DNA of 52,388 bases from an uncultured bacterium (GCA_903945435.1 CAJAVM010000014.1:1-52388), one strand, 5' to 3'. Positions 1-52,388 are shown, numbered from the stretch's first letter. Made by a program: numbers and translations. Notes: generated by a model from the letters alone, not told the origin.

Positions 1-221
1 AATTAATAGTAATAATAAGGGGGTGGATAACTTTGAGATTTTTGAAATAATGACTTTTTGTTTGGCGTTTTTGGCGATTTTCTTGTTGATAAGGCTATGG
101 GCGATTAGGGACTTATTTTTAATGATTTGTTAACAACCTAAGAGATACTTAACTTACGCACAATTCATTAAAAGTAATTAATATAATATACATGACTTGT
201 TAACATGGTAATCCACAGAAA
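1..221. promoter_or_regulatory. DnaA-box-like sites downstream of dnaA (possible origin arm)
   Basis: I see no gene here. The stretch holds three near-matches to the DnaA box TTATNCACA, each with one mismatch: TTATCCACC on the minus strand at 22-30, TTACGCACA at 154-162 and TAATCCACA at 209-217. A TTGTTAACA motif occurs twice, at 128-136 and 198-206; the first copy belongs to a perfect 10-base palindrome (127-136). Sites on both sides of dnaA would resemble bipartite origins such as that of Bacillus subtilis. That is inference from motifs only. Confidence 0.4.
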
Positions 222-1625
222 TTAATAATTTTGGTGGAAAAGCTGTTTGACTGATTCTAATTCTTGTTTTATTTTTTCGTTTCCATTATCTTTGACCTCA
301 TGATAAATTTTATTGTAAGCATGCATTGCTGTTGTATGGTCTCTCCCCCCAAGCTCATTACCAATTGTTGGATAGGAGGTATTTAACTCTTCTCTTATTA
401 AATAAATAGCTATTTGTCTTGGCCAGACTAATTCTTTTTTTCTACTATTTCCAATAATATCTTTAACGCTTACTCCGTAAAATTTGCCGACAGCCTCAAT
501 TATATCTTTAGGTGACATGGATCTTGATTGAATATTAGAAATAAAATCACCGAGAACATCTTTTACGGTTTTAATTGTTGGGACTAATCCCTTTAATTGA
601 TGAAAAGCAATAACCTTGTTTAAAGCACCCTCTAATTCTCTAATATTATTTTGAACTTGGTCAGCAATATATACTAAAACCTCCCGGTCGAGATTTAAAC
701 CCTTTTCTAGAGATTTCTGTTCTAAAATAACAACCTTAGTTTCTACATCTGGTTTTCCAACATCAGCTACCATCCCGGACTCAAACCTAGAAATTAAACG
801 CTTTTCGATAGCTGGAATTGATTTCGGTGGACGATCGGACGTCATAACGATTTGCTTATCGTTTTGTTGTAATTCGTTGAAAGTATGAAAAAATTCTTCC
901 TGGGTACCGTCTTTACCACCCATAAACTGGATATCATCTATTAAAAGTAAATCTACATTGCGATATAAATTTTTAAATTCTTTTGCTTTTCCGCCAGTTA
1001 CAGCCTGTATATAGTTATTAGTAAATTTTTCGCTAGTGGTATAAAGTATTTTATCAGTTCTTTTAGCAACTTCGTTTCCAATAGCTTGAAGTAAATGAGT
1101 TTTTCCTAAGCCAACGCCCCCATAAATAAATAAAGGATTATAAGATTTCCCTAAATTATTCGTTACCGCTAAGCAGGCAGCATGAGCTAGCTCGTTTCCT
1201 TTACCAACAACAAAATTCTCAAACACATACCTAGGATTTAAACCAAAGCGGTTAATATTAGACGAGGTTATATTTGAATTATTAATCGGAATTGTTGGAC
1301 GTTGAGTAGTAATTACAATCTCTTTATCAATTTCATTTTCATTAGTTACATTAATTTGAAAAGAGGAATTATTCTTTTTTAACTCTATTTTATAAATAAC
1401 TTCAACAATTTCCTGACGAGTTACGTTCTGAAGGGCACTTAAAATATTTTTATGATATTTTTCTTCAAGCCATTTTTTAACAAAAGCATTAGGAACACAG
1501 ATAACTACTCGATTATTTTCAAAAGAAGATATAAAAGTATCTTTAAACCATGTTACAAAGTTAGCTCGAGAAAGACTAATTTCAATTTCCCCTAAAACAG
1601 ATTGCCAGACTTGTTCATTATTCAT
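222..1625 (-). CDS. dnaA: Chromosomal replication initiator protein DnaA
   Basis: DnaA binds origin DnaA boxes as an ATP-bound oligomer and opens the duplex for helicase loading. At 467 residues it has normal family length. An N-terminal interaction domain (about 1-80) is followed by a short Asn/Thr-rich linker. The AAA+ module then begins near 133, with Walker A GGVGLGKTH at 169-177 and Walker B LLLIDDIQF further on. The C-terminal helix-turn-helix has the family signature GGRDHTTAMHAYNKI. Translation starts at an ATG at 1625. The gene is divergent from rpmH across 213 bases that carry DnaA-box-like sites, the arrangement expected for autoregulation and for an origin. Nothing is truncated or unusual. 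Confidence 0.97.
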   Translation of the reverse strand: MNNEQVWQSVLGEIEISLSRANFVTWFKDTFISSFENNRVVICVPNAFVKKWLEEKYHKNILSALQNVTRQEIVEVIYKIELKKNNSSFQINVTNENEIDKEIVITTQRPTIPINNSNITSSNINRFGLNPRYVFENFVVGKGNELAHAACLAVTNNLGKSYNPLFIYGGVGLGKTHLLQAIGNEVAKRTDKILYTTSEKFTNNYIQAVTGGKAKEFKNLYRNVDLLLIDDIQFMGGKDGTQEEFFHTFNELQQNDKQIVMTSDRPPKSIPAIEKRLISRFESGMVADVGKPDVETKVVILEQKSLEKGLNLDREVLVYIADQVQNNIRELEGALNKVIAFHQLKGLVPTIKTVKDVLGDFISNIQSRSMSPKDIIEAVGKFYGVSVKDIIGNSRKKELVWPRQIAIYLIREELNTSYPTIGNELGGRDHTTAMHAYNKIYHEVKDNGNEKIKQELESVKQLFHQNY

Positions 1626-1685
1626 AGAAAATGGAATTAAACCTCTTACTACGGAGGAAATTAAATAAGATTTATTATTTACTTA

Positions 1686-1714
1686 ATTATATTAGATAAA
1701 GGTCTTTACTACAA
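1686..1714 (-). promoter_or_regulatory. Predicted dnaA promoter
   Basis: On the minus strand, TTGTAG (1709-1714) is followed after 17 bases by a consensus TATAAT (1686-1691). Transcription would start about 50-55 bases before the dnaA ATG. The DnaA-box-like sites at 1736-1755 lie just upstream of the -35. Confidence 0.5.
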
Positions 1715-1781
1715 GGAGCTAGCATGTTCAAGATATGTGCATAAAAAGTGTATAAGCTGATTTTTAATTAACAATCATTTA

Positions 1782-1810
1782 TTGACTCTAGTAAATAAAA
1801 GTGTTATGTT
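1782..1810 (+). promoter_or_regulatory. Predicted rpmH operon promoter
   Basis: TTGACT (1782-1787), a 17-base spacer and TATGTT (1805-1810) lie about 30 bases before the rpmH ATG, giving a leader of roughly 20 bases. Confidence 0.5.
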
Positions 1811-1838
1811 ATTAAAACATTAAAGATAATATAATACT

Positions 1839-1976
1839 ATGCCAAAGAGAACCTACCAACCGAATAAGAAGCGTGCTAAGAAAAAGCACGGATTCATTAA
1901 TAGAATGGAAACTAAGGGCGGACGAGATGTCTTGAAAAGACGCCGTGATAAGGGAAGAAAAACACTTTCTAAATAA
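1839..1976 (+). CDS. rpmH: 50S ribosomal protein L34 (bL34)
   Basis: A 45-residue, very basic protein. It starts [19 protein letters not shown] and continues through [20 protein letters not shown], the near-universal L34 pattern, ending in TLSK. L34 is a late-assembling protein of the large subunit. The ATG at 1839 follows a predicted promoter with little leader. It is the first gene of rpmH-rnpA-yidD-yidC; rnpA starts 16 bases after its stop. The length is typical and the identification is secure despite the small size. Confidence 0.96.
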
Positions 1977-1992
1977 ACCGTTAAGCATATCC

Positions 1993-2343
1993 ATGCTAAA
2001 ACAAGAAAACAGAATAGGATTGAATAAAGATTTTGACCGGGCCTTCAAGGCCGGCCAATCTTTTTATAGTAAAATAGTTGGTATAAAAGCAGTTATAAAC
2101 CAGGATAATAAAAATCGCTTTGGAATCTTAATTAATACTAAGGTTAGTAAAAAAGCTGTTATTAGAAATAGAATTAGACGACAAATTAGAGAAATTATTA
2201 AGCAGAATTTAGATAAAATAGAATTAGGAAGAAATTATGTTTTTATAGTTTTTCCTGAAATATTAGGTAAAAATTCTTTAGAAATTAAAGAAAACGTAGA
2301 AAATGGCTTTAAAAAGCTTAAAGCGTATAAAAAGATTAAATAA
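1993..2343 (+). CDS. rnpA: Ribonuclease P protein component
   Basis: The protein subunit of RNase P, which trims 5' leaders from pre-tRNAs together with the catalytic RNA. The family signature is clear: [16 protein letters not shown] matches the conserved RNR-box helix. The frame is open upstream to 1945, inside rpmH. I prefer the ATG at 1993 because it gives [19 protein letters not shown], the usual N-terminus, a 116-residue protein and no overlap. It lies between rpmH and yidD, the standard order. The RNase P RNA gene was not found in this window. Confidence 0.93.
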
Positions 2344-2354
2344 TTTTATTATTT

Positions 2355-2609
2355 ATGAATTTATTATCTATTATTAGCAAAAAAATTGTAATAAATTTAA
2401 TTAATCTTTATCAGAAAACACTTTCCTTTGATCATGGATTACTTAAATTTATGTATCCTTATGGGTATTGTCGTTTTTCCCCAACTTGCTCACAATATGG
2501 AAAAGAAGCTATTGAGAAATATGGAGTTATAAAAGGAAGTAAAATAGCCGCCTATCGCATTATAAGGTGTAATCCTTGGAATAAAGGCGGATATGACCCT
2601 GTTAAGTAG
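2355..2609 (+). CDS. yidD: Membrane protein insertion efficiency factor YidD
   Basis: A small 84-residue YidD-family protein, thought to help YidC-dependent insertion of membrane proteins. The family core is complete: [20 protein letters not shown], then [17 protein letters not shown] at the C-terminus, with three conserved cysteines. The N-terminal roughly 25 residues form an amphipathic or membrane-associating helix. It starts 11 bases after rnpA and is followed 29 bases on by yidC, the conserved neighbourhood. Confidence 0.95.
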
Positions 2610-2638
2610 TCTAAATAATCAATAAATTATTAAAATAT

Positions 2639-3382
2639 ATGGCCAATTTTTTTACAGTCTTTTTTTATCAACCAATTCTTAACCTTTTAGTGTTTTTATA
2701 TAATATAATCCCCTTTAATGACTTTGGTACTGCCATTATCCTTTTGACGGTAATTATTAAGTTGGTTTTTTGGCCATTAGGAGCTAAAGCAATTAAATCC
2801 CAGAAAGCTTTACAGGATTTACAACCGAAGATTGATGAAATTAAAAAACAATATGCTAACGATAAAGCTGGCTTAAGTAAGGCAACAATGGACTTGTACA
2901 AAGATAATAAGGTTAATCCTTTTTCATCTTGCTTACCTTTATTAATTCAATTACCATTTTTATGGGCTGTTTATAAAGTATTTAGCGATGGCATTTCTAA
3001 TAATTTAAGTTTAGTATATTCATTTATTCATAGACCAGAGGTTATTAACACTTTTTCTTTTGGTTTTCTTGATTTAGCTAAACCAAATATATACCTTGCA
3101 GTTTTAGCTGGGGCAGCTCAGTTTTTACAAGCAAAAATGATGATAACCAAGAAACCAGAAGTTCAATCTCCGGGGGCTAAGGATGAGAATATGATGGCGA
3201 TTATGAATAAGCAGATGTTATTTATTATGCCAGCAGTAACAGTGTTTATTGGTTTATCTCTTCCTGGGGGACTTACTTTATATTGGTTTGTAATTACTTT
3301 CTTAACTGCAGTTCAACAATATATTACCTTTAGAAATGATAAACCTAAAACTGATACTATTGAAGGGGAAATAGTAAAATAA
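2639..3382 (+). CDS. yidC: Membrane protein insertase YidC (short Oxa1 type)
   Basis: YidC/Oxa1 insertase for inner-membrane proteins, working alone or with SecYEG. At 247 residues it is the short form without the large periplasmic domain of Gram-negative YidC. It has about five membrane segments: a hydrophobic N-terminus; IILLTVIIKLVFWPLG with the conserved positively charged groove region; LPLLIQLPFLWAVYKVF; a segment around 145-160; and a final one containing LPGGLTLYW, the family hallmark. The second cytosolic helix pair (QKALQDLQPKIDEIKKQY) is typical. It ends the rpmH operon at a bidirectional terminator. Confidence 0.95.
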   Translation: MANFFTVFFYQPILNLLVFLYNIIPFNDFGTAIILLTVIIKLVFWPLGAKAIKSQKALQDLQPKIDEIKKQYANDKAGLSKATMDLYKDNKVNPFSSCLPLLIQLPFLWAVYKVFSDGISNNLSLVYSFIHRPEVINTFSFGFLDLAKPNIYLAVLAGAAQFLQAKMMITKKPEVQSPGAKDENMMAIMNKQMLFIMPAVTVFIGLSLPGGLTLYWFVITFLTAVQQYITFRNDKPKTDTIEGEIVK

Positions 3383-3400
3383 TAGTTTACTTGGAAATAA

Positions 3401-3427
3401 AAAGAGTCTCTACGCGAGACTCTTTTT
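3401..3427. terminator. Bidirectional terminator between yidC and the VanW gene
   Basis: Perfect 10-base arms AAAGAGTCTC (3401-3410) and GAGACTCTTT (3416-3425) with a five-base loop, and T-rich on both strands. It separates two convergent genes, and the VanW stop codon lies at its edge. Confidence 0.85.
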
Positions 3428-5289
3428 TAATTAGTTGATATTGGTGTAGTACTACTGACAACTGGCGAGGTAGATGTGGTTATGCTTTTACCGATAAGGC
3501 AGACCTCTTGCCAAGGGACATAATGAGATTTAAATCTAACCTCTTGTTTAGGAGTTGTAGTCGCTCCCTCGGGGTATATGACTGTATAGTCGAAATAAGC
3601 ATCAGCACCATTATGAGCTCTTTCGGTACATTTTTTTTCTCCTGGTTTTAAAGTATCCGTTTCTACTAGTTTAGTTGGCTGAGGTTTTACTATATTATAT
3701 ATAGTTGGGGCAGTAGTAGTTGCAATGCGTCCATCTTTCTTCCCCCAAAACTCAAAATAAATATTATTACCACTTATTCTTGCCTGTATTAGAATATAAT
3801 TTCCAGTATCATTTAAAAATCTAACATCCGGCCATGGATCGTATACAGCAGCGTCTGTTCCGGCTGGTTCGTAGTAACTAACTCGATATGAGTGATTTCT
3901 ACGAGCAGTAATTGGTAGTCCTGAAGAGAGGGCTGCTCTAAAAACAGTTGTCCCTATTTGACATAACCCGCCACCATATTCTGGGATAGTTTTATTCCCT
4001 TTTATAACCAACTCTGTTAAATACCCAGAAGAGGCATCAATTTCTCCTAGATTTTGAACTAAAGAAAATTCATCTCCAGGTTTAATTAACATACCGTGAA
4101 TAGCATCTGCACCAACTTTTATGTTATGTCTACGGTTTGCAGGAGAGCCGGAAAAATCCGAATGTCCCGTTCCAATTAATTCTTGAATATTAAAATCTGT
4201 TTCAGAACTAAGACCATCTATACTGATTTCATTAACAATAATATTTATTTCTTTTTGTGAGTTAGTAAGAGTTTCAGCTATTAATTTAGCACTTTCTTCT
4301 AAATTAATTTCCCTTCCTGATTTACCAGACTGCCAACTAGAAACTTTTCCGTTTTTCATTTCGAATCTAGGTAAAGTAGCCTCTTTATTAACATCAGTAG
4401 CGATGTGTTCCGTTAAATATAATTTTATCTTTTCAATATTAAAAGATAATTTTATTTCCCCGGTAGTTCTATCAGCACTAATCCAAGTAATAATTTCTTT
4501 ATTTTTTATTTTCCAATCTAAGCGACCCTCCTTATTATCGATTAACTCAGTAAAATATATATTTAAATCACCGTTATTAATTATTTTTTGAACCTCATTT
4601 CTTAATGGCTCTAAATCAGATTGTTTTACCTCGGGATATTTAGAGCGAGTTTTAATAGTAATAGGCTTATTTATTAATAAACTGAGATTATCATCTAAAT
4701 CGTTAATTAGTTCTTCAATATTAATCTCTTTTCCTATTTTTTCTTTATTATTTATTAACTCACCATCACCTGATAATGAAAAAAAGGCTGGCTCAGGTTT
4801 TACTGATAAGTCTGGGAAAGTTTTTAATAACCACTCTTCTATAATAAGTGGTGTATAAGAGAAAACAGCTTTTTGGTTAGCATCTTTTTTAGAGACTAAA
4901 TTTAGGAGATATGAAAAAAAAGTATTTCTCTGATTAAATAGTTGGGATAAAGTATTTTCTTTATCATATATAATAGCGTCGGTATATTTTAAATTTGATT
5001 CTGGTATATCAGCACTTAGAGAGACTACTTCTAAGGGGAGAGTTTCTGTTTTTCCGCCGTATTTAAAAGATATTCCTTGAGTTCGAATATTAGATTCGGC
5101 TACGGTTAATGTTTGTTCGGATTCTGAGTAATTTTGGTTACTTAAATCTATTAATCCAATTTTAGTTTTCGGTAAAAGTTTGTCTTTATGGTTAGAATTC
5201 CAATCAATATAACCAATAACAGAAAAAACTAATAACAAAAAAATTGCTGATAACAAAATAATTAAAGCAATTTTATGCTTTTTAGTCAT
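3427..5289 (-). CDS. VanW family cell-wall protein with PG-binding and G5-like regions
   Basis: A 620-residue exported protein anchored by an N-terminal membrane helix (about 7-27). Residues about 45-350 resemble the duplicated PG_binding_4-type region common before VanW domains. The VanW domain follows at about 370-510, with the family core GDEFSLVQNLGEI, EYGGGLCQIGTTVFRAAL and NHSYRVSYYEPAGTDAAVYD. After it comes a G5-like beta segment (LKPGEKKCTERAHNGADAYF onward) and a Thr/Ser-rich tail. VanW proteins are linked to Gram-positive-type walls, but their biochemical role is unsettled. Hsp20 lies 10 bases upstream on the same strand, so the two may share a transcript. The domain call is firm; function is not. 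Confidence 0.85.
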   Translation of the reverse strand: MTKKHKIALIILLSAIFLLLVFSVIGYIDWNSNHKDKLLPKTKIGLIDLSNQNYSESEQTLTVAESNIRTQGISFKYGGKTETLPLEVVSLSADIPESNLKYTDAIIYDKENTLSQLFNQRNTFFSYLLNLVSKKDANQKAVFSYTPLIIEEWLLKTFPDLSVKPEPAFFSLSGDGELINNKEKIGKEINIEELINDLDDNLSLLINKPITIKTRSKYPEVKQSDLEPLRNEVQKIINNGDLNIYFTELIDNKEGRLDWKIKNKEIITWISADRTTGEIKLSFNIEKIKLYLTEHIATDVNKEATLPRFEMKNGKVSSWQSGKSGREINLEESAKLIAETLTNSQKEINIIVNEISIDGLSSETDFNIQELIGTGHSDFSGSPANRRHNIKVGADAIHGMLIKPGDEFSLVQNLGEIDASSGYLTELVIKGNKTIPEYGGGLCQIGTTVFRAALSSGLPITARRNHSYRVSYYEPAGTDAAVYDPWPDVRFLNDTGNYILIQARISGNNIYFEFWGKKDGRIATTTAPTIYNIVKPQPTKLVETDTLKPGEKKCTERAHNGADAYFDYTVIYPEGATTTPKQEVRFKSHYVPWQEVCLIGKSITTSTSPVVSSTTPISTN

Positions 5290-5299
5290 ACAATAAAAA

Positions 5300-5716
5300 C
5301 TAATCTTTTATTTTTATTTCTATTTTCTCTGGAGTAGCCTTAAAAAGAGTAATTGTTAAAACTCCATTTTCGATTTCTGCTTCTACCTTTTTATTATCTA
5401 CTTCAGATGGTAATATAATAGATCTGGAAAATGGCCCCCAATAGCATTCTTTAAACAAGTATTTTTCTTCAGAAAATTCTTCACCAGCGTCTCGACGTCC
5501 CTTTATCATTAATAAATCATTATGGAGAGATATTTTCAAATCTTCTGGTTTAGCTCCTGCAATCGTTGATTTAATAATAATTTTTTTATCATCATGAAAA
5601 ACATCAACGGCTAGTTGGCCATCAGTTTCCTGGTCTTCATATTCCAACCACTCATTAATTGATGGTTCTGCTTCGTGGACTAGTGGTTTATCTTTTTTAA
5701 TTTTATTGAAAAGCAT
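5300..5716 (-). CDS. Hsp20/alpha-crystallin small heat-shock protein
   Basis: A 138-residue ATP-independent holdase chaperone. The alpha-crystallin domain spans about 37-135. It shows the beta strands of the family (VDVFHDDKKIIIKSTIAG, the motif PEDLKISLHNDLLMIKGRR), a short conserved loop, and the terminal GVLTITLFKA motif (usual form GVLTIxLPK). A short C-terminal IEIKIKD tail may act as the IXI oligomerisation motif. The N-terminal arm is short and acidic. The VanW gene follows 10 bases later. Confidence 0.92.
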   Translation of the reverse strand: MLFNKIKKDKPLVHEAEPSINEWLEYEDQETDGQLAVDVFHDDKKIIIKSTIAGAKPEDLKISLHNDLLMIKGRRDAGEEFSEEKYLFKECYWGPFSRSIILPSEVDNKKVEAEIENGVLTITLFKATPEKIEIKIKD

Positions 5717-5773
5717 ATTTTTGTTTATTCTATCTTCAATTTACCAATTTTTGGATAAAATGTAAATGCTTGT

Positions 5774-5811
5774 TAATAAAAAAATCACCTTAAAATATAA
5801 GGTGATTTTTT
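5774..5811 (-). terminator. Terminator of the tRNA-Ile/tRNA-Val transcript
   Basis: Perfect 12-base arms at 5781-5792 and 5798-5809 around a five-base loop, followed on the minus strand by a run of seven T. It lies two bases past the tRNA-Val 3' end. Confidence 0.85.
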
Positions 5812-5812
5812 G

Positions 5813-5886
5813 TGGGCCCGTGCAGACTCGAACTGCAGACCTCTACGATGTCAACGTAGCGCTCTAACCAACTGAGCTACGAGCCC
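5813..5886 (-). tRNA. tRNA-Val(GAC)
   Basis: A complete 74-base cloverleaf. The acceptor is GGGCTCG/CGGGCCC (one G-U pair). The anticodon stem is CTACG/CGTAG with loop TTGACAT, so the anticodon is GAC, and there is a normal TTCGAGT T-loop. The 3' CCA is not encoded (ACA follows). It is co-oriented with tRNA-Ile nine bases upstream and followed by a terminator. Confidence 0.95.
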
Positions 5887-5895
5887 TAAGATGTG

Positions 5896-5969
5896 TGCGC
5901 CTAGATGGACTTGAACCATCGACCCCCGCTTTATAAGAGCGGTGCTCTAACCACCTGAGCTATAGGCGC
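5896..5969 (-). tRNA. tRNA-Ile(UAU), AUA-decoding
   Basis: A complete 74-base cloverleaf with acceptor GCGCCTA/TAGGCGC. The anticodon stem is CCGCT/AGCGG with loop CTTATAA, giving anticodon TAT (UAU). The loop matches the tRNA-Ile2 loop CTCATAA with C34 replaced by T34. Most bacteria read AUA with a CAU anticodon converted by lysidine synthase TilS; a genomic UAU is the minority solution. CCA is not encoded. Confidence 0.9.
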
Positions 5970-6010
5970 AATCGGCGCATAATAAGCGGTTAATTTACTT
6001 TATATCATTA

Positions 6011-7153
6011 TCATTTTATTTTATCAAGTTTTTGTTTAATATCTCCAACAATTTCGGTGATTGCAGTATTTAAGTCTTGTTTGATATCAGCTACAATATT
6101 TTTAATTGTTCCTCTAGGATTATAACTTTTTAGTAAATCAAGAATATTTGTATTTTTTAAAGAAAAAACGAACATTTTTGTTTCCGTAAAATCTTTTTCT
6201 ATGAGGATTAAGATAATTTTAGCTTCTGGTAAATTAGACATTAGCTCATCAACCATATCTCTTAAAATATCTTCTTCAATTTCGCGATTTTCAGTATCCG
6301 CTTTTGTTATCCATGACCAAGCTAGTTCACCGCCGTCTTCTAATTGAAGATTACTTAAGATTTTTCCCCATACTTTCAGGTCAGACATTTGTCTTGATCT
6401 ATATAGATGATTAACTATTTCTTCTCTTCTGGCCCCAAGACCGATTAACTCTGATGTTATTAATAAAGTTTTTGGTGTTAAATTACCGGTTTTAAAATTT
6501 CTAGTTTTTATTATAATCCCAGCTAATAAATCAGTAGCAACATCTTCATTAATAATTGATTTATCATTCTCGGTTTGTAACAAATTATAAATCATCTCTG
6601 CAACACTAACACAATTTAAATCAATAAAATTTATTTGTCCAAATTCTTCATTAGCCGCTTGGCAGGAAATATTAATAATTGGTGTTTTATAAAAAAACTC
6701 TACATTCTTATCGTAAATATTACCCAAAGATTCTAAGTCGTTAGCTCCTAAAGTAATAATTAAATCATATTTAAATTCTCCGGCCTTAGAGCTTACATCC
6801 TGAGAATCAAACCAGCCGTCTTGAGGGGAAACAATAAAATTTAATTGGTTATTTTCAACTACATATTTAATTTGACTCACTTTTGTTTTGCTAATATCTA
6901 AGGAAACAATGAATCTTCTTAAATGCTCTAAATCATTTTTAATTTCATTAAAATTTGGTAAAAAAGAGAAAGAACTTATATCACGACTTGGTTGTGCTCC
7001 GGCAATTTCTACAGTTTTTCCTATTTTCTTTAAATATATAAAAAGGGCTAAGGCAGACGACAATGCATCGCCGTCCCAATCCATAGGAAAAACTAGGAGG
7101 ACGTTTTTTGCCTTCTCAATTTGTTTAAAAATTTGCTGTTCAATCGTTAGCAT
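6011..7153 (-). CDS. DHH-superfamily phosphoesterase homologue with lost catalytic motif
   Basis: 380 residues with the outline of the NrnA/RecJ DHH-DHHA1 family: an N-terminal DHH-like fold (about 1-200) and a DHHA1-like C-terminal half. Active members hydrolyse nanoRNA or cyclic dinucleotides using metal-binding aspartates and histidines. Motif I is present as DWDGD (25-29), where families usually have NPDGD. The DHH motif is replaced by S163-C164-Q165 in NISCQAANEEFGQINFID, where active proteins read NIDHH..N..FG..N.VD. The motif II aspartate also appears replaced (LGAND, 135-139). It is probably non-hydrolytic or strongly altered. It stands alone, upstream of the two tRNAs on the same strand. 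The ATG at 7153 gives the family N-terminus. Confidence 0.75.
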   Translation of the reverse strand: MLTIEQQIFKQIEKAKNVLLVFPMDWDGDALSSALALFIYLKKIGKTVEIAGAQPSRDISSFSFLPNFNEIKNDLEHLRRFIVSLDISKTKVSQIKYVVENNQLNFIVSPQDGWFDSQDVSSKAGEFKYDLIITLGANDLESLGNIYDKNVEFFYKTPIINISCQAANEEFGQINFIDLNCVSVAEMIYNLLQTENDKSIINEDVATDLLAGIIIKTRNFKTGNLTPKTLLITSELIGLGARREEIVNHLYRSRQMSDLKVWGKILSNLQLEDGGELAWSWITKADTENREIEEDILRDMVDELMSNLPEAKIILILIEKDFTETKMFVFSLKNTNILDLLKSYNPRGTIKNIVADIKQDLNTAITEIVGDIKQKLDKIK

Positions 7154-7237
7154 TAGTTATTATTAGTCGGCATTATTTGTTTATGGTCGATTAATCAATA
7201 TATAATTATTTTTCCCGTCAGTCAAGCGTATTTTTGT

Positions 7238-7266
7238 TTGACTTAAGCCTATTTTTTTGGTAATTT
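7238..7266 (+). promoter_or_regulatory. Possible valS promoter giving a leaderless mRNA
   Basis: TTGACT (7238-7243), 17 bases, then TAATTT (7261-7266). If used, transcription would begin at or next to the valS ATG (7273). The -10 is weak. Confidence 0.3.
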
Positions 7267-7272
7267 TAAAGT

Positions 7273-9891
7273 ATGAAACATGAATTAGACAAGATATATA
7301 TTCCCTCCGCTGGTGAGCTCGGAACATATGAAAAATGGGAAAAATCGGGATATTTTAATCCCGATAATTTAGACCTACCAGAAAGTGCTAAAAGTTATAC
7401 GATAGTTCTCCCTCCCCCTAATATTACAGCAAAATTACATTTAGGACATTCGGCTATGTTAGCTATAGAGGATTTGATTATTCGCTATAAGCGCTTAAAC
7501 GGATTTAGAACTCTTTGGATTCCTGGGACTGATCATGCCGCTATTGCGACTCAAAATGTAGTTGAAAAAAAAATTCTTCAAGAACAGGGTAAAACTAGAC
7601 ACGATTTAGGCCGAGAGGCTCTCCTAAAAGAAGTTTGGTCTTTTTTGGAAAAAACGCAAGGAGAAATATTAACCCAAACTAGAAGAATGGGCGCTTCGCT
7701 AGATTGGTCGCGTCTAGCTTTTACTTTAGATGAGCAACGTCAAAACGCTGTTAAACGGATGTTTAAAGAAATGTATGATGAGGGTGTTATTTATCGAGGA
7801 GAAAGAATGGTTAATTGGTGTCCCAGATGTCATTCTACATTAGCAGATGATGAAGTTGAATATAAAGAAGAAAAAGCTAAACTTTATTGGATAAAATATG
7901 GACCTTTTGTATTAGCAACCTCAAGACCAGAAACTAAATTAGGTGATACCGCCGTTGCTGTTCATCCTGATGATACAAGATATCAACACTTTATTGGTCA
8001 AGAATTAGATATAGAAGGTGTTTTGGGTAAGTTTCAAGTTAAAGTTGTTGCTGATAAGGCTGTAGAAATGGATTTCGGTTCCGGAGTGATTAAGGTTACT
8101 CCTTCCCATAGCTTTATTGATAATGAAATTGCTGAACGCCACAATCTTCCTGGTAAGAAAATTATTAATGAAGATGGCGAGATGATGGCTAATTGTGGTA
8201 AATATGCTGGAATGAAAACGGCTGTTGCTAGAGAAGCGATTGTCTCTGACATGCAGGCCATGGGCTTAATTGATCATATCGATGAAGATTATATACATAA
8301 CTCAGCTAGATGTTACCGTTGTGATTCTGTTATTGAACCATTACCATCCGAACAATGGTTTATTGGGGTAGATAAAAAAATTAAACGATTAGGCGATAAG
8401 TCTTTAAAAGAAAGAGCAATTGAAGTTGCCTTGGAAAATAAAATCACCTTTACTCCCGATAGATTCAAAAAAAGATATATTGATTGGATGGAAAATCTAC
8501 ATGATTGGTGTATTTCCCGTCAAATATGGTTTGGTCATCAAATTCCTGTCTGGTATAAGGATAAAGAAATATACTGCGGACTAGAGGCCCCAACTGGAGA
8601 TGGATGGAAACAAGATGAAGATACTTTAGATACTTGGTTTTCTTCAGGAATGTGGACATTTTCTACTTTAGGATGGCCTGAAAATTATAATGATGATAAA
8701 AAAACTGGTGATTTAGCTAAATTTCACCCTACTCAAGTTTTAGAAACTGGTTACGAAATTATTACTTTGTGGGTTTCTAGGATGATAATGATGTCTCTTT
8801 TTGCTCTTGATGAGGTTCCGTTTTCACAAGTTTATTTACATGGCATGGTTTTAGATAAGGATGGTAAGAAAATGTCTAAGTCTAAGGGTAATGGCATCGA
8901 TCCGCTAGAAATGATTGAAAAATATGGCGCTGATGCGGTACGCTTGTCTTTGCTTATGGGATTTACTCCTGGCAATGATACAAAATTTAGTGAAGATAGA
9001 ATAGAAACTAAAAGAAATTTTGTAAATAAGTTGTGGAATATTTCTCGTTTTGTTTTATCATCCGATAATTTAGTCGAGACTGATACTAAAGTTATTCCTC
9101 AGGCAAAAACATTAGCTGATAAATGGATACTCAATGCTTTACAAGAAACAGTTGCGACTGTGAGTAAAAATTTAGATGAGTTTAACTTCTCTGTTGCTGC
9201 GGATATATTAGATAACTTTACTTGGAATCAGTTAGCTGATTGGTATTTAGAAATCTCAAAGATAGAAAAAAATAAAGATGATATTTTAATATACATACTT
9301 AAGCAACTATTGATTATTTGGCACCCATTTACCCCATTTGTTACAGAAAAAATTTGGGAGAGCTTTAATGATAATCTATTAATGGTTGAAAAATGGCCAC
9401 AGTTTGAAAATATAGATACTGTAAATTCAAAAAATATAAATTTAGATTTTAATCTTATTCAAGATATTGTGGTTGCAATTAGAAATGCCCGCAGTCTTAA
9501 TAAAATTGAACCAGCTAAGAAATTGCAGGCTGTGATATATGCACACGGATTAGAAAAAATACTTTTTGATAATCAAGAAATTATTAAAAATTTAAAAACT
9601 GGTATTGATAACTTAGAAATTCATAGCGATGGCGATAAAATTAATGGCGCGATTGCTATTGTTTGTGGTTCTGTTGAAATTTATTTATTAGGAGCTATCG
9701 ATCCTCAAAAAGAAAAAGAAAGATTAACTAAAGAAAAAAATAATTTAGAAAAATTAATAACTCTACAAGAACAAAAATTAGCTAATCAAGAATTTGTTGG
9801 TCGCGCTCCGGAGAAAATAGTTACCGCTGAAAAAGAAAAACTAGAGAACTATAAAAAAGATTTGTTTAAAATAAATCAAGCTATTATTTAA
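7273..9891 (+). CDS. valS: Valine--tRNA ligase
   Basis: Class Ia synthetase charging tRNA-Val, 872 residues (normal bacterial size). The HIGH signature is HLGH at 56-59 inside PPPNITAKLHLGH. The editing (CP1) domain occupies the middle, with ATSRPETKLGDTAVAVHP. KMSKS lies at 533-537 (GKKMSKSKGN). The C-terminus has an anticodon-binding domain and the ValRS coiled-coil arm, rich in Lys and Glu (about 810-870). No Shine-Dalgarno sequence precedes the ATG. It leads the valS - membrane protein - pheS - pheT run, with very short gaps. Confidence 0.97.
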   Translation: MKHELDKIYIPSAGELGTYEKWEKSGYFNPDNLDLPESAKSYTIVLPPPNITAKLHLGHSAMLAIEDLIIRYKRLNGFRTLWIPGTDHAAIATQNVVEKKILQEQGKTRHDLGREALLKEVWSFLEKTQGEILTQTRRMGASLDWSRLAFTLDEQRQNAVKRMFKEMYDEGVIYRGERMVNWCPRCHSTLADDEVEYKEEKAKLYWIKYGPFVLATSRPETKLGDTAVAVHPDDTRYQHFIGQELDIEGVLGKFQVKVVADKAVEMDFGSGVIKVTPSHSFIDNEIAERHNLPGKKIINEDGEMMANCGKYAGMKTAVAREAIVSDMQAMGLIDHIDEDYIHNSARCYRCDSVIEPLPSEQWFIGVDKKIKRLGDKSLKERAIEVALENKITFTPDRFKKRYIDWMENLHDWCISRQIWFGHQIPVWYKDKEIYCGLEAPTGDGWKQDEDTLDTWFSSGMWTFSTLGWPENYNDDKKTGDLAKFHPTQVLETGYEIITLWVSRMIMMSLFALDEVPFSQVYLHGMVLDKDGKKMSKSKGNGIDPLEMIEKYGADAVRLSLLMGFTPGNDTKFSEDRIETKRNFVNKLWNISRFVLSSDNLVETDTKVIPQAKTLADKWILNALQETVATVSKNLDEFNFSVAADILDNFTWNQLADWYLEISKIEKNKDDILIYILKQLLIIWHPFTPFVTEKIWESFNDNLLMVEKWPQFENIDTVNSKNINLDFNLIQDIVVAIRNARSLNKIEPAKKLQAVIYAHGLEKILFDNQEIIKNLKTGIDNLEIHSDGDKINGAIAIVCGSVEIYLLGAIDPQKEKERLTKEKNNLEKLITLQEQKLANQEFVGRAPEKIVTAEKEKLENYKKDLFKINQAII

Positions 9892-9893
9892 GT

Positions 9894-10277
9894 ATGACCT
9901 TAAAAAAATATTTATTAGTCATGTTTGTTTTAACTGCTATCTGTTGGGGTATCTTTTTTTTCGTAGCGAGGATGATAGACCCCGCTACAACTAATTGGTT
10001 AGGTTTTTTGCTATTTTATATTTCTTTGTTTATTGCTTTAAGTGGTTTAACTACTTTGATTGGTTTTTTAATCAGGTTCGTCGCTCTTAAAAAAGAGCTA
10101 GCGTTTAATTTAGTAAAAGTAGCTTTTCGCCAGTCATTTCTTTTTTCGTTGTTTTTTATTTTTGCCTTAATTTTGAAAGCAAATAACTTATTTAATTGGT
10201 TAAATTTACTTTTATTAATTTTAGCCTTCTCGATTTTAGAATTGTTTCTTATTAGTTATAAAAAAAGTCGTCAATAA
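9894..10277 (+). CDS. Small multi-pass membrane protein of unknown function
   Basis: 127 residues, almost entirely hydrophobic, with about four membrane helices (about 6-25, 36-62, 78-98 and 102-120). A positively charged loop, RFVALKKELAF, lies between the second and third. It starts two bases after the valS stop and ends one base before pheS, so it is surely co-transcribed with the synthetase genes. I recognise no family or catalytic motif. The position between valS and pheS may be incidental gene packing. Confidence 0.75.
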   Translation: MTLKKYLLVMFVLTAICWGIFFFVARMIDPATTNWLGFLLFYISLFIALSGLTTLIGFLIRFVALKKELAFNLVKVAFRQSFLFSLFFIFALILKANNLFNWLNLLLLILAFSILELFLISYKKSRQ

Positions 10278-10278
10278 T

Positions 10279-11307
10279 ATGAAAAATAGACTACAAGCAA
10301 TTCGGGCCGAATTTTTAGATAAATTAAAACAGGCTCAAAACTTAGATAATTTGCGTGAAATAGAATTAAAGTATCTTTCTCGTAAAGGTGAGTTAAGTGA
10401 GGTAATGCACAATCTTAAAGACTTGAGTTTGGAACTAAAAAAAGAATTAGGCGAATTAGCAAACAATATTAAAAAAGAGCTAGAGAATAGTTTTGAAGAA
10501 ACTAAGAAAATCATTGGTATTAAGGATGATAATAAAGTTTTCGTTGATATTACTCTTCCTGGAGAAAAGGTGGATCGCGGTCATCTTAATCCAATTACGG
10601 TGATTCAGAGAGAAATGGAAGATTTGTTTACCTCTCTTGGCTTTATTATTGCTGATGGACCAGAACTAGAAAGTGATTATTTTAATTTTACGGCTTTAAA
10701 TATTCCACCTCTCCATCCTGCTCGAGATATGCAAGATACTTTTTACGTTGATTCTAAAAATAGCGACGGTACCTTAGATTTGGTAATGAGGACTCACACT
10801 TCTCCAGTACAAGTTAGAACCATGAAAAAGTTTGGTGCACCTTTAAAAGCGGTTATTCCTGGTCGTTGTTTTCGTAATGAAGCAACCGATGCTAGACATG
10901 AACATACATTTTACCAATTTGAAGGAATAATGATTGATAAAAATATTAATTTTGCAAATTTAAAAAGTCTTTTGGAAATTGTTGGAAAAAAATTATTTGG
11001 CCCTAATACAAAATTACGTATGAGACCAAAATTTTATCCATTTGTTGAGCCTGGTAATAATGGTGAATATACTTGTTTTTTATGTGAAGGTAAGGGTTGC
11101 CGAGTTTGTAAAAATACCGGTTGGTTAGAAATCGTTGGTGCAGGTTTAGTTCATCCCGACGTATTAAGGGCTGGAGGAATAGATCCTGAACAATATTCTG
11201 GTCTAGCTTTTGGTTTTGGATTAACTAGATTGGCAATGCTTAAGTATGGGGTGAATGATGTACGCGCATTTAATAGTGGAGACTTAAAATTTCTTGAACA
11301 AATTTAA
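10279..11307 (+). CDS. pheS: Phenylalanine--tRNA ligase alpha subunit
   Basis: Class II synthetase catalytic subunit (alpha of the alpha2-beta2 enzyme), 342 residues. The N-terminal coiled coil (about 1-85) binds tRNA. Class II motif 2 is GRCFRNEATDARHEHTFYQF and motif 3 is GLAFGFGLTRLAMLKYG. The Cys-rich insert CFLCEGKGCRVCKNTGW, found in many bacterial PheS proteins, is intact. pheT begins four bases after the stop. Confidence 0.97.
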   Translation: MKNRLQAIRAEFLDKLKQAQNLDNLREIELKYLSRKGELSEVMHNLKDLSLELKKELGELANNIKKELENSFEETKKIIGIKDDNKVFVDITLPGEKVDRGHLNPITVIQREMEDLFTSLGFIIADGPELESDYFNFTALNIPPLHPARDMQDTFYVDSKNSDGTLDLVMRTHTSPVQVRTMKKFGAPLKAVIPGRCFRNEATDARHEHTFYQFEGIMIDKNINFANLKSLLEIVGKKLFGPNTKLRMRPKFYPFVEPGNNGEYTCFLCEGKGCRVCKNTGWLEIVGAGLVHPDVLRAGGIDPEQYSGLAFGFGLTRLAMLKYGVNDVRAFNSGDLKFLEQI

Positions 11308-11311
11308 TTTT

Positions 11312-13738
11312 ATGTATATTTCTTATAATTGGTTGAAAGATTTTATTAAATTATCACCCAAAGTTTCTCCGCAAGAAATTGCGGAAAGATTAACCTCGCA
11401 TACAGTAGAAGTAGAGGGCTTAGAAAATCAATCAGAAAGCTTTTTAAATATTGTTGTCGGTAAAGTATTAGAAGTTAAAAAACATCCAAATGCTGATAGG
11501 TTGCGGTTAGTCTTAGTTGATATTAAAGAAAAAAAATTACATATAGTTTGTGGTGCACCTAATGTTGCAGAAGGACAACTTGTTGCCGTTGCTTTAGTAG
11601 GAGCTATCTTACCGGGCGGACTAGAGATAAAAACTAGCGAAATTAGAGGAGAACTCTCAGAAGGAATGATTTGTGCCGAAGATGAGCTTGGCCTTGGTAA
11701 GGACCACGACGGTATTATGGTTTTAGATAAACGTGCTAAAGTTGGAGAACCATTTTCTCAATATTTGAAATTAGATGATATTATTTTTGAGGTAGATAAT
11801 AAGTCTTTATCTAATAGACCAGACTTATTGAGTCACTACGGCTTAGCCCGAGAATTAGGGGTAATTTTTGATGCTCACTTAAAACCGTATGAAAAAGTAA
11901 TCGGGGAAAAGCTAGAATTTGTTAATGATAAGAAAATTAAGTTTGATGTTGTGGTTGAAAATAAGGATGTTTGTGCTCGTTATATGGCTGTTAGAATTGA
12001 TAATGTAAAAATTTCTGAGTCTCCAGTATGGCTTAAAGAAAGACTAATTTCTATTCACCAGCGTCCAGTTAATAACATAGTAGATATTACTAATTATGTA
12101 ATGTTTGAATGTGGACAACCGTTACACGCATTTAATGCTGATAATATAAAGAAAATTATTGTTCGTCTGGCTCGTAAAAATGAAACCATTGAAACATTAG
12201 ATGGTAAAGAGCGGGCTTTAGATGTAAATGATATAGTTATTTGCGATAATACTCAGCCGATAGCGATTGCTGGAGTTATGGGCGGAAGAAATAGCGAAAT
12301 TAATGATACTACACACTCAATTATTTTAGAGTCAGCTAATTTTAAGGCAGCTACAGTAAGGAAGACTGCTAGTCGTTTAGGTTTAAGAACTGAAGCTTCA
12401 GTACGTTTTGAAAAATCACTAGACCCGCTTTTAACTGAGGATGCTTTGCATCGTTTTGTTTCCTTATTAAAGAAAGTTTGTCCAGAATTAAAAATATCTA
12501 GCGAACTTTTTGATGTTAAAGATAAATTACCTGAACTAAGTAATATTGAATTAGATTTTGTTTGGTTATTTTCTAAAATTGGACAAGAGATTCCTAAAGA
12601 ACAGGTTGTTAGTATTCTCAGTAAACTCGGGTTTAAGGTAGTGAAGCATAAAGATGTTCTTAATATTACAATTCCTTCATGGAGAGCTACTAAAGATGTT
12701 AAAAATCGTGAAGACTTGGTTGAAGAAATTCTACGTATTTATGGATATGATAATATTGAATCTTCTTTACCTACAGAAAAGTTATCTGTCCCAGAAATAA
12801 ATCAAGAAAGAATGATGGAGCGTAGGATTAAAGATGTTCTAGCTTTAAAATTTAATTTAAGCGAATCTTATAATTATTCTTTTGTTGGAGAGGAACAATT
12901 AAAAAAATTAAATATTGATTTCTTTAATCATTTGAAATTAGCTAATCCGTTATCAGAAATTCACAGTATGTTGCGTCAGTCTTTAGTTCCTGGATTAGTA
13001 TCTAATATAAAAATTAATCAGTTTAAAGATGATAAATTAGGATTTTTTGAAGTTGGGAGTGTATTTTTTAATGCTCCTGGAGAGTTTAAAAAAGATAATG
13101 AAACTGAGGATGTTGTCCCTTATCAAGAAAAACGATTAGGCATTGTAATGGCAAACAATGAGAGTGATATTTTTATTAGTTTAAAGAGTTTGGTATCTGG
13201 ATTTTTGCGAGAAATTATCTTCCAGAATGAAGTTACATTTTCAGAGTTTGAAAATATTCCCGGTTGGGCTAATAAAAAATTAGTTGCTAAAATTTCTATC
13301 CTTGGTAAAGAAATTGGCTGGATTGGTACACTAAATGAAGATGCTAGTAATAATCTTAATCTAAAATTGAAGGTTGGGTTAGTGGAAATTAATTTAGATG
13401 CATTAATAAAAATTATTTTAGATTTAGCACCACTTAGATTTCAGGAGGCGGCAAAATATCCAGCCGTAACTCGTGATTTAGCCTTTGTTATTTTTGAAGA
13501 AATATTGTATAATGATCTTAAGCGAGAAATTATTTCTTTTAATTCATTAATTAAATCAGCTGAATTATTTGATATTTATACAGGTGATAAATTAGCGAGC
13601 GGAGAAAAGAGTTTAGCATTTCACCTTTCTTTTCAATCAGATGAAAGAACGCTAACATCTTCCGAGGTTGATGTAATTCAAAACGAACTAGTTGCTCATT
13701 TAGCTAATAAATTTGAAGCTAAACTAAGAAATTTTTAA
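11312..13738 (+). CDS. pheT: Phenylalanine--tRNA ligase beta subunit
   Basis: The beta subunit, which holds the editing and tRNA-binding parts of PheRS; 808 residues from the ATG at 11312. An upstream TTG at 11294 would overlap pheS and add six residues, and I judge it unlikely because MYISYNWLKDF is the usual beginning. Order: tRNA-binding OB fold (about 40-150, KKHPNADRLRLVLVDI), B3/B4 editing domain (about 210-385), B5 domain (about 405-475), catalytic-like core, and a C-terminal ferredoxin-like anticodon-binding domain (FQEAAKYPAVTRDLAFVI onward). Confidence 0.97.
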   Translation: MYISYNWLKDFIKLSPKVSPQEIAERLTSHTVEVEGLENQSESFLNIVVGKVLEVKKHPNADRLRLVLVDIKEKKLHIVCGAPNVAEGQLVAVALVGAILPGGLEIKTSEIRGELSEGMICAEDELGLGKDHDGIMVLDKRAKVGEPFSQYLKLDDIIFEVDNKSLSNRPDLLSHYGLARELGVIFDAHLKPYEKVIGEKLEFVNDKKIKFDVVVENKDVCARYMAVRIDNVKISESPVWLKERLISIHQRPVNNIVDITNYVMFECGQPLHAFNADNIKKIIVRLARKNETIETLDGKERALDVNDIVICDNTQPIAIAGVMGGRNSEINDTTHSIILESANFKAATVRKTASRLGLRTEASVRFEKSLDPLLTEDALHRFVSLLKKVCPELKISSELFDVKDKLPELSNIELDFVWLFSKIGQEIPKEQVVSILSKLGFKVVKHKDVLNITIPSWRATKDVKNREDLVEEILRIYGYDNIESSLPTEKLSVPEINQERMMERRIKDVLALKFNLSESYNYSFVGEEQLKKLNIDFFNHLKLANPLSEIHSMLRQSLVPGLVSNIKINQFKDDKLGFFEVGSVFFNAPGEFKKDNETEDVVPYQEKRLGIVMANNESDIFISLKSLVSGFLREIIFQNEVTFSEFENIPGWANKKLVAKISILGKEIGWIGTLNEDASNNLNLKLKVGLVEINLDALIKIILDLAPLRFQEAAKYPAVTRDLAFVIFEEILYNDLKREIISFNSLIKSAELFDIYTGDKLASGEKSLAFHLSFQSDERTLTSSEVDVIQNELVAHLANKFEAKLRNF

Positions 13739-13767
13739 TTAATCAAATATATAACAAGTCTTATAAT

Positions 13768-14073
13768 ATGCTATCAACATCTTCAGACATTTTAAATTTA
13801 GTTTTAGCACTTTGTGTTGCTATCTTAACTTTCTTTTTGTCTCTTTCTTTGTATTACTTTATTTCTAGTGCTCAAAAAATACATAGATTAATTAGACAAG
13901 TAGAGGCTGGGGTTTCCAAGGCAGATGAAGTTGTAACTATAGTAAGAGAAAAATTAAAAAACGGCTCTGCATATTTAATGGTTTTAGCAGAAGTTGCAAA
14001 ACAAGCAGTCGAGTTCGCTAAAAAGAAAGATTGGGGTCAGAAAACAGAATCTAAAGCTAGTAAGAAAAAATAA
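13768..14073 (+). CDS. Single-pass membrane protein with coiled tail, unknown function
   Basis: 101 residues. One membrane helix (about 9-33) is followed by a cytosolic amphipathic stretch, SAQKIHRLIRQVEAGVSKAD, that resembles DUF948/YtxH-type anchored helices, and a Lys-rich end. It follows pheT by 29 bases and is closed by a strong terminator, so it is probably the last gene of the valS-pheST transcript. I do not recognise a specific family. Confidence 0.7.
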   Translation: MLSTSSDILNLVLALCVAILTFFLSLSLYYFISSAQKIHRLIRQVEAGVSKADEVVTIVREKLKNGSAYLMVLAEVAKQAVEFAKKKDWGQKTESKASKKK

Positions 14074-14090
14074 TCATTATTACTTTGAAT

Positions 14091-14126
14091 AAAAAAAGTC
14101 GCAACCGATTAAGTTGCGACTTTTTT
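14091..14126. terminator. Bidirectional terminator between the pheT operon and topA
   Basis: GTCGCAAC (14098-14105) and GTTGCGAC (14113-14120) around a seven-base loop, with a run of A before and six T after, serving both convergent transcripts. Confidence 0.88.
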
Positions 14127-14129
14127 ATT

Positions 14130-16340
14130 TTATTTACAATCTTTATTACTACATTTATCTTTACCAGAAGCATTAGTTATCATTAGTGCTCCGCATTTTT
14201 TACAGTCTTTTCCAGTTGGTTCTCCTTGATAAGCATTTTTGCATTTTGGATAATTACTACAAGCATAAAATGCTCCACGTTTACTAAACTTCTTCACTAT
14301 TTTTCCTTCGTGACAAACTGGACATTCAACTTCTTTGCCATCGGCCGCACCAATATTTTTAATATTTTTGCATTTAGGATAAGCTGAACATGCTAAGAAT
14401 GGTCCATATTTTCCAACTCTAACTTTCATTGCTGAGCCACATTTTTCACATACTTCCCCGGCATATTTTTTTTCCATTTCTAATATTTTAGGATCGGCTG
14501 GTTTTTCTGGTTCGGCATTACCGGCTGCTCCAAGCTTTTTAATGTTATGACATTCAGGAAAACCACTACAAGCTAGAAACTTCCCATATCGTCCCGTTTT
14601 AATAATCATTTTTTTACCACATTTATCGCAAATTTCGTTTGATTGTTCTTCTGGCATAATGTCGCTTTTATTAATTTCTTGATATTTAGCTTCTAAGTTT
14701 TTACTAAATTCATCATAGAACTCGCCGATAATTGGCTGCCACTTTTTTTCACCGTTAGCAATTAAATCTAAATCATCCTCCATTTGAGCGGTAAATTTAT
14801 AGTCTACTATTTTTGGAAAGTGTTTTATTAAAAGTTCGGTTACTACAAAGGCGATTTCGGTTGGCTTTAATCTTTTATTTTCTTCTCTCTCTACATAATT
14901 ACGAGCAATAATAGTTGCAATGGTTGGAGCGTAAGTAGATGGACGTCCAATTCCATATTTTTCCATTTCTTTGACTAGACCAGCATCAGAATATCTAGCT
15001 GGTGGGTTAGTGGTATGTTTTTCAGATAATATTTGAGTTAAGTCTACACTTTCATTTTCTGTTAAGTTTGGTAGTGTTTGTTCCTTAGTTTTTTCGGGCC
15101 AAACTTTTAAATAGCCAGGAAAAGAAATCATTTGTCCATTAGCGCGTAGGATATATTCGTTTTCTGCTTGCTTTGCTTCTACATCAATAACAGTTGCATC
15201 TAAACTAGCGGCTGACATTTGACTAGCGACTGAACGTTGCCAGATTAAACGATATAGCCTTTCTTCGGTACTGTCTAAACTATTTTTTAGTTCGTCCGGG
15301 GAGATATTTGCTTCTGTTGGTCTAATAGCTTCGTGGGCTTCTTGAGCATTCTTGCTTTTGTTTTTATATAATTTCCCTCCGGAGCAATATTCTTTTCCCA
15401 AATTACTCGTAATCCAATCTTTAGCATCGGCAACAAACTTAGGAGATAAATTTAATGAGTCAGTACGCATATATGTTATATAGCCCTTTTCATATAATTT
15501 TTGAGCAACAGTCATGGTTTGTTTAGCACTAAAGCCGAGATGACGATTTGCACCTTGTTGTAATGTTGAGGTTGTAAATGGAGCTGATGGCGATTTACTA
15601 ACTTTCTTTTTTTCTATTTTTTTAATTAAATAATTGCATTGTTCTAGATTGCTTTTAATTAAATTCGCCTGGTCTTCTTTTAGGGAAAGCTTCTCAAAAG
15701 ATTTACCGTTAATTTTTAATAGTTCAGTTTGAAACTCTTCTTTTTGTTTAGTAATTAAATCAGCAGTGATTGTCCAATAATCTTCTTGCTTGAAAGCTCT
15801 GATTTCTTTTTCTCTTTCGATAATAATTCTAGTAGCAACACTTTGTACTCTTCCGGCTGATAATCCTTTAGCTACTTTCTTCCATAAAAATGGTGAAAGT
15901 TTATAACCAACCAATCTATCTAAAATACGTCTTGCTTGTTGAGCATCAACCATATTAATGTCTATGTTTCGGGGATGTTTCAGTGCTTCTAAAATAGCAT
16001 CTTTAGTAATTTCATGAAAAACGATTCTTTTAGTTTGGCTCTCATTAAGTTTTAAAGCTTGAGCTAAATGCCAGGCAATAGCTTCTCCTTCGCGGTCTTC
16101 ATCAGAAGCTAGAATAACTTCGGTTGCTTTAGCGGCGGCAGATTTAAGACTGCTAACAGTTTTTTTTGCTTTTGCTGGAATTACGTATTTAGGATTAAAA
16201 TTATTTTCTAAATCAACACCTAATTCTCGGCTAGGTAAATCACGAATATGTCCGAATGAAGATTCGACTTTATATTTACCGTCTAAGAATTTGCTGATAG
16301 TTTTAGCTTTCGTTGGTGATTCAACAATTATTAAATTCAT
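14130..16340 (-). CDS. topA: DNA topoisomerase I
   Basis: Type IA topoisomerase relaxing negative supercoils, 736 residues. It has an N-terminal TOPRIM domain (IIVESPTKAKTI at 4-15, then SDEDREGEAIAWHL with the acidic metal-binding triad). The catalytic core has the active-site tyrosine at about residue 290 in YITYMRTDS. The C-terminus carries three full four-cysteine zinc ribbons (starting CDKCGKKM, CEKCGSAM and CPVCHEG) and a fourth short one ending the protein (CKKCG...CSNKDC). dprA starts upstream and ends 22 bases before this gene, so the pair may be co-transcribed. Confidence 0.97.
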   Translation of the reverse strand: MNLIIVESPTKAKTISKFLDGKYKVESSFGHIRDLPSRELGVDLENNFNPKYVIPAKAKKTVSSLKSAAAKATEVILASDEDREGEAIAWHLAQALKLNESQTKRIVFHEITKDAILEALKHPRNIDINMVDAQQARRILDRLVGYKLSPFLWKKVAKGLSAGRVQSVATRIIIEREKEIRAFKQEDYWTITADLITKQKEEFQTELLKINGKSFEKLSLKEDQANLIKSNLEQCNYLIKKIEKKKVSKSPSAPFTTSTLQQGANRHLGFSAKQTMTVAQKLYEKGYITYMRTDSLNLSPKFVADAKDWITSNLGKEYCSGGKLYKNKSKNAQEAHEAIRPTEANISPDELKNSLDSTEERLYRLIWQRSVASQMSAASLDATVIDVEAKQAENEYILRANGQMISFPGYLKVWPEKTKEQTLPNLTENESVDLTQILSEKHTTNPPARYSDAGLVKEMEKYGIGRPSTYAPTIATIIARNYVEREENKRLKPTEIAFVVTELLIKHFPKIVDYKFTAQMEDDLDLIANGEKKWQPIIGEFYDEFSKNLEAKYQEINKSDIMPEEQSNEICDKCGKKMIIKTGRYGKFLACSGFPECHNIKKLGAAGNAEPEKPADPKILEMEKKYAGEVCEKCGSAMKVRVGKYGPFLACSAYPKCKNIKNIGAADGKEVECPVCHEGKIVKKFSKRGAFYACSNYPKCKNAYQGEPTGKDCKKCGALMITNASGKDKCSNKDCK

Positions 16341-16362
16341 ATATTCTGTATATTTAGATAAT

Positions 16363-17505
16363 TTATAAATTTGGTTCTAGACAGCTATCTTGATTTTTTA
16401 TTGCCCCAGCTATCTCTAATATACTTAGTGTACTATTTATCGTGGAGGTGTCAAGTTTTGTTTTTTTAATGATTTCGTTAGTATTTATTTTATCACCTTT
16501 CAGTGCAGCTTGATAAATAAGTTGATAAATCTCGTTTTCAATTAGTGTTTGTGGATGATATTTAAGATTGCTAAATAAATTTAATTGGTGATTAGTGTTG
16601 ATATTTATAGACTCTTCAATGTTGAATGTTGTTAAGATATCATTCACATTTGTAATTAATTGGGCACCTTTTTTGATTAGCGCATTCGTTCCTACAGATG
16701 AGCCTAAGAAGATGTTTCCTGGGATAGCAAGAATATCACGATTTTGATTTAAGGCGTGGTCAGCAGTTATAAGAGAGCCAGATTTTATTTCAGCCTCAAC
16801 TATTAGAACCCCTTGTGATAATCCGGAGATAATGCGGTTACGTCTGGGAAAATTAGTTTTTTGTGCTGGGCAATCTGGCACAAACTCAGAAATTATTAAA
16901 CCGCCGCTATTAATAATATTTTTTGCCAGTAACCGATGTTTTCTGGGATAAATATATTTTTGTTGTAGGCCAGAGCCTAAAACAGCAATTGTTGTCCCTC
17001 TGGCTGTTAATGTTGCTTGATGAGCTAATGAATCTATCCCAAAAGCTAAACCGCTAATGATTACAAAATTATACTTTACTAGATCGAGAATAAAGCTGTT
17101 GATTATTTTTTCGGCATAAGGAGTATTTTTTCTGGAACCAATAACGGCTAAAAAATTATTAGGTTGGTTTAATATAGAAATATTTCCTTGATAAAATAAT
17201 ATTGGTGGTGGGTCATGAATTTCTAAGAGTAATCTTGGATACCGAGTATCGTGCCAGCAGATATATTCTATTTTATCTTCTTCTAATTGTTTTAAAAGAA
17301 GATTTAAAGAATAATTTTTTCGCCAACTAATAAATTCAATTGCGACTTCTTCTTTTAATCCGACTCTTTCTAACTTTTCCAAGGAAGCACAAAAGACTTC
17401 TTCGAGTAATGGAAATTGTTTTTCTAAATTTTTAATTGTTATTGGCCCAAAAGAAGGAAAGGCGGTTAGCCGTAAAAGATGTAGGCAGTTTTTATGATGT
17501 AACAT
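16363..17505 (-). CDS. dprA: DNA-processing protein DprA
   Basis: DprA/Smf protects incoming single-stranded DNA and loads RecA during natural transformation. 380 residues: an N-terminal helix-hairpin-helix/SAM-like part (about 1-85) and a Rossmann core with VIGSRKNTPYA, ISGLAFGIDSLAH, and the phosphate-binding SGSLITADHALNQNRDILAIPG. A C-terminal winged helix (about 305-375) may carry a DML1-type role. It lies 22 bases upstream of topA, a pairing common in many bacteria. It implies DNA-uptake capacity, although no comEC or pilus ATPase lies in this window. Confidence 0.94.
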   Translation of the reverse strand: MLHHKNCLHLLRLTAFPSFGPITIKNLEKQFPLLEEVFCASLEKLERVGLKEEVAIEFISWRKNYSLNLLLKQLEEDKIEYICWHDTRYPRLLLEIHDPPPILFYQGNISILNQPNNFLAVIGSRKNTPYAEKIINSFILDLVKYNFVIISGLAFGIDSLAHQATLTARGTTIAVLGSGLQQKYIYPRKHRLLAKNIINSGGLIISEFVPDCPAQKTNFPRRNRIISGLSQGVLIVEAEIKSGSLITADHALNQNRDILAIPGNIFLGSSVGTNALIKKGAQLITNVNDILTTFNIEESININTNHQLNLFSNLKYHPQTLIENEIYQLIYQAALKGDKINTNEIIKKTKLDTSTINSTLSILEIAGAIKNQDSCLEPNL

Positions 17506-17532
17506 AGATATTTTATTTTTCTAATTATAGAA

Positions 17533-17572
17533 TAAACAAAATAAAATCCCGCTAAACTGCAAAAGCGAGATT
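17533..17572 (-). terminator. Terminator after pth
   Basis: AATCCCGCT (17545-17553) pairs with AGCGAGATT (17564-17572) with one mismatch around a ten-base loop, followed on the minus strand by a T-rich tract. It separates the der-pth transcript from dprA. Confidence 0.6.
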
Positions 17573-17605
17573 CTTATTATATTTTATCAGGGTAATTAAA
17601 GAAGA

Positions 17606-18154
17606 TTATTTTAAATCGGTTAATGGATAATTCTTGGCGAGTTCTTTTATTACATTTAGCTCTTCTTTATTAAACGGTTGAAGAACAAATTTCTCTGCCG
17701 GGATTCTTGTTCTGAGTAATTCATTTTTAACGCCTATTCGTAGTCTTTTAAATTTTTTAGTTTTTAAGTGATTAATAATTGATTCTATCCCTCGATGCCC
17801 AGCGCTTCCGGAGTCGGTTGCAATTTTTGATTCACCAAAGTTGATATCGATATCATCTTGAATCACAGTTAAGGCTTCATTTAAATCTTCATCTTTCTTT
17901 TTAAAAAGGCCTAAGCTTTTGGGGATTAATCCATAATAACTTAAGATTTTTTGAACACTCTGGCCAGATTCATTCATGAAAGTTTGTGGCTTTACATACA
18001 GAATATCTCCCTCTTCATGAGTTAAGGCATTAAATTTTTTATTTAGCTTCCAATTAGCATTCTCAATTAAACTATCTAAAAAAATCCAGCCCGCGTTATG
18101 ACGAGTGTTTTTATATTGGTCGCCTGGATTACCTAAACCAACGATGATTTTCAT
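17606..18154 (-). CDS. pth: Peptidyl-tRNA hydrolase
   Basis: Recycles peptidyl-tRNAs released during translation. 182 residues with all family motifs: VGLGNPG near the start, TRHNAGW with catalytic His19, VKPQTFMNESG, and IQDDIDI plus GSAGHRGIESI. A Lys/Asp-rich insertion (FKKKDEDLNEA) precedes the IQDDID segment and is slightly longer than usual. It begins one base after the der stop, so the two genes are tightly coupled. Confidence 0.96.
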   Translation of the reverse strand: MKIIVGLGNPGDQYKNTRHNAGWIFLDSLIENANWKLNKKFNALTHEEGDILYVKPQTFMNESGQSVQKILSYYGLIPKSLGLFKKKDEDLNEALTVIQDDIDINFGESKIATDSGSAGHRGIESIINHLKTKKFKRLRIGVKNELLRTRIPAEKFVLQPFNKEELNVIKELAKNYPLTDLK

Positions 18155-18155
18155 A

Positions 18156-19553
18156 TTATTCGTTGTATGTTGTATGTGATTTGCGATGTTTAGTTACGGT
18201 AATACTTACCGGAGTTCCTACTAGTCCACATTTTTCACGCAATCTATTTTCTACAAATCTTACATAGGAAAAATGTAGGTCATCATTAGGGCCAATTCTT
18301 AAAATGAATCCCGGAGGGTTACTTCTTACTTGGCGGAATTCATAAATTCTTGGAGCCTTCGTTCCACTTCCTTTTGCTGGTTTATGAATTTTAACTACAT
18401 GCTTAAGAAATTTATCTGTTTGAGAGTCGCTTAGTTGTAATCTTCTTTGGGTGTTAATTTCTAAAATCAAATCTAAAATTTTATTTACCTTTTCCCCGGT
18501 CTTAGCAGAAATAAACTGAATTGGAACCCAGGTTGCAAAGGGCATCTTATCGTAAATAATCTCCATCCATTTTTTAGTGTTTCTTTCCTCAACTTGGTCC
18601 CATTTGTTAGCAATAAAAATTAAACTTTTTTGTCTATCAACAATTTCTTGAATAATTTTAGCATCTTGATGAGTTAGTGGCTCGCTAATATCAAATACTA
18701 AAAGCGCGATTTCAGCTTTATCTAAAGATTTTAATGATTTTAAAATGCCTGGTTTTTCAAAGCCTTTAGATTTTGTTCCCTTTTTAGAAATTCCAGCCGT
18801 ATCCACTAATCTAATTGTTTGGTCTTTGTAAGTTAATTCAGTATTTTGAGGTTCTCTAGTTGTATGAGCAATAGGACTAACGATAACTCTTTCGTATCCT
18901 AAAATAGAATTAAGGAGTGATGATTTACCAACATTAGGCTTTCCAATAATACAAACGTTAATTAAATTTTCTGAATCAACGTCTTCTGCTTTCTTGAATT
19001 CTCTTTTTTCATCAATTAAGTTGATAATTTTATCTAATAAATCACCGGTTCCCATGCCACTAGCGGCTGAAATTGGAAATGGCTCACCCAAGCCCAGTTT
19101 ATTAAAAGGTGCGGTTTCGGAAGCATTTTTAAAATTATCAACTTTATTAGCAACTAATAAGATTTTATTTTTGTATTTACCTAATTTATTTATTGCTTGA
19201 GCTAATTCTTTATCTTCTGGTAGAATACCAACTTTAGTATCAACTAAAAATAAAATTAGGTCAGCTTTATCAAGATAACTTTTTGCTTGTTTTTGTGTTT
19301 TAGCATCGATGCTTTCGTCTTCTATTTTTTTAGAGGTTAAATAATGCCAATCGATGAGTCCGGCAGTATCAACTAATTCAAAAGCACTATTAGACCATTC
19401 TACTACACCAAGATTACTATCTCTTGTTGTTCCGGCGATAGGAGAAACTAATGCTTGATTACGTTCGGTTAAACAATTAAAAAGAGTTGATTTTCCAACA
19501 TTTGTTCGTCCGCAAATTGCTACGAGCGGAAGCTGTTTCTTGTTTTCTTCCAT
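18156..19553 (-). CDS. der: Ribosome-assembly GTPase Der (EngA)
   Basis: The double-GTPase that acts in 50S assembly. 465 residues from the ATG at 19553. An in-frame upstream ATG at 19574 would overlap the preceding gene, and the shorter start gives the usual N-terminus. G domain 1 has GRTNVGKSTLF and DTAG; G domain 2 has GKPNVGKSSLLN, DTAGISKKG and NKWDQVE. A C-terminal KH-like domain follows (about 365-450, with GTKAPRIYEFRQVRSNPPGF). The LCP gene ends one base upstream and pth starts one base downstream. Confidence 0.96.
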   Translation of the reverse strand: MEENKKQLPLVAICGRTNVGKSTLFNCLTERNQALVSPIAGTTRDSNLGVVEWSNSAFELVDTAGLIDWHYLTSKKIEDESIDAKTQKQAKSYLDKADLILFLVDTKVGILPEDKELAQAINKLGKYKNKILLVANKVDNFKNASETAPFNKLGLGEPFPISAASGMGTGDLLDKIINLIDEKREFKKAEDVDSENLINVCIIGKPNVGKSSLLNSILGYERVIVSPIAHTTREPQNTELTYKDQTIRLVDTAGISKKGTKSKGFEKPGILKSLKSLDKAEIALLVFDISEPLTHQDAKIIQEIVDRQKSLIFIANKWDQVEERNTKKWMEIIYDKMPFATWVPIQFISAKTGEKVNKILDLILEINTQRRLQLSDSQTDKFLKHVVKIHKPAKGSGTKAPRIYEFRQVRSNPPGFILRIGPNDDLHFSYVRFVENRLREKCGLVGTPVSITVTKHRKSHTTYNE

Positions 19554-19554
19554 A

Positions 19555-21012
19555 TTAGTTAGTGTTATTAGCATCAGTCCCTAGAATTAAAAGGAAATCA
19601 GATGTGCTAGCTTGATTCTGATAATCCTTGAGCCACTGTGGGAATTCAAAGCTCTGCTTCGCGTTGGTTGATTGTTTGATGGTTTTTAGACTCTCATTCT
19701 TTTTTCCATATGTTAAATCAAATACTACAGTTTCAGAATAATTTCTTTCTGGTGCATTACCGGTTTCAGTAATAGTAAATCCAAGACTCTTTAGTTCCTC
19801 GGCGGTAATTCCCGCTAATCCAGTTACCCAGGTTCCATTTTTAACATTTACAGTTGCTGTTTCGGTAATTGGTTCTATTGGCGTTTCTTTGTTAATTACT
19901 TCAGTCCCAAAAATATCTCTAATGAAGTTTTTGATTTGTGTGAAGTTTCCGGAAACTGGAACTAATATATAGGCCCCCTCACTGCTAATTGTTGAAACTA
20001 GTAACCCATCGGGCGCGTCACTTAGTCCTTTATTAATTATCTCATCTTTTTTAACATCTTTAAATAAGTTCCAGAGTTTTAACATTTCCCAGACCTCTAA
20101 ATTCGTAGAGATATTTTTATTAAATTCATTAATTAATTTTCCGATAGTTACTGGATTTAGTAATGTTTGTTTTGAAAGGAGCTTTTCTTTCACAGCCGCT
20201 AAAACTAGTTGTTGTCTTCTGGCGCGAGCAAAATCAGAACCTTCTAGTCCAGAGGCATGACGACTACGAGAATATTTTAAGGCTAATGAGCCATTCATAG
20301 TTTGTAATCCTTGATCTAGGTGTAGATGCTCGTAACGAGCGTAGTAGTTGGGATTATCTTCTTGCCCTAAAATAGGATAAGCATAGTCATCAAAAGTATT
20401 TTCGACATTAACTTGAATCCCTCCAATTTCATCTATTACATTTTTAAAACCTTCAAAATCAGCACGGATATAATAATCAATATTGATATCTAATAGCTTA
20501 CTAAGAGATTCAATCGTTGCTTGACCGCCACTACCAGGTACCGCAGCTTCAGCAAAGGCATTAATATTATTTACCTTTCTCCAACCAGCTTCAGCGAGAG
20601 GAACTTGCATATCTCGTGGAATAGCGATTAAGGAAACCTGTTTTGTTGAGGGCTTTAAACTTGCAAGTATAATAGTATCAGCTAAGTATGCTCCGTCGTG
20701 ACCTTCTCCACCCATTCCGATTAATAAAATGTTTATTCTATCATTCTCTTCTCCTTGTAATTGTTTATCAGTGCTAGGCACTAAATGTTTTAACTTTCCA
20801 AAAATACCAGTATTTGAAAGCCAGTCAGAAGCGCTTTGACTAGACATGATAACTTTTCCGGAGAAGATTAATCCAATAACTACAAAAGCAATTACGTAAG
20901 TAGTAATTTTTTTTCTTCCCTTTCCGGCTGAGACATCTAAAAACTCTTCTTTGCCATGAGTAATGGCTTCTTTTTTTTCTTCTTCTTCCATTTTTTTCTT
21001 AAAATCTATCAT
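19555..21012 (-). CDS. LytR-CpsA-Psr (LCP) family protein with LytR_C domain
   Basis: LCP proteins transfer polyprenyl-linked polymers onto peptidoglycan or other surface acceptors. 485 residues: a charged cytosolic N-terminus, one membrane helix (about 37-56), then an extracytoplasmic LCP domain (about 92-290). That domain shows ILLIGMGGEG, LADTIILASL, IAIPRDMQV and the Arg-rich KYSRSRHASGLEGSDFARA. A LytR_C-like domain follows (about 388-445, VNVKNGTWVTGLAGITAEEL). The ATG lies only 19 bases after the tRNA-Pro(CGG) 3' end and has no Shine-Dalgarno sequence, so the message is probably released by tRNA processing. Confidence 0.92.
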   Translation of the reverse strand: MIDFKKKMEEEEKKEAITHGKEEFLDVSAGKGRKKITTYVIAFVVIGLIFSGKVIMSSQSASDWLSNTGIFGKLKHLVPSTDKQLQGEENDRINILLIGMGGEGHDGAYLADTIILASLKPSTKQVSLIAIPRDMQVPLAEAGWRKVNNINAFAEAAVPGSGGQATIESLSKLLDINIDYYIRADFEGFKNVIDEIGGIQVNVENTFDDYAYPILGQEDNPNYYARYEHLHLDQGLQTMNGSLALKYSRSRHASGLEGSDFARARRQQLVLAAVKEKLLSKQTLLNPVTIGKLINEFNKNISTNLEVWEMLKLWNLFKDVKKDEIINKGLSDAPDGLLVSTISSEGAYILVPVSGNFTQIKNFIRDIFGTEVINKETPIEPITETATVNVKNGTWVTGLAGITAEELKSLGFTITETGNAPERNYSETVVFDLTYGKKNESLKTIKQSTNAKQSFEFPQWLKDYQNQASTSDFLLILGTDANNTN

Positions 21013-21031
21013 AATTAAAATTTTGTTTTTG

Positions 21032-21102
21032 TCGGGCTACCCGGAATTGAACCGGGGTCACGCGCACCCGAAGCGCGTATAATACCGTTATACCATAGCC
21101 CG
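21032..21102 (-). tRNA. tRNA-Pro(CGG)
   Basis: A 71-base cloverleaf with the C1-G72 pair typical of tRNA-Pro (CGGGCTA/TAGCCCG). The anticodon loop is TTCGGGT in stem CGCGC/GCGCG, so the anticodon is CGG. CCA is not encoded. It is the last of three tRNAs in one direction, directly before the LCP gene. Confidence 0.93.
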
Positions 21103-21113
21103 AGCCAGGGTTG

Positions 21114-21186
21114 TGGACTTGAGGGGACTCGAACCCCTTACCTCTGCAATGCGAATGCAGCGCTCTACCAGATGAGCTACAAGCCC
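21114..21186 (-). tRNA. tRNA-Ala(CGC)
   Basis: A 73-base cloverleaf. The acceptor GGGCTTG/CAAGTCC contains the G3-U70 pair that identifies alanine tRNAs. The anticodon loop is TTCGCAT in stem CTGCA/TGCAG, anticodon CGC. CCA is not encoded. Confidence 0.95.
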
Positions 21187-21207
21187 AATTCGTTATCAAA
21201 ATTCTGG

Positions 21208-21278
21208 TCGGGCTGCCCGGAATCGAACCGGGGCTACATGCACCCCATGCACGCGTACTGCCTCTATACTACAGCCCG
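21208..21278 (-). tRNA. tRNA-Pro(GGG)
   Basis: A 71-base cloverleaf with acceptor CGGGCTG/CAGCCCG. The anticodon loop is ATGGGGT in stem CGTGC/GCATG (one G-U pair), anticodon GGG. Unlike the other tRNAs in this window, CCA directly follows the discriminator A. It is the first tRNA after the promoter at 21316-21343. Confidence 0.93.
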
Positions 21279-21315
21279 CAAATACAAAAATAAGGCCTGG
21301 CTAGAACCCGCTTCT

Positions 21316-21343
21316 ATCTTAACACAAAACGGGGATATTTCAA
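21316..21343 (-). promoter_or_regulatory. Predicted promoter of the tRNA-Pro/Ala/Pro-LCP-der-pth transcript
   Basis: On the minus strand, TTGAAA (21338-21343), 16 bases and TAAGAT (21316-21321) sit about 35 bases before tRNA-Pro(GGG). Confidence 0.5.
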
Positions 21344-21360
21344 GCTAACTTTTGACTCCT

Positions 21361-21386
21361 ATTTATTGACGTTTATGTCAATAAAT
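21361..21386. repeat. Perfect inverted repeat between divergent promoters
   Basis: ATTTATTGAC (21361-21370) and GTCAATAAAT (21377-21386), with a six-base spacer. It lies between the leftward tRNA promoter and the rightward promoter at 21420. There is no T-run, so an operator or protein-binding site is as likely as a hairpin. Confidence 0.6.
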
Positions 21387-21419
21387 TAAATTTGAAAATA
21401 GTAGCTATTTTAATTTTTG

Positions 21420-21447
21420 TTGACAAATAGTTTTGAAGGATTAAGAT
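21420..21447 (+). promoter_or_regulatory. Predicted promoter of a candidate non-coding RNA
   Basis: Consensus TTGACA (21420-21425), 16 bases, TAAGAT (21442-21447). No reading frame follows for 300 bases, until trpS. Confidence 0.55.
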
Positions 21448-21453
21448 TAAAGA

Positions 21454-21691
21454 AATACTTCTGAATTTCACATTATGCACACAGAAGCCCTGCAAGGAAA
21501 TTAGATTCGTTGGAGTCGGCATGATTACGAGCAAACATTTTGTGCGATGTTGGTCAGTCTAAACACTGAATAATTGAGCCAACGGTCCAAAATCAGTCGC
21601 ATCTGATTAAGACGTCTTTATTTCCTTGCTTTTAGTTCTTTTTTAAAAGTTTTTTCCCGCTAGCCTCAGTTCTGTATGCCGAGGCTTTTTT
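21454..21691 (+). ncRNA. Candidate structured RNA upstream of trpS, unidentified
   Basis: A promoter-to-terminator unit without a reading frame. A perfect 10-base closing stem pairs GCAAGGAAAT (21492-21501) with ATTTCCTTGC (21620-21629). Inside, CGTTGG near 21508 can pair with CCAACG near 21578, and local hairpins such as AATCAG/CTGATT (loop TCGCAT) are visible. I checked for T-box, 5S, SRP, tmRNA and RNase P signatures and found none. The architecture could be a 6S-like RNA or a trpS leader; identity is open. Most of the 471-base gap between tRNA-Pro(GGG) and trpS is this unit. Confidence 0.45.
21662..21691 (+). terminator. Terminator of the candidate RNA upstream of trpS
   Basis: AGCCTC (21662-21667) and GAGGCT (21681-21686) with a 13-base loop and six T. 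A possible -10 (TATAAT, 21695-21700) directly after it could start trpS. Confidence 0.6.
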
Positions 21692-21749
21692 ATTTATAAT
21701 TGCTTTTGCTTAAGTTTTACATTAGAATATTAGTATAAACGATAAATTT

Positions 21750-22751
21750 ATGAAGAAAGAAATAGAAACAAAAAAAATAATTTTTTCTGGTATTCAGCCA
21801 AGCGGAAATCTTAATATTGGTAACTATATCGGGGCTATTTCCCAGTGGGTTAATATGCAAGAAAAGTATGATTGTATTTTTTCGGTTGTTGACTATCATG
21901 CAATTACGGTTAAGCAAAATCCAGATGAATTACGTCGTCGAGCTATAGAGGTAACTAAAATATATTTAGCCGCTGGGATTGACCCAGAAAAATCGATTAT
22001 ATTTAAACAATCAGACGTAGCGGCTCATACTGAATTAGCTTGGATTTTAAATTGTTATGGCGCGCGTATTGCTGACTTAAATAAAATGACTCAGTTTAAA
22101 GATAAGTCAGGTAAAAATCAGGAGTCTGCTAGCGTTGGTTTGTATGCCTATCCCGTTTTAATGGCGGCCGATATTTTATTGTATGATGCCGAAATTGTTC
22201 CTGTTGGTGAAGATCAAAAACAACATGTTGAATTAGCCCGCGATATCGCTAAACGTTTTAATGGTGAATATGGAGAAATTTTTGTTGTTCCTCAGGTAGT
22301 AATCAGAAAAGATGGTGCCCGGATTATGTCATTACTTGATGCGTCTAAAAAAATGAGTAAGAGTGATAGTAATCAAAATAATTGTATTACCCTGTTGGAT
22401 GATATAGAGGTTGCTAGAAAAAAAATCATGCGCGCAGTAACTGACTCTGGAATAGATATTGAATATGACTTAGAAAATAAGCCGGCTTTATCTAATCTCT
22501 TAACAATTTATGCTATTTTAGGTACTCGTGAAATTCCTCGCCTCGTAAAAGATTACAAGGGTAAAGGTTATGGTGATTTTAAAAAAGATTTAGCAGACGT
22601 AGTTGTTAAATTTTTAACTGATTTTCAAACTAAATATAATAAGATTAGCGATGAAGATGCTCTGATTATTTTAGAATTAGGAAAAGAAAGAGCGGCAAAA
22701 ATTGCTAATGAAAAAATGGAGAAAGTAAGAAAGGCAATCGGAGTTGGTTAA
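21750..22751 (+). CDS. trpS: Tryptophan--tRNA ligase
   Basis: Class Ic synthetase charging tRNA-Trp, 333 residues, normal length. The HIGH-like motif is GNLNIGNYIGA near the N-terminus (preceded by SGIQPS) and the KMSKS motif is SKKMSKSDSN around 200. The substrate-pocket segment MAADILLYDAEIVPVGEDQKQH is typical. It follows the candidate RNA unit and is translationally close to the next gene, which starts one base after its stop. Confidence 0.97.
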   Translation: MKKEIETKKIIFSGIQPSGNLNIGNYIGAISQWVNMQEKYDCIFSVVDYHAITVKQNPDELRRRAIEVTKIYLAAGIDPEKSIIFKQSDVAAHTELAWILNCYGARIADLNKMTQFKDKSGKNQESASVGLYAYPVLMAADILLYDAEIVPVGEDQKQHVELARDIAKRFNGEYGEIFVVPQVVIRKDGARIMSLLDASKKMSKSDSNQNNCITLLDDIEVARKKIMRAVTDSGIDIEYDLENKPALSNLLTIYAILGTREIPRLVKDYKGKGYGDFKKDLADVVVKFLTDFQTKYNKISDEDALIILELGKERAAKIANEKMEKVRKAIGVG

Positions 22752-22752
22752 T

Positions 22753-24126
22753 ATGAATCAAAAAAATACCATTATTGAAAAGGATTGGCAGAATGCATAT
22801 AAATGGCAGTTTCAGGCCTATCCTTTTTTTACGTCTGTTTATGTTGCTGCCTCAACTCAAAAAATAGATAGTAAATATAGCATTTTTTTTGATGATGCCA
22901 TTAATTATTTTCATGATGGGAATTTAATTCTGTTTAAGAAAAGCGGCACAATTTTGAAGGTTGGCAGCAGGATTATAAAAGAAACCCTAATGGGTAAAAC
23001 CGAATATTTAAATGATTTAATTAGCTTACAACATGAGCTAGAAAACGCAATTAAAGTATGCCACATCGCACGTAGAAATAATGAGAATGAGCTGGGAAAA
23101 TGGTGGGATAAAACAGAATCAGCTCTTTTTCATACCACGAATTTATTATTCTCGTTTGATTATCCGTTTGATAATTTTTTAATGGAGCTTAGTAAAAAAC
23201 GTCCCAATGATTTTCATTTCCTTATCAATAAAATAAATGATAACCAGCCGTCTTTTATGACCGAGGCGGTGACTTACTTATATAAGCTAAATAAAAAAAA
23301 TAAAAATTTTGATGTAATTTTTACTAAGTTTATTAAAAAGTTTTCTTGGTTACAAAATACGTATAGTGGCCCTTCCCCGTTAACTATTTCTTGGTTAAAA
23401 AAATATTTACATAATTTAAAAATCGAAACCAGCTCCAGTTCAAATAAAAAAATAAATGTGAAACTGTCTCGTGATTACGGTAGTTTGATAAAGTTGGCTC
23501 GTACGGCCGCCATTGTGAGAGATAAAAAGAAAGAACTGCTTCTTGTCGCCGTTGATTTAATGGACGCTTGGCTTAAAAATATTTGTCGTCAACATCATTT
23601 TAGTTATAAATGTTTGCGTTGGTTAACAGTTGATGAAATCAAAAATTTAGTTTTCAATAATCAAACATCATATTTAGCCGCGGCGGAAAAATATGAAAAA
23701 AATAGAAGACGTTTTGGCTTAATGTTCAGCCCTGGATATATTGATGTAAGCCAAAAAACTTGGGAACAAGTTTTATCGATAAACAATAAACGCGATAGTG
23801 AAATTTTACATGGCGTATCGGCTAGCCCGGGTGTATATACGGGTAAAATAAATGTTGTTTTAAACGCTCAAGCGGGAATAAAAAACTTTAAGCACGGAGA
23901 GATTTTAGTTACTTCAATGACGCGTCCTGAATTTTTACCACTTATGAGTAAGGCCGGTGCATTTATTACAGAAGAAGGTGGAATATCTTGTCATGCTGCT
24001 ATTGTGGCTAGAGAGATGAAAAAACCGTGTATTATTGGAATTAAAAATGCAACCAAAATTTTAAAAAATGGTGATCTCGTTAAAGTTGATGCTAAAAGTG
24101 GTATAGTTACAAAATTAATAAAATAA
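22753..24126 (+). CDS. PEP-utilising mobile-domain protein lacking the rest of PEP synthase
   Basis: 457 residues from the ATG at 22753; an in-frame TTG at 22744 would overlap trpS. The last roughly 95 residues are a PEP-utilising mobile (phosphohistidine) domain, with GVSASPGVYTGKI, then EEGGISCHAAIVARE carrying the phospho-acceptor His near 414, and KPCIIGIKNATKIL. The N-terminal 350 residues are helical and charged. I see neither the ATP-grasp nor the PEP-binding barrel of PpsA or PPDK, although such domains may be too divergent to recognise. A complete ppsA lies elsewhere in the window. It may be a swivelling phospho-carrier partner or part of an unusual phosphotransferase. The domain call is firm; function is unknown. 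Confidence 0.8.
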   Translation: MNQKNTIIEKDWQNAYKWQFQAYPFFTSVYVAASTQKIDSKYSIFFDDAINYFHDGNLILFKKSGTILKVGSRIIKETLMGKTEYLNDLISLQHELENAIKVCHIARRNNENELGKWWDKTESALFHTTNLLFSFDYPFDNFLMELSKKRPNDFHFLINKINDNQPSFMTEAVTYLYKLNKKNKNFDVIFTKFIKKFSWLQNTYSGPSPLTISWLKKYLHNLKIETSSSSNKKINVKLSRDYGSLIKLARTAAIVRDKKKELLLVAVDLMDAWLKNICRQHHFSYKCLRWLTVDEIKNLVFNNQTSYLAAAEKYEKNRRRFGLMFSPGYIDVSQKTWEQVLSINNKRDSEILHGVSASPGVYTGKINVVLNAQAGIKNFKHGEILVTSMTRPEFLPLMSKAGAFITEEGGISCHAAIVAREMKKPCIIGIKNATKILKNGDLVKVDAKSGIVTKLIK

Positions 24127-24130
24127 AAAC

Positions 24131-24157
24131 AAAAAACCGCCATTAGCGGTTTTTTTA
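24131..24157. terminator. Bidirectional terminator between the mobile-domain gene and 16S rRNA
   Basis: AAAAACCGC (24132-24140) and GCGGTTTTT (24146-24154) with loop CATTA; A-run before and T-run after. Confidence 0.85.
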
Positions 24158-24302
24158 TATTCAATCATGTAGAAATTGTGAGTCTAATTGGCACCAATTC
24201 GGTTTTTGTCATTACTTGCAAGCAAGCAACAACCACTCTAACACGAGGTTAGAGGCGACCATTTCCTCAGGTCATAAATGAAAAGAGGAAATATCTCCCT
24301 AG
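24158..24302 (-). other. 16S rRNA 3' trailer with hairpins
   Basis: There is no gene here. Inverted repeats are visible: AATTGG/CCAATT, CTCTAAC/GTTAGAG, and ATTTCCTC/GAGGAAAT just past the 16S 3' end. These could be precursor-processing stems. No 23S, 5S or spacer tRNA follows before the convergent terminator. Confidence 0.5.
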
Positions 24303-25785
<1,483 letters not shown>

Positions 25786-26005
25786 TTTGATTGCTCAATG
25801 AAGGTTCTTAACCTTCTATATAAGATTCCGTTTGATAACGGACAAAATTTATTTTTTTCCGAATTGATGCCGATTAGCATCAAAATTAACCATCACCATG
25901 ATTGTTTGTTTATTTATTTTTTTAATGTCCTGAAATAGACAGAAAAAAACAGAGATAATAAATTATCTTGTTTTTATATTTCCTATTCTGTTTTATTTTT
26001 AATAA
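25786..26005 (-). other. 16S rRNA 5' leader
   Basis: This makes up most of a 338-base gap without a protein gene. It contains clear stems: GAAGGTT/AACCTTC near 25803-25819, TCCGTT/AACGGA near 25827-25842, and TTGATGC/GCATCAA near 25863-25883. It is a leader of over 200 bases between promoter and mature 5' end, presumably used in processing or antitermination. Confidence 0.55.
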
Positions 26006-26009
26006 CCCT

Positions 26010-26038
26010 ATTTTATACTAATAAAAAATGTCTGTCAA
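26010..26038 (-). promoter_or_regulatory. 16S rRNA promoter
   Basis: Minus strand TTGACA (26033-26038), 17 bases, TAAAAT (26010-26015). A near-consensus promoter, as expected for rRNA, and divergent from infC. Confidence 0.7.
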
Positions 26039-26123
26039 GAGTATCTGCTAAGGCCTTATTTTATTTGACTTTTAGCTATTTTTAAGATATAAAGATAAAT
26101 ATAATAAATAGTAAAAAATAAAA

Positions 26124-26678
26124 ATGCGTATTAAATTTCACCGTGTTGAAAAGAAAGTCGAACCCACATTTAGATCTAATCATCAAATTAAAGTACCTGA
26201 AGTATATTTAATAGATGAAACCGACGAGGCAATAGGCATCGTTACTATTGAAGAGGCCTTAGAAAGGGCTCATGAAGTAGATTTAGATTTAGTAGAGGTA
26301 AATCCTAAGGCAAATCCTCCGGTTGTTAAGATTGTCAACATGAACCAACTTAAGTATGAAAGAGAAAAGATGGCTCATAAACAAAAGATGCAACAGAAGA
26401 AAGTTGAGACTAAAAATATTCGTTTATCTTTTAGAATTAGTGCTCATGATCTTGACTTGCGCGTTTCTCAGGCAGAAAAATTTTTATTGAAAGATAATAA
26501 GATTAAAGTTGAGCTTATATTAAAGGGACGCGAACGCCAATATCCGAGAAAAGCAGCTGAAATAATCAATGGTTTTGTAACTAAATTACAAACCGTTCCT
26601 GAGTTGAAAGCTGAGGTAGAACAGCCCTTGACAAATCAAGGCGGAAGATTTACTATAATATTGATTAATAAAAAGTAA
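26124..26678 (+). CDS. infC: Translation initiation factor IF-3
   Basis: Binds the 30S subunit and enforces start-codon and initiator-tRNA selection. 184 residues: an N-terminal domain (about 10-85, VYLIDETDEAIGIVTIEEAL, DLVEVNPKANPPVVKI), a Lys-rich linker, and a C-terminal domain with KNIRLSFRISAHDLDLRVSQ. The usual D-Y-G-K linker motif reads NMNQLKYE here. It starts at ATG rather than the rare AUU seen in many infC genes and has no Shine-Dalgarno sequence. It is followed by rpmI-rplT, the classic operon. Confidence 0.96.
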   Translation: MRIKFHRVEKKVEPTFRSNHQIKVPEVYLIDETDEAIGIVTIEEALERAHEVDLDLVEVNPKANPPVVKIVNMNQLKYEREKMAHKQKMQQKKVETKNIRLSFRISAHDLDLRVSQAEKFLLKDNKIKVELILKGRERQYPRKAAEIINGFVTKLQTVPELKAEVEQPLTNQGGRFTIILINKK

Positions 26679-26691
26679 AAAATCCTAAATT

Positions 26692-26712
26692 CAGGTGATT
26701 GCCTGTTTTTTT
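26692..26712 (+). terminator. Attenuator-like hairpin between infC and rpmI
   Basis: CAGGT (26692-26696) and GCCTG (26701-26705) around GATT, followed by seven T. It lies within the infC-rpmI gap, where L20-type autoregulatory leaders occur in other bacteria. The short stem suggests partial termination. Confidence 0.55.
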
Positions 26713-26761
26713 AATCTGGAATTCGCTAATTAGCAAATGAAAGCTGTTAGTATTCAATAAT

Positions 26762-26959
26762 ATGCCAAAAATAAAAACTCACAAAGCTACAGTAAAACGT
26801 TTTAAAAGAACGGCTACGAATAAATTGACTCAGAGAAAATCGGGTCAAGATCATTTTAATGCTCGTGAAACTGGAAATACTACCAGACAAAAAAGACTTG
26901 ATATTACTACTCACAAAACTTTAACCAAGACTATTAAGGCTTTAACTCCTTATAATTAA
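26762..26959 (+). CDS. rpmI: 50S ribosomal protein L35 (bL35)
   Basis: 65 residues, basic, with the family start MPKIKTHKATVKRFKRTATNKL and the usual basic C-terminal half. It lies between infC and rplT. A Thr-rich end (THKTLTKTIKALTPYN) is somewhat divergent, but the length and context are normal. Confidence 0.94.
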   Translation: MPKIKTHKATVKRFKRTATNKLTQRKSGQDHFNARETGNTTRQKRLDITTHKTLTKTIKALTPYN

Positions 26960-26983
26960 TTCCATTAATTTCTATTTGATAAT

Positions 26984-27331
26984 ATGCCTAGAGTAAAACG
27001 CGGTACCAACCATGTAAAAAAGAGACGTAAGTTGTTAAAGGCTGTAAAAGGTTATAAATGGGGCCGAAACAATTTAATAAAATTAGCTAGAACTGCCAGA
27101 ACTAAGGCTGGTGCTCATGCTTTTGTTGATCGTCGCAAGAAAAAAAGAGTTATGCGCTCTTTGTGGCAGATTAAAATCAGTGCTTTTGTTAGAGAACACG
27201 GTTTTTCTTATTCTCGTTTTATTAATGCTTTAAAGATAAACAATATTGCAGTTGATAGAAAGGTTATGGCTGATTTAGCCGTTAATAATAAAGAAGTTTT
27301 GTTGGCCATTATAAATAAAGTAAAACAATAA
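26984..27331 (+). CDS. rplT: 50S ribosomal protein L20 (bL20)
   Basis: 115 residues with the L20 signature MPRVKRGTNHVKKRRKLLK, GYKWGRNNLIKLARTA and HAFVDRRKKKRVMRSLW. L20 is an early-assembly 23S rRNA-binding protein and, in several bacteria, represses its own operon. It lies 24 bases after rpmI, and secG starts two bases after its stop. Confidence 0.97.
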   Translation: MPRVKRGTNHVKKRRKLLKAVKGYKWGRNNLIKLARTARTKAGAHAFVDRRKKKRVMRSLWQIKISAFVREHGFSYSRFINALKINNIAVDRKVMADLAVNNKEVLLAIINKVKQ

Positions 27332-27333
27332 AT

Positions 27334-27555
27334 ATGGTCTTCTGGTTTAAAATTACTCAAGTTGTTGTCGCCATTCTTTTGATGGTGGCCATATTAATGC
27401 AGAATCGCGGTGCCGGCGTAGGCGGAATCTTGGGTGGAAGCGGTGGAGTCTATCTTACTAAAAGAGGGATAGAAAAAAAATTACATATTCTTACTATTAT
27501 TTTAGCCGCTCTCTTCATCTTAGTTTCTTTAGGCACTTTTTGGATAAAAGCATAA
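27334..27555 (+). CDS. secG: Protein translocase subunit SecG
   Basis: 73 residues with two membrane helices (about 5-22 and 49-70) around the conserved glycine-rich loop GAGVGGILGGSGGVYLTKRG. SecG is the accessory subunit of SecYEG. It starts two bases after rplT and is followed by the anchored solute-binding protein, so it sits in the ribosomal-protein transcript. Confidence 0.93.
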   Translation: MVFWFKITQVVVAILLMVAILMQNRGAGVGGILGGSGGVYLTKRGIEKKLHILTIILAALFILVSLGTFWIKA

Positions 27556-27574
27556 AGATATTTAAAGATATATT

Positions 27575-29356
27575 GTGTCTTCATTAAAACATAAAATTTC
27601 TATTTATTTGACAAGGGTGCAACAGGCCTTGGCTTATTTTAGTTTTAAAAGACGGTCTAGTCGTATCAGCCAGTTAGATATTGATAAAAAATTGGTATAT
27701 TCTTTATCTCCTCGCAAAATTCCTACAGGCAGTCAATTTAAACATATTCATAGATTTCTTAATCCTAAAGAAAATTTGATTATTAAAATTTGCGGCTTCC
27801 TGGTTGTGATTAATCTTATTTATTTAGGTGTAGTATTTGTTAAAAAGCATTTACAATATACTCCAGCTACTGGGGGAACCTATGTTGAAGCGATGGTTGG
27901 TTTTCCTAAATCAATTAATCCTTTGTATTCATCTAGTCGTGATGTTGATAATGATTTAAGTCGTTTGGTATATTCCAGCTTATTTAAATATGACTCAAAC
28001 GGAGAGATTATTCAGGATTTAGTTGAAAGCTATCAAATATCTGAAGACAAAAAAGAATATCTGATTGTTATTAAAGATAAGGTTAAGTGGCATAACGGCG
28101 AGAATTTAACTGTTGATGATATTATTTTTACCCTTAATCTTATTAAAGACGAAACCTACCGCTCTCCTTTAAGAGCTGAATTAGCAGGAGTTAACTCTGA
28201 GAAGGTGGATGATAGAACGGTAAAGTTAATTTTGCCGGAACCATATGCCCCATTTTTAGAAATGTTAACGTTTGGTATTATGCCAAAAAATATCTGGGAA
28301 AATATTGGTGCGGATGCTGCTGGATTGGCAGATTTGAATTTAAAGCCTATAGGTTCTGGTCCATACAAATTTAAGTCATTAGTAAAAAGTAAAAGTGGTG
28401 ATTTAAAAGAGTATCATTTAGAGGCTAATGCAGATTATTATAATAAGCCGGCCTATATTAAAAGTTTAAGTTTTAAATTTTTTGCTGATTATGTTGAAGC
28501 TATTAAAAGTTTTAATAGCAATCAGGTTGATGGTTTAAGTTATTTGCCGTTTAACGAGCGAACAGAATTACTTACAAAAGATTCGGCTAATATATTTGAT
28601 TTAGTGAGACCACAAATTGTTGGCATATTTTTTAATAAAGCAAAGAATAAATCTTTAGAAAACAAAGATTTGAGAATTGCTTTAGCTAAGGCAATTAATA
28701 AAGATAAGATATTGAAAGATGTTTTTGCGGGTGTGTATAAAGATGCTGATAGTCCAATTTTAAAAACTAGTTTTGCTTATAATCAAAATATTTCTAGATA
28801 CAATTATTCTACAGTTGAAGCTGCTGAAAGTTTAAAGGATAAAACTTTTAAGATTGTCTTGACGGTAATTGATTTGAACAGCAATGTTTTAGTTGCAGAA
28901 AAAATTAAAGCTGATTGGATGGCTGTTGGGATGGAAGTAGAATTAAAAATAATTCCATTAGAACAGGCTTCCAATATTATTAAGAATCGTGACTTTGAGG
29001 CTTTACTTTATGGTCAATCTGTTGGTGGGGATCCTGATGTTTTTGCCTTTTGGCATTCTACTCAAACGGGCGCCAAAGGTTTAAATATCGTTGGTTATAA
29101 TAATGAAGAAGTTGATAAATTATTAACCGATGCTCGTGTTGATATCTCGGTAGATGGTAGAAAAGAAAAATATTATCGTTTTCAAGAAATAATTACAGCG
29201 GAAGTTCCCGCTATCTTTCTATATTCGCCTACGTATACTTACGTGCAGAGTAAGAATATTAAAGGCTTTTTCGGTCAAGCGGTTATTGAGCCAGCTGATC
29301 GCTTAAGTCATATTTCCGAGTGGTATATTAAAACAAATAAAAAATTAACTTGGTAA
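27575..29356 (+). CDS. Membrane-anchored family 5 (OppA/DppA-like) solute-binding protein
   Basis: 593 residues, starting at GTG 27575. The cytosolic N-terminus of about 75 residues is basic, then one membrane helix (about 76-93, IIKICGFLVVINLIYLGVVF) anchors the protein in place of a lipobox. The SBP_bac_5 domain follows (about 105-570), with the family fingerprints DLVESYQISEDKKEYLIVIK, VKWHNGENLTVDDIIFTLNL and PIGSGPYKF. These proteins normally bind oligopeptides and pass them to an ABC permease. No permease or ATPase gene is adjacent. It follows secG by 19 bases and precedes rnj. Confidence 0.88.
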   Translation: MSSLKHKISIYLTRVQQALAYFSFKRRSSRISQLDIDKKLVYSLSPRKIPTGSQFKHIHRFLNPKENLIIKICGFLVVINLIYLGVVFVKKHLQYTPATGGTYVEAMVGFPKSINPLYSSSRDVDNDLSRLVYSSLFKYDSNGEIIQDLVESYQISEDKKEYLIVIKDKVKWHNGENLTVDDIIFTLNLIKDETYRSPLRAELAGVNSEKVDDRTVKLILPEPYAPFLEMLTFGIMPKNIWENIGADAAGLADLNLKPIGSGPYKFKSLVKSKSGDLKEYHLEANADYYNKPAYIKSLSFKFFADYVEAIKSFNSNQVDGLSYLPFNERTELLTKDSANIFDLVRPQIVGIFFNKAKNKSLENKDLRIALAKAINKDKILKDVFAGVYKDADSPILKTSFAYNQNISRYNYSTVEAAESLKDKTFKIVLTVIDLNSNVLVAEKIKADWMAVGMEVELKIIPLEQASNIIKNRDFEALLYGQSVGGDPDVFAFWHSTQTGAKGLNIVGYNNEEVDKLLTDARVDISVDGRKEKYYRFQEIITAEVPAIFLYSPTYTYVQSKNIKGFFGQAVIEPADRLSHISEWYIKTNKKLTW

Positions 29357-29403
29357 TTATTTATTGCTAGGTTAAATAACTCATAAAATTAAATAAAACA
29401 AAA

Positions 29404-31284
29404 ATGTTTGTAAAGAATCAGAGTTCTGCGGCGTCTTCGCCTCAGAGAAATTTTGCTACTCGTTTACCGCAACGTAATGAGCCTAGTCAAATATTAAAAT
29501 TAAAAAACAATCACACCCAATCAGCTATTCAAGGACGGTCAAATCGCCCCTTATCTTCGACTGTCCGCCCCGTTGCTCAAGTTATTCCTAAAAAATTTAC
29601 TGGCAATGTTCCTGGTATTTCAGGTTTAAAGATATGTCCGTTAGGAGGGCAAGAAGAAGTCGGTCGTAACTGTACTGTGTTTGAGTATGATAATGATATT
29701 ATTATCTTAGATATGGGAATGCAGTTTGCTGATGAAGATATGCCAGGAGTTGATTATATTATTCCTAACATTGCTTCGTTGCGTGGTAAAGAAAAAAATA
29801 TTCGTGGTGTTATTTTTAGTCATGGACATCTTGATCATATTGGAGCGGCTCCGATTATGCTGGAACAGTTAGGAAACCCTCCTATTGTTGGTATGAAATT
29901 AACACTAGCCATGATTAAGCATCGTCAGGAAGATTATAAGCGCGGAACTACTAAAAACTTGAAAACCATCACGGTTAATTCTATTGATCAAAAGATTGCT
30001 TTAGGAAAATTTCAAATTAGTTTTTTTCAAGTTGAACATTCTATTATTGATGCTGTCGGCGTAATTATTCAAACTCCACACGGAACAGTAATTCATCCCG
30101 GAGATTGGATGATTGAAGGTGACCCAATGGAGGGTCAAGTCGTTGGTTACGAGCGTTTAGCTCAACTTCCTTCACCACGTATTTTAATGTTGGAAAGTCT
30201 TGGAGTAGCTTATTCCAAGGAAAGAGTCCCAGTAAAAACGAGTCAAGGTAATTTAGAGAAACTTATTAGTGGTGCCCCAGGCCGTGTTATTATTGGAACG
30301 TTTGCTTCACAACTAGAAAGAGTTACTAGCTTATTAGCTTATTGTGAACAGATTGGGAAGAAAGTCGCTTTGGATGGTTATGGTATGAAAATGAATGTTA
30401 AAATTGCTCAAGAACTAGGTTATATTCCTGCTCATAAAAATACTTTAATTACTGTTGAAGATATAGATAAATATCCTGAAAATAGAATTGTAGTAATTTG
30501 TACTGGAGCTCAAGGAGAATCTAATGCTGTTTTTTCTAGAATAGTTAATGGTAATCATCGTTTTATTAGTATTAAAAAGTCTGACGTTATTATTTTTTCT
30601 TCCTCAGTGATTCCCGGTAATGAACGTTCTGTGCAGAAAGTTAAAGATTTACTTTATCGTTTAAGTGATAATGTTATCCATAGCAGCATTATGGATGTTC
30701 ATTCTGGTGGTCACGCTAATGTTGATGATATTAAAAAAATTCTTCATCAAATTAAGCCGGATTATTTTTTGCCAGTTTATGCTAATCACTATATGCTTGT
30801 TGAAGCAAAAAAATTAGCTCTACGTGAAGGATTTAAAGAGGATCAGATATTTGTTTTAGATAATGGAAATATTATTAAATTTCAAAAAGATAAAAAGCCT
30901 GTAGTACTTAAAGAAAAAGCGAATACTGATTATGTGATGGTAGACGGTCTTGGGGTTGGTGATGTTTCCGAAATAGTTTTACGTGATAGAAGAATGATGG
31001 CTGATGATGGGATGATTGTTATTATTGCAACTATAGATGCTAAGACAGGTGCTATTATTGGTAATCCAGATTTAATTTCTCGCGGCTTTGTCCACATGAA
31101 AGAGAATCGTGATTTAATTGAAAAGACTAGAATGAAAGTAAAAAAGATTGTAAAAGATAAGAACCCAATGACCTTGGCAGATGATGATTATATAAAAAAT
31201 AAAATTAGAAATGAAATTGGTCAATTCTTATTTAACTCCACTAAGCGTCGTCCAATGGTGTTGCCAGTAGTAATTAAAGTTTAA
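29404..31284 (+). CDS. rnj: Ribonuclease J
   Basis: 5'-3' exo- and endonuclease for mRNA decay and rRNA maturation. 626 residues. The metallo-beta-lactamase core has FSHGHLDHIG with metal ligands H140, H142, D144 and H145. The beta-CASP domain follows (IIGTFASQLERV, ICTGAQGESNAVFSRI) and then the signature MDVHSGGHANVDDIKKIL with the C-terminal catalytic histidine. The first 75 residues are a low-complexity extension rich in Asn, Gln, Ser, Pro and Arg that precedes the usual GLKICPLGGQEEVGRNC start. The gene is closed by a terminator. Confidence 0.95.
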   Translation: MFVKNQSSAASSPQRNFATRLPQRNEPSQILKLKNNHTQSAIQGRSNRPLSSTVRPVAQVIPKKFTGNVPGISGLKICPLGGQEEVGRNCTVFEYDNDIIILDMGMQFADEDMPGVDYIIPNIASLRGKEKNIRGVIFSHGHLDHIGAAPIMLEQLGNPPIVGMKLTLAMIKHRQEDYKRGTTKNLKTITVNSIDQKIALGKFQISFFQVEHSIIDAVGVIIQTPHGTVIHPGDWMIEGDPMEGQVVGYERLAQLPSPRILMLESLGVAYSKERVPVKTSQGNLEKLISGAPGRVIIGTFASQLERVTSLLAYCEQIGKKVALDGYGMKMNVKIAQELGYIPAHKNTLITVEDIDKYPENRIVVICTGAQGESNAVFSRIVNGNHRFISIKKSDVIIFSSSVIPGNERSVQKVKDLLYRLSDNVIHSSIMDVHSGGHANVDDIKKILHQIKPDYFLPVYANHYMLVEAKKLALREGFKEDQIFVLDNGNIIKFQKDKKPVVLKEKANTDYVMVDGLGVGDVSEIVLRDRRMMADDGMIVIIATIDAKTGAIIGNPDLISRGFVHMKENRDLIEKTRMKVKKIVKDKNPMTLADDDYIKNKIRNEIGQFLFNSTKRRPMVLPVVIKV

Positions 31285-31311
31285 TTATTCCTTGATACAA
31301 TTTAGGTATAT

Positions 31312-31339
31312 AAAAATCCCGTTTAAAACGGGATTTTTT
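31312..31339 (+). terminator. rnj terminator
   Basis: AAAAATCCCGTTT and AAACGGGATTTTT form an almost uninterrupted stem, followed by T. It is 27 bases after the rnj stop. Confidence 0.88.
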
Positions 31340-31366
31340 ATTGTTCATAAGTTGTGTATAACTCTA

Positions 31367-31395
31367 TTGACAAAGGTTTTTCTATATGTTATATT
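31367..31395 (+). promoter_or_regulatory. Strong predicted promoter of a candidate small RNA
   Basis: Perfect TTGACA (31367-31372), 17 bases, TATATT (31390-31395). A perfect DnaA-box match (TTATACACA, minus strand, 31353-31361) lies six bases before the -35; it may be chance. Confidence 0.65.
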
Positions 31396-31401
31396 ACTAA
31401 G

Positions 31402-31553
31402 TCGTCATTTGATGACTGTTTTTATAAAAAGGCCGTTTTGAACGGGACAGGCACGACAAGCATGGGGACGTTCTTCCTAGGATTTTCTGGCTTTATAGCT
31501 CGAAAGTCCCTAGAAGAAGTTTTCTTGCCTCCCCGTTTAAGCCGGTCTTTTTT
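31402..31553 (+). ncRNA. Candidate rod-like small RNA, unidentified (6S-like shape)
   Basis: It follows a near-consensus promoter and ends in six T (31548-31553). The 5' arm 31426-31446 pairs with 31531-31552 nearly end to end (A-run with U-run, then CCG/CGG and AACGGG/CCCGTT cores, with G-U pairs). AGGCA/TGCCT (about 31448-31452 with 31526-31530) extends the stem. After an internal loop, TTCTTC-C-TAGG near 31471-31481 pairs with CCTAGAAGAA near 31509-31518, with an apical hairpin. A small hairpin GTCAT/ATGAC (31405-31417) precedes the rod. A long closing stem, internal bubble and terminal stem suggest 6S RNA. I see no SRP signature. A 102-codon frame here looks accidental. Confidence 0.5.
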
Positions 31554-31563
31554 ATTGGAAAAT

Positions 31564-32301
31564 TTATTGGAAAGATCTATCTTTACCAACAATAACACTT
31601 ACTCGGTCTCTAACGACGCTAACTTCAACGGGCGTCTTAACACTGATTACCCCGTCAACTAATAATTGTTCTGTAATGCTCGTTATAATGAATTTGCTGA
31701 GTTTTAAAATTGTAGGACTCTTTTTGCGAGGACTAATTACTATGTCTAATAAGCCGTCATGAGGATTCGAGTTAATATTATTTACTTTATCGCTTAAAAG
31801 GTTAATAATTCTTACAATACCTTTATCCTCTGCTTCAATAGAGTAGTCTCCTAGATCGATATTAGTCCCTAGACTCCCTATATTCGCTTCATTTAGAAAA
31901 TAATGGTCGCCAACTAGTCCGAGGTCTATTTTTTCTATGCGTCTCGCTAATAGAATATTACAAGCATCTTCTTCATTTTTAATACCAAAAGAAGTGGCGA
32001 TAGAATTATCGTCGCCGATTGGTATTATTCCAAGAAGAGTTTTTTTCTGAAAATCGCCATATATATCGGTATCAATAATTGCTCCGATAATTTTGTTAAC
32101 TGTTTGATTATTACCAACAGCTACAATGGTTTTAGCCCCTAGTTTAATTTCATTCTGGATAGTTCCCTTTATATTTTTTATGCCCCCTAGACGAATTATT
32201 TTTCCATTTAAACCAAGGTCTGTAAGCCTAATCTCCATTCTATTTACAGCCTTATTGTACTTGCTTTTGTTTAAATAGTCGTCGTAGATATAAACATGCA
32301 T
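31564..32301 (-). CDS. Diacylglycerol-kinase-like protein with degenerate nucleotide-binding motifs
   Basis: 245 residues resembling the DAGK/sphingosine-kinase catalytic fold. The nucleotide-binding motif usually written GGDGT reads GNNQT (63-67, in VAVGNNQTVNKII). The second motif, usually PLGTGN, reads PIGDDN (94-99, in LGIIPIGDDNSIATSFGI). The spacing and surrounding hydrophobic pattern fit the family, but the residues that bind ATP phosphates are replaced. It may be inactive, regulatory, or of altered substrate. It is shorter than the usual roughly 300 residues, so the C-terminal domain is reduced. It follows bactofilin by 26 bases on the same strand. Confidence 0.65.
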   Translation of the reverse strand: MHVYIYDDYLNKSKYNKAVNRMEIRLTDLGLNGKIIRLGGIKNIKGTIQNEIKLGAKTIVAVGNNQTVNKIIGAIIDTDIYGDFQKKTLLGIIPIGDDNSIATSFGIKNEEDACNILLARRIEKIDLGLVGDHYFLNEANIGSLGTNIDLGDYSIEAEDKGIVRIINLLSDKVNNINSNPHDGLLDIVISPRKKSPTILKLSKFIITSITEQLLVDGVISVKTPVEVSVVRDRVSVIVGKDRSFQ

Positions 32302-32327
32302 AGAAGTTTGATAAGACGGCTATTAAT

Positions 32328-32735
32328 TTATTCTTCGATTTCTTTGTCTTTTTCAATTTCTCGATTGTCATTTTTTTTTCCTAAATCAAGTACGGCGGTA
32401 AGTTGGCCATTTACAGCCGCTCCTTTTTCAATGGAGATCTCTCCATATTGAATATCGCCATTTATTTTTGCAGTTCCGCCTAAAGATAAATAACCTTTTA
32501 CTTTAATATTTCCTTTAATTTCTCCGTTAATAACTAAATCCTTAGCTTCAACATTAGCAATAACTCGCGCTTTTTCACCGATAAAAATATTGGCATCAGT
32601 TTTTAGTGACCCTTCGAGCATCCCCTCTATAACAATATTTCCCTGTCCATGAAAGTTCCCCTTTACTTTAATAGAGGCACCGATAATTGTTTCTGCGTCT
32701 TTAAATTTTTCTAGCTTGTTTTCTCTGTTGAACAT
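32328..32735 (-). CDS. Bactofilin (polymer-forming cytoskeletal protein)
   Basis: 135 residues. The right-handed beta-helix bactofilin core spans about 16-115, seen as repeated short strands: TIIGASIKVKGNFHGQGNIV, IEGMLEGSLKTDANIFIGE, ARVIANVEAKDLVINGEI, KGNIKVKGYLSLGGTAKI. Bactofilins polymerise without nucleotide and scaffold local wall synthesis or cell shape. The tail is acidic and charged. It is followed by the DAGK-like gene, so a membrane/envelope context is plausible. Confidence 0.92.
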   Translation of the reverse strand: MFNRENKLEKFKDAETIIGASIKVKGNFHGQGNIVIEGMLEGSLKTDANIFIGEKARVIANVEAKDLVINGEIKGNIKVKGYLSLGGTAKINGDIQYGEISIEKGAAVNGQLTAVLDLGKKNDNREIEKDKEIEE

Positions 32736-32900
32736 ATATTTAAAAGGTGAATAAAATAGCCTAACTAATTACTATTTTAAGTTAATCTTACTTGCTTGTC
32801 AAAGAAAAAGATTGAAAAACAAAAAAAAATAGTATAAGATGAATTCAGTTCCTGGTATATATTGAGAATTAAGGCATTCGTATGTATTGTGAATAAAATT

Positions 32901-32972
32901 GTTCCCATGGTTCAATGGATAGAACGAGAGCCTCCTAAGTTCTAGATCCAGGTTCGACTCCTGGTGGGAACA
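32901..32972 (+). tRNA. tRNA-Arg(CCU)
   Basis: A 72-base cloverleaf with acceptor GTTCCCA/TGGGAAC and anticodon loop CTCCTAA in stem AGAGC/GTTCT (one G-U pair), anticodon CCT, decoding AGG. CCA is not encoded (CCT follows the discriminator). Confidence 0.93.
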
Positions 32973-32994
32973 CCTATTTGATATATATTAATCT

Positions 32995-33049
32995 TTTTGT
33001 CAATGTATTGACAAAACATTAATAAAATAGTGTCAATATGCTATTGACA
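32995..33049. repeat. Two tandem palindromes with TGTCAAT/ATTGACA halves
   Basis: The first is TTTTGTCAAT-GT-ATTGACAAAA (32995-33016) with 10-base arms. The second is TGTCAATA-TGC-TATTGACA (33031-33049) with 8-base arms. They share half-sites, their centres are about 34-35 bases apart, and the second covers the -35 of the tRNA-Ala promoter. This looks like a pair of operators for a dimeric regulator. Confidence 0.6.
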
Positions 33050-33071
33050 TTAATAAGTAATGAGCTATAAT
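33044..33071 (+). promoter_or_regulatory. tRNA-Ala(GGC) promoter
   Basis: TTGACA (33044-33049), 16 bases, TATAAT (33066-33071), consensus in both hexamers. The -35 is one arm of the second palindrome. Confidence 0.7.
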
Positions 33072-33077
33072 TAGTGT

Positions 33078-33181
33078 ATTGTTAGGCTTTTTTTAGACAT
33101 TGTTCCTTGAGGAACATGTTGATGAAAGCTAAATAGTCTGTAATCAGTGCTACAAATGTTCTGTGCAGAACATTAAGAAGG
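33078..33181 (+). other. Structured leader before tRNA-Ala(GGC)
   Basis: About 104 transcribed bases with two clean hairpins: TGTTCC/GGAACA (33101-33106 with 33111-33116, loop TTGA) and AATGTTCT/AGAACATT (33155-33162 with 33167-33174, loop GTGC). No reading frame. It is unusually long for a tRNA leader and could be a separate small RNA. Confidence 0.45.
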
Positions 33182-33255
33182 GGCCATTAGCTCAGTTGGC
33201 TAGAGCGCTTCCATGGCATGGAAGAGGTCAAGGGTTCAAGTCCCTTATGGTCCAC
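33182..33255 (+). tRNA. tRNA-Ala(GGC)
   Basis: A 74-base cloverleaf. The acceptor GGGCCAT/ATGGTCC includes the G3-U70 alanine identity pair. The anticodon loop is ATGGCAT in stem CTTCC/GGAAG, anticodon GGC. CCA is not encoded. It is followed five bases later by a terminator. Confidence 0.95.
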
Positions 33256-33260
33256 AATGA

Positions 33261-33285
33261 AAACTGGCGTTAGCTGGTTTTTTTA
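33261..33285 (+). terminator. tRNA-Ala terminator
   Basis: AAAACTGGC (33261-33269) and GCTGGTTTT (33274-33282) pair with two G-U wobbles around GTTA, then T. Confidence 0.75.
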
Positions 33286-33302
33286 TTTTCTAATAATTTA
33301 AT

Positions 33303-33887
33303 ATGCAAAAAAGAATATTTATTATTCATGGTTGGGGCGGTATGGCTAATGAAGGATGGCTTAGTTGGTTAAAAGAGGAGTTAGAGGCGGCTGGATATTT
33401 AGTTTTTGCTCTTCAGATGCCTAATACAAATGAACCACGAATTAAAACATGGGTAAAATCCATATCCGATTCGGTGGGATTAGTAGATGGTAATACTTTC
33501 TTTATTGGTCATAGTATTGGATGCCAGGCAATTGCGCGTTATTTAGAAGGTTTACAAAGGGGAGTAATGGTTGGAGGTGCAGTTTTTGTAGCTGGATTTT
33601 TTAAAAATCTTACCAATATGGGTAACGACGCATTATCCAGGGATATAATACATGAATGGCTCGATACTCCGATTGATTTAATTTCTATTAATAGTCATTT
33701 ATTGAAAAGTTTAGCGATATTTTCTGATAACGACCCATATGTTTCGCTCGATAATATAGAAGACTTTAAAAATAATCTAAATGCTGAAATTATTATTGAG
33801 CATGAGCAGGGCCATTATTCTGGTTCATCTGGATTACCTAAATATCCAAGCATTCTAGATAATGTGAAAGTCTTCATTGGCGATTAA
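33303..33887 (+). CDS. RBBP9/YdeN-type alpha/beta serine hydrolase
   Basis: 194 residues, a compact alpha/beta hydrolase. It has IFIIHGWGG at the N-terminus (oxyanion region), nucleophile Ser71 in GHSIG, an acid in SDNDPYV, and a catalytic histidine near the C-terminus in EQGHYSG. The length and absence of a lid fit the RBBP9/YdeN group, whose bacterial substrates are mostly unknown. There is no signal peptide, so it is cytosolic. It is a single gene between tRNA-Ala and a terminator. Confidence 0.9.
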   Translation: MQKRIFIIHGWGGMANEGWLSWLKEELEAAGYLVFALQMPNTNEPRIKTWVKSISDSVGLVDGNTFFIGHSIGCQAIARYLEGLQRGVMVGGAVFVAGFFKNLTNMGNDALSRDIIHEWLDTPIDLISINSHLLKSLAIFSDNDPYVSLDNIEDFKNNLNAEIIIEHEQGHYSGSSGLPKYPSILDNVKVFIGD

Positions 33888-33930
33888 ATTGTATTTAAAA
33901 TATTGCAAAATACTATTCATAAAAAAAGAG

Positions 33931-33964
33931 GAAAAGTCTACAAAAATGTGGACTTTTCTTTTTT
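33931..33964 (+). terminator. Terminator after the RBBP9-type hydrolase
   Basis: GAAAAGTCTAC (33931-33941) and GTGGACTTTTC (33948-33958), 11 base pairs with one wobble, then six T. Confidence 0.88.
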
Positions 33965-34035
33965 ATTTGGCTAATATTAAATAAAATATTTGATATTAAA
34001 AACTGTGGAAAACTTGTTATTATGTCAATAGATTT

Positions 34036-34044
34036 TGCTATAAT
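34036..34044 (+). promoter_or_regulatory. Possible trxB promoter (extended -10)
   Basis: TG-C-TATAAT with no good -35. A second TATAAT-like element lies near 34120. Either could start the trxB transcript. Confidence 0.4.
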
Positions 34045-34148
34045 TAGAAAGTTTAACGTGCTCATTGTTGAAATAATTTTTATAAATAATAGGTTTGCTT
34101 TTAAGACATAAAAACACTATAATATAGTTATCATTTATTAATTATTTT

Positions 34149-34171
34149 ACCGCTTTAGCGGTTTTGTTGTT
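34149..34171 (+). terminator. Terminator-like hairpin just before the trxB start
   Basis: ACCGC (34149-34153) and GCGGT (34158-34162) around TTTA, then a T-rich tract ending two bases before the trxB ATG. It lies downstream of the predicted promoters, so it may attenuate trxB or shield its start. Confidence 0.5.
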
Positions 34172-34173
34172 CT

Positions 34174-35085
34174 ATGTACGATGTAATCATTATTGGTTCC
34201 GGCCCTGCTGGAATGACGGCTGGTATATATGCCGTAAGAAGAGAGATGAAGACCTTGATAATTGGCAAGGAGCTCGGTGGCCAGTTAATATGGGCAAATG
34301 AAATAGAAAACTATCCTGGTTTTGAAATAATTAAAAGCTTTGAGCTTATCCAAAGAATGAAACAGCAAACAGAAAAAGCTGGAGTTGAGTTTAAGGATGA
34401 TGAAGTTCAAAAAATTGAAAAGACTGTTGATGGAAATTTTGTTTTACATACTAATAAGGAATTATTTGAAGCTAAAACGGTAATTATTTCAATGGGCCTA
34501 TCTCCTAGACGTTTAGCGGTTCCTGGCGAAATAGAATTTAATGGCAAGGGGGTTTCTTATTGTGCTAATTGCGATGGACCTTTTTATAAAGGTAAAAAAG
34601 TGGCGGTTATTGGTGGCGGCAACTCTGCCTTAGATGCTGCTGAATTTATGTCTAAGGTTGCTTCTCAAGTTTATTTAGTTCATCGTAATGAAAATTTTAA
34701 AGCCTTTGACACTTTAATTAATGAAGTTAGGGGTCGTAGTAATGTTGAGATAATAATGAATTCAGAAATTAAAGATATAACTGGAGATGGTAAAGTTGAA
34801 AGAATGGTTTTAACAAATCGCAATACTTTAGAAACAAGAGATATTAATCTTGATGGAGTATTCGTAGAGGTCGGACGAATTGCTAGTACTGATTTAGTTG
34901 CTGATTTAGTTGAGCGAAATGAAAAAAATCAGATTATAGTAAAAAATAATATGGAAACTAAAACTCCTGGATTATTTGCCGCCGGAGATGTAACGGATTG
35001 CGAGTTTAAACAGATTACTATCGCTATGGGGCAGGCAACGATTGCCGCTTTAAGTGCGTATCAATATATCCAAATGAAATCTTAA
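34174..35085 (+). CDS. trxB: Thioredoxin reductase (NADPH)
   Basis: Flavoprotein reducing thioredoxin with NADPH; 303 residues, standard low-Mr type. It has N-terminal FAD-binding GSGPAGMTAGIYA. The redox-active disulfide is C130-A-N-C133 in SYCANCDGPF (usual form CATCDG, so A-N instead of A-T). NADPH-binding GGGNSALDAAEFM and the C-terminal FAD motif GLFAAGDVTDCEFKQ are also present. Thioredoxin itself is not in this window. The ATG directly follows a terminator-like hairpin. Confidence 0.94.
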   Translation: MYDVIIIGSGPAGMTAGIYAVRREMKTLIIGKELGGQLIWANEIENYPGFEIIKSFELIQRMKQQTEKAGVEFKDDEVQKIEKTVDGNFVLHTNKELFEAKTVIISMGLSPRRLAVPGEIEFNGKGVSYCANCDGPFYKGKKVAVIGGGNSALDAAEFMSKVASQVYLVHRNENFKAFDTLINEVRGRSNVEIIMNSEIKDITGDGKVERMVLTNRNTLETRDINLDGVFVEVGRIASTDLVADLVERNEKNQIIVKNNMETKTPGLFAAGDVTDCEFKQITIAMGQATIAALSAYQYIQMKS

Positions 35086-35086
35086 T

Positions 35087-35095
35087 TGCTATAAT
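35087..35095 (+). promoter_or_regulatory. Possible extended -10 promoter after trxB
   Basis: TG-C-TATAAT, starting one base after the trxB stop. It would start the transcript of the downstream envelope gene run. Confidence 0.4.
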
Positions 35096-35136
35096 ATAAT
35101 AAGAAGGAGCAATTTTATATTAAAAAGATTTCATTT

Positions 35137-36420
35137 ATGAAGGGTAAGAAAATAAATTTGGTAGCAGCTGATATGGGGTACGGGCATCAACGTGCAGCCT
35201 ATCCTTTGTTAGCCTTGGGTGGCGGAGAAATCATTACAGTGAATGATTATAAGGGGATTCCGGAATGGGAAAAAGCTTATTGGATAAATATGCTTAGTTC
35301 TTATGAAAAGATTTCACGATTTAAAAAAATTCCCGTACTTGGAAAACTGGTATTTGAAGTGATGGATACTTTTCAAAAAATTCCGCCGCTCTATCCATTT
35401 AGAAATTTGTCTAGTACAAGTACTCAACAAAAATATTTTTTTAAGTCTATCAAAAAAGGTTTAGGTAAAGATTTGATGGATAAATTAAGTTCTAATAAGT
35501 TACCTTTAGTAACTACTTTTTTTGTAGTTGCTTACATGGCGGAATATCATAATTATCAAGGAGAAATATATTGTATTATTTGTGATGCTGATGTTTCTCG
35601 AGCATGGGCACCAATTGATCCTAAAAATAGTCGTACTAAATTTTTTGCTCCTAGCGAAAAAGTAAAAAAGAGATTATTAATGTATGGAGTTAGGGAAGGC
35701 AATATTATAGTGTCCGGATTTCCTTTGCCACCAGAAAATGTTGATGATAAGCAAGTAATTTTAAAAAATGATTTAGCGAGAAGATTAGTAGCTTTAGATC
35801 CTAAGTATAGTTATCGAGAAAAAGAAAAAGCGCTTTTACAAAAAATTGTTCCCTCTTGTTTGGATAATAAAAAAGTTCAACCTTTAAATATTTCTTTTGC
35901 AGTTGGAGGTGCTGGTGCTCAAAAAGAGATTGGAGCAGTCTTAATCAAAAAGCTAGCTAATATAATTAGAGAAAAAAAAGTAATTCTTAATTTAGTTGCC
36001 GGAAATAGACAGGAAATTGCTGATTATTTTAAACAAGAAATCAAAAACTGTGGTTTGGCTAGCTCTAAAAATATTAATATTATCTTTAAGAAAGATAAAT
36101 TAGAATATTTCAAATTGTTTAATGAATGTCTGCACTCAACCGATATCCTTTGGACTAAACCGTCGGAGCTATCTTTTTATAGCGCTTTAGGGTTGCCAAT
36201 TATTATGGCCTCTCCTGTTGGTAGTCAGGAGGATTTTAATCGTGATTGGTTAATGTCTATTGGTGCTGGCATTGATAGTCTAGATATTAGATATGTCGAT
36301 GAGTGGTTGTTTGATGCTCTTGATTCAGGAAGACTAGCACGTGCTGCTATGGATGGATTTTTAAATGCTAATAGTTTAGGTTTATACGAAATAGAGAAAG
36401 TACTATCCAAGAAAAAATAA
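35137..36420 (+). CDS. GT-B glycosyltransferase related to MurG/UgtP (MGDG synthase-like)
   Basis: 427 residues. The N-terminus MKGKKINLVAADMGYGHQRA matches the glycine-rich acceptor loop of GT28-type lipid glycosyltransferases (usual form GhGHxxAA). The C-terminal Rossmann half has FAVGGAGAQKEIG, the sugar-nucleotide region TKPSELSFYSALGLPIIMA and a conserved SPVGSQEDFN segment. The likely job is transferring a sugar to a membrane lipid acceptor. An AGGAG element lies well upstream (35105-35109), eight to nine bases before an in-frame ATT at 35119. If that rare start were used, the protein would gain six residues. It heads a run with a DMT transporter, a glycoside hydrolase and a GT2. Confidence 0.75.
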   Translation: MKGKKINLVAADMGYGHQRAAYPLLALGGGEIITVNDYKGIPEWEKAYWINMLSSYEKISRFKKIPVLGKLVFEVMDTFQKIPPLYPFRNLSSTSTQQKYFFKSIKKGLGKDLMDKLSSNKLPLVTTFFVVAYMAEYHNYQGEIYCIICDADVSRAWAPIDPKNSRTKFFAPSEKVKKRLLMYGVREGNIIVSGFPLPPENVDDKQVILKNDLARRLVALDPKYSYREKEKALLQKIVPSCLDNKKVQPLNISFAVGGAGAQKEIGAVLIKKLANIIREKKVILNLVAGNRQEIADYFKQEIKNCGLASSKNINIIFKKDKLEYFKLFNECLHSTDILWTKPSELSFYSALGLPIIMASPVGSQEDFNRDWLMSIGAGIDSLDIRYVDEWLFDALDSGRLARAAMDGFLNANSLGLYEIEKVLSKKK

Positions 36421-36423
36421 TTT

Positions 36424-37359
36424 ATGAATTGGTTGCTTGTAGCTTTAAGCGCTTATCTATTACTTGCGGTTGCTAATTTGTTAGATAAGTTTGTAGTTGA
36501 TAATGTACTTAAAAGTGCTAAGGCTTATGCTTTTGCGGCTTGTGTTTTAGGTTTATTGGTTTTTATTATAGCTCCATGGTTTTTAAAATGGCCAGGAGTT
36601 TTTTTATTGATTATAAATCTAGTAGCGGGTTTTATTTTTGCTCTTGCCCTATGGGCTTTATATGAAGCTTTAAAAAGAGGGGAAGCGGCTCGAATATTAG
36701 TTTTTATTGGTGGAGTTACACCAGTATTTTCTATTATATTTTCTATTTTGTTCTTCAGAGAAGTATTTACTTATAATCAATGGCTAGGAATGGCTTTTTT
36801 GTTGGTAGGAGCTTTAGTAATTGCCTTCTTGCCGCAATCACGTAGTTTTTTAACTCGAGTTTTTGGTAAGTTAAAATTAATTCAAAATATTGGTAATGGC
36901 GGTATCTGGATTGCATTGTTATCCGCACTAGCATATTCACTATATTTTATTGTAAGTAAGTATACCTATGCCGAACAACCCTTTATGAGCGCATTTCTTT
37001 GGAATCGTTTAGGTGCTGGGTTGTTTGTGCTTATTTTTTTAGTTAGAGCTTCAGATAGAAAAAAAATTATTTCTTTATTTAGTCAGAAAAACCCTAATAA
37101 GAATAAATGGTTAGTTTTTGTTAATCAGTTGTTAGGCTCTTCAGGATTTATGTTGCAAAATTATGCAATCTTTTTAGGCTCAGTAGCCATTGTTAATGCT
37201 TTGCAAGGTTTCCAGTATGCTTTTCTTTTAATTCTTAGCGCTGGGCTCGCATTATTATCACCAAAACTATTAAAGAATACATTTTCCTGGAGAATTGTTC
37301 TACAAAAAACAGTAGCAGTAATTTTAATTGCAATTGGCTTATATTTTATTGCGAGTTAA
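36424..37359 (+). CDS. EamA/DMT-superfamily transporter
   Basis: 311 residues, about ten membrane helices in two EamA repeats (about 1-140 and 160-310). The repeat signature is visible as ALWALYEALKRGEAARILVF followed by GGVTPVFSIIFSILFFREVF, and again as FLGSVAIVNALQGFQYAFLLIL. Substrates of such proteins range from metabolites to undecaprenyl-linked sugars. Placement three bases after a lipid-type glycosyltransferase makes envelope-precursor transport plausible but unproven. Confidence 0.82.
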   Translation: MNWLLVALSAYLLLAVANLLDKFVVDNVLKSAKAYAFAACVLGLLVFIIAPWFLKWPGVFLLIINLVAGFIFALALWALYEALKRGEAARILVFIGGVTPVFSIIFSILFFREVFTYNQWLGMAFLLVGALVIAFLPQSRSFLTRVFGKLKLIQNIGNGGIWIALLSALAYSLYFIVSKYTYAEQPFMSAFLWNRLGAGLFVLIFLVRASDRKKIISLFSQKNPNKNKWLVFVNQLLGSSGFMLQNYAIFLGSVAIVNALQGFQYAFLLILSAGLALLSPKLLKNTFSWRIVLQKTVAVILIAIGLYFIAS

Positions 37360-37385
37360 TACATGTTTATTTTTTATATTAAATT

Positions 37386-38435
37386 ATGTTGAAAAAAAAT
37401 TTAAATAATATTTTTCATAAAAAATGTTTTATAACTAAGCATCCTAAAATAATTATTGCAGTTATTGTTTTATTGTTAGTGGCAGTTCTGTTCTATTTTT
37501 TTAAGGTTGCTGATAACTATCCTGTAAAAAAAGATTTAGCGTATAAGCCCGGATTTTTTGGTGTTACTTTTTCTACTAAGTTTTGTCGCGAAATTGGTTT
37601 AGATTGGAAAGAGGTCTATTTGGCAATGTTAGATGATTTGCGGGTAGAAGAAATTAGATTACCTATTTATTGGGATGAAATTGAAAAAGAATCCGGAGTT
37701 TATGATTTTGCAGATTATGACTATATGATTAGTGAAGGTCAAAAACGCGGAGTTAATTTTATTGTTAATATTGGATGGAGGTTACCGCGTTGGCCTGAGT
37801 GCCATGCTCCGGAATGGACCAACAAAGAGAGTCTAGCAGCTACACAAGCGAAGGCTATTAGAATGCTTCACACCACCGTTGATCATTATAAGAATGAAGA
37901 ATCTATCGTGGCCTGGCAATTAGAAAATGAACCATTTTTTAATGAATTTGGCGTTTGTCCGCCTAGTGATGAGTGGTTTTTTGGAAAAGAATTGGAAACA
38001 GTGAAGAGTATGGACGATAGGCCCGTGGTGATTTCTGCTACCGGAGAATTGAGTTTATGGCGCAAAGAGGCAAAATTGGCTGATATTTTTGGTAGTACTG
38101 TGTATCGTGTCGTTTGGGGTAGTTGGAGCGGATATATGAGATATCCTATCCCTGCTTGGTTTTATGGCCTTAAGGCATACTTAGCTGGTATACCACAGGA
38201 AAACAGATTGATTATTGAATTGCAGGCCGAGCCTTGGGTCCCTCATGGTAATATAATTTACTTGTCTGAGAAAGAAGCTGATAAATCTTTTAATATTGAA
38301 CAATTTAGAGCTAATTTACAGTATGGTATCAATATTGGTTTTAAAAAATCATATCTTTGGGGAGTAGAGTGGTGGTATTATCAATATAAACATGGAAATA
38401 AAGCTTATTGGGAATTAGCTAGAACAATATTTTAG
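37386..38435 (+). CDS. Membrane-anchored glycoside hydrolase (clan GH-A, GH5/GH42-like)
   Basis: 349 residues. An N-terminal basic segment and one membrane helix (about 25-42) place a TIM-barrel domain outside the cytoplasm. The barrel shows EEIRLPIYWDEIEKESGVYD on an early strand. The acid/base is E182 in WQLENEPF, and the probable nucleophile is E278 in IIELQAEPW (E282 is the alternative). The substrate is unknown. Position among glycosyltransferases suggests trimming or remodelling of surface glycan, or degradation of a partner's glycan. Confidence 0.8.
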   Translation: MLKKNLNNIFHKKCFITKHPKIIIAVIVLLLVAVLFYFFKVADNYPVKKDLAYKPGFFGVTFSTKFCREIGLDWKEVYLAMLDDLRVEEIRLPIYWDEIEKESGVYDFADYDYMISEGQKRGVNFIVNIGWRLPRWPECHAPEWTNKESLAATQAKAIRMLHTTVDHYKNEESIVAWQLENEPFFNEFGVCPPSDEWFFGKELETVKSMDDRPVVISATGELSLWRKEAKLADIFGSTVYRVVWGSWSGYMRYPIPAWFYGLKAYLAGIPQENRLIIELQAEPWVPHGNIIYLSEKEADKSFNIEQFRANLQYGINIGFKKSYLWGVEWWYYQYKHGNKAYWELARTIF

Positions 38436-38438
38436 TAT

Positions 38439-39146
38439 ATGTTATCAATTATAATCCCAGTTCTAAATGAAGAAAAATATTTACCCCGTCTTTTAGAGTC
38501 TATTAAGAAGCAATCTTTTGTAGATTATGAAATCATTGTTTCCGATGGTGGTTCTATAGATAGGACCAGAAACATTGCTGAAGAATTTGGTGCAAAATTT
38601 TTAGTAAATACTAAAATTAAACATCCATCAGCCCAACGTAATAATGGAGCCGCTATTGCTAATGGTGATACACTACTATTTTTAGATGCAGATTCTGTAT
38701 TGCCGCCTAAATTTTTGGAGTATGCTTGTATAGAATTTAAGGAACATAAGTTGCAAGCAGCCGGTTTTTATTTTCAGTTTAATCCAAATAAATGTTGTTA
38801 TAATATTTATTCCGTGACTTCTAATATTCTTTGCTATTTAAAACAATTCTCAAACCATCCAGCGGCGGTAGGAGCCGGGCTGATGTCTAATAAGGAGGCT
38901 CATCAAAAAATTAATGGCTTTGATTTAGAAGTATTATTAGCTGAAGACTATGATTACTGTGAACGTTTATCAAGAATAGGAAAGTTTAGAATGATAAAAT
39001 CAACCAGATTGTTATATTCATCAAGAAGGATAGAGAAGGAAGGTTTTTGGCGAGCAGGCTGGAAATGGATAAAAATGGGGCTATTTACCTTAACCCATAG
39101 ACGCATTAAAAAACAAATTATTAAATATGATTTTGGAAAATTTTAA
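38439..39146 (+). CDS. Family 2 glycosyltransferase
   Basis: 235 residues, a cytosolic GT-A fold. The N-terminus LSIIIPVLNEEKYLPRLLES is diagnostic. The nucleotide-binding DGGSIDRT and the metal-binding DxD motif FLDADS are present, as is the later acceptor segment ending EDYDYCERL (usual ED). It starts three bases after the hydrolase stop and overlaps the next gene by 20 bases. Confidence 0.9.
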   Translation: MLSIIIPVLNEEKYLPRLLESIKKQSFVDYEIIVSDGGSIDRTRNIAEEFGAKFLVNTKIKHPSAQRNNGAAIANGDTLLFLDADSVLPPKFLEYACIEFKEHKLQAAGFYFQFNPNKCCYNIYSVTSNILCYLKQFSNHPAAVGAGLMSNKEAHQKINGFDLEVLLAEDYDYCERLSRIGKFRMIKSTRLLYSSRRIEKEGFWRAGWKWIKMGLFTLTHRRIKKQIIKYDFGKF

Positions 39147-39534
39147 AAAAATATTATCTGGACAGGACAGTTTATTGCGTATTTTAATGGCTGTGATTTT
39201 TATTTCAGCTGGTTTATTTAGAATTTTTAATCCAATAGCCGCTGAAAACGAATTAATAAAATTGGGTCTCCCTAATTTTTTTACTTGGTTTATTTTAGTG
39301 ATTGAGATTGGTGGTGGGTTTGTATTATTAGTAGGGAAATATTTAAAGATAGTATTGGTTATATTTGTTATATTTTTGTTGGTTGCTTTAGGCGGGGCTC
39401 TTTTAAGTAATGGTTATAATATTATTGCACAAGCAGGAGAGTTGTTTATTTTTGACGCTACTCCGACTGATTTCTTTATGCATTTCGTATTTTTAGTAAT
39501 TTTGATTTTTTTGTTTAGGTCGAAAACCAAATAA
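39127..39534 (+). CDS. DoxX-family membrane protein
   Basis: 135 residues, four membrane helices (about 18-36, 48-67, 73-93 and 110-130), with the DoxX-like opening LLRILMAVIFISAGLFRI and an ELIKLGLP loop. DoxX proteins are small quinol-oxidase-type or redox-linked membrane proteins, poorly characterised outside a few cases. The start overlaps the GT2 gene by 20 bases, showing tight translational coupling. A strong terminator follows. Confidence 0.8.
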   Translation: MILENFKKILSGQDSLLRILMAVIFISAGLFRIFNPIAAENELIKLGLPNFFTWFILVIEIGGGFVLLVGKYLKIVLVIFVIFLLVALGGALLSNGYNIIAQAGELFIFDATPTDFFMHFVFLVILIFLFRSKTK

Positions 39535-39553
39535 TATTTTAATATTTTGTAGC

Positions 39554-39580
39554 AAAAAACAGGCCTGAGGCCTGTTTTTT
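39554..39580. terminator. Bidirectional terminator between the DoxX gene and the 40-residue ORF
   Basis: AAAAAACAGGCC (39554-39565) and GGCCTGTTTTTT (39569-39580) with loop TGA; perfect 12-base arms serving both convergent transcripts. Confidence 0.9.
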
Positions 39581-39604
39581 TGAGGGTTGAAAAGTATGTT
39601 TAAA

Positions 39605-39727
39605 TTAAGACTTTTTTCTTTTAGCAGCCTTTTCTTCTAGCATAAGACGTTTGATTTCTAATCTTTTTGCAGTTTTATGAGAATGTGATTTCTTCATTTT
39701 TCCAACACCGGTAGATCTTTTAGCCAT
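39605..39727 (-). CDS. Small basic protein, 40 residues, unknown function
   Basis: A short frame reading MAKRSTGVGKMKKSHSHKTA, then KRLEIKRLMLEEKAAKRKKS. It is strongly basic, with a helix-favouring C-terminal half, and resembles in composition small ribosomal or RNA-binding proteins (L34 or Thx size). I do not recognise a family. Support for it being real: an ATG, a complete frame filling the space between tRNA-Gly (22 bases upstream, same strand) and the terminator at 39554, and non-random amino-acid composition. It is probably co-transcribed with tRNA-Gly. Confidence 0.65.
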   Translation of the reverse strand: MAKRSTGVGKMKKSHSHKTAKRLEIKRLMLEEKAAKRKKS

Positions 39728-39749
39728 ATAAATTAATAATTAATTAGTG

Positions 39750-39822
39750 AGCGGGTAAGGGGAATCGAACCCCTATCCTCAGCTTGGAAGGCTGATATAA
39801 AAAACCATTATACGATACCCGC
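39750..39822 (-). tRNA. tRNA-Gly(UCC)
   Basis: A 73-base cloverleaf with acceptor GCGGGTA/TACCCGC, discriminator T as usual for glycine, and anticodon loop CTTCCAA in stem TCAGC/GCTGA, anticodon TCC. CCA is not encoded. It lies upstream of the 40-residue basic protein gene. Confidence 0.94.
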
Positions 39823-39887
39823 AGATTATTCTTTTTACGCTTATTATCTTATAAAATAATCAACTTAAAGTCAATTATTTATATTTT

Positions 39888-41054
39888 TTACTTAGTATCC
39901 TGAATTATGCCAATATAATAGAATCCTGGCGCTAAGAGAGCGGCAAAGATAAGAAATAAGTAATTAATTGGTAAAAATATTAAAAAGCAGGCGGCGGTTG
40001 CGGATCCAATGAGATATCCTAGCGGGCCAGTCATTCTAAAAATATTAATATACCCAATTTCCTTGGCATTAACATTCTTAAAAAAATAGGTGTCTCTCAT
40101 GGATTCTAATAAGGCTGCTCCAATTCTGCTAACAAATAAGGCAATCGCCCATATCCATGGAGCTGTTGTTGTAATTGTAAAAAATAATAATAGAGATAAG
40201 AAAATAATAGATAGACCGATTAACATTATTTCTTTTTCACCAAAGTATTTATCGGCTAAAAAGCCTGCCGGAATTTCGAAGAGTATAAATGGTAGGAGCA
40301 TAAAAGAAAAAATAACTCCTAATGATTTCCAGCTGATTCCTAAGTTAGTATTAAGATAAATAGGTATATAAATTACGGCACAACTGAAAAATAAATTTAA
40401 CAGAGTCGCCGCAATAAACACTCCTCTTAAATTCTTGTTAGCCCACAGTTTTTTAAAGCTTTTAACGAGATTCTCTTTAGTATATTTTTTCTTAGATTTT
40501 AAATTTATTCTTTGACTTATAAGAATAAAAAATAGAGGAATAACCAGAAAGGCGGAGATTAGGAATGGCCAGGAATACCCTCCAATTTTTACAAAATATG
40601 CTGATAAAGCGGGAGCAATTATCCACCCTAGGTTAGTAAAAGTAAGATGTAGGGTTCTTATTCTCCCAGTTTTACTATCTGAAGAAGCTTCCTCTAATAA
40701 TATATCAATATTAATCCAAAGCAATGTAGAGGTAATCCCAAAAAATAACAAAAACATTATAGCTAGCGTGGCATTATTAGCCGCTACCAACCCTAATAAA
40801 GAAATCCCATATAAAACCATGACTATCTTAGCAGTAAAGTAATTACCTAAGTGTCTAATAATTTTTGGAAACCAGCCTATCATCAGTACGGTGATTGCGT
40901 TAGAGGCAACAAAAAATAAACTTAATACCTCCAAGCTTATATATTGTTTTAAATAACTAGATTGAATATATGCGGGTAGAGCAACTGAGATTGCTAAGAT
41001 AAAACTGAGAGCATGCATTATCCAGCGACGATAATTACTATTCTTTTTTTTCAT
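39888..41054 (-). CDS. Major facilitator superfamily transporter
   Basis: 388 residues from the ATG at 41054 (an ATG at 41069 would add five). About 12 membrane helices. The A-like loop between helices 2 and 3 is weak (GWFPKIIRHLGNY), and the loop PAGFLADKYFGEKE between helices 8 and 9 is the clearer MFS signature. A charged central loop (SKKKYTKENLVKSFKKLWAN) separates the halves. The substrate cannot be told. The gene overlaps the end of lgt by about 17 bases, so the two are translationally coupled. Confidence 0.88.
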   Translation of the reverse strand: MKKKNSNYRRWIMHALSFILAISVALPAYIQSSYLKQYISLEVLSLFFVASNAITVLMIGWFPKIIRHLGNYFTAKIVMVLYGISLLGLVAANNATLAIMFLLFFGITSTLLWINIDILLEEASSDSKTGRIRTLHLTFTNLGWIIAPALSAYFVKIGGYSWPFLISAFLVIPLFFILISQRINLKSKKKYTKENLVKSFKKLWANKNLRGVFIAATLLNLFFSCAVIYIPIYLNTNLGISWKSLGVIFSFMLLPFILFEIPAGFLADKYFGEKEIMLIGLSIIFLSLLLFFTITTTAPWIWAIALFVSRIGAALLESMRDTYFFKNVNAKEIGYINIFRMTGPLGYLIGSATAACFLIFLPINYLFLIFAALLAPGFYYIGIIQDTK

Positions 41055-41865
41055 TTTTATAAAAAACATGTTTTTGTATTATTGATATTATAACAGCAGT
41101 AAATATTATAATTAGACTAATAAATTGAGGCCAGCGTAGCCCTAGAAAAACGGGCGCATAATCAACTCTGATAAATTCTAAAGAGAACCTTAACAAAGAA
41201 TATAATACCATATAAGCCGCCGTGAACCAAACATAGAAATAAGTATTTGATATTTTATTTTTTGTTTTAATAATAAGAAGCAATATTAAGAATATTAATA
41301 AACATCCTAGACTTTCATATAAAAAAGTTGGGTGAAAATATTGTGCGGTAATATACTCTGCTGGACGATTGGTTAAGCTAATTGGTATTCCCCAGGCAAG
41401 ATTAGTTGGGAGACCAAATAATTCTTGATTAAAATAGTTACCAAAACGACCGATAGCTTGACCTAGGGCTAAACCAGGAACAAAGAGGGCTGTTAATTTA
41501 AAAAAACTTATTTTTTTCTTATGGCTAAAGTAATAAATTACTGCTAAGCCGGCAATGATAGAACCGTGAATAGCTAGCCCCCCTTTCCATATTTGTAGGA
41601 TTTGTAGGGGGTGCTTAGTATAATATGGAAGTTGCAAAAAAACATCATATATTCTTGCTCCGGCTACCCCCCAGATGATTAACCAAAAAGAAATATCAAA
41701 TACTTCGTCCTGAGGGATATTATAATATTTTTTACCTAAGTATACACTTATACATAATGCGGTCAGAATACCTAATACTAAAAATAACCCATACCAGTTT
41801 AAATTAATCGGTCCAAATTGTAGCAAGATTGGTTGTGGTAAGTAAGTATGCAAAAAGTTTATCAT
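41038..41865 (-). CDS. lgt: Prolipoprotein diacylglyceryl transferase
   Basis: Attaches diacylglycerol from phosphatidylglycerol to lipobox cysteines. 275 residues, about seven membrane helices. Conserved motifs: NLNWYGLFLVLGI (usual R/NWYGL), GVAGARIYDVF, the catalytic IHGSIIAG, and the signature LALGQAIGRFGNYFNQELFG with its essential arginine. A charged C-terminal tail KNEKKE follows. It is in a minus-strand pair with the MFS gene. Its presence implies lipoproteins. Confidence 0.95.
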   Translation of the reverse strand: MINFLHTYLPQPILLQFGPINLNWYGLFLVLGILTALCISVYLGKKYYNIPQDEVFDISFWLIIWGVAGARIYDVFLQLPYYTKHPLQILQIWKGGLAIHGSIIAGLAVIYYFSHKKKISFFKLTALFVPGLALGQAIGRFGNYFNQELFGLPTNLAWGIPISLTNRPAEYITAQYFHPTFLYESLGCLLIFLILLLIIKTKNKISNTYFYVWFTAAYMVLYSLLRFSLEFIRVDYAPVFLGLRWPQFISLIIIFTAVIISIIQKHVFYKNEKKE

Positions 41866-41898
41866 ATCTAAAGTTTATCAAGTTTAGTCTCTATTAGC

Positions 41899-41930
41899 AA
41901 AAAAAACAGCGCCATCAGGCACTGTTTTTA
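41899..41930 (-). terminator. Terminator of the PH-domain gene
   Basis: AAAACAG-C-GCC and GGC-A-CTGTTTT around ATCA, with eight T following on the minus strand. It lies just past the PH-domain gene stop. Confidence 0.8.
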
Positions 41931-41938
41931 GAAAGTAG

Positions 41939-42571
41939 TTATTTTTGGTCAGGTTTATAATTGGTTTGATATCCAGGGTTGCTATCGGGACGAAGTTTAT
42001 TAGGATATTGAATATCAGCTTTTACATCAAATTGAGTTTTCTTTAGAAATTTGAACACTTCATAGGGGTTTTGAATGCTCGCAATTACGGTGTTTAGTGC
42101 TTGCTGAAAAGTACTACTTCTATTTCCAGAAAATGAGCCAGCCGAAATAACTAAAATATTTCCAGTATTGCTTCTTCCAAATATTTTATCTATTAGGCTT
42201 ACATTTACAGAGGAGTTTGTAATTTTATCGAAATCAATGATATTAAAATCACGACCAATCCAGCCGGTTTGTAAAATTACTCGTTTATCGGTAATAGCGT
42301 AATAGGTATGTTTAAAAACTAATAAGGTATATATAGTTGGCCCGAATAACATAAATAAACCAATCCAGAAATGAGGCATTAACAGAAAAGTGTATTTAAA
42401 TGGTCCCGGAAGAAAGCCGCTAGTAAATATAAATGGTAACAGAAACAACATCCAGATAATTCCAAAAAATGTTAGAACGGTTGAGCGTCCAATAAAAAAT
42501 GGCCAAAAACTAGGGCCACCTTCCCACAAGACTTTTTCATCAGCATTTAGAACCTTTTCAAGTTCTCTCAT
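41939..42571 (-). CDS. Bacterial PH-domain (YdbS/DUF304-like) membrane protein
   Basis: 210 residues. LNADEKVLWEGGPSFWPFF at the N-terminus is the usual lead-in of this family. Two membrane helices follow (about 30-50 and 65-88), then the bPH2 core with YYAITDKRVILQTGWIGRDF and IIDFDKITNSSVNVSLIDKIFG. The C-terminal 30 residues are polar and Pro/Asn rich. The function of such proteins is unknown; they may organise membrane complexes. It lies 32 bases downstream of tRNA-Leu on the same strand. Confidence 0.85.
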   Translation of the reverse strand: MRELEKVLNADEKVLWEGGPSFWPFFIGRSTVLTFFGIIWMLFLLPFIFTSGFLPGPFKYTFLLMPHFWIGLFMLFGPTIYTLLVFKHTYYAITDKRVILQTGWIGRDFNIIDFDKITNSSVNVSLIDKIFGRSNTGNILVISAGSFSGNRSSTFQQALNTVIASIQNPYEVFKFLKKTQFDVKADIQYPNKLRPDSNPGYQTNYKPDQK

Positions 42572-42603
42572 AGATTTATGTCTTAAATATTAATATTTCT
42601 TTG

Positions 42604-42685
42604 TGCGGACGGAGAGACTCGAACTCTCAAGAGTTGCCCCGCTTGGTCCTAAGCCAAGTGCGTCTACCAGTTTCGCCACGTCCGC
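42604..42685 (-). tRNA. tRNA-Leu(UAG)
   Basis: An 82-base class II tRNA with a long variable arm. Acceptor GCGGACG/CGTCCGC; anticodon loop CTTAGGA in stem CTTGG/CCAAG, anticodon TAG. CCA is not encoded. Confidence 0.94.
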
Positions 42686-42727
42686 ATATTTCTATATTAA
42701 ACAATTATTTTTATAAAGTAAAGTTTG

Positions 42728-42736
42728 TGTTATAAT
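42728..42736 (+). promoter_or_regulatory. Predicted ppsA promoter (extended -10)
   Basis: TG-T-TATAAT with no convincing -35, about 42 bases before the ppsA ATG. Confidence 0.45.
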
Positions 42737-42777
42737 GAAGCTATAAATTAGAAATAAAATTTTATTAAATTAGTTTT

Positions 42778-45189
42778 ATGATTAAGAATAAATTCGTTAA
42801 ATTTTTTGAAGAAACTTCTATTAAAGATGTCCCTCAAGTAGGCGGAAAAAATGCATCTTTAGGAGAAATGTATTGTGGCTTAGCTAAAAAAGGTCTACGT
42901 GTTCCTAACGGATTTGCGACGACCGCCGAAGCTTATCGTTATTTTTTTGAATCAGCTGATTTAAAAAATAAAATTAAGAAAATTTTGAAAGGCCTTGATA
43001 CTCATAATGTAAAAGATTTGATGACTCGTGGCGAGACGATCAGGGAATTAATTATTGCTACTCCATTTCCAAAAGATTTTGCTGATGAGATAGTTTCTGC
43101 TTATAAAACGTTATCTGCTCAGTATAAATCTAAGGGAACAGACGTTGCGGTTCGTTCTAGTGCTACTGCTGAAGACTTGCCCGATGCCTCTTTTGCTGGT
43201 CAGCAAGAAACATTTTTAAATGTCACTGGCGAGAAAGATATTTTGTTAGCAGTAAAAAAATGTATTGCTTCTTTATTTACTAACCGTGCAATCTCATATC
43301 GAGTTGATAAAAAATTTGATCATTTCTCAATCGCCCTTTCAGTTGGAATACAAAAGATGGTTAGATCTGATTTGGGTTCTTCTGGTGTGATGTTTACGAT
43401 TGATACTGAATCCGGCTTTAAAAATGCAATTCTAATTAATTCGATTTTTGGTTTAGGAGAAAATATTGTTCAGGGTCACGTTACTCCGGATGAGTTTTAT
43501 TTTTTTAAACCAACTAAAGCGATTATCTCCAGAAGTATTGGGCAGAAGGCAAAAAGAATGGTATATGATCTTAAAGGAAAAGTTCCAGTTAAAAATATTC
43601 CAGTTTCAGAAGCCGATCGTTTAAAGCCTTCAATTTCTGATAAGCAGGTTATGCAATTAGCAGAATGGGGGATAATGATTGAGGAACATTATGGTCGTCC
43701 GATGGATATTGAGTGGGCTTTAGATGGCAAAACTGGAGAATTATTTATTATTCAGGCTCGTCCAGAAACGGTTCAGAGCGTTCACAATAAAAATATTATT
43801 GAAAGATATAATATTGAAAGAAAAGGGGTTGTTATCTGTTCTGGTCAAAGCGTCGGTAATAGAATTGGTTCGGGTATCGCAAATCGCATGATGAGTATTA
43901 AAGATATTGCGAAGTTTAAACCTGGCCAAGTTTTAGTAACTGATATGACTGATCCAGACTGGGAGCCGATTATGAAGATTGCTTCCGCGATTGTTACTGA
44001 TAAGGGAGGAAGAACTTGCCACGCGGCGATTGTCTCTCGTGAACTCGGGATTCCTTGTGTAGTAGGGACTAAAAATGTTTCCACTAAAGTAAAAAATGGT
44101 AAAAAAATTACGGTTAGTTGCGCTGAAGGAGAAACCGGTTATGTATATGAAGGCTTGGTTCCATTTAAGATAGAAAAGACTGATGTTAAGGACTTAAAAA
44201 AGACCAAGACTAAAATCATGTTAAATATTGGTGAACCTGATAAAGCCTTTTTAAATTCAATGATTCCTAATGATGGCGTTGGTTTAGCGAGATTAGAGTT
44301 TATTATAAATAATTATATTAAGATTCACCCGCTTGCTCTTATTAATTATAAAACTTTAGCAGACCAAGCAGCTAGAAAAGAAATTGATAAACTTACTTTT
44401 GGTTATGATGATAAAAAACAATATTTTGTTGATCGTTTAGCTCAAGGAATGGCGATGATTGCCGCCGCTTTTTATCCGAAAGATGTAATTTTCCGTTTAA
44501 GTGATTTTAAAAGCAATGAATACGCTAATTTAATTGGTGGTCGTGCTTATGAACCAGTTGAATCCAACCCAATGATTGGTTTTAGAGGTGCAAGTCGTTA
44601 CTATTCTAAAGTATTTTTACCAGCCTTTAAATTAGAATGCCAGGCAATTAAAATTGTTCGCGAGAAAATGAAATTGAATAACCTAAAAGTAATGGTTCCT
44701 TTCTGTCGTACAGTTGAAGAGGGAAGAAGAGTTTTAGAGATTATGGCTGAGAACGGTTTAAAGCGAGGACAAAATGGTTTAGAGGTTTATATGATGGCGG
44801 AAATTCCAGCAAATATAATTTTAGCTGATAAATTTTGTCACATCTTTGACGGCTTCTCTATTGGTTCTAATGATTTAACTCAGTTGACATTAGGTATCGA
44901 TAGAGACTCTGGCGGAACCTTAGAAGTTGTTGGTAGCTCTGATGAAAGAAACGAAGCGGTTAAAATTTTAATTAAGAATTTAATTATTTCTGCAAAAAAG
45001 AATCGTCGTAAAGTTGGTATTTGTGGACAAGGTCCAAGCGACTTCCCTGAGTTTGCGGAATTCCTTGTAGAACAGGGAATTAATAGTTTATCTCTTAATC
45101 CTGATTCCGCCATTCCTACCACGATTGCGATTTATAAGAAAGAAAAGCAATTAAAACGTAAGCGTGGTTTCTTGAGTTTATTCTTCTAA
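42778..45189 (+). CDS. ppsA: Phosphoenolpyruvate synthase
   Basis: Converts pyruvate and ATP to PEP, AMP and phosphate, or supports the reverse direction in fermenters. 803 residues with all three parts. The N-terminal ATP-grasp domain has VGGKNASLGEM and VAVRSSATAEDLPDASFAGQ. The mobile domain has the phospho-histidine at about 415 in GGRTCHAAIVSREL. The C-terminal PEP-binding barrel has RLSDFKSNEYANLIGG, SIGSNDLTQLTLGIDRD and catalytic Cys in VGICGQGPSD. A short Lys/Arg tail follows. It is a single-gene transcript with its own promoter and terminator. Confidence 0.96.
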   Translation: MIKNKFVKFFEETSIKDVPQVGGKNASLGEMYCGLAKKGLRVPNGFATTAEAYRYFFESADLKNKIKKILKGLDTHNVKDLMTRGETIRELIIATPFPKDFADEIVSAYKTLSAQYKSKGTDVAVRSSATAEDLPDASFAGQQETFLNVTGEKDILLAVKKCIASLFTNRAISYRVDKKFDHFSIALSVGIQKMVRSDLGSSGVMFTIDTESGFKNAILINSIFGLGENIVQGHVTPDEFYFFKPTKAIISRSIGQKAKRMVYDLKGKVPVKNIPVSEADRLKPSISDKQVMQLAEWGIMIEEHYGRPMDIEWALDGKTGELFIIQARPETVQSVHNKNIIERYNIERKGVVICSGQSVGNRIGSGIANRMMSIKDIAKFKPGQVLVTDMTDPDWEPIMKIASAIVTDKGGRTCHAAIVSRELGIPCVVGTKNVSTKVKNGKKITVSCAEGETGYVYEGLVPFKIEKTDVKDLKKTKTKIMLNIGEPDKAFLNSMIPNDGVGLARLEFIINNYIKIHPLALINYKTLADQAARKEIDKLTFGYDDKKQYFVDRLAQGMAMIAAAFYPKDVIFRLSDFKSNEYANLIGGRAYEPVESNPMIGFRGASRYYSKVFLPAFKLECQAIKIVREKMKLNNLKVMVPFCRTVEEGRRVLEIMAENGLKRGQNGLEVYMMAEIPANIILADKFCHIFDGFSIGSNDLTQLTLGIDRDSGGTLEVVGSSDERNEAVKILIKNLIISAKKNRRKVGICGQGPSDFPEFAEFLVEQGINSLSLNPDSAIPTTIAIYKKEKQLKRKRGFLSLFF

Positions 45190-45202
45190 ATAAAAAATAT
45201 AC

Positions 45203-45235
45203 AAAAAAGCGCTTCTTAAATAGAGGCGCTTTTTT
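45203..45235. terminator. ppsA terminator (also faces the 3D-domain gene)
   Basis: AAAAAAGCGCTTC (45203-45215) and GAGGCGCTTTTTT (45223-45235) pair with one wobble around a seven-base loop; A-run and T-run on both sides. Confidence 0.87.
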
Positions 45236-45260
45236 GTTTTACTAATTTGAAAATTATTTT

Positions 45261-45875
45261 TTATTCTATTACTTGAATTTTTGCGACTTTAACTCCGAAC
45301 TTCATTGCATCAGAATGGTCTTTCATCCACACATCTACTCGATTAGGATGTTTTTTATTCATTCTATCTCTTACAACGAATACCCTATCACCAAATAATT
45401 CAGGAATCATTACCTTGGTCCCAAACTTTAAAAAGTTAGCGGCAATAGTATCTTCTTCTCCGTGTTTACAAACATCGAAACCATTAGCAGTAATACAGGG
45501 TGAGTTATCCGTTTGGCCGGGTTCTGAGTTGTAAGCGGTCATGGTATGAGTACTGGTTCGAATAATCTTGTATTCTGGGTTTTTGGGGGTTGATGAAGCT
45601 ATTGTATCTTCAGTCTGTATGACGATGGGTGATGTTGTAGCGACTTCACGCTTGATAACTTGGCCTATTTCTGTATCTTTAACCATAACCTCGTTAGAAA
45701 CAATCATTTCCTCGTCGTTTGCTTGCGCCTTAGCTTGTTTTACTGAGTCGGCAGCTAGAGCTGGAGCGTAAAAAAGTACGAATTGAAATATACAGGCGAT
45801 AATTATTAATAAAATTACCCCCTGTTTTCTACTGAGAGGCACGATTTCCTCCCTGATGGTTTGGATTATTTTCAT
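45261..45875 (-). CDS. Secreted 3D-domain protein (RpfB/YocH-type C-terminus)
   Basis: 204 residues. A membrane anchor or signal (about 18-40, ending APALAAD) precedes a Thr/Ser-rich linker. A 3D domain follows at about 108-200, a double-psi beta-barrel related to lytic transglycosylases: STHTMTAYNSEPGQTDNSPC at its start and VFVVRDRMNKKHPNRVDVWM containing the conserved aspartates. These proteins usually act on peptidoglycan. The gene has a promoter with a strong hairpin in its leader and is divergent from the secreted protein at 46109. Confidence 0.87.
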   Translation of the reverse strand: MKIIQTIREEIVPLSRKQGVILLIIIACIFQFVLFYAPALAADSVKQAKAQANDEEMIVSNEVMVKDTEIGQVIKREVATTSPIVIQTEDTIASSTPKNPEYKIIRTSTHTMTAYNSEPGQTDNSPCITANGFDVCKHGEEDTIAANFLKFGTKVMIPELFGDRVFVVRDRMNKKHPNRVDVWMKDHSDAMKFGVKVAKIQVIE

Positions 45876-45892
45876 ATTGTTTAATATTAGCC

Positions 45893-45944
45893 AAATAAAA
45901 AATCCCTAGCATATCATCATTGATAATGATCAAGCTGGGATTTT
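45893..45944 (-). terminator. Terminator-like hairpin in the leader of the 3D-domain gene
   Basis: AAAATCCCTAGC (45899-45910) pairs with GCTGGGATTTT (45934-45944) with one bulged base. An inner stem ATCATT/AATGAT lies inside the loop, and T-rich sequence follows on the minus strand. It falls between the predicted promoter and the start codon, so it can only attenuate or stabilise this gene. Confidence 0.65.
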
Positions 45945-45955
45945 CTTGACTAAGT

Positions 45956-45984
45956 AACTTAGCATAACATCTATAAAAAGTCAA
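45956..45984 (-). promoter_or_regulatory. Predicted promoter of the 3D-domain gene
   Basis: Minus strand TTGACT (45979-45984), 17 bases, TAAGTT (45956-45961). The transcript would begin almost at the leader hairpin. Confidence 0.5.
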
Positions 45985-46016
45985 TGGTGGGCTGGGGATA
46001 GTAAGGGGATAAGTTA

Positions 46017-46045
46017 TTGACAAATATTGTTTATTATGATATAAT
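46017..46045 (+). promoter_or_regulatory. Perfect consensus promoter of the secreted unknown protein
   Basis: TTGACA (46017-46022), exactly 17 bases, TATAAT (46040-46045). It is the best promoter in the window, back to back with the 3D-gene promoter. Confidence 0.8.
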
Positions 46046-46108
46046 AATCAGAGTTAAAAATCGTACATTTACATAAAAACAAGTAAAAACCAAATAAAAA
46101 TTAGTAAG

Positions 46109-46993
46109 ATGAAAACACGTTTCGCATTTGTTGTGGCTTTGATGATTACAGTAATCATTGGCCAACCGGTATTTGGACAAACCAAAGCTCTTGATTTAAT
46201 CTCTGGTCAAATTAAAACAGCTACTGCTGATTTGAAAAGAGCTGAGAAAAAATTTGATTCCGAAAAAGCTCGCAAGATTTATGAGCTAAAGAAAGAATCA
46301 AGGAATCAGGAGATTAAAGGTCTTCGCTCGAATAACCCGGAAGTAATTGACGCTGCAGCTATTAGTATTAAGACTCTTAACACTCAGGTTGACTCTGTTT
46401 CTAAAATGGAATCGAATGCTGATGTGCAATTGGCTGCAAAAAGACTGTATGAGTTACAACAAGAAAAGGCTTCAGTTTTTGAATCCGAGTTAGCCGCTGC
46501 TAAAGCAAACGCTAAACCGGCAACTAAAACTGCTACTACTCCCGATTCAGCTGAACCCACTCCTGTTGTTGCTAAAATTGATCCCTACGATCGCAAAATT
46601 CCGACTCGGCTTACCAAGCTGGACCGTAATCAGCGCTCTCGTTCACACGCTACTCGTGTAGATGAGGTACTTATTTCTCGAGTTGAGAATAATGCCAACA
46701 TGGTGATGACCCCTGCTGGAAATTCCGGTGGCTATAAAGTTATCTTTGATAACATGTACAGCTCACCCGTAAATTTCATTGCGAGGTCAATTAGTAGTTC
46801 AGTCAAAGTTGCTGTTATGGTTGACCCAGGAGTTATGTGCACCAAGTATATGCTTCCCGGGAAGTATATGGTAGAAATCTACATTAATGGCGTTATGTCT
46901 GAACAACCAAAGTTGATGACAATCGACGGGCAAGAGTGTGACTATAAAGGAAACTTGTGTTTCAATTATGCATTTGCGCCAAAATTTCGTTAG
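46109..46993 (+). CDS. Secreted protein of unknown function
   Basis: 294 residues. A signal peptide (about 1-23, ending VFGQ) is followed by a charged coiled-coil region (about 25-130: TADLKRAEKKFDSEKARKIY and onward) and a Pro/Thr/Ala linker (about 133-155). The C-terminal domain has beta-strand character and three cysteines (MCTKYMLPGKYMVEIYING, QECDYKGNLCFNYAF). I recognise no family. Base use is richer in G+C than the neighbours: four 60-base lines I counted (46261, 46561, 46741, 46801) hold 99 G+C of 240, against 21 of 60 in each of two nearby lines. With the Gln cleavage site and perfect promoter, this suggests a recently acquired, well-expressed surface or secreted protein. Confidence 0.8.
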   Translation: MKTRFAFVVALMITVIIGQPVFGQTKALDLISGQIKTATADLKRAEKKFDSEKARKIYELKKESRNQEIKGLRSNNPEVIDAAAISIKTLNTQVDSVSKMESNADVQLAAKRLYELQQEKASVFESELAAAKANAKPATKTATTPDSAEPTPVVAKIDPYDRKIPTRLTKLDRNQRSRSHATRVDEVLISRVENNANMVMTPAGNSGGYKVIFDNMYSSPVNFIARSISSSVKVAVMVDPGVMCTKYMLPGKYMVEIYINGVMSEQPKLMTIDGQECDYKGNLCFNYAFAPKFR

Positions 46994-47044
46994 TAGTCTA
47001 TCACTAACAAAAAAATAAAATGAACCTGCTCACTAAGAGCGTAC

Positions 47045-47077
47045 AAAAAAAGGGAGTATCTAAAAAATACTCCCTTT
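47045..47077. terminator. Terminator of the pilin-like cluster
   Basis: AAAGGGAGTAT (47049-47059) and ATACTCCCTTT (47067-47077), perfect 11-base arms. On the minus strand a run of seven T follows, so it mainly ends the pilin transcript; it also faces the secreted unknown gene. Confidence 0.88.
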
Positions 47078-47099
47078 AAATTTGTAAAATATTGAGTGA

Positions 47100-47522
47100 T
47101 TACCCCCCAGTTCCTACTTGAATACTTCCGCCACCAGTAAATGGTAATTGATTGAAGATGAAATAAGTAATTGTATAAGCAGCGAGAACAACTACTAATC
47201 CGATAACTGCCGCCGTAATCGTCTTTGTTGCCTTTTTAACTTGCTCCTCATTTCCACTCGCAGTCATCCATCTAAATCCAGCAAAAATGATTAAGATTAA
47301 AAATATAATAGCTAAAAATCCTAAAGCAACTTGGATTATCTGAGCAGCCATTTGACCGATTGTAATATCACCAAGATTGGCGGCATCTTTAGTAGTTTTT
47401 GTCATGCTTTCGAGTTCTGAGGAGTTATTTAATAGTTGGGCGGAAACAGTAGTTCCTAATAACAATTGAGCCGCAATGCTAACAGAAAGTATTAATAAAG
47501 ATAGTTTAATAAATTTTTTCAT
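47100..47522 (-). CDS. Pilin-like protein 6 of the tandem array (VirB2/TrbC-like, T4SS_pilin)
   Basis: 140 residues. A signal peptide (about 1-28, ending VSAQ) is followed by a short exposed segment and two membrane helices (about 58-82 and 103-125). Between them lies the array's common cytosolic loop, here FRWMTASGNEEQVKKATKTI. The tail is Gly-rich (FTGGGSIQVGTGG). The fold outline is that of conjugative VirB2/TrbC pilins. It is the last gene, followed by the cluster terminator. There is no Shine-Dalgarno sequence before the ATG. Confidence 0.8.
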   Translation of the reverse strand: MKKFIKLSLLILSVSIAAQLLLGTTVSAQLLNNSSELESMTKTTKDAANLGDITIGQMAAQIIQVALGFLAIIFLILIIFAGFRWMTASGNEEQVKKATKTITAAVIGLVVVLAAYTITYFIFNQLPFTGGGSIQVGTGG

Positions 47523-47534
47523 AGTATTAATCGA

Positions 47535-47987
47535 TTATTGACTGCCGACAATTAAAGCTTTGAAAATAAAATTCCAAATTGCCCAAGCTGATAAGGAAAC
47601 TATTAATCCGATAATAGCAGCCTTGATTGTTGTAGTTGCTTTTTTGATTTTTTCTTCATTGCCGTTAGAAGTCATCCAAACATATCCAGCAATAATCATT
47701 AGGACAATGAAAGTTAGGCCAGTAAAATTGATAAACGCGCCAACTATAACACCAACTATTCGTGGAGTTGAAGCAATTGCTTCGTCTGTAGTATATCCAG
47801 CGCTACCTCCAACATTCTTTAATCTCCCGGTTAGAGTATTGTCGCCTGACGTATCTGCTGGCGGTGGAGGAGGAGGGGTAATTTCGTTTTGAAATTCAAC
47901 ATTATTTGATTGAGCCTCAACTGTAAATGGGGCAACTAAAAAGACCAGGAGGGATAATAACAAATATAATTTAATTAACTTTTTCAT
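47535..47987 (-). CDS. Pilin-like protein 5 of the tandem array
   Basis: 150 residues, the longest member. Signal peptide about 1-25 (ending TVEAQ), then an exposed segment of about 60 residues that starts with a six-proline tract (ITPPPPPPADTSGDN) not seen in the others. Two membrane helices follow, around the common loop YVWMTSNGNEEKIKKATTTI. It lies 12 bases before pilin 6 and has a purine-rich GGAG close to the ATG. Confidence 0.8.
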   Translation of the reverse strand: MKKLIKLYLLLSLLVFLVAPFTVEAQSNNVEFQNEITPPPPPPADTSGDNTLTGRLKNVGGSAGYTTDEAIASTPRIVGVIVGAFINFTGLTFIVLMIIAGYVWMTSNGNEEKIKKATTTIKAAIIGLIVSLSAWAIWNFIFKALIVGSQ

Positions 47988-48008
47988 ACTCCTATTTTTT
48001 AAATAAAC

Positions 48009-48431
48009 TTATTTTAACAAAGCTTTAGCCAATAGCCCTGAGAATCCGGAACTTAAAGCATAGGCGAGTAGAACGATTACTAGTCCAACTATTAGAGATT
48101 GAATTCTCGCTTTTGATTTTTTTACTTTTTCTTCGTTACCAGCTGCTTGCATCCAAGTATTACCTGCTACAAACATTAAAACTATAAATATTGTTCCTAG
48201 TGTTCCTAAAACTATCTGGATAGCTGTTCCTATCATTTCTTCTAAGCTTTTAGTTCTATCTACGCTAGTTTGGTCAGCGAATTTGTTAAGATTATTATCA
48301 AGCTCTGTTTTTTTACTATCTTTTATAATGCCGCTCGTAAGACCACTTTGAGCATTTACATTAGCAAAAACAAATAAGCAGCTTAAAGAAATAAAAAGGG
48401 AGGTAATAGTTATTTGTAAATTTTTTTTCAT
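48009..48431 (-). CDS. Pilin-like protein 4 of the tandem array
   Basis: 140 residues. Signal peptide about 1-27 (ending NVNAQ), an exposed charged segment (KDSKKTELDNNLNKFADQ), and two membrane helices with the loop NTWMQAAGNEEKVKKSKARI. This member has Q in place of the usual T in the WMT motif. It starts two bases after the stop of pilin 3. Confidence 0.8.
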   Translation of the reverse strand: MKKNLQITITSLFISLSCLFVFANVNAQSGLTSGIIKDSKKTELDNNLNKFADQTSVDRTKSLEEMIGTAIQIVLGTLGTIFIVLMFVAGNTWMQAAGNEEKVKKSKARIQSLIVGLVIVLLAYALSSGFSGLLAKALLK

Positions 48432-48433
48432 AT

Positions 48434-48844
48434 CTATGCGAAGTACTTGATTAAGAAATAGCTAACCACGTAAGCAGATAGAACAATAATAATCCCGAAT
48501 AAAGCATTCATGATAATTTTGTTGGCTGTTTTTACTTTTTCTTCATTGCCATCAGCTGTCATCCAAACGACGCCTCCATAAATTGCAAAAGCAAGAAACA
48601 TAACACCAACCATGCTAAGAACAATGGTAATTATTCGTCCAATTATGTTATCCACAGTTGCCGCATCCTCACCAGTAACAAACCCACCGGAGTCGGCACT
48701 TTGATTTAAACCACTATCTTCCACAAAATTAAAACCACTATCTTCTGCTTGTCCATAAACGACTTGAGTAGATACAAAAATTGGCGCCAATAAAAACATG
48801 AGCGCCAATAATTTTATAGAATTTTTTGCAAAAAAGTTTTTCAT
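48434..48844 (-). CDS. Pilin-like protein 3 of the tandem array
   Basis: 136 residues. Signal peptide about 1-31 (ending VVYGQ). The exposed segment has an imperfect acidic repeat (EDSGF, EDSGL, ADSGG). Two membrane helices follow with the common loop VVWMTADGNEEKVKTANKII. It lies 31 bases after pilin 2. Confidence 0.8.
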   Translation of the reverse strand: MKNFFAKNSIKLLALMFLLAPIFVSTQVVYGQAEDSGFNFVEDSGLNQSADSGGFVTGEDAATVDNIIGRIITIVLSMVGVMFLAFAIYGGVVWMTADGNEEKVKTANKIIMNALFGIIIVLSAYVVSYFLIKYFA

Positions 48845-48875
48845 TTAATTCATTTGTAAATTCCCTTTCAGTCTA

Positions 48876-49271
48876 TTACCCAAGAAAATTGTTTCCAACA
48901 AAGGCGGTAATGGCATAAGCGGCAAAGACGATAATAATACCGATAACAGAGTTAATCATTAGGGTTTTCGCTTTTGTTACTTGTTGGTCGTTTCCTTGAG
49001 CGGTCATCCAGAGAATACCGGCGTATATCATTAATCCTAAGAAGAGAACGCCAACAAAAGATAATACTACTCCAACAATTAAGCCAACTTTAGTTTGGAT
49101 AAATCCAGTGTAGCTGCTACCGGTATCGTAGGCGGTTACTTTCTGTGCACTATCATTTAGTCCTTGCATCGTTGGGTCAGGAGTTTGAGCTAAGGTTGGC
49201 ATGAGAAAAACAGAAAACATAATTACAAATGTAAACATCAATACTAAAGAAGATAAGATTTTTTTCTTCAT
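48876..49271 (-). CDS. Pilin-like protein 2 of the tandem array
   Basis: 131 residues from the ATG at 49271. The frame is open to 49337, but that extension runs through an intercistronic hairpin and lacks a signal-like start, so I reject it. Signal peptide about 1-29 (ending PTLAQ), an exposed segment (TPDPTMQGLNDSAQKV), and two membrane helices around ILWMTAQGNDQQVTKAKTLM. A strong hairpin (49287-49325) separates it from pilin 1. Confidence 0.8.
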   Translation of the reverse strand: MKKKILSSLVLMFTFVIMFSVFLMPTLAQTPDPTMQGLNDSAQKVTAYDTGSSYTGFIQTKVGLIVGVVLSFVGVLFLGLMIYAGILWMTAQGNDQQVTKAKTLMINSVIGIIIVFAAYAITAFVGNNFLG

Positions 49272-49286
49272 AAAAACGAATTTATT

Positions 49287-49325
49287 CACTGGTTCAAGCG
49301 CAAAATGCTTGTGCCTGAACCAGTG
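49287..49325 (-). other. Intercistronic hairpin between pilin 1 and pilin 2
   Basis: Perfect 10-base arms CACTGGTTCA (49287-49296) and TGAACCAGTG (49316-49325), with a smaller GC-rich stem inside. There is no T-run, so it is not a terminator. Such hairpins often protect the 3' end of an upstream message segment. Confidence 0.7.
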
Positions 49326-49358
49326 ATTCCCATGCAAAAGATGAGAACCACGTATTGA

Positions 49359-49757
49359 TTAAACGGCTGTTCCGCTTGTAGCGTTGTAGATGGAGTTGAT
49401 AACGAAGGTAGCGATAGACCAGGCAGCTAAAACGATTGCAAGGCCGATAACACCGGCTCCTAACAATTTCTTAGATTCAGCAACTTTGTCTTCGTTTCCG
49501 CCAGCAGTCATCCATTTGAAACCTCCCATTAAGATGATAACAACAGCGATTACACCCAAGAAACCTAAAGCAACATTGATAATGCGGCCAATCATTTCTC
49601 TTGGATCGCCTTCAGCTAATGCACCCCCTAATCCGCTCTGAACGTTTTCGATACCAAAGTTAGCAGCTGTTTGAGCGCTAGCTGGGATAACGAAAATAGG
49701 CAGGACTAATAAGGAAATGATAGCCAATGAAATTAAGTGTTTAGAAATTTTTTTCAT
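49359..49757 (-). CDS. Pilin-like protein 1 of the tandem array, probably the major one
   Basis: 132 residues. Signal peptide about 1-28 (ending ASAQ), an exposed segment (TAANFGIENVQSGLGGALAE), helix 1 about 58-78, loop FKWMTAGGNEDKVAESKKLL, and helix 2 about 100-122. It is the first gene after the promoter and the only member with a full Shine-Dalgarno match (AAAGGGGGTGA, 49762-49772). The hairpin downstream could stabilise its message, so it should be the most abundant product. In conjugative pilins, processed two-helix subunits of this kind assemble into a filament. Confidence 0.83.
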   Translation of the reverse strand: MKKISKHLISLAIISLLVLPIFVIPASAQTAANFGIENVQSGLGGALAEGDPREMIGRIINVALGFLGVIAVVIILMGGFKWMTAGGNEDKVAESKKLLGAGVIGLAIVLAAWSIATFVINSIYNATSGTAV

Positions 49758-49761
49758 ATTT

Positions 49762-49836
49762 TCACCCCCTTTCTTTAATATTAAATAATTTTAATTTTAC
49801 ATCTCTAATTTTAGCATATTATTTTAAACAAGACAA
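49762..49836 (-). promoter_or_regulatory. Promoter and strong ribosome binding site of the pilin array
   Basis: Minus strand TTGTCT (49831-49836), 17 bases, TAAAAT (49808-49813) with an upstream TG (extended -10). The leader ends in AAAGGGGGTGA (49762-49772), complementary to the 16S 3' end. Most other genes here lack such a site. Confidence 0.65.
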
Positions 49837-49888
49837 ATAAATAGCCCTATGATAGAATAAGTAATGTTAGCGATATATTAGACTTTTT

Positions 49889-51493
49889 ATGCTTAAAGTT
49901 ATACACAAAATTAAGTTTATTCACGTTTTTTGGTTTTTTTTCTATTTTCTTATATTAGCCATACTTATTAAGGGTGGATTTGCTCAACTCGACCCTGATT
50001 TTGGTTGGCATTTAAAAGTTGGGGAAGAAATAGCCACAACCCATCAGATTCCCCATGCTAATTTATATAATTATACATATACCGGTAATTGGGTTGACCA
50101 TGAATGGCTTAGTAATCTCGGGATATATTATATATATAATAATTTCGGGTATGCCGCATTAGTTGGCTTATTTTCAGGCTTGATAGTTTTTGTTTTAATT
50201 GTTCTTAATATATTTCTCAGAAAAACTTTAGCGACGTATTCTTTTTGGACCATAGCTGCTTTGCAGCTCTTCGGAACCTTAGCTTCTATAGGGCATTTCG
50301 GAGTAAGAATACAGGAGTTAGCACTTTTGTTTGTCTTAATTGTTTTAATAATTATTGAAGTATACCGTCGCTTTAAAGATTGGCGTATTTTATTATTGTT
50401 ACCGCCTCTATTTTTTGTATGGGCCAGTCTTCATGCAAGTTTTTTGATTGGTTTTTTTCTTTTATTGTCTTGGATTATTATTAATTTATTTTTGTATTTA
50501 GTTGTTAACAATAAAAAATTTAATTTTATTGTTTTAGTAAAACCAGTTAGGTTAAAATTACTTGGTATATTTTCTTTGTTTTCGGGCTTGTCTTTACTAG
50601 CGACTTTTGTTACCCCATATAAATTAGAACTTTACAGTTTCTTGATTGGCTATAAAAATAAGGCCTACTTATCCATGATTCAGGAATGGCTTCCACAATA
50701 TTCTTTTCCGTTTCATTATAATCAATTAATATATTTAGCCCTGGGGGCAGCTGCTCTTATATTTTATATTTATTTACAGTTAAAAAATAAAAAAGCTTGC
50801 GACCTTTGGAGAATTTTTTTGGTATTAGTATTTTTAATCTTAAGTTTTAAATCACGTCGTCATTTCCCCTTATTTTTCATTGTATCATTTAGTTTAATGG
50901 TAGAAGCTTATAGCCAAATTTTCTCAGAAATTAAATTAGCTTATTTTAAGTGGTTGCACTGGCTAGTGATTGTTTGTTTGGGTCTAGTGATTATAGCTCA
51001 GATTTTAGCTATGCGTCCGACAAATTATCCCTTTACGGCTTTTTATGATACTTATCCCGTTGATGCCGTTGAATTTTTAAAAAGTAATCCTCAATATAGT
51101 GATGATAGAATTTTGAATAGTTATGGCTGGGGAGGTTTTTTAATTTGGGTATTACCAGAACGTAAATTGTTTATTGATGGACGTCTTCCACAAGTAGAAT
51201 TTGCTGGTTGGACTTTTATTCAAGAATATTTTGATTTTTTTGGTCCTAATAATAAACCGAAAGATAAACTAAATAAATATGATATAAGTTTAGTGTTGAT
51301 TAAATCTAAAGATGAACCTATTTATGTTAAGAAATGGGAAAGAGTCTTGTTTTTTATTAGACAGGATATTTTAATACCAAATAATCATCTTAGAAAATAT
51401 CTAGATTCAGCAGTAGATTGGAAAATAATTTATCAAGATAATACTGCTATAATTTATTATCGCTCTATAAATAAAATTAAGTATGCGAATTGA
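49889..51493 (+). CDS. Multi-pass membrane protein, probable GT-C-type glycosyltransferase
   Basis: 534 residues with about ten to twelve membrane helices and a soluble C-terminal part of roughly 150 residues. The first extracytoplasmic loop has LDPDFGWHLKVGEEI and DHEWLSNLG; acidic residues in this place are typical of GT-C enzymes that use polyprenyl-phosphate sugars. The C-terminal part includes SYGWGGFLIWVLPERKLFID, seen in uncharacterised members. I assign the superfamily by layout, not by a decisive motif. It overlaps the next gene by 11 bases and is divergent from the pilins. The stop is UGA, the only one I noted. Confidence 0.7.
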   Translation: MLKVIHKIKFIHVFWFFFYFLILAILIKGGFAQLDPDFGWHLKVGEEIATTHQIPHANLYNYTYTGNWVDHEWLSNLGIYYIYNNFGYAALVGLFSGLIVFVLIVLNIFLRKTLATYSFWTIAALQLFGTLASIGHFGVRIQELALLFVLIVLIIIEVYRRFKDWRILLLLPPLFFVWASLHASFLIGFFLLLSWIIINLFLYLVVNNKKFNFIVLVKPVRLKLLGIFSLFSGLSLLATFVTPYKLELYSFLIGYKNKAYLSMIQEWLPQYSFPFHYNQLIYLALGAAALIFYIYLQLKNKKACDLWRIFLVLVFLILSFKSRRHFPLFFIVSFSLMVEAYSQIFSEIKLAYFKWLHWLVIVCLGLVIIAQILAMRPTNYPFTAFYDTYPVDAVEFLKSNPQYSDDRILNSYGWGGFLIWVLPERKLFIDGRLPQVEFAGWTFIQEYFDFFGPNNKPKDKLNKYDISLVLIKSKDEPIYVKKWERVLFFIRQDILIPNNHLRKYLDSAVDWKIIYQDNTAIIYYRSINKIKYAN

Positions 51494-52229
51494 TTTTTGT
51501 TTACCTATTAGAAATGAGGCGGAGGTGCTTGAAAGTAACTTGCTTACACTTTTAAATTATTTTAATAGTGCTAATTTTGATTTTTCTTGGAAAATCATTG
51601 GTGTGATTAATGGTTCTAGCGATAATTCTCTTGATATCTTTCGCACAATTAAAGATAAATTCCCAAATTCTTTAGACTATTTTATTCTTGATAACCCTGG
51701 GAAGGGCGGTGCAATTAAATATTGTTGGCGAAAAAGTACGGCTGATATTTTAGCCTTTATGGACGCTGATTTAGCTATTGCAGTAGATTCAACCTTAAAA
51801 TTAGTTTCGCCAGTAATCAATAAGGAAGCAGACTTAGTTATCAGTTCACGATTTATGCCCGGCGCTTTAACTCAAAGATCAGCACAGAGAGGACTAATCT
51901 CTAGAAGTTATGTGGAGTTATCTCGTTTGATTCTCGGTCACAAAAAGAAGGATATCCAATGTGGCTTTAAAGTAATCAGTAAAAGCTCGTTTAGCAAGAT
52001 AGAAAAGTTTTTAGAAGATGATTATTGGTTTTTTGATACTGAACTAGTTGTTATCAGTGAGCTAGCCCATTTAAAAATTGTAGAAGTTGCTGTTGATTGG
52101 AGGGAGAATAGAAATGGTATTAAAAAAAGTAATATCCGAGTAATACAAGATAGTTTTAATTTTATAGTTAAGCTGATGAAATTTAGATTACGTTTAGAAA
52201 AAATTAAAAGATATTTTTATAAATTTTAA
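51483..52229 (+). CDS. GT2 glycosyltransferase of the dolichyl/polyprenyl-phosphate sugar synthase type
   Basis: 248 residues. It has N-terminal FCLPIRNEAEVLESNLLTLL (usual PxxNE), GVINGSSDNSLDI, GKGGAIKYCWRKSTADIL, and the metal-binding DxD in FMDADLAIA. The segment VISSRFMPGA and the later KKDIQCGFKVISK are strongly DPM1/GtrB-like. It has no C-terminal membrane helices, so it is peripheral. Such enzymes make the polyprenyl-phosphate sugar that GT-C proteins use; the overlap with a GT-C-like gene fits this pairing. Confidence 0.87.
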   Translation: MRIDFCLPIRNEAEVLESNLLTLLNYFNSANFDFSWKIIGVINGSSDNSLDIFRTIKDKFPNSLDYFILDNPGKGGAIKYCWRKSTADILAFMDADLAIAVDSTLKLVSPVINKEADLVISSRFMPGALTQRSAQRGLISRSYVELSRLILGHKKKDIQCGFKVISKSSFSKIEKFLEDDYWFFDTELVVISELAHLKIVEVAVDWRENRNGIKKSNIRVIQDSFNFIVKLMKFRLRLEKIKRYFYKF

Positions 52230-52270
52230 TATTAGCTTTATTTTGTTGGTTGTCGAGGAGGATTATCATT

Positions 52271-52301
52271 AAATTAAAACAAATTAATTCAATTTTAATT
52301 T
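52271..52301. repeat. AT-rich inverted repeat after the GT2 gene
   Basis: AAATTAAAA (52271-52279) and TTTTAATTT (52293-52301) with a 13-base spacer. It lacks G+C and may be chance or an accessory stem before the terminator. Confidence 0.35.
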
Positions 52302-52308
52302 GGTGAAT

Positions 52309-52337
52309 GGCGGCATAAGCAAGAGCCGCTTTTTTTA
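52309..52337 (+). terminator. Terminator of the GT-C/GT2 transcript
   Basis: GCGGC (52310-52314) and GCCGC (52325-52329) around a ten-base loop, then eight T. I see no gene in the remaining bases to 52388. Confidence 0.7.
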
Positions 52338-52388
52338 AATTTTTTATTTGCCTTTGGCTTAATGGAATTTCTCTTTTTGATTCATAAT

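Follow-up and report, generated by a model that had tools for sequence, protein, structure and literature searches.

Tandem arrays of VirB2-like genes are known from Patescibacteria. According to the available text of a recent survey (Quinonero-Coronel et al., 2025; PMC12102498), 441 arrays of 2–11 such genes, with an average identity of 25%, occur in 383 patescibacterial assemblies; the bacteria that carry them have a VirB4 of the Gram-positive type, and adaptation to different hosts is suggested there to explain the paralogs. The same text covers the tandem virB2 paralogs of Bartonella and Anaplasma, likewise T4SS pilin genes amplified in host-associated bacteria, which are read as antigenic variation or variety in adhesion. 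In Southlakia epibionticum a series of predicted pilins encoded within the T4SS cluster is essential, and that T4SS has no recognisable coupling protein or relaxase (PMC10633639).

The locus analyzed here lies in the window, meaning the whole 52,388-nt stretch of DNA under study (contig C14 of a 979-kb source genome in 27 contigs). Since arrays of 2–11 genes are described for Patescibacteria in the available text of the survey, the array itself is of a known kind: tandem PF18895 genes, very divergent paralogs, and a gene number (six) within the published range. An earlier note on this DNA had taken one pilin per locus as the normal state, which for Patescibacteria does not hold given those published arrays. 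Unlike S. epibionticum, where the pilins sit inside the T4SS cluster, the array here is far from VirB4, which in relatives adjoins radA and recG; and in contrast to the Bartonella and Anaplasma paralogs, as these are presented in the survey's available text, most positions here are conserved and appear to be under purifying selection. That text describes no fixed orthology by position, no favoured first gene, no conserved RNA element and no giant proteins headed by a pilin domain.

The six-gene array

Six consecutive minus-strand ORFs occupy positions 47100–49757. Just as the earlier note had described, the encoded proteins all begin with a hydrophobic signal at the N-terminus, continue with an exposed segment and carry two hydrophobic helices flanking a loop. 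In order of transcription they are gene 1 (F; 49359–49757, 132 aa), the proposed major pilin, followed by five proposed minor pilins: gene 2 (E; 48876–49271), gene 3 (D; 48434–48844), gene 4 (C; 48009–48431), gene 5 (B; 47535–47987) and gene 6 (A; 47100–47522). The sharp differences claimed among the exposed segments are all present, with EDSG repeats in D, a Lys/Asp-rich stretch in C, a six-proline tract in B and a Gly-rich C-terminal tail in A. For gene E the likeliest start codon is the ATG at 49271; a mechanical ORF listing had put the start at a TTG (49337). With the ATG start an 87-nt spacer separates genes F and E.

A hairpin resembling an intrinsic terminator (13 pairs, then TTTT; 47049–47077, minus strand) follows gene 6. 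Its position is the main argument for it, because terminators in the region are no commoner than in shuffled sequence (2 seen, 1.9 expected). A promoter scan around the array did no better than chance. Next to the array, at 46109–46993 on the plus strand, the window encodes a 294-aa signal-peptide protein without a Pfam match, and in relatives genes of similar size and similar start, with low similarity, occupy the same array-adjacent place.

Sequence and predicted structure of the six proteins

All six proteins exceed the curated cut-off of the Pfam family PF18895, named T4SS_pilin (33.5, 31.9, 33.8, 30.2, 31.0 and 40.7 bits for genes 1–6, a range of 30.2–40.7 against 26.6), and as a control the same profile search found a match in 1 of 14 named genomes. 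Assignment of the six to unrelated families, an outcome that would have told against the earlier note, is thus not what was found; by profile their membership of the T4SS_pilin family is supported. The VirB2/TrbC-like identity proposed there fared less well by Pfam, in that no array member passes the TrbC/VirB2 profile (PF04956): gene 1 reaches 19.8 bits against a cut-off of 27.9, and genes 2–6 are absent among the matches listed. A paralog on contig C23 (L011:9769-10131) passes both profiles, with 55.4 bits for PF18895 and 28.4 bits for TrbC/VirB2.

The topology of VirB2 (signal peptide, two hydrophobic helices and a short charged loop) is predicted from the sequence of all six. The loop W-M-[TQ]-x-x-G-N-[ED]-x-x-[VI] occurs in every member, with the WMT that had been reported for all of them in five and WMQ in gene C. 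Compared with their orthologs in a related genome (G002), the proteins are 41% identical in the signal, 46% in the exposed segment, 78% in TM1, 79% in the loop and 78% in TM2; among the paralogs the corresponding values are 32, 23, 35, 60 and 39%, and region identities between array paralogs span 14–60%. Conservation thus stands for loop and helices (78–79%) but not for the signal peptides (41%), which had been called conserved and are as variable as the exposed segments. The most conserved array member is gene 1. In its AlphaFold model two long helices (residues 52–84 and 89–128) form a helical hairpin, predicted with a pLDDT of 68 and later of 77. Fold searches with this model returned a generic helical hairpin resembling many unrelated chains; no T4SS pilin was among the fold matches listed, which counts neither for nor against a pilin fold, and a sequence search of the PDB gave no match.

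The proteins might not be filament subunits at all, as the earlier note had allowed in its alternative of non-filament membrane proteins with a pilin-like fold. The two-helix module might instead be a general membrane building block in this lineage, serving as part of the T4SS membrane platform or as an anchor and oligomerization head for surface proteins, a reading that we judge unlikely while giving it real weight. It draws on the listed fold matches, none of which significantly resembles a pilus subunit, and on where else the domain is found: PF18895 has five places outside the array, including the heads of two proteins (891 and 1808 aa) that carry Ig-like, TIG and fn3 domains, and relatives have pilin-like domains in an oxidoreductase operon as well as single ones upstream of nusA and next to a gene for a lipoprotein. 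Moreover, by the available text of PMC12102498, the patescibacterial VirB4 belongs to a class of Gram-positive T4SSs that usually lack pili. Against this stand the topology, which with its signal peptide and two helices joined by a charged loop is that of VirB2, the C23 paralog that passes both profiles, and the strong expression signals on gene 1 alone, which suit a polymer subunit more than an anchor.

Orthology by position across related genomes

The comparison across related genomes that the earlier note had suggested was run on 28 six-gene arrays from different genomes, and shows that the identity of genes 1, 2, 5 and 6 goes with their place in the array. For genes 1–6, best matches fall at the gene's own array position in 93, 79, 40, 31, 82 and 95% of cases (95.5% for gene 6), against a chance expectation of 1/6, the genomes compared being related and not independent of one another. 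In a FastTree phylogeny of 148 domains, in which 17 arrays were tested and supports are those of FastTree, positions 1, 5 and 6 form complete clades (gene 1 monophyletic in 17/17, gene 5 in 17/17, gene 6 in 17/17 plus one extra sequence) and position 2 holds 16/17, while the fast-evolving positions 3 and 4 intermix. By these sequence comparisons genes 1, 2, 5 and 6 are clearly stable orthologs by position across genomes.

Ratios of dN/dS are 0.04–0.09 for helices and loop, 0.12–0.23 for exposed segments and 0.26–0.60 for signal peptides; they come from a counting method and are approximate, with dS near saturation. These estimates indicate purifying selection on the exposed segments. Repeats within the array comprise mainly the conserved loop at 60–80% identity, without long direct repeats; at that divergence they are, from sequence, too dissimilar for gene conversion to be efficient. 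Nor did the array show an invertible segment.

The earlier note had offered a multi-subunit or a switchable filament as one possibility, and the two halves of that proposal part company here: the locus is best read as encoding a multi-subunit surface structure, and a switchable filament is not supported. Under a switchable or antigenically varying scheme only one of the six pilins would be made at any moment, or selection at the host surface would diversify the exposed segments. The strong dissimilarity of the exposed segments among paralogs (23% identity) and the rapid evolution of positions 3 and 4 would fit such a scheme, and the tandem VirB2 paralogs of Bartonella and Anaplasma have been discussed in this way, an idea that PMC12102498, in its available text, extends to Patescibacteria. 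It is nevertheless very improbable in our estimation, since positions 1, 2, 5 and 6 are stable orthologs, the dN/dS of the exposed segments is below that of the signal peptides (with dS near saturation), all six genes lie in one tight operon that closes with a terminator-like hairpin, and the repeats are too divergent for efficient conversion, with no invertible segment in sight.

Translation initiation and spacing

Gene 1 is preceded by a strong Shine-Dalgarno sequence (AAAGGGGGTG; 49763–49772, minus strand) with a duplex energy of −15.0 kcal/mol. Across 27 arrays the median for gene 1 is −11.5 kcal/mol, with values below −6 in 24/27, whereas genes 2–6 are near zero, 0–4% of them being stronger than −6; start codons in this comparison were assigned by a rule of thumb. 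As background, 3% of 101 other long ORFs in the source genome fall below −6 at their first ATG, and the Shine-Dalgarno sequence is missing from most genes of this genome. The gap between genes 1 and 2 has a median of 108 nt, and the remaining gaps are 2–10 nt. With such short gaps and no Shine-Dalgarno sequence, genes 2–6 are probably read by translational coupling, and from less transcript.

A covarying double hairpin downstream of gene 1

Immediately 3' of gene 1, at 49280–49351 on the minus strand, lies a double-hairpin element that is supported by its folding z-score, by compensatory changes and by its occurrence at a single locus. The 110 nt 3' of gene 1 have a mean folding z of −5.7, compared with −0.1 at the other junctions, and z relative to shuffles is below −2 after gene 1 in 36/41 arrays; a pair of neighbouring hairpins was delimited in each of the 38 arrays tested. 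In an alignment of 25 sequences (A3, made with MAFFT from sequence only) compensatory changes occur at 23/25 base pairs. Paired cells make up 94.4% of this alignment, compared with 73.8% when shuffled and 36–46% with slid partners, and covariation is 0.691 compared with 0.267 in shuffles, 0 of 500 of which reach the observed value. The excess of G-U pairs over A-C mismatches (68 to 14) indicates that the element most likely acts as RNA on the sense strand.

A covariance model finds the double hairpin in 29/40 related genomes, most of whose arrays were in its training set; the inspected matches all lie between array genes 1 and 2, save for antisense echoes at that place. Matches outside the training set (left out were G014, G019, G020, G021, G036, G038, G040, G041 and G043) are likewise directly 3' of a gene 1 homolog, and in genomes with a match the element occupies one locus per genome. 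In one locus (L107) gene-1-like genes have multiplied, and three of these each carry a copy of the double hairpin 3'. Among 115 genomes drawn from the class and searched with stricter filters, matches occur only in the three that belong to the source genome's family. The arrays of some families (G042, G044–G051) have no recognisable double hairpin, so the element is not required for such arrays generally. Neither in the window nor at six related loci does any Rfam 15 match overlap the element, and in the open-access literature nothing relevant was found on a known hairpin in pilin operons of this group. The double hairpin appears, from sequence comparison, to be a conserved and previously undescribed RNA. 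Rfam matches elsewhere in the region were at chance level and away from the element, and were dismissed.

Back-to-back inverted repeats are also the shape of REP/BIME units, and an extra palindrome centred on ATCGAT or ACCGGT in some relatives might likewise recall a dispersed repeat or a DNA-level binding site that stands here by chance. This reading is strongly disfavoured and hardly credible: the reported matches in the 40 relatives are confined to the gene 1–2 junction and its own antisense echo, and the 68 G-U pairs against 14 A-C mismatches point to RNA. The extra palindrome belongs to other genera (L049, L050, L100, L102, L104, L109, L133 and L142), where it precedes the double hairpin between array genes 1 and 2; the window array does not have it.

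Rather unlikely is the possibility that the double hairpin attenuates or partly terminates transcription and is not an mRNA-stabilising 3' end, as its long GC-containing stems right behind the gene 1 stop codon, within the 87-nt spacer, could suggest; the outcome would still be an excess of gene 1 mRNA, by a different mechanism. The sequence behind the second stem is generally A-rich (AATAAATT, GAAAAAATAAAT) with no U tract, which argues against a simple intrinsic terminator, and the terminator scan gave none at the gene 1–2 junction.

VirB4 and the genomic setting

Most named relatives that carry gene 1 belong to Candidatus Falkowbacteria, while Magasanikbacteria and Uhrbacteria are more distant; the source genome is that of a Falkowbacteria relative, an ultra-small host-dependent bacterium. 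The absence of VirB4, VirB6 and VirD4 beside the array, remarked on in the earlier note, is correct locally; VirB4 is encoded elsewhere in 57/60 genomes, including all 15 congeners searched, with 72–99% identity over the matched segments of relatives (VirB4 having been found through G002). A consistent lack of any T4SS ATPase in relatives, the other finding that would have weighed against a pilus, is therefore not what the search returned. In G002 the genes for VirB4, a TrsD-like protein and PrgI adjoin radA and recG, with Pfam support for PrgI, the VirB4 P-loop and a coupling-protein-like ATPase.

In the source assembly no VirB4 was detected with PF19044 and PF12846. The closest DUF87 matches were considered as VirB4 and rejected, being coupling-protein-like ATPases and FtsE; a VirD4-like ATPase lies on contig C16. 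Only the first 600 bases of the 16-kb VirB4 region have a full DNA match in the source genome, from which recG is also missing. As recG is nearly universal, its loss together with VirB4 suggests an assembly gap, although synteny with contig C1 did not place that gap exactly.

Pilin-like domains outside the array

PF18895 has 11 places in the source genome (six in the array, five elsewhere) and 4–19 in each of the 60 genomes of the relatives search. Single pilin-like genes lie at conserved loci before nusA (L012:9891-10439), after a gene for a substrate-binding-protein-like lipoprotein (L013:17296-17751) and beside two membrane proteins (L011:9769-10131). Contig C24 carries a pair of genes for giant proteins of 1808 and 891 aa (L009:8098-13524 and 13556-16231), and related proteins of about 850–900 and 1500–2200 aa occur in L057 and L070–L075. 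Their T4SS_pilin heads resemble the product of the first array gene, and those proteins that were scanned carry Big_5 (Ig-like), TIG and fn3 domains at the C-terminus; the genes are a conserved pair beside a RelA-like HD gene, and the heads fall mostly in one clade of the tree. From this architecture it is possible that the giant proteins are pilin-headed adhesins.

In relatives, two proteins of 282–529 aa with pilin-like domains are encoded in an operon resembling that of pyruvate/2-oxoacid oxidoreductase (L058:6109-6957 and 7853-9442; L061; L062); a PF18895 profile search did not find these in the source assembly. Magasanikbacteria and others have arrays of up to 15 pilin-like genes (L111, L132, L136, L143, L156 and L166), some members being far longer than 150 aa, and 15 genes exceed the 2–11 range given in the available text of PMC12102498.

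Discussion

We somewhat favour the view that the array is an operon for a VirB4-powered, VirB2-like pilus or envelope-spanning conduit with gene 1 major, genes 2–6 minor, and their ratio set in the mRNA. Gene 1 (F) would provide the major subunit and genes 2–6 minor subunits with conserved positions. Strong initiation and a structured 3' end would raise the amount of gene 1 product, the double hairpin most likely protecting or defining the 3' end of the gene 1 transcript, and the tightly packed genes 2–6, without Shine-Dalgarno sequences, would give small amounts of companion subunits; the major:minor ratio would in this way be encoded in the mRNA. The subunits would be exported by Sec and assembled by VirB4/PrgI/TrsD-like machinery encoded elsewhere. 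Filament formation, the gene 1 product as the most abundant one and a function for the hairpins are what we infer; the role of the double hairpin could be stabilisation, processing or attenuation.

Major/minor fimbrial operons such as pap have intercistronic stabilising hairpins, and their mRNA structure favours the first structural gene. Proteins and RNA there are unrelated to those described here, where the hairpins are linked to gene 1 and show covariation between related families. A broader proposal, put forward only tentatively, is that the double hairpin represents a new, lineage-restricted class of structured RNA which serves a single gene and sets the pilin ratio of a symbiosis T4SS or senses, for example, host contact, and that the gene 1 module also heads the giant adhesins, a single assembly interface displaying both filament and adhesins.

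Patescibacteria carry many T4SS pilin-like genes despite their tiny genomes, and the locus offers a testable answer to why: the array would supply a constant complement of subunits, one of them flagged in the mRNA as the major one, as opposed to a pool of interchangeable variants. The model predicts a simple asymmetry of expression, and the RNA element gives a handle for spotting the major pilin computationally in uncultured genomes. The pilin-headed giant proteins, for their part, suggest how surface adhesins and a secretion filament may be linked.
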